From: a virus
Strand: one strand, 5' to 3'
Length of the DNA stretch: 41,733 nt
IMG/VR virus record: IMGVR_UViG_3300046011_008865
Location: 1 to 41,733 of that record
This document shows positions 1-41,733 of the stretch, piece after piece (within the stretch, counting starts at the first letter, position 1; each line of letters starts with the position of its first letter). The position numbers were made by a program, and so were the translations under genes. Under the pieces are notes generated by a model that ran no database searches, was not told the DNA's origin, and saw only the letters and a list, made by a program, of their open reading frames with translations.

Positions 1-223
1 GAAGAAATTGACCATCTAAGAAAATCTGAGGAACAGATCTTGCTTTCGGAACTTTAGCTAGCAGTTCTTCTTTGCCAATGACAATACAATCATCACTTTC
101 AGAAACACCAATTTCATCTAATCGCCAATTATTAGTTTTGATTTTGAAGCTTTTCAATAACGATAATGCTTCATGACAATTGGGGCAATGTTCTTTTGTG
201 TAGATTTCGGCAAGCTTAAACAT
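1..223 (-). CDS. Glutaredoxin-like protein, C-terminus cut by window edge
   Basis: Translating the minus strand from the ATG at 223 gives an open frame running off the left edge (74 codons seen). It shows a CPNC redox centre at about residues 13-16 and, about 50 residues later, a VPQIFLDG segment, the cis-proline/glutathione-binding signature of glutaredoxins. Glutaredoxins such as T4 NrdC reduce ribonucleotide reductase, which fits the nrdB and nrdA genes just upstream in the same transcription direction. An in-frame ATG nearer 240 is followed at once by a stop, so 223 is the start. The family call is fairly secure; the full length is unknown. Confidence 0.85.
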   Translation of the reverse strand, partial: MFKLAEIYTKEHCPNCHEALSLLKSFKIKTNNWRLDEIGVSESDDCIVIGKEELLAKVPKARSVPQIFLDGQFL

Positions 224-262
224 ACTTCTTACTACTCCATGTGTTCGAATTGAAAATGTTAT

Positions 263-736
263 TTATTTGTTTGGAAAGCAACAAACATAAATGTCTATAC
301 CAGAAGACAATTCAGCTACTGCTTTTATAATTGGCTCAACGGTATCGGACCAACTTAACCCTCCTAATCCACAACCTAATTGTGGAATATAGATATCTTT
401 CTTATTTTGTTTAGCTTTATTCATAACTCGAATTAGAGTATCTGTAATTGCTTTAGGACATGCATATACTTTACCATCTCTACCATAAAATTCTTGAGTA
501 ATCATATTGGCAACAATCAAATCTGTATCAATTGACACAAAATCTACTAATCCTAATCGTTCAGACTTAGTTGGGTGAGCCTGACAAAACATCACATAAG
601 AATCATAAACGTGAGGATACTTATCTCGAAGAGCTCTAGCTACTCCACTTCCCATGACACCCTGGCAATTGACACCATGCCCGATGATTCCATTTTCGAT
701 AAGTGTTATATCTTGAGTCTTAACAATAACTGCCAT
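263..736 (-). CDS. Macro-domain protein (ADP-ribose processing)
   Basis: A 157-residue single-domain protein. Near the N-terminus GHGVNCQGVMGSGVA is the macro-domain ADP-ribose-binding loop (Asn-rich strand, then a glycine-rich turn); VANMITQ and IPQLGCGLGG supply the second phosphate-binding loop. The length is that of a lone macro domain. Poa1p-type relatives dephosphorylate ADP-ribose-1''-phosphate, a by-product of tRNA 2'-phosphate removal; other macro domains strip ADP-ribose from proteins or nucleic acids. Which reaction applies cannot be told from sequence. It lies just downstream of the small membrane ORF and clpX. In a phage it could counter ADP-ribosylating defences or feed NAD metabolism (inference). 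Confidence 0.85.
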   Translation of the reverse strand: MAVIVKTQDITLIENGIIGHGVNCQGVMGSGVARALRDKYPHVYDSYVMFCQAHPTKSERLGLVDFVSIDTDLIVANMITQEFYGRDGKVYACPKAITDTLIRVMNKAKQNKKDIYIPQLGCGLGGLSWSDTVEPIIKAVAELSSGIDIYVCCFPNK

Positions 737-739
737 ATG

Positions 740-985
740 TTACCAAGGTTTTGAAAAGCTAATCTTTTTCCATGAATGAACGTGAATTGTAAATGGAACA
801 AAAGTCCAAAGTAATCCATATACTATCATAAGTATATGGATACTAACAAACTGTTGCAACCAAACCAGTTGAGGTTGTGCTACAACTAACGAAATGCTGA
901 AGGCTATAATACCTTCAACAAATGTCACTGGTTTCATTTGTTTATAATGAAATGGTTTTTCCGTAGCTGTCATCATCGAGTTCAT
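740..985 (-). CDS. Small two-helix membrane protein, unknown
   Basis: An 81-residue ORF with two clear hydrophobic segments (about residues 22-40 and 48-68) joined by a short turn, then a basic tail, so it is probably an inner-membrane hairpin protein. I do not recognise a family. Its start overlaps the last 44 bases of clpX in another frame. The ATG at 985 has GAGAG about 10 bases upstream; a later in-frame ATG near 937 would avoid the overlap but has no visible ribosome site. Holin, antiholin or superinfection-exclusion roles are possible for such proteins, but nothing here decides. Confidence 0.6.
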   Translation of the reverse strand: MNSMMTATEKPFHYKQMKPVTFVEGIIAFSISLVVAQPQLVWLQQFVSIHILMIVYGLLWTFVPFTIHVHSWKKISFSKPW

Positions 986-2102
986 AAGTAAGTTCTCTCA
1001 TCTCTTTTTCAATTTCTGAACGTAAAGCTCTTGCTCCACGTTTAGTATTATACACCTTTTCAACTACACTGTCCAAAAATTCTGGTGTAAATTCCAAGAC
1101 GACGTTATCAATTTCCATCAATTTTTGATACTGATGAATGACAGAGTTTTTTGGTTCAGTCAGAATGCGACGATAATCTTCTTTAGTCAATTTCTGTAAT
1201 TGTGTAATGACTGGAAATCGACCAACAATTTCTGGAATAAAGCCATAATCAATAATGTCTTGGTCATCAATTGTTTTGTCAGTTACATCAGGTTTTTCAA
1301 CTGACGCAGAGAAACCAATGCCGGCATTTTCAGACGTATGGTTCTTTTCAAGTACTTTATCGATACCAAAGAATGCACCCGCTCCAATAAACAGAATATT
1401 GGAGGTATCAATAAATTGCTCTTGACTTCTGCTATTCTTAGTACCACCTTCAATTTTGATTTTGACTTGAGTGCCTTCGACAATTTTCAATAACCCTTGT
1501 TGAACACCTTCGCCAGACGGGTCTTTGTCAGTAGAAGAAGATAAGTTACGTTTAGCAAGCTTATCGAATTCGTCTAATAGAATGATACCTTTTTCTGCTT
1601 TACTGATATCATTATCAGCTGCCGCAACCAATTGATTTAGAATTGTTTCGATATCAGCGCCAACATAACCTGCTTGTGTCAATGCAGCACAATCACAAAT
1701 GACCATTGGCAAATCCAAAATCTTTGCAAGTGTTTGAGCAAGCAATGTTTTGCCGGTACCACTATCACCTATCAATAAGATGTTGGACTTTTGAATTTCT
1801 TTTTCTGGATGTTGTATGCGTTTGTAGTGATTGTAGGTTTCTACCGATAAGACCTTTTTAGCATCTTCCTGACCTATCACAACTTCGTCAAGCATCTTTT
1901 TGATTTGACGAGGATACATTCGTTCTTTCTTTAGAACAGCAGCACGACGTTCTTCGGCCCTTAAGGTAAAGATATCATTTAGTGTATCAGAACATTTGTC
2001 GCAAATGAAGATGTCTTTACTTATTTCAACGAGTCCTTCAACAAGGGCCTCGGGAGCACCACAGCATGAACAACTTACTTCGTTTTCACTTTTCTTTTTC
2101 AT
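942..2102 (-). CDS. clpX: ClpX-like AAA+ unfoldase, complete
   Basis: A full-length ClpX homologue. Counting from the ATG at 2102: a four-cysteine zinc-binding domain (C11, C14, C34, C37), Walker A GDSGTGKT (112-119), pore loop GYVG (145-148), Walker B IILLDEFDKL and sensor-2 box GARALR near the C-terminus. The ClpP-docking tripeptide IGF is present (bases 1311-1319). ClpX unfolds tagged proteins and threads them into ClpP; no clpP is visible here, so it would have to use host ClpP. The RKH-loop region reads TKNSR instead of the usual Arg-Lys-His, so substrate choice may differ. The frame is open to an ATG at 2147, but AGGA lies 9 bases before 2102 and the zinc finger then starts at the usual distance. 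It follows nrdB closely. Confidence 0.93.
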   Translation of the reverse strand: MKKKSENEVSCSCCGAPEALVEGLVEISKDIFICDKCSDTLNDIFTLRAEERRAAVLKKERMYPRQIKKMLDEVVIGQEDAKKVLSVETYNHYKRIQHPEKEIQKSNILLIGDSGTGKTLLAQTLAKILDLPMVICDCAALTQAGYVGADIETILNQLVAAADNDISKAEKGIILLDEFDKLAKRNLSSSTDKDPSGEGVQQGLLKIVEGTQVKIKIEGGTKNSRSQEQFIDTSNILFIGAGAFFGIDKVLEKNHTSENAGIGFSASVEKPDVTDKTIDDQDIIDYGFIPEIVGRFPVITQLQKLTKEDYRRILTEPKNSVIHQYQKLMEIDNVVLEFTPEFLDSVVEKVYNTKRGARALRSEIEKEMRELTYELDDDSYGKTISL

Positions 2103-2158
2103 CTTTCGTCTTCCTGGAGGTGGGGGTTGTGTGGGGTCTTGATACATTGAGTATTATA

Positions 2159-3202
2159 TCACCAAATCTTGGAGAAATCAATTTCCGCGATGTCATTTTT
2201 GACAGAACTTGCTAAGTAACTTGCAATCTCTGCTTCTTGTGGAGCGACTTGCATACTATGAGAGTTCAAGTGCTTTTCAATCCATGGAATTGGATGGTTA
2301 AGCTTTGTTGTTTCGGTAATCAAACCCGCATTGCGTTTAGTTCTTGTGCCAAAGAAGTCTACAGTATCACATATGATACCTTCATTCAATCCAATGATTG
2401 AACCATCTTTGAATAAGTAATTACCCCAATCTTTTTCTTGGTCACAAGCACTATCAATAATCTGAATAGCTTTATCGCGATTATCGCCAATGATTTGAAC
2501 AAATTCCGGGTCATCTTTTGGCAATAACTTAAGAACGTGTTGAACAAAAGCAAGATGCTGAATTTCATCACGAGCAATCAACTTGACTATCTTTCCTGAA
2601 CCTTCAACAAGAGCACGTTCATTGAAAGAAAATGTACAAGCAAATGATACGTAGAAACGAATTGCTTCAAGAGCATTGGCTGCTATCAATGCAAGATACA
2701 AGTTTTCTTTAGATGGGTTCAACACCATTTCATCATAAGCAGTTGTAATATCATGAGCACAATCAGCAATTGCCTGAATGTTTGGCATTTCATCAATGAT
2801 CACTTTCGGGTCAGGATAAATTGCACGAATAATATGCGTATAAGATTGCGAATGAATAGACTCAAAAAAGCTCCAAGTCAATAAGCAATTTTCTAATGAT
2901 GGATCAGAACATACAGGAAGGAATGTCAATACTGGAGCACGTCCTTGAATACTGTCAAGTAGAATTTGTCTTTTGAGATTTTCAGTAAAGACAAACTGTT
3001 CAACATCTGACATTGAATTGAAAGAACGTTTTTCCTGAGACATATCAATTTCTTGAGGACGCCAAAAGAAAGACATCATCTTTTCATTTAGCTTATCAAG
3101 AATAGGATATCTTACGACATCGTATCTTGATATACCATGACCTGCTTCTCCGAAGAATAATCTATCAGGATGTACGTTTAGATTTAGAACTGAATTTTGC
3201 AT
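2159..3202 (-). CDS. nrdB: Ribonucleotide reductase class Ia, small (beta) subunit
   Basis: A 347-residue NrdB, normal for T4-type enzymes. All expected residues are visible: metal ligands D83 (LLDSIQGRAP), E114 and H117 (FFESIHSQSY), E179 (NALEAIRFY), E213 and H216 (ARDEIQHL), and the radical tyrosine Y121. It houses the di-metal/tyrosyl radical cofactor that starts catalysis in NrdA, making dNTPs for phage replication. It lies downstream of the split nrdA with one 204-codon ORF between them, and clpX starts just beyond it; all read leftward, probably as one operon. Function is near certain. Confidence 0.97.
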   Translation of the reverse strand: MQNSVLNLNVHPDRLFFGEAGHGISRYDVVRYPILDKLNEKMMSFFWRPQEIDMSQEKRSFNSMSDVEQFVFTENLKRQILLDSIQGRAPVLTFLPVCSDPSLENCLLTWSFFESIHSQSYTHIIRAIYPDPKVIIDEMPNIQAIADCAHDITTAYDEMVLNPSKENLYLALIAANALEAIRFYVSFACTFSFNERALVEGSGKIVKLIARDEIQHLAFVQHVLKLLPKDDPEFVQIIGDNRDKAIQIIDSACDQEKDWGNYLFKDGSIIGLNEGIICDTVDFFGTRTKRNAGLITETTKLNHPIPWIEKHLNSHSMQVAPQEAEIASYLASSVKNDIAEIDFSKIW

Positions 3203-3210
3203 ATATGTTT

Positions 3211-3825
3211 TTATCTTAAATTTGGTTTTTGTTGATTTTTCTCTTGGGCAAAATTATAAATTGCTTGTTGAGTTTGGGATGGAATAAACTTTGAAAGAAT
3301 AACAATTGCTTCACCATTTGGTAATCTAATATCGCGATACACCGTTCCAAAATTTTTTGCAAAACTATCTGCCATTCTACCATAAAGTTTCATTCGTGAC
3401 GAAATATTATCAATTGCAACAAATAGAATAGCATCTATATCGTACTGAATTAATTTTTCAGATAAAGCATTCTGAATTGTTCCAATAACTTGATTTTTAT
3501 GATTTGTCGACGTAAGTTGAGTTGTAGGTTTTCCATCAATGATTACTTCAAAACTTGCGTTAACACAATCATATTGTTTTTTGTCAAACTCATAAGAAAA
3601 AGGTTCAAATTTTATCAAGTAATCATATTCAGGACTTGAGAATTTTCCTAATAAACCATTCTCATCAGAATGAACCCACTCAATTGGAAAAGGTGCTTCA
3701 TTCAATTGCCAACTGGTAAATATAGGAGGATAAACGTAATTTTCTTTTAGACCTTCATAATGTCTAGTAAGTCCAAATCGTGAAACGTCTTGAAGTTCTA
3801 TTGGACGAACATCTCTAAGTTTCAT
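3211..3825 (-). CDS. Hypothetical protein between nrdA and nrdB
   Basis: A 204-residue soluble protein that I do not recognise. It begins MKLRDVRPIELQDV, is rich in aromatic residues in its first half (YVYPPIF, YDYLIKFEPF), and has a predicted alpha/beta second half ending in a polar Gln/Lys tail. Its ATG overlaps the nrdA C-part stop as ATGA, so it is probably translationally coupled to that gene, and nrdB follows 8 bases after its stop. The position suggests co-expression with ribonucleotide reductase, but T4 has no obvious counterpart there and I see no catalytic motif. Confidence 0.7.
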   Translation of the reverse strand: MKLRDVRPIELQDVSRFGLTRHYEGLKENYVYPPIFTSWQLNEAPFPIEWVHSDENGLLGKFSSPEYDYLIKFEPFSYEFDKKQYDCVNASFEVIIDGKPTTQLTSTNHKNQVIGTIQNALSEKLIQYDIDAILFVAIDNISSRMKLYGRMADSFAKNFGTVYRDIRLPNGEAIVILSKFIPSQTQQAIYNFAQEKNQQKPNLR

Positions 3826-4847
3826 ATTTTACAAGCCCCACCAGCACATCCATCGTCTTCTATATCATCACTTGCACCATCATTGACTTGGTTATAGTAT
3901 AGAGTTTTGATACCTTGCTTATAGGCAAATATCAAATCTTCTATTAGTCGAGACATTTTGATTTCGCCCCTAGACGGGTCATACGAAGTATTAGCACTAA
4001 TTGCCTGGTCAACATACTTTTGGAATACTCCAACAGTTTTCAAATAATCTCTACATTGAACATTCCAAAGAGTTTCATATGCATGATTGAGCTTGGTAAA
4101 TTCAGGAACAACTTGTGGTGGAACTCCATCTTTAGAACCTTTGATTGTGATCAAGTTTCGTGGTGGTTCAATTCCGTTAGTTTCATTTGCTAATTGAGAT
4201 GAAGTTTCTGATGGCATAAGAGCCATCAATGTTGCATTACGAATGCCATAAGTTTTTGCATCAACTCTAAGTTTTTCCCAATCTTTAGTTGGTTCATTGA
4301 CTGGAATTTTGCACATATCGCGTGGGAAGATACCGTCATGGTATTTAGTTCTTGCTTCAATCGGTCCGAATTCTTTTGCAAGTTCTATTGAAGCTTCCGT
4401 TAGATAGTAAGCTTGTTTTTCCATCAAAGTTTCAGTATTCAGTAATGCTTCATCAGAACCCCAAGTCAAACGTCCTTTAGCTAACCAATGAGCATAACCT
4501 ATGATGCCAATTCCAAGCGGGCGATAAAGTTTGGTTGCTCGTTCTGCTGCATCGATTGGATAGTTTTGATAATCAAGCAATGCATCAAGTGCTCTAACTA
4601 GAATATGACAAGAATCTCGTAAAATCTTTTCTTGAGCTTCAGTAAGAACTTTAGAATACTTGCCCCAGTTATTTGCAGCTAAAGTGCAAAGAGAAAGTAG
4701 AGAATCGATATATCCGAGAGGTTTAGATGGAAGTGCAATTTCTACACAATTATGAATAAGAATTTGATTAGCATAAAAATTATTATTGTCTTCAACTGTT
4801 ATATCATAAACTGGGATTTCTTCTTCAAGATATTCAATTTGTATCAT
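3822..4847 (-). CDS. nrdA: Ribonucleotide reductase large subunit, C-terminal half preceded by a split C-intein
   Basis: This 341-residue ORF begins with a 33-residue C-intein ending ILIHN, followed by C-extein CVEIALPSKPLGY. The first extein Cys corresponds to E. coli NrdA C439, the thiyl-radical cysteine, and CVE supplies the E441 equivalent. Further on, LCTLAANNW holds the C462 equivalent, and the C-terminus GCAGGACKI carries the redox-shuttle cysteine pair. The C-extein is 308 residues; joined to the 438-residue N-extein it makes 746, a normal NrdA length. The ATG overlaps the GIY-YIG stop as ATGA and has AGGA 9 bases upstream, so translation is probably coupled to the endonuclease gene. 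It is inactive unless trans-spliced (inference from the family). Confidence 0.95.
   Translation of the reverse strand: MIQIEYLEEEIPVYDITVEDNNNFYANQILIHNCVEIALPSKPLGYIDSLLSLCTLAANNWGKYSKVLTEAQEKILRDSCHILVRALDALLDYQNYPIDAAERATKLYRPLGIGIIGYAHWLAKGRLTWGSDEALLNTETLMEKQAYYLTEASIELAKEFGPIEARTKYHDGIFPRDMCKIPVNEPTKDWEKLRVDAKTYGIRNATLMALMPSETSSQLANETNGIEPPRNLITIKGSKDGVPPQVVPEFTKLNHAYETLWNVQCRDYLKTVGVFQKYVDQAISANTSYDPSRGEIKMSRLIEDLIFAYKQGIKTLYYNQVNDGASDDIEDDGCAGGACKI
4749..4847 (-). other. C-intein of the split NrdA intein
   Basis: This is a 33-residue C-intein. VYDITVEDNNNFYA matches intein block F and ILIHN followed by Cys matches block G: penultimate His, terminal Asn, +1 Cys. The extein begins with the TGT at 4748-4746. 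The partner N-intein is 0.8 kb upstream at 5948-5637, separated by its own stop codon and a GIY-YIG gene, so splicing must occur in trans. Confidence 0.93.
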
Positions 4848-5572
4848 TTTTGTTTTTCCTTTTTTACTTTTGTCATTGTGTTGGTATCAAAATCTTCTAG
4901 ATTGATAGTTCGTTTTTGGCCAGTTTCATTTATGATTACTTTTATTTTTCCAGTATTTGCATCTCGTAATTTTTGTTTCTGAATATCGTCTCTAAAAAAA
5001 CCATTATATTTCAATCCGGTGATACTTTCTACTTCTCGTGCTAAGTTTCTATATTTTCCACCAAATCTAAAAGAAGTAAAATGTTTGGGTATATGTTGCC
5101 CTTTAGATTTTGCAAATGCTGATAATCGCGTATGTCCTGGAATATAACCTTTTTCAAGAGTAAGCTCTAATAACAGCTGAATCATTTGCTCATTAGTAGT
5201 TTCACCTGCATTTGTATTATTCAATCCTTGAGATGCTACTTTTAGTTTTTCCAACCATGATTCTTTATCTGTTACTATCCAACCTCCACATCCACCTGGT
5301 TTAGCATTATATCCTGCTTTACCTATTAGATTTTCTTCAAGAATAATTTTAGCTTCAACTTCTCGAATTTTAGCCATATCATCATTTTCATAAACTACTT
5401 CCCTTTTCCAAGGGTCGGGTCCATACTTTCTAATTGCTGCATGAAATCGAAATTTGCTTCCGCTTCGCGCAGCGGATAAATGTCTATTCCATCTATGTTC
5501 TAAATCATAGATGGTTTGACCTACATAAGCTTTTCCATTGATAGTATTAGTTACTTTATACACAATTGCCAT
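4844..5572 (-). CDS. Free-standing GIY-YIG homing endonuclease between the nrdA halves
   Basis: This is a 242-residue protein. The N-terminal GIY-YIG nuclease domain is visible as IVYKVTNTINGKAYVGQT (VYK...YVG variant), an HRWNRHL arginine, a glutamate in the EAKIILEE helix and GYNAKPGG. A Lys/Arg-rich C-terminal half (residues about 105-242) should bind DNA. Such enzymes cut intein- or intron-free alleles near their own insertion site and spread the element. Its stop overlaps the nrdA C-part start (ATGA). The ATG sits in a 10-bp hairpin stem overlapping a late promoter. With the N-intein and C-intein on either side it forms a 'fractured gene'. Confidence 0.93.
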   Translation of the reverse strand: MAIVYKVTNTINGKAYVGQTIYDLEHRWNRHLSAARSGSKFRFHAAIRKYGPDPWKREVVYENDDMAKIREVEAKIILEENLIGKAGYNAKPGGCGGWIVTDKESWLEKLKVASQGLNNTNAGETTNEQMIQLLLELTLEKGYIPGHTRLSAFAKSKGQHIPKHFTSFRFGGKYRNLAREVESITGLKYNGFFRDDIQKQKLRDANTGKIKVIINETGQKRTINLEDFDTNTMTKVKKEKQK

Positions 5573-5621
5573 TTTTATAATTCCATAAGTAATATGATTT
5601 CAGTATTATTTATGGCAATTG
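5563..5621 (-). promoter_or_regulatory. Hairpin masking the GIY-YIG start codon, with embedded late promoter CATAAATA
   Basis: Bases 5612-5621 and 5563-5572 form a perfect 10-bp inverted repeat (CAATTGCCAT/ATGGCAATTG on the minus strand). The 3' arm contains the ATG of the GIY-YIG gene. A T4-late-like box CATAAATA (5614-5607) overlaps the end of the 5' arm, so RNA started there (about 5601) lacks that arm and leaves the ATG free. Read-through RNA from nrdA would be masked. T4 I-TevI uses this logic; here it is inferred from sequence only. Confidence 0.65.
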
Positions 5622-5633
5622 AGATTATATTAC

Positions 5634-7262
5634 CTACTCTATAACCAATTCATCATCCGGTAAAAGATTTTTAGCCTCAACATATCCACGATTTTTAGTA
5701 TAAACTTGGTGTTCTGGGGTGCATACTAATGATTTTCCAGTTTCAGTATCTGTCAAACGAAGAACTTTAGCTTTAGGACTTGTTTGCGCAAAAGCCTGTA
5801 TGGTTTTGAATTCGCTAATACCTTTCTTATTATTACGAGACCAAACTTTCAATGGCTCATTACCAAAAGTTGATAATTGGTCAATTCTAATATCTTCAAT
5901 TGAACCATCAGCCCGTTGAATAGTAATTGTAGTATCACCTGATACACATAAGTTTGTCATTACTATTGGTTCATAAAACGGTGTATGACTATTGACATTG
6001 TCTGCATTGAAGATATAGATGCGGGAAGTTTCAAATCTTTCATTCATTACTTTAGCAAAGTATTCATCAGCAGGAATACTTATCTTGTTCACTTTATTTG
6101 ACTGTTCATATTTTGTGTACAGAGCTTCAAAGTGAACAGTGTCTGAACTATAGAATGCATCATATAAATCAGGCACTTCATCAGGTGAAAATAAAGTAAT
6201 GTTTCCGCCAGTAACCAATCGTTTATACATTGTACCATGCAATCCAATTGCATAATCCATTGTACGAACACGAGTTTCTTCAGTACCTTTATTGTTTTTG
6301 AGTTCTATTAGACGTTCGAACTCTAAGTGCCATCCTGGATAGTTTGCAGTTCCTGATGCTCCACGAACTGCACCTTGAGAACAACATTTCAAATCAGCAT
6401 TTAGCTTTTTCAAAAATGGAATAACACCTGTTGTAATTGCATCACCGTTTCTAACAGGTTGTCCTTCAGCTCGTAATCGACCAATGTTCAATCCAATACC
6501 AGCTTTTTGAGATGCATAATCTACAATAGCATTACCTGTTGCTTTGATAGAATGTAAGCTATCTCCACAATCAATGATAGTACAAGAAGAGAACTGTTTG
6601 ACATTAGTTCTTAAACCTGCCATGATTGGAGTTGGCAATGAAAAGTAATGTTGGGAAGCTAAATCATAAAACTTTTCAATATACTTCAATCGTGTTTCTT
6701 TTGGATACTTGCCAAATAGAATAGCCGGAACAAGAATATATGGAAACTGAAAAGATTCATATATTTGTTTTGTTTTTCTATTTTGAACAAGATATTTCTT
6801 TCTCATTTGTTCAGCACCGGCATATCTGAACAAATCATCTCTATCATGGTCAATAAAGCTATTCAAAATATCAAATTCTTCAGGAGTATAGAGGTCTAAT
6901 AGTTCTGACGTATAAACTCCAGCAGCTACATTCTTTTTGACTACTTCATATAAATGAGGTGGATTATTAGAACCAAAAGCTTCTTTGCGAACTGCTAACC
7001 AAACTAATCGTGCTGCTACATGGTCGTAATTCGGCGTATCTTCAGAAATCAAATCAGCCGAAGCTTTGATAATCATTTCATGAATTGCTTTCGTTTTGAT
7101 TTTAGAGAAAAAGTGTGGGTTTGCTGTCATCTCTATTTGTGAAACTGAAACCCCTTTTACTGGCGGGAACCCATTGTCCCCATGCACTGCCCATTCAATA
7201 ACTGCATGCAACTTTGATAAATCTAGTGGTTCAGTGTGTCCATTTCTTTTAGTGACTAACAT
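5634..7262 (-). CDS. nrdA: Ribonucleotide reductase large subunit, N-terminal half fused to a split N-intein
   Basis: This 542-residue ORF has an N-terminal ATP-cone (about residues 1-90, allosteric control) and the first part of the catalytic barrel. C227 in QFSSCTIIDC corresponds to E. coli C225, one of the redox cysteines. The extein stops at ...VMTNL (residue 438); the next 104 residues are an N-intein, then a TAA. The downstream half carries the matching C-intein. Splicing would restore NL-CVE around the radical cysteine, which becomes residue 439, as in E. coli. The start is the ATG at 7262. It is not a pseudogene: both halves are intact and both intein parts keep their key residues. 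Confidence 0.95.
   Translation of the reverse strand: MLVTKRNGHTEPLDLSKLHAVIEWAVHGDNGFPPVKGVSVSQIEMTANPHFFSKIKTKAIHEMIIKASADLISEDTPNYDHVAARLVWLAVRKEAFGSNNPPHLYEVVKKNVAAGVYTSELLDLYTPEEFDILNSFIDHDRDDLFRYAGAEQMRKKYLVQNRKTKQIYESFQFPYILVPAILFGKYPKETRLKYIEKFYDLASQHYFSLPTPIMAGLRTNVKQFSSCTIIDCGDSLHSIKATGNAIVDYASQKAGIGLNIGRLRAEGQPVRNGDAITTGVIPFLKKLNADLKCCSQGAVRGASGTANYPGWHLEFERLIELKNNKGTEETRVRTMDYAIGLHGTMYKRLVTGGNITLFSPDEVPDLYDAFYSSDTVHFEALYTKYEQSNKVNKISIPADEYFAKVMNERFETSRIYIFNADNVNSHTPFYEPIVMTNLCVSGDTTITIQRADGSIEDIRIDQLSTFGNEPLKVWSRNNKKGISEFKTIQAFAQTSPKAKVLRLTDTETGKSLVCTPEHQVYTKNRGYVEAKNLLPDDELVIE
5637..5948 (-). other. N-intein of the split NrdA intein
   Basis: This is a 104-residue N-intein. It starts with the nucleophile Cys in CVSGDTTITI (block A) and has the block B signature CTPEHQVYT (TxxH) followed by GYVEAKNLLPDDE. 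It ends at a stop codon, with no endonuclease domain inside the chain. Block B and the tail closely resemble the UvsW N-intein (HEFYTKTRGKVKAKDL), so the two are probably related. Confidence 0.93.
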
Positions 7263-7294
7263 GGAATAGAGTATCTCCGTATATTATTTGATTG

Positions 7295-7876
7295 TTATGC
7301 TATGAATTGTTCTACTCGTTCAACACGAGCTAACCAACCTTCAAGAAAGACAGCTTGAGATGGTTTTCGTTCAACAATTGATTTGAAAAAGCGTTTGCGT
7401 ATTTTGTTTTGTTTTCTTGCTAAATCGAATGGATTGTTTGAATTGATAACTGCGAGTGTGTTTGGACCAATCACTCCATCAATTGAAACATCTAAACTTT
7501 CTTGGAGCATTTTTGCTGCTCGACCGACACCATGATTAACTGCTGCATCGAAATGAACTTCAGCAAGTGGTGATTGAAATTTATCGCACTTTGCTGGAAG
7601 CCAGTATTTTTTGAAGTAGATAACTCTTGCTTCATGTAAAGTCATCTTTTTGATATTGACTTCTGGATTAGCATTTGCTGCTATCCCAAACTTAGTTTCT
7701 CCACCTGGGTCAGCTGGATGATTGACATATCCAGTCTTTCTTTTTTGAGATTTTGTTTCGCACAAACCTGCAATAACTTCAGGGTCATTTGGGTCATACC
7801 AAGACCCAATCTCCTGCTTCATTGTAAAGTTGAATGCTCTTTCAAATTCTTCTGAAAATTGTTCTTCGACGCCCAC
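7295..7876 (-). CDS. Endolysin, GH108 muramidase with peptidoglycan-binding tail
   Basis: A 193-residue lysozyme. The signature is a catalytic Glu (E22 in KQEIG) followed by YVNHPADPGGETKFGIA, typical of glycoside hydrolase family 108, and later VHFDAAVNHGVGRA and a PG_binding_3-like segment (QESLDVSIDGVIGPNT). It cleaves the glycan backbone of peptidoglycan at lysis. There is no signal peptide, so it should need a holin. The start is GTG at 7876 with AGGAG 8 bases upstream; the next ATG would delete part of the first helix. A hairpin masks the ribosome site and a late-type box lies just upstream, so expression is probably late. Confidence 0.9.
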   Translation of the reverse strand: MGVEEQFSEEFERAFNFTMKQEIGSWYDPNDPEVIAGLCETKSQKRKTGYVNHPADPGGETKFGIAANANPEVNIKKMTLHEARVIYFKKYWLPAKCDKFQSPLAEVHFDAAVNHGVGRAAKMLQESLDVSIDGVIGPNTLAVINSNNPFDLARKQNKIRKRFFKSIVERKPSQAVFLEGWLARVERVEQFIA

Positions 7877-7883
7877 GTGATAT

Positions 7884-7917
7884 ACTCCTGTTGTTTATTC
7901 TAACAGAAGTATTTATC
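7884..7917 (-). promoter_or_regulatory. Late promoter GATAAATA plus hairpin sequestering the endolysin ribosome site
   Basis: On the minus strand ACTTCTGTT (7910-7902) pairs with AACAGGAGT (7892-7884): nine pairs, one of them U-G, with a 9-base loop. The 3' arm holds the AGGAG ribosome site. GATAAATA (7917-7910) should start RNA near 7904, removing most of the 5' arm. Early read-through RNA would be masked and late RNA open, as in T4 gene e. Confidence 0.6.
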
Positions 7918-7926
7918 ATCATAGGA

Positions 7927-8436
7927 TTAGATGAGATCACCATATAACATATTGTCTAAATGTTTATATAGGTCATGTGGTCCAACCACTACATTCATAA
8001 TAGTCGTGGTTCCATCATCTAATGTCAAGTCACCAACAGGATGACATAGCGCAGTTCCTTTCTGTAACATAGGATGAGTAACCGCCATGTTAGGATGAAC
8101 ATCTTTTACTTGAATTGGTAATGTTCTAAACTTAGAATCATTTGGTGTCATAATCAACGGATATGCTTCAACAGTAATACAATCAGCAAGTGGCATACAA
8201 TCTAACTTCTGAGTATCAACATCTGATACCATAATATACCAATTATATGGCAAGCTAAAAACTAACCCATTTACTTCAACACTAATCAAGGTTCCGGAAG
8301 TTTCTTCTAAGTAATGAAGCGGGTGTAAAGTAAAGTCAAGTAATGATGAAGAAAAAGCCCAAAAGAACTTTGGAACTATTGGGGCATTTGATGTTTCAAT
8401 CAAATATGGTTTTGAGTATTCAGTAAGTATTAGCAT
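7927..8436 (-). CDS. Hypothetical protein between uvsW and endolysin
   Basis: A 169-residue protein without signal peptide or membrane segment. It appears beta-rich, with many hydrophobic and aromatic stretches (FFWAFSSSLLDF, LPYNWYIMVSD) and two Cys-containing motifs (LDCMPLADC, GTALCHPVGD). The LPYNWYIMVSD...LDCMPLADC pattern looks like a conserved single-domain fold, but I cannot name a family. It starts at the ATG 8436, 7 bases after the uvsW C-part stop, with no clear Shine-Dalgarno site. It could be co-transcribed with either uvsW or the endolysin gene. Confidence 0.65.
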   Translation of the reverse strand: MLILTEYSKPYLIETSNAPIVPKFFWAFSSSLLDFTLHPLHYLEETSGTLISVEVNGLVFSLPYNWYIMVSDVDTQKLDCMPLADCITVEAYPLIMTPNDSKFRTLPIQVKDVHPNMAVTHPMLQKGTALCHPVGDLTLDDGTTTIMNVVVGPHDLYKHLDNMLYGDLI

Positions 8437-8443
8437 ATAGTTA

Positions 8444-9298
8444 TTATGATATTTTGATTTTGATTGAGTTAGTTATCGGATATTGAGATTCTTTATACCA
8501 TTTTACACGCTCGCGTGCATGCGCTTTAGACCACTTAAGGTCGGCAAAAATATCAATTACTTTTACCATTTTCTTATCTGATGCCAAACGAGTTCCACGA
8601 CCAACAGATTGAATTGCTTTGATATACGACTTCCCTGCATCTACGAAAATCAAACACTTAACTCGGTCAATACTAATGCCAGTTGAAGCAATACCGGATG
8701 TTGCAACAACAATCATATCATCCTGAGTTTCAAACAAATCGTATTGAGCTTTTCTTTCTTTCTTTTTAGAAGCACCATATAAGAAGACTGCATTACCGCT
8801 AATTGCTTGTGTTAAGTTTTCTCCAAACGGAACAGAATTGACAAGAACTAAAGTATTACCGATTTGCTCTGCATATTGGATAATCAAGCCAGCAATAACT
8901 TCTATTCGTTCTTCATTCTTAGAAAGATAGTTCTTTTCAGCTGCATAGTCAGGGAACTGTTCTTTACTTGATTGTTTCAAACAGACTTGTTCAATATCTA
9001 CTTCAGCAAGATAGCCATTATCAATCAACCAACGTGCAGGGATTTCAATAAGAGTATCTCCTATTGAAGCACGAAGAGACATTTGGTCAGCGGGAGGTTT
9101 TGGGAATGTGCCTGTTACACCAAACTTGAATGGTATATGAGCACCATGTTCGTTCAGTAACTTTTGAGCTACATGAGCTTTAGCACCATGGCAATTTGCA
9201 ACTACAGCTCCATGTACAATATAATTATGATTATTTTTAACATGTAAATTATAAACTATTTCCGGTTTGTCTATTTCTATCTTTGATAGTAGTTTCAT
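8444..9298 (-). CDS. uvsW: UvsW-type helicase, C-terminal half preceded by a split C-intein
   Basis: This 284-residue ORF starts with a 35-residue C-intein ending VVAN, then the C-extein CHGAKAHVAQK, i.e. the second half of the DExH box. The rest is the second RecA-like lobe: GVTGTFPK (motif III region), VATSGIASTGIS (motif V) and QSVGRGTR (motif VI). UvsW unwinds branched recombination intermediates and R-loops and helps convert origin to recombination-dependent replication. Joined to the N-half it gives 478 residues, close to T4 UvsW. The ATG at 9298 lies 50 bases inside the endonuclease gene, in another frame, and has no visible ribosome site. Confidence 0.92.
   Translation of the reverse strand: MKLLSKIEIDKPEIVYNLHVKNNHNYIVHGAVVANCHGAKAHVAQKLLNEHGAHIPFKFGVTGTFPKPPADQMSLRASIGDTLIEIPARWLIDNGYLAEVDIEQVCLKQSSKEQFPDYAAEKNYLSKNEERIEVIAGLIIQYAEQIGNTLVLVNSVPFGENLTQAISGNAVFLYGASKKKERKAQYDLFETQDDMIVVATSGIASTGISIDRVKCLIFVDAGKSYIKAIQSVGRGTRLASDKKMVKVIDIFADLKWSKAHARERVKWYKESQYPITNSIKIKIS
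9194..9298 (-). other. C-intein of the split UvsW intein, non-canonical penultimate residue
   Basis: This is a 35-residue C-intein. Block F is visible as IVYNLHVKNNHNYIVHG and block G as VVAN before Cys (TGC at 9193-9191). The penultimate residue is Ala instead of the usual His; the terminal Asn and +1 Cys are kept. Its first 50 bases also encode the C-terminus of the homing endonuclease in another frame. Confidence 0.9.
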
Positions 9299-10226
9299 AA
9301 AATTTTTTTATTTTTAATAAAGTAACATTATCAATTTCATTATGAGGCAAATCGTCATATGAAATTAAATTTATTAATTCATGTTCAGTTATAATTTCAA
9401 ATTTATAATTATTGTCTTTTGCCCATTTTATACCTTCATTTATTTTAAAATTATCCTTTTTTATATTTTTGGAAGGTTTGATTTCAAAAATAGTTAAAGT
9501 GTCTTTATTGAAAAAATCAGTAATATAAATTTTTAATTTACCGGTTTCAGAAATATAAGGTATTCTTATTTTTTCATATTCATATCCAGTAGCCGCATAA
9601 AAAATAACTTCCCAGGAAGACCTAAACTTTATATTTCTGAATTCTATATTTTTCCTAGTTCTACTATTATGCGGATTTGGAGTCCATTCTCCATTCTGGA
9701 TTTTTTGTTTCATTTCATATGATTTTGCCTTTTTCCATTCATCAGAATGGGTCCTTCCATACATAGGATTTTTTTCGCTAAGTCTTTCGTTAGAAATTTT
9801 TTCTAAACGGATATCAGTTTCTTTTGATAAACCTTTATTCCATGGAACAACATCAGATGATTTGCCTTTATTCCAAGGAATTTCTCCTTTTTTGTCGAAA
9901 CATCTATTTGAACTTTTGGCTGTAGCATTTCCTCCAATTTTTGCAATCAAATGTTTTCGCAATTTTTCAGCTTCAATTCTGAGCATTTCATCTTTACTTA
10001 AATACTGTTGAATAATTAATTCTGGATATAACAAAAATAATTTTGTTTTAAATTTTGTAAATAACTTTAAATTTAATTTAATTCCATTTGAAAATAATGC
10101 TACATCAAAAAATTTTCGACCACTTCCAATTCTGTTTTTGTACAATAAATCAATTAAAATTACATCGCAATTTAGCTCTTTCAGCTTTAAATTAATTTTT
10201 TCAATTATTTTGTTTTTATATGACAT
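9249..10226 (-). CDS. Free-standing PD-(D/E)XK homing endonuclease with NUMOD3-like repeats, between the uvsW halves
   Basis: A 325-residue protein. The middle has repeated IPWNKGKS / VPWNKGLS motifs and NPMYGRTHSDEWKKAKS, typical of NUMOD3-type DNA-binding modules of homing enzymes. Then comes a nuclease core of the RSxWE...DF...ExK type: R202-SSW-E206, D237 (YITDFF), E248-I-K250. It should cut intein-free uvsW alleles. The gene is strikingly AT-rich compared with its neighbours, suggesting a separate origin. Its last 16 codons overlap the UvsW C-intein. TATAAATA, a perfect late promoter, lies 29 bases before the ATG, overlapping the N-intein stop codon. Confidence 0.87.
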   Translation of the reverse strand: MSYKNKIIEKINLKLKELNCDVILIDLLYKNRIGSGRKFFDVALFSNGIKLNLKLFTKFKTKLFLLYPELIIQQYLSKDEMLRIEAEKLRKHLIAKIGGNATAKSSNRCFDKKGEIPWNKGKSSDVVPWNKGLSKETDIRLEKISNERLSEKNPMYGRTHSDEWKKAKSYEMKQKIQNGEWTPNPHNSRTRKNIEFRNIKFRSSWEVIFYAATGYEYEKIRIPYISETGKLKIYITDFFNKDTLTIFEIKPSKNIKKDNFKINEGIKWAKDNNYKFEIITEHELINLISYDDLPHNEIDNVTLLKIKKFYETTIKDRNRQTGNSL

Positions 10227-10254
10227 TAGTTTTGCTTCAATGAAACTCAGAAAG

Positions 10255-10262
10255 TATTTATA
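10255..10262 (-). promoter_or_regulatory. T4-type late promoter TATAAATA for the uvsW homing endonuclease
   Basis: A perfect TATAAATA on the minus strand, overlapping the N-intein TAA. Its start site would be near 10249, in front of the endonuclease ATG (10226). An upstream ATGAAA (10280-10275) can pair with TTTCAT (10245-10240), weakly suggesting a read-through hairpin like the one at the GIY-YIG gene. Confidence 0.6.
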
Positions 10263-11238
10263 AAAATTCTATAATTTCATCCTCAAAAGTTAAATCTTTC
10301 GCTTTAACTTTTCCACGAGTTTTAGTATAAAACTCGTGATTTTCTGTAACTTCAATTAAAATTCCATTATCAAATTTCAATTGAAGCATTTTTGAATTTG
10401 AGCTCTTTAATAAATTTTTATGAACTTTTACAATTTCATCTTCTATAAATGTTCCGTCTTTATTCATTGAATAAACAATATCTCCAATTTTTAATTGGGA
10501 TATTTCAATGTCGCCATTGGGAGTTTTTACTTTCTGTGAACCTGAAAAACATTCATCCCAGATTAGAGCTTGGAAATTATCAAGTAGTCTTGGTTGATAT
10601 TGTAATGCTTGCCAGGTAGCGACTACGTTTAAGTGGTCAATATCTTTATTGTCGCCAGAGTATACTCCAGTGTCCATACCAACACCACGATAGAATTCGA
10701 CAGTCTGGTCAACTAAGTCAGATGATGGTACTATTGTAACACAATTATACCCAGCAGATGAAAATGCATGAGAAATTCCTGCGGTCATCAACGTTTTACC
10801 AGCACCTGTGCCTGCAATAATAAACCCACAGCCATGTTCAATACAAAGATTGATTGATTGAGCTTGATATGGTCGAAGATAAACATTAGGTATTAAGTTC
10901 GATTCTTCTTCTTCATTGATTTCTTCATCAGTTATTAAGAATACTTCTTCGTTTATCAAAGGTGGTAAATCATAATAACTTCGCTTATCAACTAAGTCAA
11001 TTTGATATTGCCATTTTTCTATAAGAGGAATGATTTGAGTTAAGAGCTTAACATATGTCTTTCCAGTCTTTTCAAAAAACCTAACTCGTCCATCCCATCT
11101 TCCCATGACAAATAATGGCATATGTCTATACCCATCAACATATGGGCCAAATAATTCCCAGAGCATATCAACATGAAATTTGTCTAATCCTTGGATTGAA
11201 CACCATACTTCATTTTGAATTGTGATTTTTACAATCAT
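10258..11238 (-). CDS. uvsW: UvsW-type helicase, N-terminal half fused to a split N-intein
   Basis: This 326-residue ORF starts at the ATG 11238, overlapping the uvsY stop as ATGA; longer readings would need a TTG start inside uvsY. The N-terminal domain has DGYRHMPLFVMGRWDGRVRF, matching the T4 UvsW start (DGYR...GNWDGR), then a Q-motif-like LRPYQ, Walker A AGTGAGKT (142-149) and the first half of motif II, LIWDE (229). The next 97 residues are an N-intein ending at a TAA. The helicase cannot be functional without the other half, because the DECH motif is divided between two polypeptides. Confidence 0.93.
   Translation of the reverse strand: MIVKITIQNEVWCSIQGLDKFHVDMLWELFGPYVDGYRHMPLFVMGRWDGRVRFFEKTGKTYVKLLTQIIPLIEKWQYQIDLVDKRSYYDLPPLINEEVFLITDEEINEEEESNLIPNVYLRPYQAQSINLCIEHGCGFIIAGTGAGKTLMTAGISHAFSSAGYNCVTIVPSSDLVDQTVEFYRGVGMDTGVYSGDNKDIDHLNVVATWQALQYQPRLLDNFQALIWDECFSGSQKVKTPNGDIEISQLKIGDIVYSMNKDGTFIEDEIVKVHKNLLKSSNSKMLQLKFDNGILIEVTENHEFYTKTRGKVKAKDLTFEDEIIEFL
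10261..10551 (-). other. N-intein of the split UvsW intein
   Basis: This is a 97-residue N-intein. It starts with Cys in CFSGSQKVKTPNG (block A) directly after LIWDE, and has block B VTENHEFYT (TxxH) followed by KVKAKDLTFEDE. It ends at a stop with no internal endonuclease. The partner C-intein begins 1 kb downstream. Confidence 0.93.
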
Positions 11239-11693
11239 AATACGTATTCTTCTAGTGAAGCGACTGCCATTTTTGTAATGTGTCCCATTTGCCAATTCAT
11301 AGTATCAAGAGCATCAATAATTCCATTGATGCTATTACGGAGGTGAGTGATTTCTAATATAAGTTCAGACATTTCTACAAATTCAGGGTCGCCTTTGATA
11401 TACTGTTTTATATCAGTTTGAGATAGCTGACGAGAATACCCCTCATTATAAGCTTTATGTCTAACTCCTTCTATTTTATCACGTCGGATTGATAATAGTT
11501 CTTCAATACTCTTTAGTTCAGCTGCATATATTTTGAATTCTGCAAGTTTCTTTGGAATATTTCTGCAAACTTCAACTAACTTCCTACCTTCTAATGTAAA
11601 GAATGGTTTTACTTCTTCAATTCTTGTTTCATATCTATCAATGTATTCAAGAACTAAATGTACATTATCCGCAATAGGAGATAGGAAAGTCAT
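11235..11693 (-). CDS. uvsY: UvsY-like recombination mediator
   Basis: A 152-residue, mostly helical, charged protein between uvsX and uvsW. Its C-terminal part (ELILEITHLRNSINGIIDALDTMNWQMGHITKM) resembles the end of T4 UvsY, and the length is near T4's 137. UvsY loads UvsX onto gp32-coated ssDNA. Its ATG follows the uvsX stop by 2 bases and its stop overlaps the uvsW ATG. The match is distant by eye; the gene order (uvsX-uvsY-uvsW) carries much of the weight. Confidence 0.75.
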   Translation of the reverse strand: MTFLSPIADNVHLVLEYIDRYETRIEEVKPFFTLEGRKLVEVCRNIPKKLAEFKIYAAELKSIEELLSIRRDKIEGVRHKAYNEGYSRQLSQTDIKQYIKGDPEFVEMSELILEITHLRNSINGIIDALDTMNWQMGHITKMAVASLEEYVL

Positions 11694-11695
11694 AA

Positions 11696-12799
11696 TTACT
11701 CTTCGCTATTGATAGTTATCAATTCATCCGCATCATTATCTTCTTCTGGGTCATAAGATAATGTTTCAGGTTCTTCCATTTTTGCATCAATCAAATGTTC
11801 CTGTTCAAGAACGATAGGATGCGAAAATAGTTTTTGTACAAGTTCTTCATTCAATTGTTTCTTTTGAAACTTGACTAATTCGTTAGGCAATTGACATGAA
11901 TACCAAGCACCAGATTTTGTCACAACTTTATCTAGTTCCAATAAATCAAGTAACCCGGAATAAGGAGACATGCCAGTTGAATACGGAACTTCAAGTTCAA
12001 CTTTAGAACCCAGTTTAGCAAAGCGGGTTTTGAATGCTTCAACTCGCATACGAACACCAATGACTTCGGATTCTTCTTTTAGTTTCAATCGAGTAACTAA
12101 CCCAATCAAAGAAGGGAAGAATCTTGTACTATTAGTAATAGCCCATAAACCGTCACCTGCCATTGGGTCAGCAGGATAAACGTGGTCAGTTACTAATACC
12201 GTGATTGGAAGTTTAGTAATAGATGAAAGAATCATACGAAGCATCATCTTTGAACGTTTTGCACGTTGTCCTTGGTCACCTTTAGTAGTACCATCTTTTG
12301 CATAATTTTCAACTTCAGTAGAGGTTGATAACATTGCAATACTATCAAGTACCATTACAATTCGAGGTGCATCATAGTTGTTTCGGCCATATTCTTTTTC
12401 ATAACCAGTAAAGAAATCAGAACAAACACTATTAACATCTTCCATCATACCAACTTGAATGTAAGTTAGTTTTTCTTCAGAAATATCGATACCAATTTTT
12501 ACTAAGAAATCAACATCAAGTGCGTTTTCTGAATCAAGTATGACTAAGTGAGCACCTTCTTTTTGAGCTTGAGCTAATACATTTGAAGATAAGAAACTTT
12601 TACCCGCTCCAGATGGACCAACAAAAGCCGTGATACGACCTTCAGGAATTGCACGGAAGTAAGAACCTGTTAAGATTTTGTTAAGAGCATAATTGCCAGA
12701 TGAATACCACTTTTTAGGAGCACTGATTCCAACATTTACCGTCTTCAACTTTTCAATGTTCTTCTTAAAGTCTTTTAAGAATTTTAAGTCTGTTGCCAT
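11696..12799 (-). CDS. uvsX: UvsX/RecA-like recombinase
   Basis: A 367-residue strand-exchange ATPase. Walker A is GPSGAGKS (61-68), Walker B appears as IVMVLDSIAML, and the C-terminal block MSPYSGLLDLLEL...GAWYS matches T4 UvsX (IDPYSGLLDMALEL...GWYA). The acidic C-terminal tail (EEPETLSYDPEEDNDADE) is typical of RecA-type regulators. It drives recombination-dependent replication with UvsY, UvsW and gp32, whose genes adjoin. The ATG at 12799 has AGGA 8 bases upstream; a nearer ATG (12805) is too close to it, and the open frame continues to a TTG that is not needed. Confidence 0.95.
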   Translation of the reverse strand: MATDLKFLKDFKKNIEKLKTVNVGISAPKKWYSSGNYALNKILTGSYFRAIPEGRITAFVGPSGAGKSFLSSNVLAQAQKEGAHLVILDSENALDVDFLVKIGIDISEEKLTYIQVGMMEDVNSVCSDFFTGYEKEYGRNNYDAPRIVMVLDSIAMLSTSTEVENYAKDGTTKGDQGQRAKRSKMMLRMILSSITKLPITVLVTDHVYPADPMAGDGLWAITNSTRFFPSLIGLVTRLKLKEESEVIGVRMRVEAFKTRFAKLGSKVELEVPYSTGMSPYSGLLDLLELDKVVTKSGAWYSCQLPNELVKFQKKQLNEELVQKLFSHPIVLEQEHLIDAKMEEPETLSYDPEEDNDADELITINSEE

Positions 12800-12826
12800 A
12801 TACATTTTCCTTTTATAAGACAAAAA

Positions 12827-12866
12827 AGGAAAGTTATACCCTTTATGATATGAGTATAACTTTCCT
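12827..12866 (-). terminator. Rho-independent terminator after gp32
   Basis: A perfect 13-bp inverted repeat (AGGAAAGTTATAC, 12827-12839, with 12854-12866) and a 14-base loop. On the minus strand it is followed by TTTTTTG. It lies between the gp32 stop and the uvsX start, so it ends the gp32 message. Confidence 0.88.
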
Positions 12867-12881
12867 GTTAGTTAGGAGTTA

Positions 12882-13793
12882 TTATTCAGCTGCAGCGCCA
12901 TTTTCTTTAGCTGCTTTAGCACGAGCACGAAGAGCTGCTAATGCTGAAGAACCAGAAGTTGGTGCTGCCTCAGCAGCCGCCGGTGTCGCTTGGGCGGCGA
13001 CAACAGTTTCAGTAGGAGCAACAGGTGTGGCAACAGGTGTTGATGTTGCTACTTCTGCAACTGACGGAGTTGCTGGCGCTTGAGCAGTAGTTGTTGTTGG
13101 AGCAACAGAAGCACCCGTGATATCAGCATGAAGTAATGCTTCAAGTTCAGCACGAGGAATATGTTTACGACGTTGTTCTTTCAAATCATAAAGCTCTAAA
13201 CGATTGACGATATCATCATCAACATTAGTTTGTTTTGGAGCAAAAGAACTTGTGCCATAATCTGCATATTGGCCAGATTTAGTTTTCTTAATACGGAAAT
13301 TGTAACCGCCAACCAATGAATATGGTTCAACTTCCAAATCACCTGATTGAAATGCGGCTTGAATCAATTTGAATATTTTTGGACCAAAATCAATTAGTTT
13401 GACTAATTGTTCTGCATCATGCTCGATTGGACTTTCAATAACTAAAACTTGTCCAATATAAGACAATTTTCTGTAGTATTTTTTACCAAGTTCTTCGTTC
13501 TTTTCATCGTAGTATTTTCTGGACAAATCACAAATTGGGCATGATTCACCATACATTTTACCACAAGCAACAGTGGTTCTTTGACCATTGATATTAAGTT
13601 CATGAACATGATTTTCAACTAAGAAACCTAGTGGGTTATCTTCATCTAAATCTGGGAGGAAACGAACGATTGCGGTTTGGTCTTCATTCATTTTCCAGAA
13701 TGGATAGAACTTTTTCCATGAATCATCAGAAGATGTTGAAGAAGAGGCTTTTGCAGCGAATGCGGCTTTTAATGCTTCGAGTTTATTTGTCAT
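12882..13793 (-). CDS. 32: gp32-like single-stranded DNA-binding protein
   Basis: A 303-residue SSB. The N-terminal LAST-like basic segment is followed by an OB-type core with a zinc site: H62/H64, C77, C85, C88 (ACGKMYGESCPIC), matching the T4 spacing. Conserved aromatic and basic stretches (KKYYRKLSYIGQVLVI, YNFRIKKTKSGQYADY) should bind DNA. It coats ssDNA and coordinates polymerase, helicase loading and UvsX/UvsY. Unlike T4 it lacks a strongly acidic tail: residues about 228-303 are a long Ala/Thr/Pro/Val stretch ending in a short basic helix (ALRARAKAAKE). AGGA lies 9 bases before the ATG. Confidence 0.95.
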   Translation of the reverse strand: MTNKLEALKAAFAAKASSSTSSDDSWKKFYPFWKMNEDQTAIVRFLPDLDEDNPLGFLVENHVHELNINGQRTTVACGKMYGESCPICDLSRKYYDEKNEELGKKYYRKLSYIGQVLVIESPIEHDAEQLVKLIDFGPKIFKLIQAAFQSGDLEVEPYSLVGGYNFRIKKTKSGQYADYGTSSFAPKQTNVDDDIVNRLELYDLKEQRRKHIPRAELEALLHADITGASVAPTTTTAQAPATPSVAEVATSTPVATPVAPTETVVAAQATPAAAEAAPTSGSSALAALRARAKAAKENGAAAE

Positions 13794-13984
13794 AATTAAA
13801 ATTCCTATAAAGTAATTAAAGTGTATAAAGTAATAAAAACATGCAAAGACATTTATCCTTACATGTATTCTATTTATAGATTTTGAAAATTAAAACTTGC
13901 AGCGGGGGATTTACTACAGCGAGGGGTGGTGCAGATTTGAATGATTATTATATCAAAGTAATCATCCAATGTAAATGGTTATTT
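13794..13984 (-). promoter_or_regulatory. gp32 leader: early promoter, C-rich repeats, possible attenuator, late promoter
   Basis: TTTACA (13975-13970) and TATAAT (13952-13947), 17 bp apart, form a near-consensus sigma70 promoter. Its leader carries two C-rich copies, CCCCTCGCTG and CCCCCGCTG (minus strand, 13926-13917 and 13908-13900). A perfect late box TATAAATA (13878-13871) follows, then ACATG...CATGT with an inner AAG/CTT pair and a T5 run, a possible attenuator. So gp32 seems to have separate early and late starts. Confidence 0.75.
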
Positions 13985-14200
13985 TTAGTCAACAAAGCGA
14001 CAAAACTCTCCAGAGTCAAGAGCTGCTTGTGCTTCTTCAGGTGAAGCAAAGTATTGGCTATCACGAGTGCCAGGACCACTTTCATTGGCATTATCTGGGT
14101 CATGCCAAAGTGAGCCAATGTAATAGCCACGAGCCGATTCCAACACCATAAGATGGGAATAGTGTTTTCGTTCTTCGAAAGGAACTTGGTTTGACTTCAT
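13985..14200 (-). CDS. Small hypothetical protein downstream of HD-Pnk
   Basis: A 71-residue protein, hydrophilic, with SHLMVLESARGYYIGSLWHDPD and a C-terminal YFASPEEAQAALDSG helix. It looks like a small alpha/beta domain; I do not recognise it. Its ATG overlaps the HD-Pnk stop (ATGA) and has GAGG 4 bases upstream, so it is surely translated with that gene. A shorter ORF in another frame here is a shadow. Confidence 0.7.
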   Translation of the reverse strand: MKSNQVPFEERKHYSHLMVLESARGYYIGSLWHDPDNANESGPGTRDSQYFASPEEAQAALDSGEFCRFVD

Positions 14201-15363
14201 TTTACCTCTGAAAAATCGTAAGAATAAACTGAACCTAAGGTATCAACTTCAGTTCCAACTAAAGGTGTAGAAATCCGAAAGTATTGGTCACGGATACTTG
14301 ATGTTGGAATACTTTTGTCATTCCTAGTTGCTTGTCGTGCAACACATACGTCGAATGGTACATGGAACCGAACGGCATGGACCATGTAAGAGTGCTGACG
14401 TGCAAGAGTAATCCATTTACGTCGAGCTTTTGCTGATACGTTTGAGATGTCAAGAAAAATGTTTCCTTTACGTTTGATAAGTACCATGAAAGCTTCCAAG
14501 CAATACTTGTCAAAAGCTTTCTCCACTTCTTTATCTTCTGAGCGATGGCAATAGTTCCATGCTTTATGATAATCAGGTTCATTACCTGTTTGACGGGAAA
14601 CATAAAAACCGACACGATGCTCATCCAAACTAAACAAGTATTCAGACGGACCATCTGCATCATCATATGAAAAGCGTTCATAAAATAAAGAAGATTTACC
14701 AGAACCAGATGCCCCTATTGCAACAATCATATAAGGAGTGTCCAATTCTTTTGAAGTTTCCATTAGTGGTTGAGTCAAAGCAAATTTTGCAATCCATTCT
14801 TCAACACGAGCAAAAGTTCCACCAATATCATCACTTATTCGGCCATGTGCATCTGACCTAAGAACATCATAGTACATTTGAATAAGTTCTTCGCCACCTA
14901 AACACATCATATGAGTTTTCAGTGCAATCAATTTGTCTCTGCCAGTTTTGTCATAAGGCAAATGATGTTCAATCAAACAACGAACTTGGTTTAATTCATT
15001 ATGAACCAATTCTACTTCTTTTTCAAAGAGTTGCCATTGTGACAATGCATAGTCTTCAAATAGATTAGCAGAAAAAAGTTCATGACCTGGATAACTGAAA
15101 TAAACACCTCTTTCTTCTGAACGTTTTTCAGTACGAGCCATAGGCTTGCCAACATCATGGAACAATAGTGCAAGCTTTGTCAAAATACGTTGGGTAGGAG
15201 TTCTTGAACGAGCAACATTATCTTCATACCATTGCAAGCACATACGAGTGTGTTCTAACACATTTGCTTCTCGATGGTAAGGACTATCCTCACGAATTTG
15301 AAGCATATCTTGACCTAAAGAACTCTTCACTACTTGTTGATAAAGTTTATCGAATCCGCTCAT
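14197..15363 (-). CDS. HD-Pnk: HD-domain phosphoesterase fused to a 5'-OH polynucleotide kinase
   Basis: A 388-residue two-domain protein. The N-terminal HD domain has H38 (NVLEHT), H69-D70 (LLFHDVGKP), H94, H133-H134 and D171. The C-terminal P-loop kinase starts at IVAIGASGSGKSS (K223) and has an LSLDEHR-like acidic-basic segment and ISNVSAKARRKW. This matches HD-Pnk enzymes (characterised in Runella), which remove 2',3'-cyclic or 2'/3' phosphates with the HD module and phosphorylate 5'-OH ends with the kinase, preparing broken RNA or DNA for a ligase. T4 Pnkp does the same with a different phosphatase domain. No ligase is visible in the window. A strong promoter lies upstream. Confidence 0.88.
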   Translation of the reverse strand: MSGFDKLYQQVVKSSLGQDMLQIREDSPYHREANVLEHTRMCLQWYEDNVARSRTPTQRILTKLALLFHDVGKPMARTEKRSEERGVYFSYPGHELFSANLFEDYALSQWQLFEKEVELVHNELNQVRCLIEHHLPYDKTGRDKLIALKTHMMCLGGEELIQMYYDVLRSDAHGRISDDIGGTFARVEEWIAKFALTQPLMETSKELDTPYMIVAIGASGSGKSSLFYERFSYDDADGPSEYLFSLDEHRVGFYVSRQTGNEPDYHKAWNYCHRSEDKEVEKAFDKYCLEAFMVLIKRKGNIFLDISNVSAKARRKWITLARQHSYMVHAVRFHVPFDVCVARQATRNDKSIPTSSIRDQYFRISTPLVGTEVDTLGSVYSYDFSEVK

Positions 15364-15401
15364 CTTATAAAACCTTTATGGTCGATTGATTGTATAAAGC
15401 T

Positions 15402-15430
15402 ATTATAACAAGGTTGAAAGCACATGTAAA
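15402..15430 (-). promoter_or_regulatory. Sigma70-like promoter for HD-Pnk
   Basis: TTTACA (15430-15425) and TATAAT (15407-15402) on the minus strand with a 17-bp spacer, close to the bacterial consensus. Start would be near 15395, 30 bases before the HD-Pnk ATG. The same -35 sequence recurs at 13970, 35758 and 36456. Confidence 0.8.
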
Positions 15431-15787
15431 TACGTTTTTGAAGAAATCATCATTTTTCTTCAAAAATTGCCGAGTGATTAGTCATGGAAAATGATGCATT
15501 TGAAAAACTGTATATAAATCAATAAGTTACGAAGATAATGATAAATAAAAACAGTAATAAAATCAACTACTTAGAAAAAGACAAACTAAAAGTAAAAGAC
15601 AAAATGATGACAGAGAGAATAAGATGACATCTACATAAAACATAAAGCTCATCTACATGGGAGAGAAATCTGCATATATATAATACCCTTAGTCTGTCAG
15701 TTTTTTCTTCCACATAAATGACATAAAAATGACATATTTTAGTATTTCCTCCACATAAAATCAATTAGCAAATTTATAAGCATTTCT
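15431..15787. other. Non-coding AT-rich divergent region with repeated ACATAAA
   Basis: About 360 bases between the leftward HD-Pnk promoter and the rightward late promoter. I see no credible gene; short ORFs are interrupted or low-complexity. ACATAAA occurs five times between 15630 and 15760, often as CCACATAAA or TGACATAAA. A possible late box GATAAATA lies at 15540-15547 on the plus strand. It may serve regulation or DNA unwinding, but nothing decides. Confidence 0.5.
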
Positions 15788-15795
15788 TATAAATA
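15788..15795 (+). promoter_or_regulatory. T4-type late promoter TATAAATA for the HD-GYP-like gene
   Basis: A perfect plus-strand late box, 50 bases before the ATG at 15845. It implies expression with virion genes, as expected of a packaged protein. Confidence 0.7.
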
Positions 15796-15844
15796 GAAAT
15801 AACAATCCATTCACATAATAATACTATATCTCTTTCACATCTAA

Positions 15845-16639
15845 ATGCGATTCAAAGAATTCCTAATCCTAACAGAAGATTTGATGAACTTACTAGCAGA
15901 AGCAATAAGTCCTGAAGTCAGACGTAACCGTAAAAAGATGATAGAGTATTACTTGAAGCTTGACAACTATTCATATTGGAATGGAGGTCATGCAATGGAA
16001 GTTGCTAAGTTAGCAAGGGATTTTGGAAAGTATTTAGGATTAGATGCAAATAAGCTAGCTTATTCTGCATTGACACATGACTCAGGTAAAGTGCATGTTG
16101 ATAAACGAGTATTGCACAAACCTGACTTATTGGAACCTGATGAAAGAAAGCATATCAGCTCTCACGTTTCAGATGAAGAACATATCAAACATCTTAAGCA
16201 TTTGACCGGAGAGCATGGAGTATTTGCTAGACTTGCATTGATGTATCATCATACTCGTCCTGATGAAATAGACAAGAAAGTTCAAGCTGGAGAACTTGGT
16301 GATGATGAAGCAGAAATTGTAAAGATTATTACAATATGTGATGTATTTGAAGCATTAGTATCTGAAAAGAGACCATACAAAAAACCTATTACTAAGTATG
16401 ATGCTCTTTCGTTAATGGAGACATTGGCAGTAATTGACAAAGAAACTTTTGCTAAATTTGTTAAGTGGCAATATCAAGAATTTGCTAACGAATATAGAAA
16501 AGATTATGTTGAAAAGAATAGAGCTAGATTAGAACAAGAGTATGAAGTCAATAAAGAAGTATATGCTAAGAAATATGCAGAATACTTAGCGACATCTAAA
16601 GCTAATCCGAGAAAGTTCAATCCGCAACAAGAAGATTAA
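15845..16639 (+). CDS. HD-GYP-like phosphodiesterase with capsid-targeting-like N-terminus
   Basis: A 264-residue protein. Residues 45-170 follow the HD-GYP plan: GGHAMEVAKLA (H49), THDSGKVHVDKRVLHKPDLL (H78-D79, K82), H107, YHHTRPDE (H135-H136), and IITICDVFEALVSEKRPY (D166). The GYP triplet itself is lost. HD-GYP enzymes hydrolyse cyclic dinucleotides (c-di-GMP; some cleave 3'3'-cGAMP). The first 20 residues (MRFKEFLILTE-D, LLAE-A) look like a T4 capsid-targeting sequence with LxE prohead-protease sites. With its late promoter this suggests a packaged, injected effector (inference). The C-terminal 70 residues are a charged helix. No clear ribosome site precedes the ATG. Its end overlaps the opposing gene by 4 bases. 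Confidence 0.8.
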   Translation: MRFKEFLILTEDLMNLLAEAISPEVRRNRKKMIEYYLKLDNYSYWNGGHAMEVAKLARDFGKYLGLDANKLAYSALTHDSGKVHVDKRVLHKPDLLEPDERKHISSHVSDEEHIKHLKHLTGEHGVFARLALMYHHTRPDEIDKKVQAGELGDDEAEIVKIITICDVFEALVSEKRPYKKPITKYDALSLMETLAVIDKETFAKFVKWQYQEFANEYRKDYVEKNRARLEQEYEVNKEVYAKKYAEYLATSKANPRKFNPQQED

Positions 16640-18003
16640 TCGTTTTCCTGCTGAAATACGATTTCAAGATTATAACCCGTTTTATTCAAAATTTCTTGTT
16701 CAAATACTTTAGTATCAATTAGTTGATTACAAATAAAGCCATCATGTATCAAGAGAAACTGAGCATTCATTTCGGTTAGTAACGAGCTAACTACATCAAT
16801 AGCTAATCGTTCAGCACCAAAATACCAATGAGCTACTGCTTGCTTGGAATTCCAGCGATTCATCGTTTTAATCCCACCTGCTTGATTGACTAATTGAATA
16901 GAACCATTTTCTAATGTAGTTGCTTTTTCTCGTAATACATATGCTAAATGTTTGAATACTTTAGTTTGACATTCATTTACGATTGAAAGAAACAATTCAT
17001 TAGATAATAACTTCTGAGCAATCTCTGGACCAAAAGTATTGATAACCGCAAAAGTAAATCTATCAACTTTATGACTATTCTTAGCAACATATTCAATATC
17101 CCAAAGAGCTTGTTTTTCCGATGGTACAGTTTGTCCAAAGAATAAACCTGTTAGAACTCTTTTCACCGTTTGTTCTTCTACATTGATTTGTTTTGCAATA
17201 GCTGCACGAATTTCTTTTCTATTTTCAATGAACATTTCAATTGCAGGCAACGAACCGTTTGGAACAAGTTTGAAGTATTCTTGAGATAGAATTGATGGAG
17301 CACATGCTTTGAAATCATAACTATACCAATCAGTAAATAGTTTAGTTCGTGCTTCCTTTTTAAGGTTTTGTAGAGGATGATGTAATCGTCCAGTGTTAGC
17401 AACTGAATATGATATTGGTGTTCCATTCAATAGACTTGTTGCATATGCTTTGACTATCAAATAACTTGGAACATTTGATTTATCAATCTTTGATAAAACC
17501 GGTAATTGAATATAACCACTTTCTATATTAGATTCTTTATATCCGCCAAAACCATGTTCGTCAATCAAAGTTTTGATAATTCGAGACCAATATGGATTTG
17601 CATCAAATCGAATATCAGTAATCAATCCAATAGAACGTTTGATAAAGTTTTCAGATGGAATCCATTCACGAGCTATATTTTTAGTATAACTATAAGTATG
17701 GTTTGTTGTGAGATAAGGTTCTAATTCAGCATATACATCAAATTGCCAACGATGAGAATTTAGAAGATTCTTACACCACCAAGAATTGTAAATAACTATT
17801 CCGTTACCATTCTTATGTTTTGAATATGGTGAATGAACCCATAGACATAATTGAGAAAATGCACTAATGAACTTAGACCATTGCTTACGGTAAGTAACCT
17901 TGACAATGTCTGGGCGATACAATTCCGGAAAGTGCTCAAACAGTAAAGCATTTGAGCACTCATTACTTGTCGCCGCCGTTAAGGTGTCATCATTGATATG
18001 CAT
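16636..18003 (-). CDS. Polymerase-like protein with family A / single-subunit polymerase-type motifs
   Basis: A 455-residue protein from the ATG at 18003 (AGG 8 bases upstream); the frame is open further, but only through the divergent promoter and the opposing gene. Conserved-looking motifs occur in polymerase order: TGRLHHPLQNLKKEAR (204-219), motif A-like WYSYDFKACAPSIL with D230, motif B-like TVKRVLTGLFFGQ (279-291; compare T7 RNAP TKRSVMTLAYG), and motif C-like LLIHDGF with D421. This suggests a palm-domain polymerase related to family A DNA polymerases or single-subunit RNA polymerases. There is no exonuclease domain. Whether it makes DNA or RNA cannot be told. The gp43-type replicase is elsewhere, so this would be a second polymerase. 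Confidence 0.6.
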   Translation of the reverse strand: MHINDDTLTAATSNECSNALLFEHFPELYRPDIVKVTYRKQWSKFISAFSQLCLWVHSPYSKHKNGNGIVIYNSWWCKNLLNSHRWQFDVYAELEPYLTTNHTYSYTKNIAREWIPSENFIKRSIGLITDIRFDANPYWSRIIKTLIDEHGFGGYKESNIESGYIQLPVLSKIDKSNVPSYLIVKAYATSLLNGTPISYSVANTGRLHHPLQNLKKEARTKLFTDWYSYDFKACAPSILSQEYFKLVPNGSLPAIEMFIENRKEIRAAIAKQINVEEQTVKRVLTGLFFGQTVPSEKQALWDIEYVAKNSHKVDRFTFAVINTFGPEIAQKLLSNELFLSIVNECQTKVFKHLAYVLREKATTLENGSIQLVNQAGGIKTMNRWNSKQAVAHWYFGAERLAIDVVSSLLTEMNAQFLLIHDGFICNQLIDTKVFEQEILNKTGYNLEIVFQQEND

Positions 18004-18036
18004 ATTACCTAATCTATAGATATAGTTATAAAGAAC

Positions 18037-18066
18037 ATTATAACACAAATCACAGGAGCTTGTTAA
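18037..18066 (-). promoter_or_regulatory. Promoter for the polymerase-like gene, overlapped by an inverted repeat
   Basis: TTAACA (18066-18061), 18 bp, TATAAT (18042-18037) on the minus strand, ahead of the ATG at 18003. The -10 lies in GTTATAA/TTATAAC (18025-18031 with 18038-18044), a 7-bp palindrome that could be an operator. Confidence 0.55.
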
Positions 18067-18070
18067 GTTT

Positions 18071-18538
18071 ATGAGAGTCTTATCTGACGCAGCCGTACAT
18101 CCAAATCGCATCGTCTTACCAGTAGTTGATAGCTTCCCTGATACACCTATCACTGGCGAACTTATCTACTTCAACCGCTCTCCACATCAAGCAATGATGC
18201 TTTACACTGGCGAAGGTTGGGTTCCTCTTTATAGCACTCGTAACAACATTTGGGAAAGACATATTGCAGAACCTCAGCAAAAAGTATTTGACTTAACTAA
18301 TGAGTATGATACTGATGGGAATAGTTTAGTTGTGTACAAGGATGGACGAAGATTACAACCTCATATGTATGCTGAAGTAGGAAGAAGCATCGTCACTTAT
18401 AAAGAAATAGATGAAGAAACTGGTGAAGATATTGATCTTTATGGTGGTGAAGAATTTGAGTTTCAAATCTTCAATGTCAGAAAAACTGGAAGTTTCAATG
18501 TTAAGAGTTTCAATCGTCGTGTAGGAGTTGATGTCTAA
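18071..18538 (+). CDS. Probable virion (tail/baseplate-type) beta-domain protein
   Basis: A 155-residue protein. It opens with a short segment (PITGELIYFNRSPHQAMMLYTGEGWVPL) like those found in phage fibre and neck proteins, then a beta-domain with SLVVYKDGRRLQPHMYAEVG and EEFEFQIFNVRKTG, the 'x-VYxNGxRL...Y' pattern seen in many tail-fibre or wedge modules. It is one of only two rightward genes, like the late-promoter gene at 15845, which agrees with virion expression. GGAG lies 14 bases before the ATG, rather far. The exact structural role is not recognisable. Confidence 0.55.
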   Translation: MRVLSDAAVHPNRIVLPVVDSFPDTPITGELIYFNRSPHQAMMLYTGEGWVPLYSTRNNIWERHIAEPQQKVFDLTNEYDTDGNSLVVYKDGRRLQPHMYAEVGRSIVTYKEIDEETGEDIDLYGGEEFEFQIFNVRKTGSFNVKSFNRRVGVDV

Positions 18539-19245
18539 AACTCTGCATACTCGTCTAAATCCTTTTCGATCAATTCTCGTTGACAGGCAATAGCGTCGTT
18601 ATTGCCATTTTTTATATATTCAAAAATTATTTTTTTTGCTTGCTTAAAATTTTCTACTTCATCTTTTTTAGTCAAAGAAGATAACACTATATCTTCCAAA
18701 TTTTTAATTTTCAAGAAACTTAAGAAACCTTTATAATTGGGCGGAACTACTATATAACCATTGACCTGTTTGAATACTTTATCCATACGATTAGTAATTG
18801 GCATACTATGCCAAACTACATTTCCTTTAATAATAGATGGACAACCTTCTAAAGTTAAATTTGGACAATATAAAACTTCAAGATTTCCTTCGATTTCATC
18901 TGGGAATCCGAGGAAAGAACTTAACTTTAAACTATTCAATATTAAACCATGTTGCCAATGTTTAATATTAGCAGGTAAATACCATTTACCATCATGTTCA
19001 ACTAATAATTCATCCGCAATTCTGTGGCTATAGTAAGGTATAAGATACCCATTATTATCAAAGAAGCCGCCAAAATAACAATTATTAAAGTTATCCGGAA
19101 ATCCTACGTAATCTTCCCCACCAACTCTCTGACTTTTGAACGAACGATAGCCAGGCAGTTCTAATAGCTCTTCATTAGATTTAGCTTGCCATGGATAATG
19201 AGTACTATTATCTTCTTTTAGTAAGTATTGTTTAAAACTCTGCAT
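18535..19245 (-). CDS. LRR-like accessory protein with capsid-targeting-like N-terminus (copy 2)
   Basis: A 236-residue paralogue of the next gene. It begins MQSFKQYLLKE-DNSTHYPW, like T4 internal-protein leaders that end in LxE. The middle carries irregular leucine-rich-type units: SSFLGFPDEIEGNLEV, CPNLTLEGCPSIIKGNV, ITNRMDKVFKQVNGYIVVP. The C-terminus (CQRELIEKDLDEYAEF) is identical to its neighbour. It is AT-rich. Its ATG lies inside the 3' end of the upstream copy (14-base overlap, different frame). Phage LRR proteins of this kind are widespread and uncharacterised. Its end overlaps the opposing gene at 18538 by 4 bases. Confidence 0.7.
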   Translation of the reverse strand: MQSFKQYLLKEDNSTHYPWQAKSNEELLELPGYRSFKSQRVGGEDYVGFPDNFNNCYFGGFFDNNGYLIPYYSHRIADELLVEHDGKWYLPANIKHWQHGLILNSLKLSSFLGFPDEIEGNLEVLYCPNLTLEGCPSIIKGNVVWHSMPITNRMDKVFKQVNGYIVVPPNYKGFLSFLKIKNLEDIVLSSLTKKDEVENFKQAKKIIFEYIKNGNNDAIACQRELIEKDLDEYAEF

Positions 19246-19975
19246 ATTCGTCTAAGTCCTTTTCGATCAATTCACGTTGACATGTAATAGTATCTCTATC
19301 ACCAATCAAATGGTCATTTACAACTTCTTTAGCTTCGAAAGCTTCTTGTTTATATAATTTGCTATACTCATTTGCTATTGGCAAATATAATGATTTCAAT
19401 TTATTAATCTTTAAGAAACTTAAAAAACCTCTATACGCAGGAGGAACTATAATAGTTCCTCCAATTTCCTTGAATACTTTATCAATGCGGTTGGTAATTG
19501 GCATTTGCCACCAAGCAACACTATGACCGATTATTGAAGGGCATTCTTCTAATGTTAGATTAGGACAATTAGTAACTGTCAATGAACCCTTGATTGTATC
19601 TGGGAATCCGATGAATGAACTTATCTTCACATCATTAAGTGCTAGGTCATCACTACGTTGACTGTTTTTCCATTCTTTTATTCGAAACGGAATATACCAC
19701 TTACCACCATGCTCAACTAACATAGCATCAACAATAAATGCCCAATTATCATCCATTTCAAAATATTCGTTTTCATCTATTCTACCTGAAAAATATACTT
19801 CTCCTGTATTAGTATCATGAAATACTACAACATCTCCACCAGGTTCGTCATAACGTTCTTCATCATATTTGACCCAACCAGGCAATTTTAAAAGCTCTTC
19901 ATTCGAAGTAACTTGCCATGGATAATGAGTACTAGTATCTTCCTTGAGATATTGTCTAAAAGTCCGTTTATTCAT
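19232..19975 (-). CDS. LRR-like accessory protein with capsid-targeting-like N-terminus (copy 1)
   Basis: A 247-residue protein. Leader MNKRTFRQYLKE-DTSTHYPW is near-identical in plan to copy 2, followed by NEELLKLPGW, LVEHGGKWYIP, SSFIGFPDTIKGSLTV, CPNLTLEECPSI, PITNRIDKVFKEIGG and FLSFLKINKL. The shared blocks show an ancient tandem duplication with much divergence in the surface segments between them. Possible role: a packaged effector or inhibitor using an LRR-like surface (inference from the leader only). Its ATG overlaps the stop of the 107-residue ORF upstream. Confidence 0.7.
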   Translation of the reverse strand: MNKRTFRQYLKEDTSTHYPWQVTSNEELLKLPGWVKYDEERYDEPGGDVVVFHDTNTGEVYFSGRIDENEYFEMDDNWAFIVDAMLVEHGGKWYIPFRIKEWKNSQRSDDLALNDVKISSFIGFPDTIKGSLTVTNCPNLTLEECPSIIGHSVAWWQMPITNRIDKVFKEIGGTIIVPPAYRGFLSFLKINKLKSLYLPIANEYSKLYKQEAFEAKEVVNDHLIGDRDTITCQRELIEKDLDEYAEF

Positions 19976-20291
19976 ATTGGTTTTTCATTACCTTATGAAG
20001 TGCTGAAGAATAGTGGTGATGAATATCTGCGGACGGTTCAAACTCATGGACAACTTTTTGTCCATTATAGATTTTACCACAATGAGTAATCTTATAATGT
20101 TTGTTCTTATGCTTGAACTTAAGAACACCTTTAGACAAGTCATCATCAGATGATTTGAGTTCAAAGTCTAATGTATTAAAGTGAGCACCTTCAATTACTT
20201 TTTTGATAGATGAAATCAAATCATTCTCAGAATGCTTAGTCAAATCTTTTTCTTTTACTGTAGGTTTGTCAAATAAATCTTTTAGCTTCAT
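19968..20291 (-). CDS. Hypothetical protein, 107 residues
   Basis: A small, charged protein (MKLKDLFDKPTVKEKDL...) with a predicted beta-strand core (DFELKSSDDDLSKGVLKFKHKNKHYKITHCG) and a histidine-rich C-terminal helix (DIHHHYSSALHKVM). I do not recognise it. It sits 6 bases below the metallopeptidase-VWA gene and overlaps the LRR-like gene by 8 bases, so it belongs to the same operon. Confidence 0.6.
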   Translation of the reverse strand: MKLKDLFDKPTVKEKDLTKHSENDLISSIKKVIEGAHFNTLDFELKSSDDDLSKGVLKFKHKNKHYKITHCGKIYNGQKVVHEFEPSADIHHHYSSALHKVMKNQYE

Positions 20292-20297
20292 AAGGTT

Positions 20298-22205
20298 TTA
20301 CGCGTTTATAAATGATACGAAAAAATTTGTAAAGTTTCCCTTTTTTAAAAAATCTTCATAATTCTTCTTAGTGTCAAACAATACAAATACCCTGCCCTTT
20401 TTGGAGTTTAATAACGAAACTAATATATTATAATTTTCGCCGTGAATAATATCATCGTCAGAAACAATAAGTATATTGTAATTTTTTTCTAGTAATTTCT
20501 TAAGATCTTCTAATATTTCGTCAGTGAAATTAGTAGCACCACCAGGATGATCTTTAAAAACTGCACTTAATTTAGAATCCCATTTAGATGGTTTATCTAA
20601 AATGTTAATTACATGCGCTGCTTTATCACCGTTGAATAAAATTTTATGTTTAGTATGATCATTACTAAACTTTATCAATGTCATTTCACAATTACGCAAA
20701 CCATCATTAGTAGCTAATAAATTATAAATGTTTGAATATATCTTTTGAACCGAACTTGTCATTGAACCAGAATTATCAATACAAAAACAAATCTTTGCTT
20801 CTATTAAATCTAATGGTATTTCACTTGGTGGTAATGCGCCAGCTCCAAGTTGAGCTGCTACGTGTAATCCTGAAATACCTCTTCGTGATGGTTTTAATCG
20901 AGATTCCTCAACTTTGTCAGAATTACTAGGAAGAAGTAATCTTAACAATGATCGCCAATCATGTTTCGGAGCAACTTTGGTATAATCCATTTCGGTAGAA
21001 GTACCCTTATTTGAACCTCTTCCACCTTTTTTCGCGTCATTTGCTTGCTTTGCACGTTCTTCATCACGTTTTCGCAAATCGTCAGCCGCTTCTTTAGTAT
21101 CTTTATCCTTAGCATCCTTCATCTGTCCTTCAGTTTTTTCATTCTGTTTATCAATTTTATCCCATGGATTTCCACTACCTCCAGTGCCTTCACCTTCCCC
21201 CTCTCCTTCCTGGCCCTCTCCTTCTCCTTTGCCTTTTTGACCTCCCTCTCCTCCTTCATCCATTTCTTTACCTTTTTCTTGACCGGGTTGGTGATCATCA
21301 CCCATTTCATCTAAAGCTTTTTTCAATCGTTGTTGCTGTTCATTATTTAGTTTTTTGAATTCACTTTCAACAAGGTCATACATTTCTTTATATGAGCTTT
21401 GTCTATCATAATTGATTTTATCGTTGAATAGTCCCATCGGAAGTTGTTCATATCCTGATTTGACTAACAAATAATTAGTTCTAAAATCTCCAACCCAATT
21501 GATTATATCTGGATCAGCATTAGGAATAATCTTTTGATAATGAAAATCATCATAAGTATAGTGCATAAATTCATGAATGATTGCAAATTCACAATAGCAA
21601 TATTCATCTGGAAAATTACCGCCATTACATTGATACTTTTTGCCTTTTGGCTTAACTTGCTTTAAGTGAGCTAATTCCATTAACCTTTGACAAAAAACAG
21701 CATTAAATGCAAATATGCCATTAGGAGTAGCACATGCAGTAGGTATATCTGCAAACTCCGGATAATCCGGATTATCAGTAAAGATAGTTGCTGCATCATA
21801 TAAACGTTTATGATTTAAGAATGAGCGGAGCGGATAAAACTGCTCATGGTCGGCTTTTACGCGCGTTACTAATTGTTGAAAAATATTTCTGTTGAACTTT
21901 GGACAAGTTGGCGAAGATATACTATGTTCTTCCATCAACTTAAAAGATTCATCTTCAATAATGTTTTTTAGAATAGTTCCATATAAGATGGGGGCTTTAG
22001 CAGCAATATCAGAAAAACTTGCAAGTTTTTTATTAAAATCATCTTCAATTTCTTTAACAGAACGATTTGTAATTCTAGCAGTTTCTGCTAGAATTTTTTG
22101 TATGTGCGGGTCTGTAAGTTTAGACTCGCTAAACTTAACCGTTCCTTCCTTCCACTTTCTTACTTCAAATCCTTCAATAATAAGTCGTTGATATTTAGTT
22201 TGCAT
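20298..22205 (-). CDS. Metallopeptidase-like / VWA-like two-domain protein (DUF2201 type)
   Basis: A 635-residue protein. The N-terminal zincin-like domain has IIHEFMHYTYDDF (HExxH at 211-215) and a downstream acidic INWVGDFRTNYLL segment that may supply the third ligand. A linker (about 300-410) is full of Gly/Glu and Lys/Asp repeats (GEGEGQEGEGEGEG). The C-terminal domain starts at about 468 and carries a MIDAS-type motif DNSGS (D477, S479, S481). This order matches bacterial putative metallopeptidase-VWA proteins of the DUF2201 group, which often accompany AAA+ chaperones. The opening MQTKYQRLIIE-G also resembles a capsid-targeting leader. Role in the phage is unknown. Confidence 0.75.
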   Translation of the reverse strand: MQTKYQRLIIEGFEVRKWKEGTVKFSESKLTDPHIQKILAETARITNRSVKEIEDDFNKKLASFSDIAAKAPILYGTILKNIIEDESFKLMEEHSISSPTCPKFNRNIFQQLVTRVKADHEQFYPLRSFLNHKRLYDAATIFTDNPDYPEFADIPTACATPNGIFAFNAVFCQRLMELAHLKQVKPKGKKYQCNGGNFPDEYCYCEFAIIHEFMHYTYDDFHYQKIIPNADPDIINWVGDFRTNYLLVKSGYEQLPMGLFNDKINYDRQSSYKEMYDLVESEFKKLNNEQQQRLKKALDEMGDDHQPGQEKGKEMDEGGEGGQKGKGEGEGQEGEGEGEGTGGSGNPWDKIDKQNEKTEGQMKDAKDKDTKEAADDLRKRDEERAKQANDAKKGGRGSNKGTSTEMDYTKVAPKHDWRSLLRLLLPSNSDKVEESRLKPSRRGISGLHVAAQLGAGALPPSEIPLDLIEAKICFCIDNSGSMTSSVQKIYSNIYNLLATNDGLRNCEMTLIKFSNDHTKHKILFNGDKAAHVINILDKPSKWDSKLSAVFKDHPGGATNFTDEILEDLKKLLEKNYNILIVSDDDIIHGENYNILVSLLNSKKGRVFVLFDTKKNYEDFLKKGNFTNFFVSFINA

Positions 22206-22273
22206 TTGAATAAATCCTAATATTATTTCTTTACTTTATATTTAGGGTTTATAGCCCCTAACATCATATTCAT

Positions 22274-22930
22274 TTATAAAAAATCTTTAAACCAAGAACC
22301 GATAAAATCAGAACCATTGGCTTGAAACTCTTTAGGTTGATACATCCACATTCCACCATTTTTATGGCTTAATGCAATATTCACTTTTATTTGATATAAA
22401 TCACCAACTAAAATTGGACTTATACAATGAACAAAATGTGGATAAGCAGGAAAGATAATCAAAGAACCACGTTGTGGCACTAATGAAAAGTTATAAGTAG
22501 GAAACTCTGTCTTTCCACCATATACTTCATAACGAGGGTCTAATGGAATGCTATCATGATATTCTTTTAGCCAAATAATCCCTGTCAAATCAACATCTTT
22601 TATCTTTAACCATTTACGTTTGATATACTTTGAGTTTTCACATCCCGGTTGTTCAGCCGGAGCTTTTTCAAACTCTGGATAATGAGTAAGAACTAATGAC
22701 TCGGTTCCGCGATACGTTGCATCATAATGCTGTTCAATTAGCGGAATGTGCTCACGTAACTTTTGCATGATTACAGTTTGACCTTTAGCAGGTTCCATTG
22801 TTTTTTCTAATTTAACTGGGTCACCGGTTAAATTAGTATTAGGAGTCTTAACTTGGTATTGAGATACTAATTCTTCACACTGCTTTGGTGACAAAAAGTC
22901 TTGGACTACATAAAACGGCGATTTTATCAT
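22274..22930 (-). CDS. 2-oxoglutarate/Fe(II) dioxygenase-like protein, metal site doubtful
   Basis: A 218-residue protein with the prolyl-4-hydroxylase-type scaffold: FLSPKQCEELV at the start, DLTGIIWLKEY, YGGKTEFPTYNFSLVPQRGSLIIFPAYPHFVHCISPI, then GDLYQIKVNIAL. The distal His (FVHCISP) and the following basic residue are present. The usual HxD pair expected before the LTGIIWL strand is not evident; that position reads GCEN. Either the metal site is altered or my alignment is off. Active members hydroxylate proteins or modify DNA bases. Confidence 0.65.
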   Translation of the reverse strand: MIKSPFYVVQDFLSPKQCEELVSQYQVKTPNTNLTGDPVKLEKTMEPAKGQTVIMQKLREHIPLIEQHYDATYRGTESLVLTHYPEFEKAPAEQPGCENSKYIKRKWLKIKDVDLTGIIWLKEYHDSIPLDPRYEVYGGKTEFPTYNFSLVPQRGSLIIFPAYPHFVHCISPILVGDLYQIKVNIALSHKNGGMWMYQPKEFQANGSDFIGSWFKDFL

Positions 22931-22971
22931 ATTAAGTTTATTTTATAAGTATAATGTTTATGTGAAAAAAT

Positions 22972-24474
22972 TTATTCTTCTTCTTTCTTTTGTTGACTAT
23001 CTTTGTCTTCTTCTTCGTCGTTATTGCTTTCTTTTGCTGGCGTCGGTGCCGATTCTTCGCCATTGTCTAGAATACCTGCAGCAGGATTGACTAAAAATCC
23101 CCCAGCACTTAATGTCTTACGTCCCAAAAGTATATTATACTCCATATGTTCACGGTCAGTAACAGAAAGTTCAACATTTCGTAAAGTAATTCCGTCTATG
23201 ACCATGTCAACACGAATGACTGGTCTTTCGTCTTCGTCAGAAATACTTGATTGCTTAATGCTTGCTGAACGAACAAGGTGGAACTTGTAACGTGATTTGC
23301 CAAACGTAAATTTGACAGACGAGTCGGTTACTTCAATATCCGTTCCATGAATAGAGCTTACATTTGCACCTGTATCAACTCGAGCTTCAATCGGCTCTTC
23401 ATTGTTGAAATGTTTGATAGTAACTTTAGTAAGTGAGCCAACAATCTTATCACCTTCAATGTCATGAATTGGAACCTCAATAACTTTGTCATCTGTAACT
23501 TCAGGAGTTGGTTCCTCTTCTTCTTTCTCTTCTGGCTTTTCCTCAACTGGAGGTTCTTCTTCTTCAGCAGGCTTTTCTTTCTCTTCATCACTACCACCAT
23601 CTCCAACTTTTTCATTACAGTAATCAATGATAGCATCTGCGATTGGTTTGTCAATAACCTTTTGCATTGCTTCAAATCCTGGAGAGCCGTTAACTTCAAG
23701 AAGTACAATATCATCACCATCAATAATGTAATCAACTGCGGCCAAAGAAATACCTAAAGTTTCTGCCGCTTTGATACAGGCTTCAATTTCTTCTTCAGTT
23801 GGTTTATGTTCTTTAAGTTCAGCACCTTGATGTGCATTACTGCGGAAGTCACCGTCAGGAATACTTCTCATAACTGCAGCTAATACTTTTCCATCTAACA
23901 ATAGAACACGAGCACTTTCAGAATGTTCAATGAACTCTTGTAACATAAACTGCTCACCTGATTTCAATAGCAATTGAATGATTGAAGTCAAACTTGCTTT
24001 ACTATCTGCACGAACAACACCAACGCCATGTGTTCCGAATAAAGTTTTGACAATGACTGGAAACTTATTACCTATTGCTTCTAATGCAGCATCAACTTGT
24101 TCTTCATTAGTGAATACAGCAGTCTTTGGAGTTTTGAGACCAGCATCATTCAGTAAGATTTGAGTTTCAACTTTGTTACTAGCAATTCGCATTGACTTAC
24201 CAGTGTTCAATACCTTAATGTCCATCTTTTCTAAATGATTGATAATCGCACACTTATAATCAAGGTTATCTTCCGAAAGACGAGGTATAACGATGTCAGC
24301 TCCAGAAAATCTTTTGCCTTCATGAGCAATGAATGGGTCTTGAGCTAGTGAGATAAAGCAAGTGTCTGGGTTGATAGTTTGAACAGTGAACCCTTTTTCT
24401 TGTGCAACTTTATCAAGTTCTTTAGGAACCCAGTTCTCAGGTTCGGTCGTCAATATGATGAGAGTTTTTGCCAT
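22972..24474 (-). CDS. RimK-like ATP-grasp ligase fused to a RimB-like retropepsin-type protease domain
   Basis: A 500-residue fusion. Residues 1-290 are an ATP-grasp ligase of the RimK type (FPVIVKTLFGTHGVGV for ATP binding, RSNAHQGAE, metal ligands in LLEVNGSPGFE, E260/N262). RimK adds glutamates to the C-terminus of ribosomal protein S6. Residues 295-330 are a Glu/Pro-rich linker. From about 333 comes a domain with ARVDTGANVSSIHG (D367-T-G-A) and NILLGRKTL, matching the 'ATP-dependent zinc protease' family that includes RimB, the partner protease removing or trimming poly-glutamate. The acidic tail (EEEDKDSQQKKEEE) could itself be a substrate-like region. Likely aim: modifying host translation (inference). 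Confidence 0.85.
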   Translation of the reverse strand: MAKTLIILTTEPENWVPKELDKVAQEKGFTVQTINPDTCFISLAQDPFIAHEGKRFSGADIVIPRLSEDNLDYKCAIINHLEKMDIKVLNTGKSMRIASNKVETQILLNDAGLKTPKTAVFTNEEQVDAALEAIGNKFPVIVKTLFGTHGVGVVRADSKASLTSIIQLLLKSGEQFMLQEFIEHSESARVLLLDGKVLAAVMRSIPDGDFRSNAHQGAELKEHKPTEEEIEACIKAAETLGISLAAVDYIIDGDDIVLLEVNGSPGFEAMQKVIDKPIADAIIDYCNEKVGDGGSDEEKEKPAEEEEPPVEEKPEEKEEEEPTPEVTDDKVIEVPIHDIEGDKIVGSLTKVTIKHFNNEEPIEARVDTGANVSSIHGTDIEVTDSSVKFTFGKSRYKFHLVRSASIKQSSISDEDERPVIRVDMVIDGITLRNVELSVTDREHMEYNILLGRKTLSAGGFLVNPAAGILDNGEESAPTPAKESNNDEEEDKDSQQKKEEE

Positions 24475-24486
24475 GTTGAATACTCT

Positions 24487-24966
24487 TTATAGAACGTAGT
24501 TTTTTGGATGGTTAATACCCGCAAGCTCTAACATTCGCTGAGTTTGAGATTTTTGTTCAGTCTTATTTTCAACAACTGTTGCTAAAGCATTTAGCATTGC
24601 ATCTTTACATTGGGCTTCACGAGCTAATGATTGTTTGCACAACTTGATACGTTTAGTTATTCTGCTATTCTTACCTGGACCATTGACTATAATGTCAATA
24701 TCAACAAAGAAGTCGTTATTGATTGGAGCAGGTTCATTATTACCTGGTTCATAAGCCGATGTAGGAACATCATAGTTTGTTTGACGGGCTTCACCAACAT
24801 AGAAGTAATATTGGGAAATGTCGATTTGTTCTGGTTCTACGGGTGCAGGGCCAATGGTTGGAACTTGTTCAATTCCAGTATCATCGCTAAATGGCGAAGT
24901 TGGAACACTATCAATAGGATTTGAAAAAGTTATTTCTGTAGGTTCTGGATTTAGATAAGGAAACAT
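24487..24966 (-). CDS. Hypothetical protein, proline-rich N-terminus
   Basis: A 159-residue protein from the ATG at 24966, which has GGAG 11 bases upstream; the longer frame would need a TTG. The first half is Pro/Glu-rich and probably flexible; the second half has strands (NDFFVDIDIIVNGPGKNSRITKRIKLCKQ) and a helix with CKDAMLNALATVVENKTEQ. Such 'disordered plus short domain' proteins are common among phage virion accessories. No family recognised. It is next downstream of the PD-(D/E)XK nuclease and just ahead of the RimK fusion. Confidence 0.6.
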   Translation of the reverse strand: MFPYLNPEPTEITFSNPIDSVPTSPFSDDTGIEQVPTIGPAPVEPEQIDISQYYFYVGEARQTNYDVPTSAYEPGNNEPAPINNDFFVDIDIIVNGPGKNSRITKRIKLCKQSLAREAQCKDAMLNALATVVENKTEQKSQTQRMLELAGINHPKNYVL

Positions 24967-25014
24967 AGTATATGTAACTCCGCAAGTGTGAGGCAATTCG
25001 TTAAAAGATATACT

Positions 25015-25671
25015 CTATTTAGCTAATTTAGAATAGAAGTGATCGACTCGTTCTATCAGAGTATTAAGTGAAGCTGATAATCTAAATGTAAATTCTTGTG
25101 GAAATCCGGTTTGAGAACTCATTAGAATAACACCTTGGTCAATATCAGTCCCATACTTTTCATTCATTGCAACACCATAAAAGCAACATTGGAGTTTATA
25201 GTCAGCAATATCTTTTTCAGATTTTATTCTACAAGAAGTTTTAAAGTCAATAATCGATGGAATACCTTTATAAGTTCCAATACAATCAGTAGTTCCAGCT
25301 AATTCTAATAAGTCAGAATAAAGTGGTGCTTCTAATCCAATGACATCAGTAATACGATTTAGCTTTAGCTTTAGTGCATTGAATACATTGACATCTTCAT
25401 ATGAAAACTCAGAAGTATTCAGTTCTTGTTTCAGGAGATAACGTTCAATCATAGTATGAACGTTAGTTCCTTTAGAAGCAGCAGCTTTAGTATAAGCATC
25501 AGCTTTAGAAACCCCTAATGAGTTTTGCCAGCTGGTTAGAATAGCTTTCTTTTCCTCACTTACAGTATGACCTAAGACGGTTGTGATGGAGGGATAGAAG
25601 TTTCCCTCCGGTGTTTCATATAATCGATACCCGCTTTCTTCAACGCGTTTCAACTTTGGAAAAGTATGCAT
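25015..25671 (-). CDS. PD-(D/E)XK exonuclease (RecB-like)
   Basis: A 218-residue nuclease. YPSITTVLG near the start, KGTNVHTMIERYL (H72, the usual upstream His/Glu helix), ELAGTTDCIG (D129), IIDFKTSCR (D142, K144) and the QCCFYGVAM helix are the ordered motifs of RecB/Cas4/MGME1-type exonucleases, which degrade or trim DNA ends. T4 phages use gp46/47 for end resection, not visible here. The length fits a single-domain phage exonuclease. It starts at an ATG 6 bases past the previous stop. Confidence 0.85.
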   Translation of the reverse strand: MHTFPKLKRVEESGYRLYETPEGNFYPSITTVLGHTVSEEKKAILTSWQNSLGVSKADAYTKAAASKGTNVHTMIERYLLKQELNTSEFSYEDVNVFNALKLKLNRITDVIGLEAPLYSDLLELAGTTDCIGTYKGIPSIIDFKTSCRIKSEKDIADYKLQCCFYGVAMNEKYGTDIDQGVILMSSQTGFPQEFTFRLSASLNTLIERVDHFYSKLAK

Positions 25672-25677
25672 GAATGA

Positions 25678-27678
25678 TTACCATAGGTTCAAGAATGCTT
25701 CAACCGACTTTTTACCTAACTTGATACCATCTTTATGGAATTCATTATCTGAGTCAAGTGGTATAACAACATATTCAACACCGTGAGTAATTGGTTTGAA
25801 ATTGAAGTGCTCATTACCTGAACGAACAGTGGTTTCAAATCCATTGTCAATAGCATGATGCAAGTTCTTAGCTTCAGTTGAACTTAGCTTTATTTCAAGA
25901 CTATCAATTGCAAGACGAATTCGTTCGCCAGTTTTACCGATACTCCAAGCGCCAAGGTCTACTGCATTGTCTCGAAAATGACGAGATGCTTCTTCGTACA
26001 TAAACTCCTCATTCACATTTGCATTTGCATTACTTGCTAAAGCTTTTGCTAATGCTGCAGCTCGAACTCTAACTGCAGGTAAGTTAAGTTGTTGTTTACG
26101 TTGACGTAATGATTGAATAAGATTTGATCTTTTGTAGTTTAAGTTTTCATCAGGAATTCCAAGTGACGACGCTAAGGTTGAAACTAATGATAAGTAAGCA
26201 TCATTACCAAGGTCAATTGCTTCTTTTACTACTTCTTCATCTTCTTGTGATTCAGTATCACTATGATGTAACGGTTTGATACCCAATGCTTTAGATAATC
26301 CTGCAATGTAGTTACGTAGTTTACCATGTTTGATAAGATGCACAATAGTAGGTTTCAATGCTTGTCTTAGCATCGATTTACGAGTATGCAATAATTGATG
26401 CGGAACTCCCAATGCTTCAAGTAGCTGAAGAATGTGTTCAAACATAACATTAGTTCCTTGTCCAGCAGACTCATCAATCTTTTCTTTCTCATCGCTATCT
26501 TTCTTTTTAGCAAGTTCTTTCTCAGCTTTTTCAGCTTCACCTGTTCCTAAGATATCTTCTAACTCTTTCAATGCACGATGTAGAAAGATACGACCTTTTG
26601 GGTTATCCACCATTCCTAACGCAGCTTCTCGTACGCCATGACGAAGTAATGATTTACCTTGAGATAAACGCAATGCTGGCATTCCAAGAAGAATGATAAG
26701 ACGAATAATCTTACGTTGCATTGCAGTTTTGAATAAGTCTTCTATCTTTTCTTCTGCTTTGTCTTCTTTTTTACTTTCTTCTGAAACTATTCCAAAGTCA
26801 GGTTCTTCTTTTAGAAATGACGAGAATAACCATGAACTTGTTGAAGTTTGTTGAATACTATCAACCAATTTCTCATCACCTTTCTTTTTAGATGCGGCAA
26901 CAGGTTTCTTTTTCTTTTTAGAAGTAGGTTTCTTTTTGCCATCTTTTTCTTCTTCATCATCAGGTGATGTCAATGCGTCTTCTTCATCGTCTTTTTCTTC
27001 ATTATCGTCTTCTTTATTACCGAAATCTAATCCACCAAATGCGTCATCCTCTTCTTTATCTTTATCATCATCAGGAGCGTCAAGATTATCTTCATCTTTG
27101 TCAGCATTAGCATCATCTTTCTCGTCTTCTTCTTTCGATTGATTTAGGTCAAAACCAAGTTTAGTTTTCTTTTCTTTTTTATCTGCTAAGTCATCTATAT
27201 TCCCGTCACCATCTTCACCCGCCATTGCATCATCTGCTGCATCGCCTACATCAGATGATGAACCGCCATCGCCAGTCATGTCATCTTCTGGCCATTCAAC
27301 TGACACAATGTCAAACTCACCAGCTAAGTCATTGATAGCAGTTTCAATGTCATCTTCTTTGCCTAATAAGTCACTCATTGCTTTCTCAAATGCTTCAGCA
27401 TCTTGAGTTGCGACATATACTTTAACAATTTCTCCATCATTCAATTCAAGTCCAAAAGCAATAGTATCTACTTCTTCTGCTTTATCTTGTGCTTGTTGGA
27501 TAAGGTTAGCAGCATCACGTTGTGTTAATTTGGAATTTGAGTCAAATGAAATACCTTTAGGTAATGTAAAATGGTCTTTAGGAGCAGCTTCAGTATTTTG
27601 GTCTTTAGGAGCGCTAAAAGTACTTCCCTTTTCAACTTCAGATAATATGTCATTTAGAAAATCTAGGTTATTCTTCAT
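25678..27678 (-). CDS. Large acidic hypothetical protein with three helical repeats
   Basis: A 666-residue protein from the ATG at 27678 (GGGGAG 10 bases upstream; the longer frame needs a TTG). Residues about 130-250 are extremely acidic, then a poly-Lys patch (PTSKKKKKPVAASKKK). Three related ~52-residue repeats follow, at about 326-376, 414-466 and 495-547, each with an 'LLxxLGxPxxxLxxxKSxLRxxxR...LxKAL' pattern. The C-terminal ~100 residues form a globular alpha/beta domain. I know no function. The size and pairing with the 964-residue gene suggest a late, possibly virion-internal pair. Confidence 0.65.
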   Translation of the reverse strand: MKNNLDFLNDILSEVEKGSTFSAPKDQNTEAAPKDHFTLPKGISFDSNSKLTQRDAANLIQQAQDKAEEVDTIAFGLELNDGEIVKVYVATQDAEAFEKAMSDLLGKEDDIETAINDLAGEFDIVSVEWPEDDMTGDGGSSSDVGDAADDAMAGEDGDGNIDDLADKKEKKTKLGFDLNQSKEEDEKDDANADKDEDNLDAPDDDKDKEEDDAFGGLDFGNKEDDNEEKDDEEDALTSPDDEEEKDGKKKPTSKKKKKPVAASKKKGDEKLVDSIQQTSTSSWLFSSFLKEEPDFGIVSEESKKEDKAEEKIEDLFKTAMQRKIIRLIILLGMPALRLSQGKSLLRHGVREAALGMVDNPKGRIFLHRALKELEDILGTGEAEKAEKELAKKKDSDEKEKIDESAGQGTNVMFEHILQLLEALGVPHQLLHTRKSMLRQALKPTIVHLIKHGKLRNYIAGLSKALGIKPLHHSDTESQEDEEVVKEAIDLGNDAYLSLVSTLASSLGIPDENLNYKRSNLIQSLRQRKQQLNLPAVRVRAAALAKALASNANANVNEEFMYEEASRHFRDNAVDLGAWSIGKTGERIRLAIDSLEIKLSSTEAKNLHHAIDNGFETTVRSGNEHFNFKPITHGVEYVVIPLDSDNEFHKDGIKLGKKSVEAFLNLW

Positions 27679-27685
27679 TGATTGT

Positions 27686-30580
27686 TTACTCCCCAATCAT
27701 TGGTGTGATTGCAGAAGCTATAAATGATGCATCTGCCTGATAGTCTTTAGATAAGAATGATGTTAAATGTTCTTTTGTTCCAATTAGTTTGACTGAAGGC
27801 CATTTTTGGTTACTACCATCTTTTTCATTAGAAGGAGTAGTAATTATTGATGCAAGTAAATATCTTTCTTCTTTCAAGAATTTGAATCCTTCATCTGTCA
27901 AAGGATCGCCGGTAAAATCTTCATCAGTCCATTCTACAATAGCATAAAATAAATCGCTGAACATTGCAGCAGGATTACTAACTTCACTTACTGCGGTAAG
28001 ATGACTAAATCCTGGAATTACTCGTTTCAAAATTCGTTTTTTCTTTTTAGAAGAAACACTTTTAGACACCGCAACCTGTCCTTTCTTTTTATCAGACGTG
28101 TCAAATAATCTTGAAGGAAATGTAGCAATTGCAGCTGAGCTAATATCACCTGCTTCGGCTCCACCTTCTTCTCCTTCTTCTCTAACGATTTGTTCTTCTG
28201 CATTGCGAGTAAATTTTGGCTTTTTAGTAAAGTCTCGCTTTCTTCTAACTATCGGTTTTCCATTCATAAATTTGACTAATAAGTGATTATTTGATAAGGA
28301 TTTATTTCCAAGACTAGCTTTATTTTGTTTTGTCTGTCCGTCTGAAGATGGGTCAGTTGCTACACCAAAATCTGCCCAAGCAGCAACGTTAGCGCCATTA
28401 CTAATCGCGGTTTGGGATGCATTAGCTCCCATTTCAGTTTCATTTACTAAAGAAGATAATGATTGCATGAATGTAAGTGTCTCATCAATGTCTTGTAGTG
28501 AAGATTGTTTCTTCTTATTTGTCGTCGTCGTCAAGTCAGTACCCTCTTTATTTTGTGTTTTGTTTGCATCAATAGCAGCATGGGTCAACGTGTTAGATGC
28601 TAACTGTCGTAAAGGTCCTAACAATGGAGAACCGTGAACATGCTGTTGTAAATAATAAAACACTTTCGCAATGACAGTATTTTTGTCGCTAAGTTCAATA
28701 TCATCCCAGTGTCTTATACCTGCAATTGCAGTATTTATTGATTGACTACGGGTTTCTAGACGCATAGTAATCAATTTAGCATTATCTTCTTGCAAATCCC
28801 AATCCTGGACAAAACTTCCTGATGATAATGTCTTATGGATTTTTTCTACTCGTTGCTTTGTTATTCGACCTGATAACTTTTTAAGTTCACTTGTTGTTTC
28901 GGCTGACATACTACCTTTCATTACTGCAATGTATGGGCTAAAAACCATTGTTCCCCAAAAGTTTAGTTGACTCATTGTTGCATCAGGTTTATGCTTTAGT
29001 GTTGCATGTTTCATATCTTTGATTAGAGGAACTGCACCTTTAGTTTGAGTGCGAAGTAATAACATTGATGCAAGTAACGTAGCAGTATAAGCACTGCATA
29101 TATCATGTCCATGCATATGCTTGATTTGGTCTAATGATACGTTTTGTAATTTACTACCTTCTATAATGATACTTTCTGCTATTCGCTGTCCATGTAATGA
29201 ATATATTGCATTTCCATATAAGGCTAAGATAATGTCCGTAAAGCTTTTACTTCTTTTAATTTCAGACATTCTATCATCATACCCATTAATTGCTTGTGCA
29301 TAGAATCCTAAGTTATCTTTGATTTCATCTTGAGTATAAGTAATCTCTGACTCACCTGTAACTTGTTTGAAATCATTACTAGTATCTTTGAACTCTTGTA
29401 ACTTTTTCTCTGCTTGTTCTTTTGAATACTTTAATACTGCTAAGATTTTAGTTTTAACACCGTTGAAGCTCATCTCTTTGAACTGTTGAGCAAAAGCTGC
29501 GGCAGTATCACGAGGGTTAGTACCTCTAAAAGATTTGAATACATTGCCAACCGATTGAGGACGTTGAAGTTCTGGGACTCCAAATAATTGAGCAATTCGT
29601 TGTTGGAATACACCTTCAATTCCACCTCTATCTTCAAGAGATGCTTTCTTGTCAGTAGTACGAATCATTCCACTTAGTTCGCGTTTAGGAATAGTATCAA
29701 ATCGACCATCAGCTTTAAACTCGCTTGATGCAATCCAAGTGCTATCACTTCCTTTATGAATTAACGCTGCTTGAGAACCAACATTATCTTCAATTGACTT
29801 CAATAGTTCAGTCTTGATAGGGAACTTGAATTGAGTAAGAATAACATTGTTTAGCTTCTCACGTTCGGTTTCAATCACATCACGATACTTCATTGGAACT
29901 TGTGTAAGATTAACAGCAGCAACTTCATAGTTAGACATTTCAAGACTGTGACGATGTGCTACCTCATTATCTTTGGCAAGGAATGCTTCTAACTTTGAAA
30001 GAATGCTTTTTAGTTTTCCAGACGAAAGCATTCCTCCACCTTTGACTGATTTAGTTTTGAACACTTTCCATGTAGTCAAGACTTCTTGTTCTTCTAAATC
30101 TTCGCCATTGATTGATGACATTTGTTTGACTTTAACTTGGACCTTTTTATCTCCAATCGCGGTATAGAGTTGGTCAATTACTTTACTATCAGCAATAGTC
30201 GCTTCTCCAATAACAGGTCGTACCAAAACGATTTTGCTAAATGTATTGCCAAATTGAGTTTCTGCCTTAGCTTCTAATTGACACTCAATAACTTGTCCAG
30301 CTTCAAGGATATCTTTGATATCAGATTGAAACTGAGAAATTGCTTTATGTGCTGCTCTGAATTGATTGTTCTCAACTCTTAATTGATAGTCAGTAACTTT
30401 ATATGAAAACTTAGTTCTTTTGTTTGGAGAATAGGCTGACGTATAAAACTGATTATCTGAATCAATACCAAAATAAAAAGTAAGTCCATCTGCTTGAGCT
30501 GAAATAGTATAAGAACCCAACGATTTCAGTTGTGCTATAAACTTTTTTATTGGTAAGTCTTCGAATGTTGATGCAGTCAT
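27686..30580 (-). CDS. Very large hypothetical protein (964 residues), DUF6267-like N-terminus
   Basis: The N-terminus (FEDLPIKKFIAQLKSLGSYTISAQADGLTFYFGID...FYTS) resembles a group of T4-like phage proteins that usually show a KxDG motif like nucleotidyltransferases or ligases; here the position reads QADG (29-32), with no lysine. The middle is largely helical, with a possible active or metal-binding patch KHMHGHDICSAY; a low-complexity region (about 780-850) precedes the C-terminal domain. A late-type box GATAAATA lies 37 bases upstream, so this is probably a late protein. Function unknown; packaging or internal virion roles are guesses. The next gene's ribosome site lies in its last codons. 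Confidence 0.65.
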   Translation of the reverse strand: MTASTFEDLPIKKFIAQLKSLGSYTISAQADGLTFYFGIDSDNQFYTSAYSPNKRTKFSYKVTDYQLRVENNQFRAAHKAISQFQSDIKDILEAGQVIECQLEAKAETQFGNTFSKIVLVRPVIGEATIADSKVIDQLYTAIGDKKVQVKVKQMSSINGEDLEEQEVLTTWKVFKTKSVKGGGMLSSGKLKSILSKLEAFLAKDNEVAHRHSLEMSNYEVAAVNLTQVPMKYRDVIETEREKLNNVILTQFKFPIKTELLKSIEDNVGSQAALIHKGSDSTWIASSEFKADGRFDTIPKRELSGMIRTTDKKASLEDRGGIEGVFQQRIAQLFGVPELQRPQSVGNVFKSFRGTNPRDTAAAFAQQFKEMSFNGVKTKILAVLKYSKEQAEKKLQEFKDTSNDFKQVTGESEITYTQDEIKDNLGFYAQAINGYDDRMSEIKRSKSFTDIILALYGNAIYSLHGQRIAESIIIEGSKLQNVSLDQIKHMHGHDICSAYTATLLASMLLLRTQTKGAVPLIKDMKHATLKHKPDATMSQLNFWGTMVFSPYIAVMKGSMSAETTSELKKLSGRITKQRVEKIHKTLSSGSFVQDWDLQEDNAKLITMRLETRSQSINTAIAGIRHWDDIELSDKNTVIAKVFYYLQQHVHGSPLLGPLRQLASNTLTHAAIDANKTQNKEGTDLTTTTNKKKQSSLQDIDETLTFMQSLSSLVNETEMGANASQTAISNGANVAAWADFGVATDPSSDGQTKQNKASLGNKSLSNNHLLVKFMNGKPIVRRKRDFTKKPKFTRNAEEQIVREEGEEGGAEAGDISSAAIATFPSRLFDTSDKKKGQVAVSKSVSSKKKKRILKRVIPGFSHLTAVSEVSNPAAMFSDLFYAIVEWTDEDFTGDPLTDEGFKFLKEERYLLASIITTPSNEKDGSNQKWPSVKLIGTKEHLTSFLSKDYQADASFIASAITPMIGE

Positions 30581-30616
30581 ATTTACAAGTTTATTTGAAT
30601 AAGAATAGTATGTAAC

Positions 30617-30624
30617 TATTTATC
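30617..30624 (-). promoter_or_regulatory. Late-type promoter GATAAATA for the 964-residue protein gene
   Basis: A GATAAATA box on the minus strand, 37 bases before the ATG at 30580 and just past a terminator. A short inverted repeat AATAGT/ACTATT follows it. Confidence 0.5.
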
Positions 30625-30640
30625 TACTTACTGATAAACA

Positions 30641-30671
30641 AAAGGGCCGAATACTTTCATATTCGGCCCTT
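30641..30671 (-). terminator. Rho-independent terminator after the 87-residue ORF
   Basis: AAGGGCCGAAT and ATTCGGCCCTT form a perfect 11-bp GC-rich stem with an 8-base loop; TTTTGTTT follows on the minus strand. It ends the message of the gene at 30699-30962. Plus-strand use is possible but no gene is there. Confidence 0.88.
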
Positions 30672-30698
30672 CTTCTTAGTTTCTAACTATTACAGCAT

Positions 30699-30962
30699 TT
30701 ATACTGCTACGTCAGCTGCTGGAGCAACTTCTTGTTCAGGAGCAGCAGGCTCAAGTTCTGCTTTCAATTTAGCAAGCAATTCATTATTCAAATCGCGAAC
30801 GGCAGCACGAGCACGAGCATATTCAAGCTCAGCTTCGATAACTTTTTGTTCCCAGATTTGGTGAATTTGAACTAAACGTTGTACTTCGGTTGAAAATTTT
30901 GCAAGTTCGTGTTGTACACCGTCGATAGTGATAGTTTGAACTTGTTCGTTAGCTTCTGCCAT
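30699..30962 (-). CDS. Small conserved-type phage protein (DUF6447-like)
   Basis: An 87-residue protein. A short strand segment (TITIDGVQHELAKFS) is followed by a long amphipathic helix (about 25-70) and a Pro/Ala/Glu tail. This 'TITIDG...L...' plus helix layout is seen in small T4-like phage proteins of unknown role. AGAGGA upstream of the ATG is a strong ribosome site, a terminator follows and a perfect late box TATAAATA lies 140 bases upstream in gp41. It is probably made in quantity as its own unit. Confidence 0.7.
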   Translation of the reverse strand: MAEANEQVQTITIDGVQHELAKFSTEVQRLVQIHQIWEQKVIEAELEYARARAAVRDLNNELLAKLKAELEPAAPEQEVAPAADVAV

Positions 30963-30997
30963 TTGTATTTCCTCTTTTTTATGTTGTTGATAATAAA

Positions 30998-32389
30998 TTA
31001 TTTTCTTCCAGATAATTCTAAAAGATTAGGTTTTTTTCCAATAACGGAATCATTGATTTTTCCCTGATTCCCAAACATAGTTCCATTGGTATTCAAAATA
31101 GTATTTATAGTTTCAGTTTTGGGCTTCAAACGTAAGCTTTGATTTCCTTCCTCCATATTAGTAACTCGTAGAGCGATAGGGTCCCATTTCAAATAAGAAG
31201 TAGTACCTACCCCACTAGCGTTACGGGTTTTAGTATATTCAAATGCATATTCACCATTAGCTCTCATCAAATCTGATTGAATAATAGCAATCATTATATC
31301 ACAAGTTTGAACTTTTGAATATCCACCTTGAATATGTTGCTGTCCGACTTTCTCAGCTTCTAAAGAACCTCTTCCTAACTGAGAAGCAGTAATAACTGCA
31401 CAATCAAAATCTAATCCAATTGCTCGCAATTCTTCAGCTTTGTATTTGTCAGCTAACCAGATGTTCTCATTGCTAATACCTCTATTAGTCGCCATCAAAT
31501 CAAGATAGTCAACTATAATGAAGTCAGGAGTAAATCCGTGAGTTTGCTGAAACTCCTTTAGATATGCTCTTAAATCATTTGCAGTCGTGACACTTTCTGG
31601 ATATCGCTTGACATACAATTGAGCATTTGCACCTCGATGAAATGCATCTACTTTCGATTCAACTGCTTCAATACTTTTGAGAATATCTGCTTGACCAATA
31701 CCTGTCACCATACTATCAAATCGTTTACATACGATTCTATCTGCAAGTTCTAATGAAAAGTAGATTCCATTATACCCTTGCTTGACAAGATTGATACCAA
31801 GATTAGACATACAGATACTCTTACCAATACCTGATGCAGCAGTTAGTAGCAATAGTTCTTGTCTATTGATACCACCACCTATTGCTTCATCGACATCATC
31901 CCAACCTGTTGGAATAGTTGGAGAGTTATTCAATAGGTCTCGTAATCTATCTCCAACATTTTCAAAGTAATTGATACCTAAATCTCGATTTAGAGAAATA
32001 GCATCAGCTTCTTTGATGAGTTGCCATATTGCACCATAATCCCCTTTATCATGGAGCTCAGGTGCTTTCATAACTGCATTCCAAACTGCAGAGTTTCTAC
32101 AGAATGTTTCTATTAACGTTGCAGTAAAATCTTGGTCAGCTTTAGTTAGAACTTCAGCAGTATCAAATGATACTCCAGTAGTAGCTTTGATAGTTTTTGA
32201 ATTTGGAACAGTTCGATATTCTTCGAAGTATTCACGAATAAACTTGACCGGTTTTATAAGCGATTGGTCAAAATACTCATGTGACAGTATTCTGTTGCAT
32301 CGTGCGAATAGTTCAGGATTACTTAGTAAGTTTTCAACTAATAATTTCTGTACATCAACATCATATTCAATTTGTTCATTTCCTTTCAT
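30998..32389 (-). CDS. 41: gp41-like DnaB-type replicative helicase
   Basis: A 463-residue hexameric helicase. Walker A is AASGIGKS (184-191), preceded by PTGWDDVDEAIGGG, the usual DnaB/gp41 lead-in. Walker B appears as FIIVDYLDLM, then ITASQLGRG and QGGYSKVQTCDIM (H4/arginine-finger region). It unwinds DNA 5'-3' at the fork and acts with the primase, whose gene overlaps its start by 14 bases. AGAGGA lies just before the ATG. Unlike some environmental relatives its gene is intact, with no intein. Confidence 0.95.
   Translation of the reverse strand: MKGNEQIEYDVDVQKLLVENLLSNPELFARCNRILSHEYFDQSLIKPVKFIREYFEEYRTVPNSKTIKATTGVSFDTAEVLTKADQDFTATLIETFCRNSAVWNAVMKAPELHDKGDYGAIWQLIKEADAISLNRDLGINYFENVGDRLRDLLNNSPTIPTGWDDVDEAIGGGINRQELLLLTAASGIGKSICMSNLGINLVKQGYNGIYFSLELADRIVCKRFDSMVTGIGQADILKSIEAVESKVDAFHRGANAQLYVKRYPESVTTANDLRAYLKEFQQTHGFTPDFIIVDYLDLMATNRGISNENIWLADKYKAEELRAIGLDFDCAVITASQLGRGSLEAEKVGQQHIQGGYSKVQTCDIMIAIIQSDLMRANGEYAFEYTKTRNASGVGTTSYLKWDPIALRVTNMEEGNQSLRLKPKTETINTILNTNGTMFGNQGKINDSVIGKKPNLLELSGRK
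31102..31109 (-). promoter_or_regulatory. Late-type promoter TATAAATA inside gp41, for the 87-residue ORF
   Basis: A perfect TATAAATA on the minus strand within the last codons of the helicase gene, 140 bases before the ATG at 30962. T4 late promoters often lie in upstream genes; chance is possible in AT-rich DNA. Confidence 0.45.
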
Positions 32390-33416
32390 TGAATCCTCTT
32401 GTTGTGTTTTTGGGTAAAAAGTTTATGTAGAGTTTTGCTTTCTTTTCATCGTAAATCCTATTTTGAAGGAGTTCATACATCGTCCAGATTTTGCCAGTTT
32501 CGACAATCCTAGATGATATGTCAGCTTTTGATTTCGTTGTGGAAGGGTTTGTCACGAAAGTGATACTACCTAACTTCTCTTTCAACACATGAAATGCTAA
32601 GGATTGACCATTAGCATCTTTATCAATCACAAACACGAGTTCGCGTCGTGATTTTCGGAGTAGCTCTATTTTGGATTCTGTGAGCTTACTACCTAAAAGA
32701 CTGATACCATTCACGTGTATAGCATCAAAGACACCTTCACATATGAATAACGGTTTTTCTGAATAACGAAATAGTTCGTCATTATTGAAGATGACTGCTT
32801 CCTTTTTGACTTCGCAGTTTCGATAACGAAGACGTTCATCTGACAAAATAGTTCTTGCTTGCCAGTAGATGACTTTACTTTGTTTGTAAAAAGGTATTAT
32901 AACACGATTTGGTAATGTAGTGCTAACAAAAAATGGATAATCATGACATGTTAGTCTATACTTGTTCAACAAGAACTGACATTCATTGATATGAGATTCG
33001 TCTAATCGAACTGAACCTTCAGGCAATGATACTTCAGGAGTATAAAGATTGACTTTATGTAATGTTTCAAGAGTGATAGTCTTGTCTTCTTGCCTAGGCG
33101 GTTGATTGAAGAATAGCTGGCTCTTGATTTCGTTGAGCTCATGAACAGGAACTCCAAAAGCTTTTAGGATTTGTTCGAAGTCTTTACGTATCTTTTCATC
33201 ACCTAACTTCCAACCACTTGCAATACCACAATTGAAACAGTGATACACTATTTCAGACGGTTCAATCTTCCAGCCACCACGAGGTGAATGGTCAGAACAG
33301 CAAGCACATCTTATCTGTTGAAAACCTGTAGCAGAAGTTTTGCCTGTTAGTGGAATGTGGGTGTGAATGAGGTTAGTAAGTTTTGATGCGAAATCATTTA
33401 CTGCTGATGATGACAT
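32376..33416 (-). CDS. 61: gp61-like DNA primase
   Basis: A 346-residue primase. The N-terminal zinc site is CACCSDH...YHCFNCG (C37/C40, H43, C60, C63), and the TOPRIM domain shows LFICEGVFDAIHV and ELVFVIDKDANGQS (metal-binding Glu and DxD). It synthesises RNA primers for lagging-strand replication together with the gp41 helicase, which overlaps its 3' end. Its length equals that of T4 gp61. A terminator-promoter element lies just upstream, suggesting that the helicase-primase operon starts here. The ribosome site is weak. Confidence 0.95.
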   Translation of the reverse strand: MSSSAVNDFASKLTNLIHTHIPLTGKTSATGFQQIRCACCSDHSPRGGWKIEPSEIVYHCFNCGIASGWKLGDEKIRKDFEQILKAFGVPVHELNEIKSQLFFNQPPRQEDKTITLETLHKVNLYTPEVSLPEGSVRLDESHINECQFLLNKYRLTCHDYPFFVSTTLPNRVIIPFYKQSKVIYWQARTILSDERLRYRNCEVKKEAVIFNNDELFRYSEKPLFICEGVFDAIHVNGISLLGSKLTESKIELLRKSRRELVFVIDKDANGQSLAFHVLKEKLGSITFVTNPSTTKSKADISSRIVETGKIWTMYELLQNRIYDEKKAKLYINFLPKNTTRGFNERK

Positions 33417-33434
33417 AGGTACTTAGAAAAAGTG

Positions 33435-33480
33435 ACATGTGAATAGGTACATTATAACACCCATTCACATGTTCTGTCGT
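33435..33480 (-). promoter_or_regulatory. Terminator with a promoter nested inside, upstream of the primase
   Basis: ACATGTGAAT (33472-33463) pairs with ATTCACATGT (33444-33435), 10 bp, and CACTTTTTC follows on the minus strand: a terminator for the transglycosylase message. The loop holds TATAAT (33456-33451), with ACGACA (33480-33475) 18 bp upstream as a possible -35. RNA started here would lack the 5' arm and run into the primase. Confidence 0.6.
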
Positions 33481-34154
33481 TATAGATTTAATGTGTCAAT
33501 ATGTTTATTGACCATTCTAACATAATGAAGTTTTGATGGATTACGTAGCTTTTTAACGCCACCTTCACCCATGTTATAACTTGCAATCAATGCATCTCCT
33601 CGATACATTGTACTCAGATAAACAAGATACTTACTTGCCACTGCCACATTGAACTTGTCGTTATGTGCAAGAGCATTTGTTATCTGGCTATCTGGGATTC
33701 CAAACTTTTTCTTCAATTCAGGAAATCTTTTTAGAACTGCTTTCGCTGTTCCTGTTTTGATTTGCCCTAAGCCAACAGTTTGGTCACAAGCCTTCTTATG
33801 TTTTGAGGTTCTAAACTTAGCCGCCTCACCGGCTTTGCTTTCCTGGAAAATGATTCCAGCTAGAACTTCTGGTTGTCTAAGTCCATCTTCCTTTGCCGTA
33901 TTATAAGCTAAAGTAATGATGTTCTTTTGATTTACAGAAAGCGGTTCATTCTTATGCGATGACTTTCCACTTTCACCCCTTCCATGCCTTACTCTTACAA
34001 CTTTTTCTGATACATTATCAGTGTCATTAGAAAAGTTATTGTGATGATGACCTTTCTGGTGACGGTCGTAAACATGGTGCACTTTCGCAGAAACAGACGG
34101 AGATAGCAATGCCATCCCCAGTGTTGCCACTAAGGTTAGTGTGTTGAGTTTCAT
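33480..34154 (-). CDS. Secreted lytic transglycosylase (SLT type)
   Basis: A 224-residue protein. A clear Sec signal peptide (MKLNTLTLVATLGMALLSPSVSA, cleavage after VSA at 23) leads a His-rich linker and an SLT fold from about residue 75: LAGIIFQESKAG (catalytic E105), VGLGQIKTGTAKAV, ALIASYNMGEGG and YVRMVNKH. Such enzymes cleave peptidoglycan from the periplasm. It is unusual for a phage lysis protein to carry a cleavable signal; it may aid lysis or alter the wall to block superinfection. Strong ribosome site GGGAG. It has a long structured leader. Confidence 0.88.
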   Translation of the reverse strand: MKLNTLTLVATLGMALLSPSVSAKVHHVYDRHQKGHHHNNFSNDTDNVSEKVVRVRHGRGESGKSSHKNEPLSVNQKNIITLAYNTAKEDGLRQPEVLAGIIFQESKAGEAAKFRTSKHKKACDQTVGLGQIKTGTAKAVLKRFPELKKKFGIPDSQITNALAHNDKFNVAVASKYLVYLSTMYRGDALIASYNMGEGGVKKLRNPSKLHYVRMVNKHIDTLNL

Positions 34155-34200
34155 TTACTCCCTCTCTATTTGTTTAGTTCGCATCAAGCACTCCATAAAG

Positions 34201-34444
34201 ATTCTCATCAGATAAATCAACGTGAATCTCATTCTCTATGTTGCCCAACGGGGTGCAAGCCTTCGGTTTTTTGGCTTTTCCGCACCGTTACCTTGAATCA
34301 CATGAATATGGAACTGTAGAATGTTCCCGTGCTTCAAGGCCATTGAAAGACCACTCTATGCATAATACATTAGAGTAGATGGCTAATCAGGTAGCCGCCT
34401 TTGGTGGTCACACCAGCTTTTATGGAGCTGGTCTATTATTTATC
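34201..34444 (-). ncRNA. Structured non-coding RNA or leader with late promoter, upstream of the transglycosylase
   Basis: A 309-base gap with several nested inverted repeats: AACGG/CCGTT with TGC/GCA and inner AAGCC/GGCTT (34247-34289); CCTTGAA/TTCAAGG with CAC/GTG and GGAAC/GTTCC inside (34291-34339); ACTCTA/TAGAGT (34353-34376); GGCTA/TAGCC (34381-34396); TGGTG/CACCA (34402-34415), alternative to ACCAGCT/AGCTGGT (34412-34432). GATAAATA (34444-34437, minus strand) would start RNA about one base inside the last hairpin. The RNA would run about 280 bases into the transglycosylase ATG. Strand is inferred from that box. No cloverleaf or known riboswitch recognised. It is GC-richer than its surroundings. 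Confidence 0.55.
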
Positions 34445-34463
34445 GCTTCTTAATTTATAGCTT

Positions 34464-35273
34464 TCATTCAATTCCTATTACATCTCTAAATTGTGGTTCT
34501 TCGGCTCTAAATATCATCCCAACTGCATTTGATACTTGAACTAACCGTGGAAAGTTCATTCTTACCACTCTACTCCGAGATATTGCTCCAGCAGGTCTGT
34601 GTTGTGCCGGAATTCTTTCGCATTCTTCTTCAGTCAAGAACTCCATGAACGTCTTACGTTGCCAGTAAGAACCGCGTTTGAAGTTATCAGCCAATCCGTT
34701 CCAATCGAACCCTACTTCGTATAGCATTTGAACCCGACGTTTAGTTGGAACCCCTTTAAGTTGGACATTCGTAAACTTTGTATGAGCACACATGCTTACA
34801 CTGTTCTTAGAAGCATCCCATTCCCGCCATGTCAAATTATCAACCGCAGAACTTAATGATGGAACATGCCATACACGACAATCAAATGTTGGAACAATGC
34901 CACGTGGAATTGGAAACCGATATTGGTCCATTTCTTTTGCAAAAATTACCGATGCATATGACGCAAGAGTTGAACATATCTTTTGGATTCGACCATCAAA
35001 CATATCCAAACTTTCCCAGACCAAAGTTATCTCATCGCTTTGAGTATAACCAACATCTGGTTGAAAAGCTTCAACCAATGTTTTAGCAGTATGCTCCATT
35101 GAACCAACAATACGACAGTCAAACGGCTTATTCGCATCTTTAGTCAGAGTATGAAAAGCTCGCCCGTCAAGACGAGCAATCACTGGCACTCCAGAAACTA
35201 ATCGAGCTCCAGCTGAAATCAACTCTAACTTCTTCTGTTCGTCACCCAATGATTGGAAATCTATACTTGCCAT
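34464..35273 (-). CDS. Thg1-like protein (3'-5' nucleotide addition to tRNA)
   Basis: A 269-residue protein with the tRNA(His) guanylyltransferase fold: PVIARLDGRAFHTLTK (catalytic D36), KPFDCRIVGSMEHTAK, VGYTQSDEITLVWES (D80, E81), ASYASVIFAKE and PRGIVPTFDCRVW. All three metal-binding carboxylates are kept. Thg1-like proteins add nucleotides in the 3'-5' direction to repair truncated tRNA 5' ends or add G-1 to tRNA(His). In a phage it may repair tRNAs cut by host defence nucleases (inference). GAGG lies 8 bases before the ATG. It sits next to the structured RNA region and downstream of the two 69-residue paralogues. Confidence 0.9.
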   Translation of the reverse strand: MASIDFQSLGDEQKKLELISAGARLVSGVPVIARLDGRAFHTLTKDANKPFDCRIVGSMEHTAKTLVEAFQPDVGYTQSDEITLVWESLDMFDGRIQKICSTLASYASVIFAKEMDQYRFPIPRGIVPTFDCRVWHVPSLSSAVDNLTWREWDASKNSVSMCAHTKFTNVQLKGVPTKRRVQMLYEVGFDWNGLADNFKRGSYWQRKTFMEFLTEEECERIPAQHRPAGAISRSRVVRMNFPRLVQVSNAVGMIFRAEEPQFRDVIGIE

Positions 35274-35277
35274 CGTC

Positions 35278-35487
35278 TTATGCCTCTTTCAAAATTTGTG
35301 CAAGTTCTGATAAATCTCCAGACCATTGTGATATATCAACCACTCTTGGTCCTTTATCATCAGCCTTTAGAAAATAATAAGAAGCAATTTTTTGGCCCCA
35401 CATAAATGTTACAACAGACGAAGCATCATAAAAAAGCTGAGTGTTACCAGTTCTTTTGTGTATTACATAATAGGTCGTGTCAGCCAT
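35278..35487 (-). CDS. 69-residue hypothetical protein, tandem paralogue 2
   Basis: It begins MADTTYYVIHKRTGNTQLFYDAS and ends SELAQILKEA, the same plan as its neighbour; about half the residues match. The pattern suggests a small beta-hairpin plus helix domain. Its ribosome site (AGAGG) lies within the last codons of the upstream copy. The short distance and shared junction bases (GAGGCATAAG) show a direct duplication. Function unknown. Confidence 0.6.
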   Translation of the reverse strand: MADTTYYVIHKRTGNTQLFYDASSVVTFMWGQKIASYYFLKADDKGPRVVDISQWSGDLSELAQILKEA

Positions 35488-35491
35488 TTTC

Positions 35492-35701
35492 TTATGCCTC
35501 TTCTAAAATTTGTTCAAGTTCTGACGTTTTATCAGAACATTTTGATACATCAACTATTCGTTCGCCTTTTTCATCAACTTTTACAAATAATCCTGATGAT
35601 AATCTTCGCACCAACATAAAAGATGAAACTAAAGAAGCATTATGAAAAATCTCAGTATGTCCAGTTCTTCTATGTATTACATAATAGGTCGTATCAGCCA
35701 T
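35492..35701 (-). CDS. 69-residue hypothetical protein, tandem paralogue 1
   Basis: It begins MADTTYYVIHRRTGHTEIFHNAS and ends SELEQILEEA, paralogous to the gene that follows. GGAG lies 9 bases before the ATG and a strong sigma70-type promoter is 35 bases further up, so it heads the operon that includes the Thg1-like gene. The 74-residue ORF upstream may be a distant relative by layout (VYxT...GxRIIKLDG). Probably an early host-takeover protein, on context only. Confidence 0.6.
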   Translation of the reverse strand: MADTTYYVIHRRTGHTEIFHNASLVSSFMLVRRLSSGLFVKVDEKGERIVDVSKCSDKTSELEQILEEA

Positions 35702-35735
35702 CGTAGTTCTCCACTCTTCTTTATAATATGAGTCT

Positions 35736-35763
35736 ATTATAAACGGTTTTCTAGATTTGTAAA
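35736..35763 (-). promoter_or_regulatory. Sigma70-like promoter for the 69-residue genes and thg1
   Basis: TTTACA (35763-35758), 16 bp, TATAAT (35741-35736), minus strand. The -35 is preceded by AATAACCA, as at the gp32 promoter (13970), hinting at a shared upstream element. A second TATAAT-like box lies at 35720-35726. Confidence 0.75.
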
Positions 35764-35786
35764 TGGTTATTTTTGATAACTGGTTA

Positions 35787-36011
35787 TCACATTATGCTTT
35801 CTAATAAGCACATTTCAAGAGCATCATATGACATAGTACAACCATCAAGCTTGATGATACGATGTCCACGATGGTCCGATTTTATAACAAGAATGGTATC
35901 CTCTTCATCACTTTGCAAAAGATAACAGATAAGTTCATTCAGATTATCAGTGACATAAAGCGAATTGATTGATGTCTTGATAACTCTAAAGGTTGGTAAC
36001 GTGTTGTTCAT
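35787..36011 (-). CDS. 74-residue hypothetical protein
   Basis: A small soluble protein (PTFRVIKTSINSLYVTDN, DTILVIKSDHRGHRIIKLDG) with alternating strand-like stretches and a terminal helix. Its ATG overlaps the stop of the 128-residue ORF (ATGA), so the two are co-translated. Layout is similar to the 69-residue paralogues but sequence similarity is too low to claim. Function unknown. Confidence 0.55.
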   Translation of the reverse strand: MNNTLPTFRVIKTSINSLYVTDNLNELICYLLQSDEEDTILVIKSDHRGHRIIKLDGCTMSYDALEMCLLESIM

Positions 36012-36394
36012 TTATTGACACTCTCTTGTGGTTCTACAGGTAAAGATTTGAAAGACCGAGCATCATCGCAAAGAGCTTCACCTGGTGCCATCCAATCCAG
36101 CTTGGAACGTAAGTGCATATCGTCTTTCATACTAATATGATTGCCTTCTTCGTCAATCATCCACATCAATTCAATTGCGACTTTATCTAACATATAGTTA
36201 GGAATGAGTGGGTTCATTGTATGAAAAACATTTATAGAAATATTCAATGTTTTCATTGCATGTATCAATTCATCAACTGCTTTGTCAATCAAATAGTCAT
36301 GTTTTTCCATAAAGCCTATGAAAAAATCATCAATTTTCATTGAATTTTCAGGTTTGCGACCAAAATACAACCGAACGTTTTTTTCATCAGACAT
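36008..36394 (-). CDS. 128-residue hypothetical protein with masked start site
   Basis: An acidic, helical protein (YFGRKPENSMKIDDFFIGFMEKHDYLIDKAVDELIHAM...). No family recognised. Its ATG stands 4 bases below a perfect 12-bp hairpin whose 3' arm contains the AGGG ribosome site; see the regulatory element at 36399-36461. This unusually elaborate control suggests early, tightly timed expression. Confidence 0.6.
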   Translation of the reverse strand: MSDEKNVRLYFGRKPENSMKIDDFFIGFMEKHDYLIDKAVDELIHAMKTLNISINVFHTMNPLIPNYMLDKVAIELMWMIDEEGNHISMKDDMHLRSKLDWMAPGEALCDDARSFKSLPVEPQESVNK

Positions 36395-36398
36395 AAAA

Positions 36399-36461
36399 AT
36401 GGACCCTGTGTAGTAGTATAAATGTTAGTTTATTATACCACAGGGTCCATCTAAATGTAAA
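36399..36461 (-). promoter_or_regulatory. Hairpin/terminator masking the ribosome site, with a sigma70 promoter starting inside its loop
   Basis: ATGGACCCTGTG (36450-36439) and CACAGGGTCCAT (36410-36399) form a perfect 12-bp stem, followed by TTTTT and the ATG at 36394. AGGG in the 3' arm is the only ribosome site. TTTACA (36461-36456), 18 bp, TATAAT (36437-36432) places the start near 36425, in the loop. RNA from this promoter cannot form the stem and is translatable; read-through RNA from upstream would terminate or be masked. Confidence 0.7.
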
Positions 36462-36473
36462 CGGTTTTCTTTT

Positions 36474-36950
36474 TTATGCGAACGTTTTTGTGTTCTGGTC
36501 TAACATTGCTTCTGCAGGATTGACAAAGTCTGCGCCAATCATGTGGTCAGCATCTTTGAAAATACTAGTTGAAAGGATGCTGTTAGATGTCATAGACGCA
36601 CCTTTTGGTCTTTTGATTTTCACAAAGTTAGTGTGAATGTAATCAAGTGCGTTAAGACCGTTACTGAACTTAGCTTGTGACAAAAGTTCAAACAATGGAT
36701 ATTTGTCAGCATGAATGCTAGTTACAACTTTTTTCAATCTTGCTTTATCAATTGGATGAAGTGTATCAATTTGAACATAAGCAATTGAACCATCTTCAAA
36801 AAGTTTTACGACGGCACACTCGCGATACATACCAGAATCATCGATGTCAATCATGAAGATATGAGGAATGTTTGTAGCTTTCATCTCAATTTTGCCGGAA
36901 GAGACTGGTCCAGTTGATGCGGTATTGACTGATTTTGGTGCAGTTGCCAT
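36474..36950 (-). CDS. 158-residue hypothetical protein
   Basis: A soluble protein with an unstructured Thr/Ser-rich start, then a compact domain: HIFMIDIDDSGMYRECAVVKLFEDGSIAYVQIDTLHPIDKARLKKVV and ADKYPLFELLSQAKFSNG. The strands and the 'DDSG...' turn recall small nucleic-acid- or ligand-binding folds, but I cannot place it. AGGAG before the ATG is a strong ribosome site. It follows the RNase H gene by about 146 bases. Confidence 0.65.
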   Translation of the reverse strand: MATAPKSVNTASTGPVSSGKIEMKATNIPHIFMIDIDDSGMYRECAVVKLFEDGSIAYVQIDTLHPIDKARLKKVVTSIHADKYPLFELLSQAKFSNGLNALDYIHTNFVKIKRPKGASMTSNSILSTSIFKDADHMIGADFVNPAEAMLDQNTKTFA

Positions 36951-37096
36951 TTAGATTTCTCCTATTATATGGAAATAGAATAACGACTATAAACCTATCA
37001 TTATTCTTTTATAAGATTATAAGTATTTTTACTAAAACAAACATAAATGTCAGTTTATGTTCTAATCTTATTTATTAGTAGGAAAAATCATCATAT

Positions 37097-38068
37097 TTAG
37101 AATGTTAGAATACCACGTTTACCAGATGTTGATATTGTAGATTGAGTTGAAGAAGTTGGTCTGCAGCTTAACAGATTGACAAACTTTTGAGAGTTATCGC
37201 CTATTTGTTTTAGACCATGCTGACCTAAAAACTTTGTAAATGCAAATAGCGAAAACTTACCATGAGTATTAAAACCATGTTCAATTGTTTCATCAATAAT
37301 TTGACGAATTTCAGATGGTTGTTTTTCCAAGTTCATTAGCAAGTTGTTTTCTTCAAATAACTCACGTACGATAAACTCTTTAGGTTCTTGTGTTACTGGG
37401 TCAATACCTTGAAAAGTTTCATTCATTAGAAGTGTCATTTCATACGGGTCTTTGAATGCTTTTTCCAATCTTGTCACTCTTACTCGTGGGAAAGCAGACC
37501 TTACATTATCACCAGTATCACCACGAATTGCTTTTTCAAACATAAAGAATTCCGGGTCATCACACTGACGAGGTTTTCCGTCATCAGGATTGATAAGTGA
37601 TACTTTTGAATGTTTTAGGAGTTGTTTGAAGTCCTTATCACCTGACAAAATAACCACTTCATCACCGTTAGTAGAATACTTTTGAACCACTCCAGCAATC
37701 AAATCATCGCCTTCTAATTCAGGTGCAGAAAGGCAAACGATAGAAGTATGTTCTCGTGCTAATTTTTCAAAGTCGTTGATGACTTCATACAAGTGTTCCA
37801 TACTTGGGTCTTTAACACGATTCCCCTTATATAGAACTTTAGATTTGCAATCATTGCTAGCAGTATAGCTTTTTCGCCAGTTTTTATTGCCTTCAAACAC
37901 TACAGCTAATTGGTCTGGCTTTATAGTGTTATACCACTTGTTCATACCAATCAAACAAGAATGTAATGCCAATCCAGCTTTATCTTCAGCTGTTCCACCA
38001 TACTTGTTGGAATGAGCTGACACTGTACGATAGAATAAGTTTGGAACGTCAATGATTAGTAATTTCAT
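37097..38068 (-). CDS. rnh: RNase H / FEN-type 5' nuclease
   Basis: A 323-residue 5'-3' nuclease of the T4 RNase H family. Acidic metal-binding motifs are in order: LLIIDVPNLFYR (D7), FEGNKNWRKSY, PELEGDDLIAGVV (GDD), VILSGDKDFKQLL (GDKD) and RGDTGDNV (helix-hairpin-helix entry). It removes RNA primers and flaps from Okazaki fragments, working with gp32 and the clamp. Length is close to T4 RNase H (305). Its ATG overlaps the stop of the preceding ORF. Very secure. Confidence 0.95.
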   Translation of the reverse strand: MKLLIIDVPNLFYRTVSAHSNKYGGTAEDKAGLALHSCLIGMNKWYNTIKPDQLAVVFEGNKNWRKSYTASNDCKSKVLYKGNRVKDPSMEHLYEVINDFEKLAREHTSIVCLSAPELEGDDLIAGVVQKYSTNGDEVVILSGDKDFKQLLKHSKVSLINPDDGKPRQCDDPEFFMFEKAIRGDTGDNVRSAFPRVRVTRLEKAFKDPYEMTLLMNETFQGIDPVTQEPKEFIVRELFEENNLLMNLEKQPSEIRQIIDETIEHGFNTHGKFSLFAFTKFLGQHGLKQIGDNSQKFVNLLSCRPTSSTQSTISTSGKRGILTF

Positions 38069-38391
38069 ATGTTATCAGATAATCCACGTAGAAGAGATTT
38101 GACTTTATATTCTTTGAACTTTATGCTAAAACGATAATGTGCTTCATCTAAAAGGGGTTGCCAATATTGTAATCTATTTCGGAGTACAAATGTAGTTCGC
38201 AAGTACCCAATGGTCACTAAGACTGGCTGAGCATGTACAAAGAACTTTGCAATTTTCAATGTAATGTCTAGCTTTTGAATGGTTGCTTCTACAAGAGCTT
38301 CATCGGAATCCGGATTATGAATCACCGAAATCATTTCAAAAAGCTCTTTAAGAAAGTCTTTATATTGAACGTCATTCACCGTACGCAACAT
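38065..38391 (-). CDS. 108-residue hypothetical protein upstream of RNase H
   Basis: A small, mostly helical basic protein (YKDFLKELFEMISVIHNPDSDEALVEATIQKLDITLKIAKFFVHAQP... RLQYWQPLLDEAHYRFSIKFKEYK). In T4 small genes such as dsbA and 33 follow rnh, but here the ORF precedes it and I see no motif to equate them. Its stop overlaps the RNase H start (TGATG-type), and it begins 3 bases after the 130-residue ORF. Probably part of the replication operon. Confidence 0.6.
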   Translation of the reverse strand: MLRTVNDVQYKDFLKELFEMISVIHNPDSDEALVEATIQKLDITLKIAKFFVHAQPVLVTIGYLRTTFVLRNRLQYWQPLLDEAHYRFSIKFKEYKVKSLLRGLSDNI

Positions 38392-38394
38392 TCG

Positions 38395-38787
38395 TTATTT
38401 TCCTTTAGATGTAGAAGCTATACCAGCCGCTAATGGGGATTTTGCATTACCATCTCTAAATCTAAAACCTTTCATTGCGTCAGAAGCTTCACTTGATAAG
38501 TTAGGATGCGAGTTCGATTCAACTGAGGATTCTTCGTACAAACCATCAAGTTCATCAAATATCGATTTAGGAGCCATGAATGTACCAAACAAAAAGTTTT
38601 GAACAGTCTCTTCATCATTAGCACCAGTCAAACCTTGAGCATCTAAGTTTCGAATAAAAGCTTTATTATAAGCAACTTCAAACTTAACTTCATTAGTCTT
38701 GCTTATACCATTCAAAACCAATCGTGCCCAAGGTTTCTTACGTCTTGACATTAGTTTTTCAACTAACCAGTTTAGGAACTTTACCAT
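38395..38787 (-). CDS. 130-residue hypothetical protein
   Basis: It starts with a basic amphipathic helix (MVKFLNWLVEKLMSRRKKPWARLVLNG), then a mixed region and a Ser/Gly/Lys-rich disordered C-terminus. The start overlaps the end of the 120-residue ORF by 7 bases. The cationic N-terminus might bind DNA or membranes. No family recognised; the replication-gene context suggests an accessory factor. Confidence 0.6.
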   Translation of the reverse strand: MVKFLNWLVEKLMSRRKKPWARLVLNGISKTNEVKFEVAYNKAFIRNLDAQGLTGANDEETVQNFLFGTFMAPKSIFDELDGLYEESSVESNSHPNLSSEASDAMKGFRFRDGNAKSPLAAGIASTSKGK

Positions 38788-39143
38788 ATGCCTTTCTTCC
38801 TAAGCTGTTCAATGTTTGCATCAGCTTTTACTAAGATGGGTTTAATTTCATCGACAATATACTGATGAAGTATCTTACACATTTCATCTGCAAACAATAA
38901 AGCTTTATTGTTTGCATCATTGTAATCAACATCAATTTGTGGCATCGTTACGGCCAACACTTTGCCGAGATGTGTAATTTTTCCAGTAATGCTTTTGTCA
39001 TCAGTGTTGATAGACATAAAAAGGCCTGGTTTATACTTTTCCAGTTCTTCACGAAGTCGAGCATTTTCTTGTTGGGTCGTATGCAGTATTTCATTCAATA
39101 CTGCATAATCGTTTAAGCTTGCGGTGCTTATTGAGCTATTCAT
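38781..39143 (-). CDS. 120-residue hypothetical protein with coiled coil
   Basis: The first 45 residues include a heptad-like helix (LNEILHTTQQENARLREELEKY), followed by a strand-rich segment (GLFMSINTDDKSITGKITHLGKVLAVTMPQIDV) and a final helical part. It begins 3 bases after the clamp stop. Possibly a clamp- or loader-associated factor by position, but nothing in the sequence proves it; no Walker motif is present, so it is not the gp44 loader. Confidence 0.6.
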   Translation of the reverse strand: MNSSISTASLNDYAVLNEILHTTQQENARLREELEKYKPGLFMSINTDDKSITGKITHLGKVLAVTMPQIDVDYNDANNKALLFADEMCKILHQYIVDEIKPILVKADANIEQLRKKGIW

Positions 39144-39146
39144 ATT

Positions 39147-39881
39147 TTAGTTATCAATTGGAGAAATCATTGTAAGAACATATCCATTTACAACAATTTT
39201 AGCAGAAGCTTCATATATATCGATTGCAACTAATTCGTTTTCTACTGATGCAGCACGAACTAATGGAGAAAATCCATCAGTATGGAAATATGAAATGACA
39301 GTATCTTGTGGGTCATCGCTAATATCTTCGGCCAAAGTTGTTAATGGAATTGAGAATAAATCATTGCCGCCATCTGATAGTTCAATACTAACGTTCACGC
39401 CTTTTTTGATAGCAATAGTAATCTTTTTAGAACCCATTGCTTTTTCAGCATTTAAGAACAGTGCTACTTCATCGCGAGTCATCTTAATCGTTTTTAACGG
39501 AGTATCGTCAATGCTTTTTGGGCATTGCACACTATTGATATTAGCAGCACGATACTGAGAAGAAGCTTTTGAACCTTTCAATACCAAATCATTGACATCA
39601 CCATTAGCTTTCTTTTTTAGTTCAATTGAAAGTTGAGGGTCAGTTTTGAACAAATCTAAACGTTGTTTCAATACCTTGAGTTTTTTAAGTGCTAACTTAG
39701 TTCCTGATTCAAGAACAGGGATATTATCTTCAGTGATAACAACACAAGTTCTATCGGAATTGATTCCTGATAAACGAGGAGTATCCCCAGATGCATCAAG
39801 TAAAAGCATATCAATGCCAACTAAAGAGCAGACATTGATAACGTTATTTAAGTTAGTAATATCAGTTGCGGTCAATTTCAT
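39147..39881 (-). CDS. Probable DNA polymerase sliding clamp
   Basis: A 244-residue protein next to gp43. The layout resembles T4-type clamps (gp45 is 228): repeated strand-helix-strand units, LKVLKQRLDLFKTDP, IKMTRDEVALFLNAEKAMGSKKITIAI and the terminal KIVVNGYVLTMISPI strand. Clamps encircle DNA and tether the polymerase. Sequence similarity to T4 gp45 itself is weak by eye, so the call leans on position and fold pattern. AGGA lies 10 bases before the ATG. No loader genes (44, 62) are in this window. Confidence 0.6.
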   Translation of the reverse strand: MKLTATDITNLNNVINVCSLVGIDMLLLDASGDTPRLSGINSDRTCVVITEDNIPVLESGTKLALKKLKVLKQRLDLFKTDPQLSIELKKKANGDVNDLVLKGSKASSQYRAANINSVQCPKSIDDTPLKTIKMTRDEVALFLNAEKAMGSKKITIAIKKGVNVSIELSDGGNDLFSIPLTTLAEDISDDPQDTVISYFHTDGFSPLVRAASVENELVAIDIYEASAKIVVNGYVLTMISPIDN

Positions 39882-39918
39882 ATGTTTATAGTCCTATGTT
39901 TATGTATTATGTGTATGT

Positions 39919-39950
39919 ATTATAACACTATTTTTATCATATGTGTTATA
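39919..39950 (-). promoter_or_regulatory. Possible clamp promoter inside an inverted repeat
   Basis: TATAACAC (39921-39928) and GTGTTATA (39943-39950) form an 8-bp palindrome. TATAAT on the minus strand (39924-39919) overlaps one arm and could be a -10 for the clamp gene; the -35 is poor. An operator site is possible. Confidence 0.4.
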
Positions 39951-39972
39951 TATTGTTTGAAAAATATGATTA

Positions 39973-41733
39973 TTAAAAGACCATAAGTTTATTGACACGA
40001 GCACTAAATGGTGTTGGAACTTCTTTTCCTAAAGCTGAAAAGATACCTTCAAGTTTAGCAGTAATCAATTTTTCTTCAGTCTTTTTGAAATCGATTTCAA
40101 ATTCTTCTTCAAGCCAAAATGGAAACTCTTCAGCTTCAGCAGGAATGGCAATACTTGTAAAGTTATGGTCATTAGGTCTCAATTCAAAGATTTTGACTTT
40201 ATCACCAGAGCTTATCTGGAACCCGTCAGCACCCTCAAACAATGTTGATAGTTTATTGAAGTTGATTGCCGCACGACAATGACCAGGGATTGTCAGCTTA
40301 CCTTTACCCTTCGCATTCAACATCGGTTTTCCTGCAAGTTCAGCGTCATATGCACGAGTCATTAGTTCAAGATTGTTTGCTGCTTTAGAAATACCAAAAA
40401 GAAGTTTATCTTCGGAATCAATATCACCTTTGAACAATCTGCTTCTTTCGTTATTCACAAATTCTACAAGAGCATCATAAGAATCACCATTTAGAATCAT
40501 ATCAACAGTTTTCTTTAGAAACTTTTGAATGATTTTTGGAGTATCAGATTTCTTAATCTCCGAACCCATAGCTTTCATCTTATTAGTAGCAAAGCCATCT
40601 AAATCGACAACTTTCAACATATACTTTTTACGAGCTTGAAATAATCCACGTTCTGCAACTACTTCTCGACCTGCTGCAATCAAAGTATCGAATCCTGGCT
40701 GACAACAGAAAGAATCTCTCATAAACTGAGGAAAGCTATCATTGATTTCATCAGCGATAGCATCAGCTATTTCTACTGCTTCATCTTTAGTTGATGCAAA
40801 GGTTTTGAAATACGCACTATCAGTATCTCCATAGATAATAGCTTCATTATCAGTTGTATAGACATTTGATATTCTAGCCTTATCTCCACCTTCAACTTCA
40901 TATGATTTAGTTAGAATGACATTGTTATTAGTCAATGCATGACCTGCAAAACAAATCATATGCGAAGTAATAGCTCGACCACAATATGTAGTTGAAGCTC
41001 CTAACCATTCTCTGAATGCCCAGCGGAAACCTTTCGCTAATAATGCTCCATAAAGTGAATTGAGTGAGATTTTCTTAGTTAGCTGAAGCAGTTCATATTG
41101 AGCTTCTTGAATCTTTGCTTCGTTTAGGTCAGAAGAATCTTTTCCTTCAAGTTCTTTGAGAATCTTAGTCCATTTCTTTTTCTCTGCTTGCATCTTTTTA
41201 CGTTCAGAATACCAAGATTCCAAAAGCATAGGCACAATACCCTTACCTGAAGATTGGTCGAATACCGTTCCATAAGCAGAGATAGCCCATTTTTGTTCAA
41301 GCAGAACTTCTTTCCATTCTTTACCAGTTAGAGTTAGAGATTCTTCACCATTTACAAAATGTAAAGTATGCGGATGATTATCTTCATCACGAATACCTTT
41401 CCAATCCGCTTCTTTAGCAGTTGATTTGATAAAAGAAATAGTATCAATACCTGCTCGTTCTGCTTTTTCTACAGCTTCAGCAAATTCAGGATTCTCAATA
41501 AACAATCTTTCAATCGTTTCGTCAGTATCAAATTGACCTATAACCTTTTCAGGTGACATATTAAGACTACGAATAGTTGAAGGATATAGCGAGTTGATAT
41601 CAACTGAACCAACCCATTCATGTAATCCTATTCGAGGTGTCATAACGATAGCACCTTCGACTTTACCTGTTACTACATAGGAATCTTTATCTTTTACCCT
41701 AACCCCAATGTTGTTAATCGCAAAGTTGGAGAC
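39973..41733 (-). CDS. 43: gp43-like family B DNA polymerase, N-terminus beyond the window
   Basis: The reading frame is open through the right edge; an ATG at 41643 is internal, because the frame continues upstream without a stop (587 codons seen here). Polymerase motifs: VGSVDINSLYPSTIR (motif A), SLNSLYGALLAKG (motif B) and IIYGDTDSAYF (motif C). The C-terminus (PFSARVNKLMVF) may be the clamp-binding end. The 3'-5' exonuclease domain should lie outside. It replicates the phage genome with gp32, clamp, helicase and primase. No intein in the visible part. Confidence 0.97.
   Translation of the reverse strand, partial: VSNFAINNIGVRVKDKDSYVVTGKVEGAIVMTPRIGLHEWVGSVDINSLYPSTIRSLNMSPEKVIGQFDTDETIERLFIENPEFAEAVEKAERAGIDTISFIKSTAKEADWKGIRDEDNHPHTLHFVNGEESLTLTGKEWKEVLLEQKWAISAYGTVFDQSSGKGIVPMLLESWYSERKKMQAEKKKWTKILKELEGKDSSDLNEAKIQEAQYELLQLTKKISLNSLYGALLAKGFRWAFREWLGASTTYCGRAITSHMICFAGHALTNNNVILTKSYEVEGGDKARISNVYTTDNEAIIYGDTDSAYFKTFASTKDEAVEIADAIADEINDSFPQFMRDSFCCQPGFDTLIAAGREVVAERGLFQARKKYMLKVVDLDGFATNKMKAMGSEIKKSDTPKIIQKFLKKTVDMILNGDSYDALVEFVNNERSRLFKGDIDSEDKLLFGISKAANNLELMTRAYDAELAGKPMLNAKGKGKLTIPGHCRAAINFNKLSTLFEGADGFQISSGDKVKIFELRPNDHNFTSIAIPAEAEEFPFWLEEEFEIDFKKTEEKLITAKLEGIFSALGKEVPTPFSARVNKLMVF

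What the first reader, a model, noticed from the sequence alone, without database searches (positions are those of the whole stretch)
3822..7262. Split intein in NrdA placed exactly before the catalytic radical cysteine, with a GIY-YIG gene between
Seen: extein ends VMTNL and restarts CVEIALP. The first C-extein residue, needed as the splicing nucleophile, is also the equivalent of E. coli NrdA C439, and the N-half is 438 residues long, so it keeps the same number. The reductase stays catalytically dead until spliced. The endonuclease class differs from the one in uvsW, so two unrelated nucleases accompany similar inteins in one genome.
Basis: partly seen in the sequence, partly recalled or inferred. 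Interest (0 to 1): 0.85.

Follow-up and report, generated by a model that had tools for sequence, protein, structure and literature searches.

The report
Split intein at NrdA's radical cysteine
In this phage the gene for the DNA-building-block enzyme ribonucleotide reductase is cut in two exactly at its catalytic cysteine by a split self-splicing intein, with a homing-endonuclease gene in the break; this is a well-supported example of a known arrangement, and its many relatives show the break being carried along, losing its nuclease and apparently being re-joined.

Summary
Confirmed. On the minus strand, 7262-5634 encodes 438 residues of NrdA plus a 104-aa N-intein. A 242-aa GIY-YIG endonuclease (5572-4844) follows, then a 33-aa C-intein plus 308 residues of NrdA (4847-3822). 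The junction aligns exactly at E. coli L438|C439, so the C-extein nucleophile becomes the radical cysteine. All splicing residues and all NrdA catalytic residues looked for are present. Trans-splicing itself is inferred. The arrangement is the known "fractured gene" kind, also present in cultured Yersinia, Klebsiella and Campylobacter phages: a new member of a known kind.

A survey adds: 104 non-redundant relatives at this site, in two registers one codon apart (NL|C439, 89; NLC439|C440, 15). About half carry the same GIY-YIG family between split halves. 17 are split with the nuclease lost or reduced; 7 are contiguous mini-inteins scattered among split ones, so re-fusion is likely. Most nuclease leaders carry a T4-type late promoter and a stem hiding the start codon, as for I-TevI; in the window this is weaker. 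The uvsW split intein (29% identical N-half, unrelated TnsA-like nuclease) is absent from close relatives that share the NrdA one. "Dead until spliced" is plausible but untested.

The parts
5949..7262 (-). NrdA N-extein, 438 residues, ends VMTNL (= E. coli L438)
5637..5948 (-). N-intein, 104 aa, starts C1 (CVSGDT), block B T77-x-x-H80; stop codon 5634-5636
5612..5621 (-). 5' arm CAATTGCCAT of a 10-bp perfect stem that covers the nuclease start codon
   Evidence: p about 0.01 against shuffled leader
5607..5614 (-). CATAAATA, 7 of 8 match to the T4 late promoter box TATAAATA, between the arms (overlaps the last bases of the 5' arm); not significant alone
5563..5572 (-). 3' arm ATGGCAATTG, contains the GIY-YIG start codon
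4844..5572 (-). GIY-YIG homing endonuclease gene, 242 aa: I-TevI-like catalytic domain (about 1-90), C-terminal helical DNA-binding-type module (about 118-215); stop overlaps the ATG of the next gene (ATGA)
4749..4847 (-). C-intein, 33 aa, ends ILIHN; own Shine-Dalgarno AAGGA upstream
3822..4748 (-). NrdA C-extein, 308 residues, starts C (= E. coli C439, +1 nucleophile and radical cysteine), stop included
10258..11295 (-). context: UvsW N-half plus N-intein, extein ends LIWDE
10255..10262 (-). context: perfect TATAAATA in front of the uvsW nuclease gene
9249..10226 (-). context: nuclease of the uvsW split intein, NUMOD3 plus TnsA-like PD-(D/E)XK domain, G+C 0.25
8444..9298 (-). context: UvsW C-intein plus C-half, extein starts CHG (DE|CH motif II)

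Best explanation
A mobile 'fractured gene' cassette. NrdA is made as two chains; the N-intein (104 aa) and C-intein (33 aa) associate, fold as one Hint domain and splice in trans, joining L438 to C439 so that the splicing nucleophile becomes the radical cysteine of a normal 746-aa class Ia NrdA. The free-standing GIY-YIG nuclease between the halves is a homing endonuclease that would cut intein-free nrdA near the conserved NLCxE codons and so spread the whole cassette. The nuclease leader probably keeps its translation off in early read-through RNA (a stem hides the start codon) and on in RNA started at a late promoter inside or beside the stem, while the C-half has its own ribosome-binding site and can be made at any time. 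Shown here: anatomy, junction, conservation, purifying selection, family-wide co-occurrence, patchy presence. Inferred: splicing, cutting site, timing.
For: Junction and catalytic residues. Hint fold: a contiguous relative (L152) is predicted at pLDDT 89.6 and matches the NrdJ-1 split intein best (E 1.4e-12). Nuclease: pLDDT 83, best match I-TevI catalytic domain (E 1.3e-5); R27 and E73 invariant in 25 relatives. dN/dS window vs L004: IN 0.12, IC 0.07, nuclease 0.13 (catalytic) and 0.29 (rest); dS near 1 or above in nearly every part (IC, 33 codons, 0.73), so the parts were inherited together. Of 104 non-redundant relatives at this site 54 have the same GIY-YIG family between split halves. Empty sites exist in the nearest intein-free exteins (L006 75%, L007/L008 68%). 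Leaders: 35 of 42 have a perfect TATAAATA (about 2 expected) and 34 of 42 a stem over the start region at p 0.05 or less against a shuffled 5' part; in one clade the 17-pair stem is 96.6% paired against 41-48% when slid. The same control is described for I-TevI, segB and Aeh1 mobE (PMC2988022).
Against: No splicing, cleavage or transcript data. The window's own late box is 7 of 8 and its leader does not fold better than shuffles overall (z -0.2). One compensatory pair change only in the stem alignment. Leaders are related, so 42 are not 42 independent tests. The nuclease's DNA-binding module resembles a generic repeat of homing endonucleases, so its target is not proven.
Confidence: 0.87

Rival explanations
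1. A broken intein remnant: the halves no longer splice and NrdA works as two non-covalent chains, as in phage Aeh1.
For: Aeh1 split NrdA is active without splicing (PMC2988022). Pfam intein scores of both halves are below the curated cut-off.
Against: All splicing residues are intact (C1, TxxH, HN, +1 C). IN and IC are under purifying selection (dN/dS 0.12 and 0.07). About a hundred relatives keep both halves even where the nuclease is gone, which a dead intein would not explain.
Confidence: 0.05
2. The GIY-YIG gene is a chance neighbour inserted next to an already split intein and does not move the cassette.
For: The DNA-binding module is generic (HNH_repeat-like). Some split loci have HNH nucleases, other ORFs or none.
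Against: The same GIY-YIG family lies at the same place in 54 of 104 relatives, and the nuclease state is clustered on the intein tree (33 changes against 43.9 shuffled, 0 of 200 as low). HNH nucleases at the same site in L003, L163 and L141 share the C-terminal module (E 8e-10, 8.5e-6, 1.3e-4; best of 900 shuffles 0.085), though TG1's HNH does not.
Confidence: 0.08
3. The gap is a group I intron with an ORF and the intein resemblance is secondary.
For: Phage nrd genes often carry group I introns (PMC3653736).
Against: No Rfam match in the window. Both halves end and start with intein blocks at the exact splice residues.
Confidence: 0.01

Closest known systems
Fractured genes with split inteins (Dassa et al. 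2009, NAR, doi 10.1093/nar/gkp095; text not held here, cited through PMC3653736 and PMC7090010)
   Same: Conserved enzyme gene broken by a split intein with a free-standing endonuclease gene between; 7 nrdA and 2 nrdJ cases from ocean metagenomes are quoted in PMC3653736.
   Different: Which nuclease and which nrdA codon those cases use could not be read here; this one is GIY-YIG at L438|C439.
NrdA of Yersinia phage vB_YenM_TG1 (KP202158)
   Same: Split at the same codon (NL|C) with IN, IC and a nuclease gene between; annotated as two NrdA fragments and an HNH homing endonuclease.
   Different: HNH nuclease instead of GIY-YIG; its module is not recognised by the GIY module profile.
NrdA of Klebsiella phage KP13-7 (OP617745)
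   Same: IN, GIY-YIG gene and IC at the same place.
   Different: One codon further on (NLC|C); nrdA is broken twice more, once by a second split intein with its own nuclease-like ORF.
NrdJ-1 split intein (PDB 8ubs)
   Same: Closest solved intein by sequence (E 6e-10) and by fold (E 1.4e-12).
   Different: Class II reductase.
Aeromonas phage Aeh1 nrdA / mobE
   Same: nrdA split by a homing endonuclease gene with hairpin and late-promoter control (PMC2988022).
   Different: No intein; the chains work without ligation.
I-TevI
   Same: GIY-YIG catalytic fold (E 1.3e-5); translation control by hairpin and late promoter.
   Different: Intron-encoded.

Membership tests
Split intein (class 1, Hint) | Cys at position 1, TxxH in block B, His-Asn at the end, Cys/Ser/Thr at +1 | tested here: met
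Split intein (class 1, Hint) | Two separate reading frames, N and C halves | tested here: met
   same in L004/L005
Split intein (class 1, Hint) | Hint fold | tested here: met
   On a contiguous relative used as proxy (L152); sequence match of the window IN to 8ubs
Split intein (class 1, Hint) | Trans-splicing activity | not testable with these tools
   needs expression of both halves
Fractured gene (Dassa 2009 kind) | Conserved enzyme gene broken by a split intein with a free-standing endonuclease gene between | tested here: met
   definition taken from memory and from PMC3653736
GIY-YIG homing endonuclease | GIY-YIG domain with catalytic Arg and Glu | tested here: met
   Pfam 40.7 bits; R27, E73 invariant; I-TevI fold
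GIY-YIG homing endonuclease | Cuts the intein-free allele and drives its own transfer | not testable with these tools
   only patchy presence seen
I-TevI-type timing control | Stem hiding the start region plus a late promoter placed so that late RNA lacks the 5' arm | tested here: inconclusive
   Strong in relatives; in the window a 10-bp stem (p about 0.01) and a 7/8 promoter box only
Class Ia NrdA | Catalytic cysteines, NLCxE, YY pair and C-terminal CxxxxC after splicing | tested here: met
Vsr-like homing endonucleases of Dassa 2009 | uvsW nuclease belongs to that family | not tested
   only Pfam TnsA-like and NUMOD3 matches seen

The most novel reading that the evidence does not exclude
The catalytic cysteine of ribonucleotide reductase is a hotspot where one family of split inteins has sat in two registers, directly before or directly after the cysteine, switching between them repeatedly, and where fracture is reversible: the nuclease is lost many times while the split stays, and split halves have been re-fused several times into contiguous mini-inteins. 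The direction (split to contiguous) rests on nesting in unrooted trees and on one direct nuclease-deletion case (L126 against L124), so it is not proven.
Probability: 0.5. Interest if true: 0.65.

Novelty: new member of a known kind. Interest (0 to 1): 0.45.

Why it matters
The site offers over a hundred natural variants of one element in every state: empty, split with nuclease, split with a nuclease remnant, split without nuclease, contiguous. That makes the open question of how split inteins arise and whether they can revert directly testable. The two registers also test how much splicing depends on the residue before the junction when that residue is the enzyme's own catalytic cysteine. For protein engineering it is a source of many naturally split inteins; none was tested here for activity.

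Tried and rejected
Group I intron in the gap: no Rfam match in the window or in L001, L004, L012 and L089. A viral scan with the GIY-YIG protein alone found nothing; the intein alignment worked. A scan of bacterial genomes with the intein gave only distant actinobacterial and archaeal matches at 29-52%, several over short stretches, none followed up. Sigma-70 promoter and terminator scan at chance level. TATAAATA in the whole window is at chance number (4 found, 4.6 expected), so only its position counts. The dN/dS figure for UvsX is an alignment fault and is not used. Open-versus-closed start codons (0.20 read-through, 0.60 late start) are biased by RNA length; the shuffled-leader test is relied on instead. 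The 103-row tree is poorly resolved; register changes are taken from the careful 52-row tree (3 changes, all forced by supported branches), where one of the three rests on a long branch (L001). The full text of Dassa 2009 and Carvajal-Vallejos 2012 is not held, so whether NL|C439 with GIY-YIG was already among their nrdA cases is unknown.

Full report
What is there. The window is a 41.7-kb virus record with, on the minus strand, UvsX- and single-strand-binding-like genes, a split uvsW, a lysozyme, a split nrdA, nrdB and a ClpX-like gene (my reading of the ORF for the last). NrdA N-half 7262-5634, GIY-YIG gene 5572-4844, NrdA C-half 4847-3822. The nuclease stop and the C-half start overlap as ATGA, and the C-half has its own AAGGA site.

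The junction. PHMMER alignments put the last N-extein residue on E. coli L438 and the first C-extein residue on C439, the residue established as the radical cysteine (its role from general knowledge). The numbering agrees only because four length differences cancel. After splicing every catalytic residue looked for is present. The N-intein has C1, T77/H80; the C-intein ends H32-N33 before Cys+1. The nearest solved intein is NrdJ-1.

Is it maintained? Two further contigs carry the same layout (L004, L005). Between window and L004, dS is about 1.0-1.5 in N-extein, IN, nuclease, C-extein and NrdB (0.73 in the 33-codon IC), and dN/dS is 0.03-0.29: the parts have travelled together and all are selected.

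Relatives. Scans with intein alignments gave, after removal of duplicates, 116 loci with both intein halves, 104 of them in class I NrdA-type genes at this site and 6 in class II-like reductases at the matching NPC motif. Cultured phages: Yersinia TG1 with an HNH gene between the halves, Campylobacter F379 with two other ORFs, Klebsiella KP13-7 with a GIY-YIG gene. Pseudoalteromonas PH357 and Vibrio YC have long contiguous inteins there; Vibrio YC's contains an HNH-type stretch (my reading).

Two registers. In 89 loci the intein lies before the catalytic cysteine (NL|C-x-E); in 15 after it (NLC|C-E), where residue 440 must be a cysteine. In intein-free nrdA loci 45 of 74 have Cys at 440, so such targets are common. 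On the careful tree of 52 the register needs three changes, all forced by supported branches; the window (before) groups with L004 (before), L088 (after) and L089 (before).

Nuclease loss and re-fusion. 54 loci have the GIY-YIG family between split halves, 25 another long insert or a weak match, 17 a short gap or remnant, 7 are contiguous mini-inteins (L003 counted apart). L126 is L124 with the nuclease deleted between two AATAGAA repeats, halves still separate. L009 and L094 keep only the C-terminal module of the nuclease. L152 is contiguous and sister to split L161 (100/95 support). The likeliest order is split, nuclease loss, re-fusion; the trees are not rooted, and L152's N-half may be a recombinant (identity to L161 is patchy).

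Timing control. In 42 leaders between N-half stop and nuclease start, 35 have a perfect TATAAATA and 34 a stem over the start region. In the largest clade the stem has 17 pairs, 96.6% of cells paired. Arms differ between clades while the design stays. This is what PMC2988022 describes for I-TevI, I-TevII, I-TevIII, segB and Aeh1 mobE. The window's leader has a 10-bp stem including the ATG and a 7/8 box; the uvsW nuclease leader has a perfect box at 10255-10262.

The uvsW intein. It interrupts DE|CH of helicase motif II. L004, L005, L088 and L089 share the NrdA split intein but have an uninterrupted uvsW, and the split uvsW was found only in near-identical contigs; the nuclease gene is low in G+C (0.25). 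So the two elements most likely came separately. 'Similar inteins' means about 29% identity.

Shared module. A profile of the GIY-YIG C-terminal module finds HNH nucleases at the same site in L003 (E 8e-10), L163 (8.5e-6) and L141 (1.3e-4); the best of 900 shuffles is 0.085, and the uvsW nuclease is not found. TG1's HNH is not found either. Swapping of the cutting domain on one DNA-binding module is possible but the module is generic.

Verdict. The arrangement is a known kind, so the novelty is in the size and variety of the family at this one codon, not in the window itself.

Noticed in passing
L001 (Klebsiella phage KP13-7, OP617745) 4992-10522: nrdA is in four pieces: a break near residue 297 with an HNH_3 ORF, the NLC|C split intein with GIY-YIG, and a second split intein (MPGE|C...HN|TSSQ) with a 323-aa ORF of HNH type by eye (no Pfam match) between. 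The middle piece would have to splice at both ends. The pieces and the inserts are annotated as NrdA fragments or hypothetical proteins.
   Followed up: partly
L012 6285-8288: nrdA with a contiguous mini-intein at the NLC site and a second, split intein (MPSE|C...HN|SSVC) with only about 34 bases and no nuclease between the halves.
   Followed up: partly
L089 3256-4593: A further split intein in nrdA after residue 302 (RGA|C...HN|SAT), apparently with a short N-part (about 40 aa) and a long C-part (about 140 aa), and an HNH-like ORF between; looks like an atypically split intein.
   Followed up: partly
L211, L224, L276, L281, L301, L307: Class II-like reductases with related split inteins at the NPC motif, again in both registers (NP|C and NPC|C), with 800-1080 bases between the halves that do not match the GIY-YIG profile.
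   Followed up: partly
window 8444-11295: Split uvsW intein at DE|CH with a TnsA-like plus NUMOD3 nuclease; site empty in L004, L005, L088, L089, where L004 already has the needed Cys (DECH).
   Followed up: partly
L185 (Campylobacter phage F379) 2187-5817: Split NrdA intein (NLC|C) with two ORFs between the halves that look like no nuclease to me.
   Followed up: no
window 20298-22205: 635-aa ORF with a PHROGs HNH endonuclease match (E 8e-18).
   Followed up: no

Follow-up and report, generated by a model that had tools for sequence, protein, structure and literature searches.

A hairpin, a late-type promoter box and a homing-site-like motif as a probable temporal switch of a split-intein homing endonuclease in phage nrdA

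One of the questions raised by a homing endonuclease gene lodged between the two halves of a broken nrdA gene is how its expression would be timed. We addressed it in the window, which is the whole 41.7-kb (41,733-nt) fragment of a T4-like phage deposited as an IMG/VR virus record; coordinates are 1-based within the window, and all of the nrdA features lie on the minus strand. The nrdA N-half is fused to intein-N in a single open reading frame (5634..7262; Pfam ATP-cone, Ribonuc_red_lgN, Ribonuc_red_lgC 1-213 and Intein_splicing 10-93), the intein-N portion occupying about 5637-5948 and starting C-VSGDTTITI. A second frame (3822..4847) consists of intein-C (4749-4847, ending ...ANQILIHN) and the nrdA C-half, which begins CVEIALPS. 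The hallmarks of a split intein are all present: halves on separate ORFs, Cys1, the block-B TxxH, the C-terminal HN, a +1 Cys and an endonuclease gene between the halves. That gene (4844..5572, 242 amino acids) encodes a GIY-YIG catalytic domain (PF01541, E=3e-10), and the closest match of known structure, the best in the PDB, is the catalytic domain of I-TevI (1mk0, E=2.6e-4). Its stop codon and the start codon of the nrdA C-half share an ATGA overlap at 4847-4844, and the nrdA C-half has its own ribosome-binding site (RBS), AAGGA, at 4861-4857.

The spacer from the intein-N stop codon to the endonuclease ATG is 61 nt long and, with its flanks, reads TAG-gtaatataatctCAATTGCCATAAATAATACTGAAATCATATTACTTATGGAATTATAAAA-ATGGCAATTG. 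It takes part in a perfect inverted repeat of 10 bp, in which every pair is Watson-Crick and the loop is 39 nt. The 5' arm, CAATTGCCAT, is at 5612..5621, and the 3' arm, ATGGCAATTG, is at 5563..5572, its first three bases being the ATG of the endonuclease. Taken alone, the hairpin has a predicted energy of about -10.2 kcal/mol. Of 1000 dinucleotide shuffles, 6 produced a perfect stem of 10 bp or longer that overlapped the initiation region, and a separate stem score gave p=0.005 for the window stem. Because the overall fold of the 95-nt region is ordinary (z -1.05), the case for a hairpin rests on the specific 10-bp stem. The weak Shine-Dalgarno-like GGA of the endonuclease gene (5582..5584) sits in the loop, so it is the start codon rather than the RBS that is predicted to be sequestered on the read-through RNA. 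The predicted energy required to open the initiation region (-16 to +5) falls from 9.3 kcal/mol on the read-through RNA to 3.6 kcal/mol on the late RNA; the window stem is among the weaker ones, its gain in accessibility lying at the 95th percentile of controls.

A late-type promoter box, CATAAATA, is located at 5607..5614. Late boxes of T4 span -13 to -6, the first of these positions being poorly conserved among T4 relatives (PMC1524935), so that a C at -13 of this box is acceptable and the predicted +1 is at 5601. The window box fits the T4 form (NATAAATA at -13 to -6), which is also that of late boxes in S-PM2 (PMC2984593). The predicted +1 falls past the entire 5' arm, inside the loop, and a late RNA starting there would lack the arm. 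The preliminary description had reported the ATGA overlap and an AGGA site belonging to the nrdA C-half, a perfect inverted repeat with the ATG in its 3' arm, and a start near 5601 that would remove the 5' arm, all of which agree with the features above, the last by the T4 rule for a predicted start; it had also placed a late-type box over the 5' arm, and the box is there, but "over" is too loose a word for an overlap of only 3 nt. The string [TC]ATAAATA occurs only five times in 41.7 kb: in the nrdA spacer, once each ahead of the gene 32 homologue and an ORF at 15845, within the helicase gene and at the exact start of the endonuclease of another split intein. No gp55 or gp33 gene was found among the few window ORFs scanned, and late transcription in this phage is assumed from its kinship with T4.

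We think it likely that the 61-bp spacer is a compact temporal switch of the split-intein homing endonuclease, probably with autorepression. On read-through nrdA mRNA of early and middle infection, the 5' arm would pair with nucleotides 1-10 of the endonuclease gene, hiding its start codon, while nrdA-N and nrdA-C would each be translated from a site of their own. In late infection, a gp55-type polymerase would start at 5601, and the shorter transcript, free of the 5' arm, would have an open start codon. Like I-TevI, the enzyme probably acts in addition as a repressor of its own late promoter, at target-like sequences lying from +1 to +14 and just upstream. We infer the late start, the translational block and the autorepression from what the DNA itself displays, namely the stem, the box, their geometry and recurrence, and the motif.

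Relatives were gathered by alignment searches with nrdA, intein-N and intein-C and from annotated phages; a search with the endonuclease as a single protein found none. About 66 distinct endonuclease starts between split-intein halves were identified in phage genes, nearly all of them in nrdA, and these form 19 endonuclease lineages at 60% protein identity, with L173 left out as it is nrdA plus intein and not an endonuclease. A significant stem over the initiation region is found in 16 of the 19 lineages, and an nATAAATA late box at -60 to -20 is likewise found in 16, leaving three lineages without a significant stem and three without an exact box. In all 16 box-bearing lineages the predicted +1 (13 nt on from the first base of the box, by the T4 spacing of -13 to -6; PMC1524935) comes after 62-100% of the 5' arm, 100% in 12 of them, and before the 3' arm. 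The arm sequences are often unrelated between lineages. AT-rich phage DNA abounds in short inverted repeats and ATAAATA strings, and a chance origin would suit both the unremarkable fold of the whole region and the window stem taken alone (p about 0.005). Chance is nevertheless extremely unlikely to account for recurrence across lineages with a fixed geometry (for the 19 lineages together, p is about 2e-19, an optimistic figure, like the other p-values, as the lineages are related elements rather than independent draws), or for the comparisons with control starts and control boxes.

When compared with the starts of other genes on the same contigs, the box is present in 21 of 25 spacer clusters versus 31 of 365 control starts (p=6e-17), or in 20 of 24 clusters without L173, which was recognised as nrdA plus intein only later and is counted as an endonuclease in the box and stem controls, the opening energies and the motif counts. 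The stem scores likewise set the spacer clusters, L173 among them, apart from the 365 control starts (p=5e-12). The median opening energy of the -16 to +5 region on the read-through RNA is 13.1 kcal/mol versus 5.3 kcal/mol in controls, and on the late RNA it is 4.1 versus 4.2 kcal/mol, L173 being included in both comparisons.

The closest relatives (L002 and L003), with endonucleases 68-69% identical to that of the window, keep CAATTGCCA of the 5' arm and the block ATAAATAATACTGAAAT while the flanking bases have changed, with only 8 of the 10 pairs persisting. Among cultured phages, Klebsiella phage KP13-7, with a GIY-YIG enzyme, has the arms GGTAGTGTGATTTC and GAAATCACACTACC with AATAAATA between them, and Yersinia phage TG1, a member of the Tevenvirinae with an enzyme annotated as HNH, has the arms ATGATGCTCCTT and AAGGAGCATCAT, with TATAAATA closing the 5' arm and a 12-bp stem that covers AAGGAG. 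The arms hardly vary within the largest family, so that covariation there is modest. In KP13-7 (L082 2029-7559), nrdA is annotated in more than two pieces, with further hypothetical ORFs between them. Three elements (L098, L157 and L166) have strong stems over the endonuclease start and no exact NATAAATA, and perhaps possess a diverged late promoter; a diverged late promoter, CTAAATA, has been reported for Aeh1 (PMC1524935).

The control module appears to travel with the endonuclease, since its box is absent from intein-less nrdA and the module is lost or decayed where the endonuclease has gone. None of 74 intein-less nrdA genes has an nATAAATA within 150 nt of the insertion site, and split inteins without an endonuclease (L092-L095, L105, L125) have neither box nor stem. 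In one element (L009 6609-6700) the endonuclease has acquired in-frame stops, the 17-bp stem is intact and the box has mutated to TATAACTA; in three others (L007, L138 and L139) the N-terminus of the endonuclease is deleted and the box is kept. It could be argued that the promoter serves the downstream nrdA-C and nrdB genes late in infection and that the hairpin is incidental, or is an element of processing or stability, for these genes are co-oriented and nearly overlapping and a late transcript would enter nrdA-C. The lack of such a box in the 74 intein-less genes, and the loss of box and stem from alleles minus the endonuclease, make this explanation very unlikely, although the three N-terminally deleted alleles do retain the box. 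The proposal of the preliminary description, that silencing of the I-TevI kind protects a split-intein endonuclease, thus gains comparative support from the recurrence of stem and box, their rarity at control starts and their loss with the endonuclease. A separate arrangement was seen in another nrdA gene (L010 4962-8288), which has a continuous mini-intein at the usual site; further downstream lies what looks like a second intein (HN-S junction), split in two and lacking an endonuclease gene between its halves.

The spacer also contains sequence resembling nrdA directly downstream of the intein insertion point, the presumed homing site. The forward copy, GAAATCATATTACT, occupies 5588..5601 (p=0.005 in the non-coding spacer), beginning exactly at the predicted +1, with a gap of 5 nt to the box like that seen in relatives, and thereby overlapping the promoter. 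A reverse-oriented copy, which reads GAGATTATATTACCTACT on the plus strand, is at 5621..5638 (p=0.005, by a PWM of nrdA C-exteins with its own cluster left out); it spans the intein-N stop codon and is partly intein-N coding. An initial homing-site comparison took in own exteins and the flanks on either side, a scope so broad that most results were not significant; restriction to the C-extein, and then a PWM built leaving out each spacer's own cluster, gave a clear signal, and as successive versions of one test these qualify the p-values. Matches at p<0.05 are present in 15 of 26 non-coding spacers versus 4 of 120 control starts (L173 counted). The cleanest control is provided by late boxes themselves: the motif starts 3-10 nt past the box at 15 of 21 endonuclease boxes and at 0 of 15 control late boxes (L173 again counted), with scores from 1.5 to 20.4 at the 15 endonuclease boxes and all below -1 at the 15 control boxes. 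The enzymes at the 15 motif-bearing boxes are GIY-YIG, as judged by N-terminal sequence or Pfam, except for one HNH enzyme (L146). The idea that GARAT after the box is simply part of the late-promoter consensus was ruled out, as the 15 control boxes are without it.

Since I-TevI has an operator that is similar to its homing site and overlaps its late promoter (PMC2988022), the natural interpretation is autorepression, and the motif suggests an autorepressor operator, a third layer absent from the preliminary description. Alternatively, the spacer could carry the motif because it descends from extein DNA, which leaves unexplained why its copy stays aligned with the promoter. In the largest family, the 3' arm, GAGATTACACTTCC, is in several members identical to the nrdA C-extein just past the insertion point (codons E-I-T-L-P), and the 5' arm is its reverse complement. 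Such arms, and the location of the motif directly on late promoters, would be expected if the inverted repeat were a DNA operator only, a palindromic endonuclease site derived from the homing site, with RNA masking as a by-product. We regard this as unlikely, because HNH-type or unclassified elements (L083, L140 and L237) have strong stems without the motif, because the window stem (CAATTGCCAT) and the motif are different sequences, and because the stems consistently cover the start region.

The temporal switch, with RNA masking as a function in its own right, may be one instance of a wider design. We would give an even chance to the existence of a conserved cassette of about 60 bp with three layers (a late promoter, an operator derived from the homing site and a hairpin that masks initiation), in whose commonest family one palindrome is both a DNA double operator copied from the nrdA target and an RNA silencing hairpin. 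From the loci compared, hairpin and late-promoter control looks like standard equipment of split-intein mobile elements. The window contains a second split intein, in uvsW, with a TnsA-like/NUMOD3 endonuclease ORF of 325 amino acids (9249-10262, minus strand). There, TATAAATA at 10262-10255 overlaps the stop codon of the N-half; the stem of the uvsW endonuclease itself is weak (8-9 bp) and not significant, and its relatives in the collection are identical copies only.

One accepted reason for the control of I-TevI is that ribosomes disturb intron splicing. If the switch proposed here is correct, delayed expression of the endonuclease pays even where there is no group I intron that needs to fold, and if split-intein elements keep the same layers, protection of intron splicing cannot be the whole story. 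The module would also provide a recognisable sequence pattern by which active elements could be found and their target sites predicted, with dozens of natural variants to draw upon.

The endonucleases of genes fractured by split inteins are said to belong to a Vsr-like family, unlike the GIY-YIG enzyme of the window. Such "fractured genes", nrdA included, are already known (Dassa et al. 2009, cited in PMC3653736), and they share the arrangement of the window, in which a split intein interrupts the gene and an endonuclease gene separates its two halves. In the literature searched, with most subscription papers outside its reach, no split-intein fractured gene was described as having a hairpin, a late promoter or an operator. 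The logic of hairpin and late promoter is experimentally established for I-TevI and for mobE of Aeromonas phage Aeh1, and has been implicated for T4 segB (PMC2988022, PMC3014915). T4 I-TevI, in the td intron, is like the window in having a GIY-YIG enzyme and, as is predicted for the window, a read-through hairpin that blocks translation, a late RNA without the 5' part and an operator that resembles the homing site and overlaps the late promoter (PMC2988022). It differs in that the host element here is a split intein in nrdA rather than a group I intron, with no RNA splicing to protect, in that the window stem would hold the start codon and not the RBS, and in that the stem of the large family is made of the operator-like copy itself. 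Aeh1 mobE also splits nrdA and has a late promoter and an RBS-masking hairpin (PMC2988022, PMC3014915), but it encodes an HNH enzyme and the Aeh1 nrdA pieces work without an intein, whereas the nrdA halves of the window end and begin in intein halves. The leader of T4 gene e (lysozyme) similarly has a late promoter in the 5' strand of an inhibitory hairpin over the initiation region (PMC3014915), but gene e is not a mobile element and no operator is involved. Each layer is therefore known from I-TevI, the first two from Aeh1 mobE, and fractured nrdA is known in itself; what appears to be new is the movement of I-TevI control logic to split inteins.
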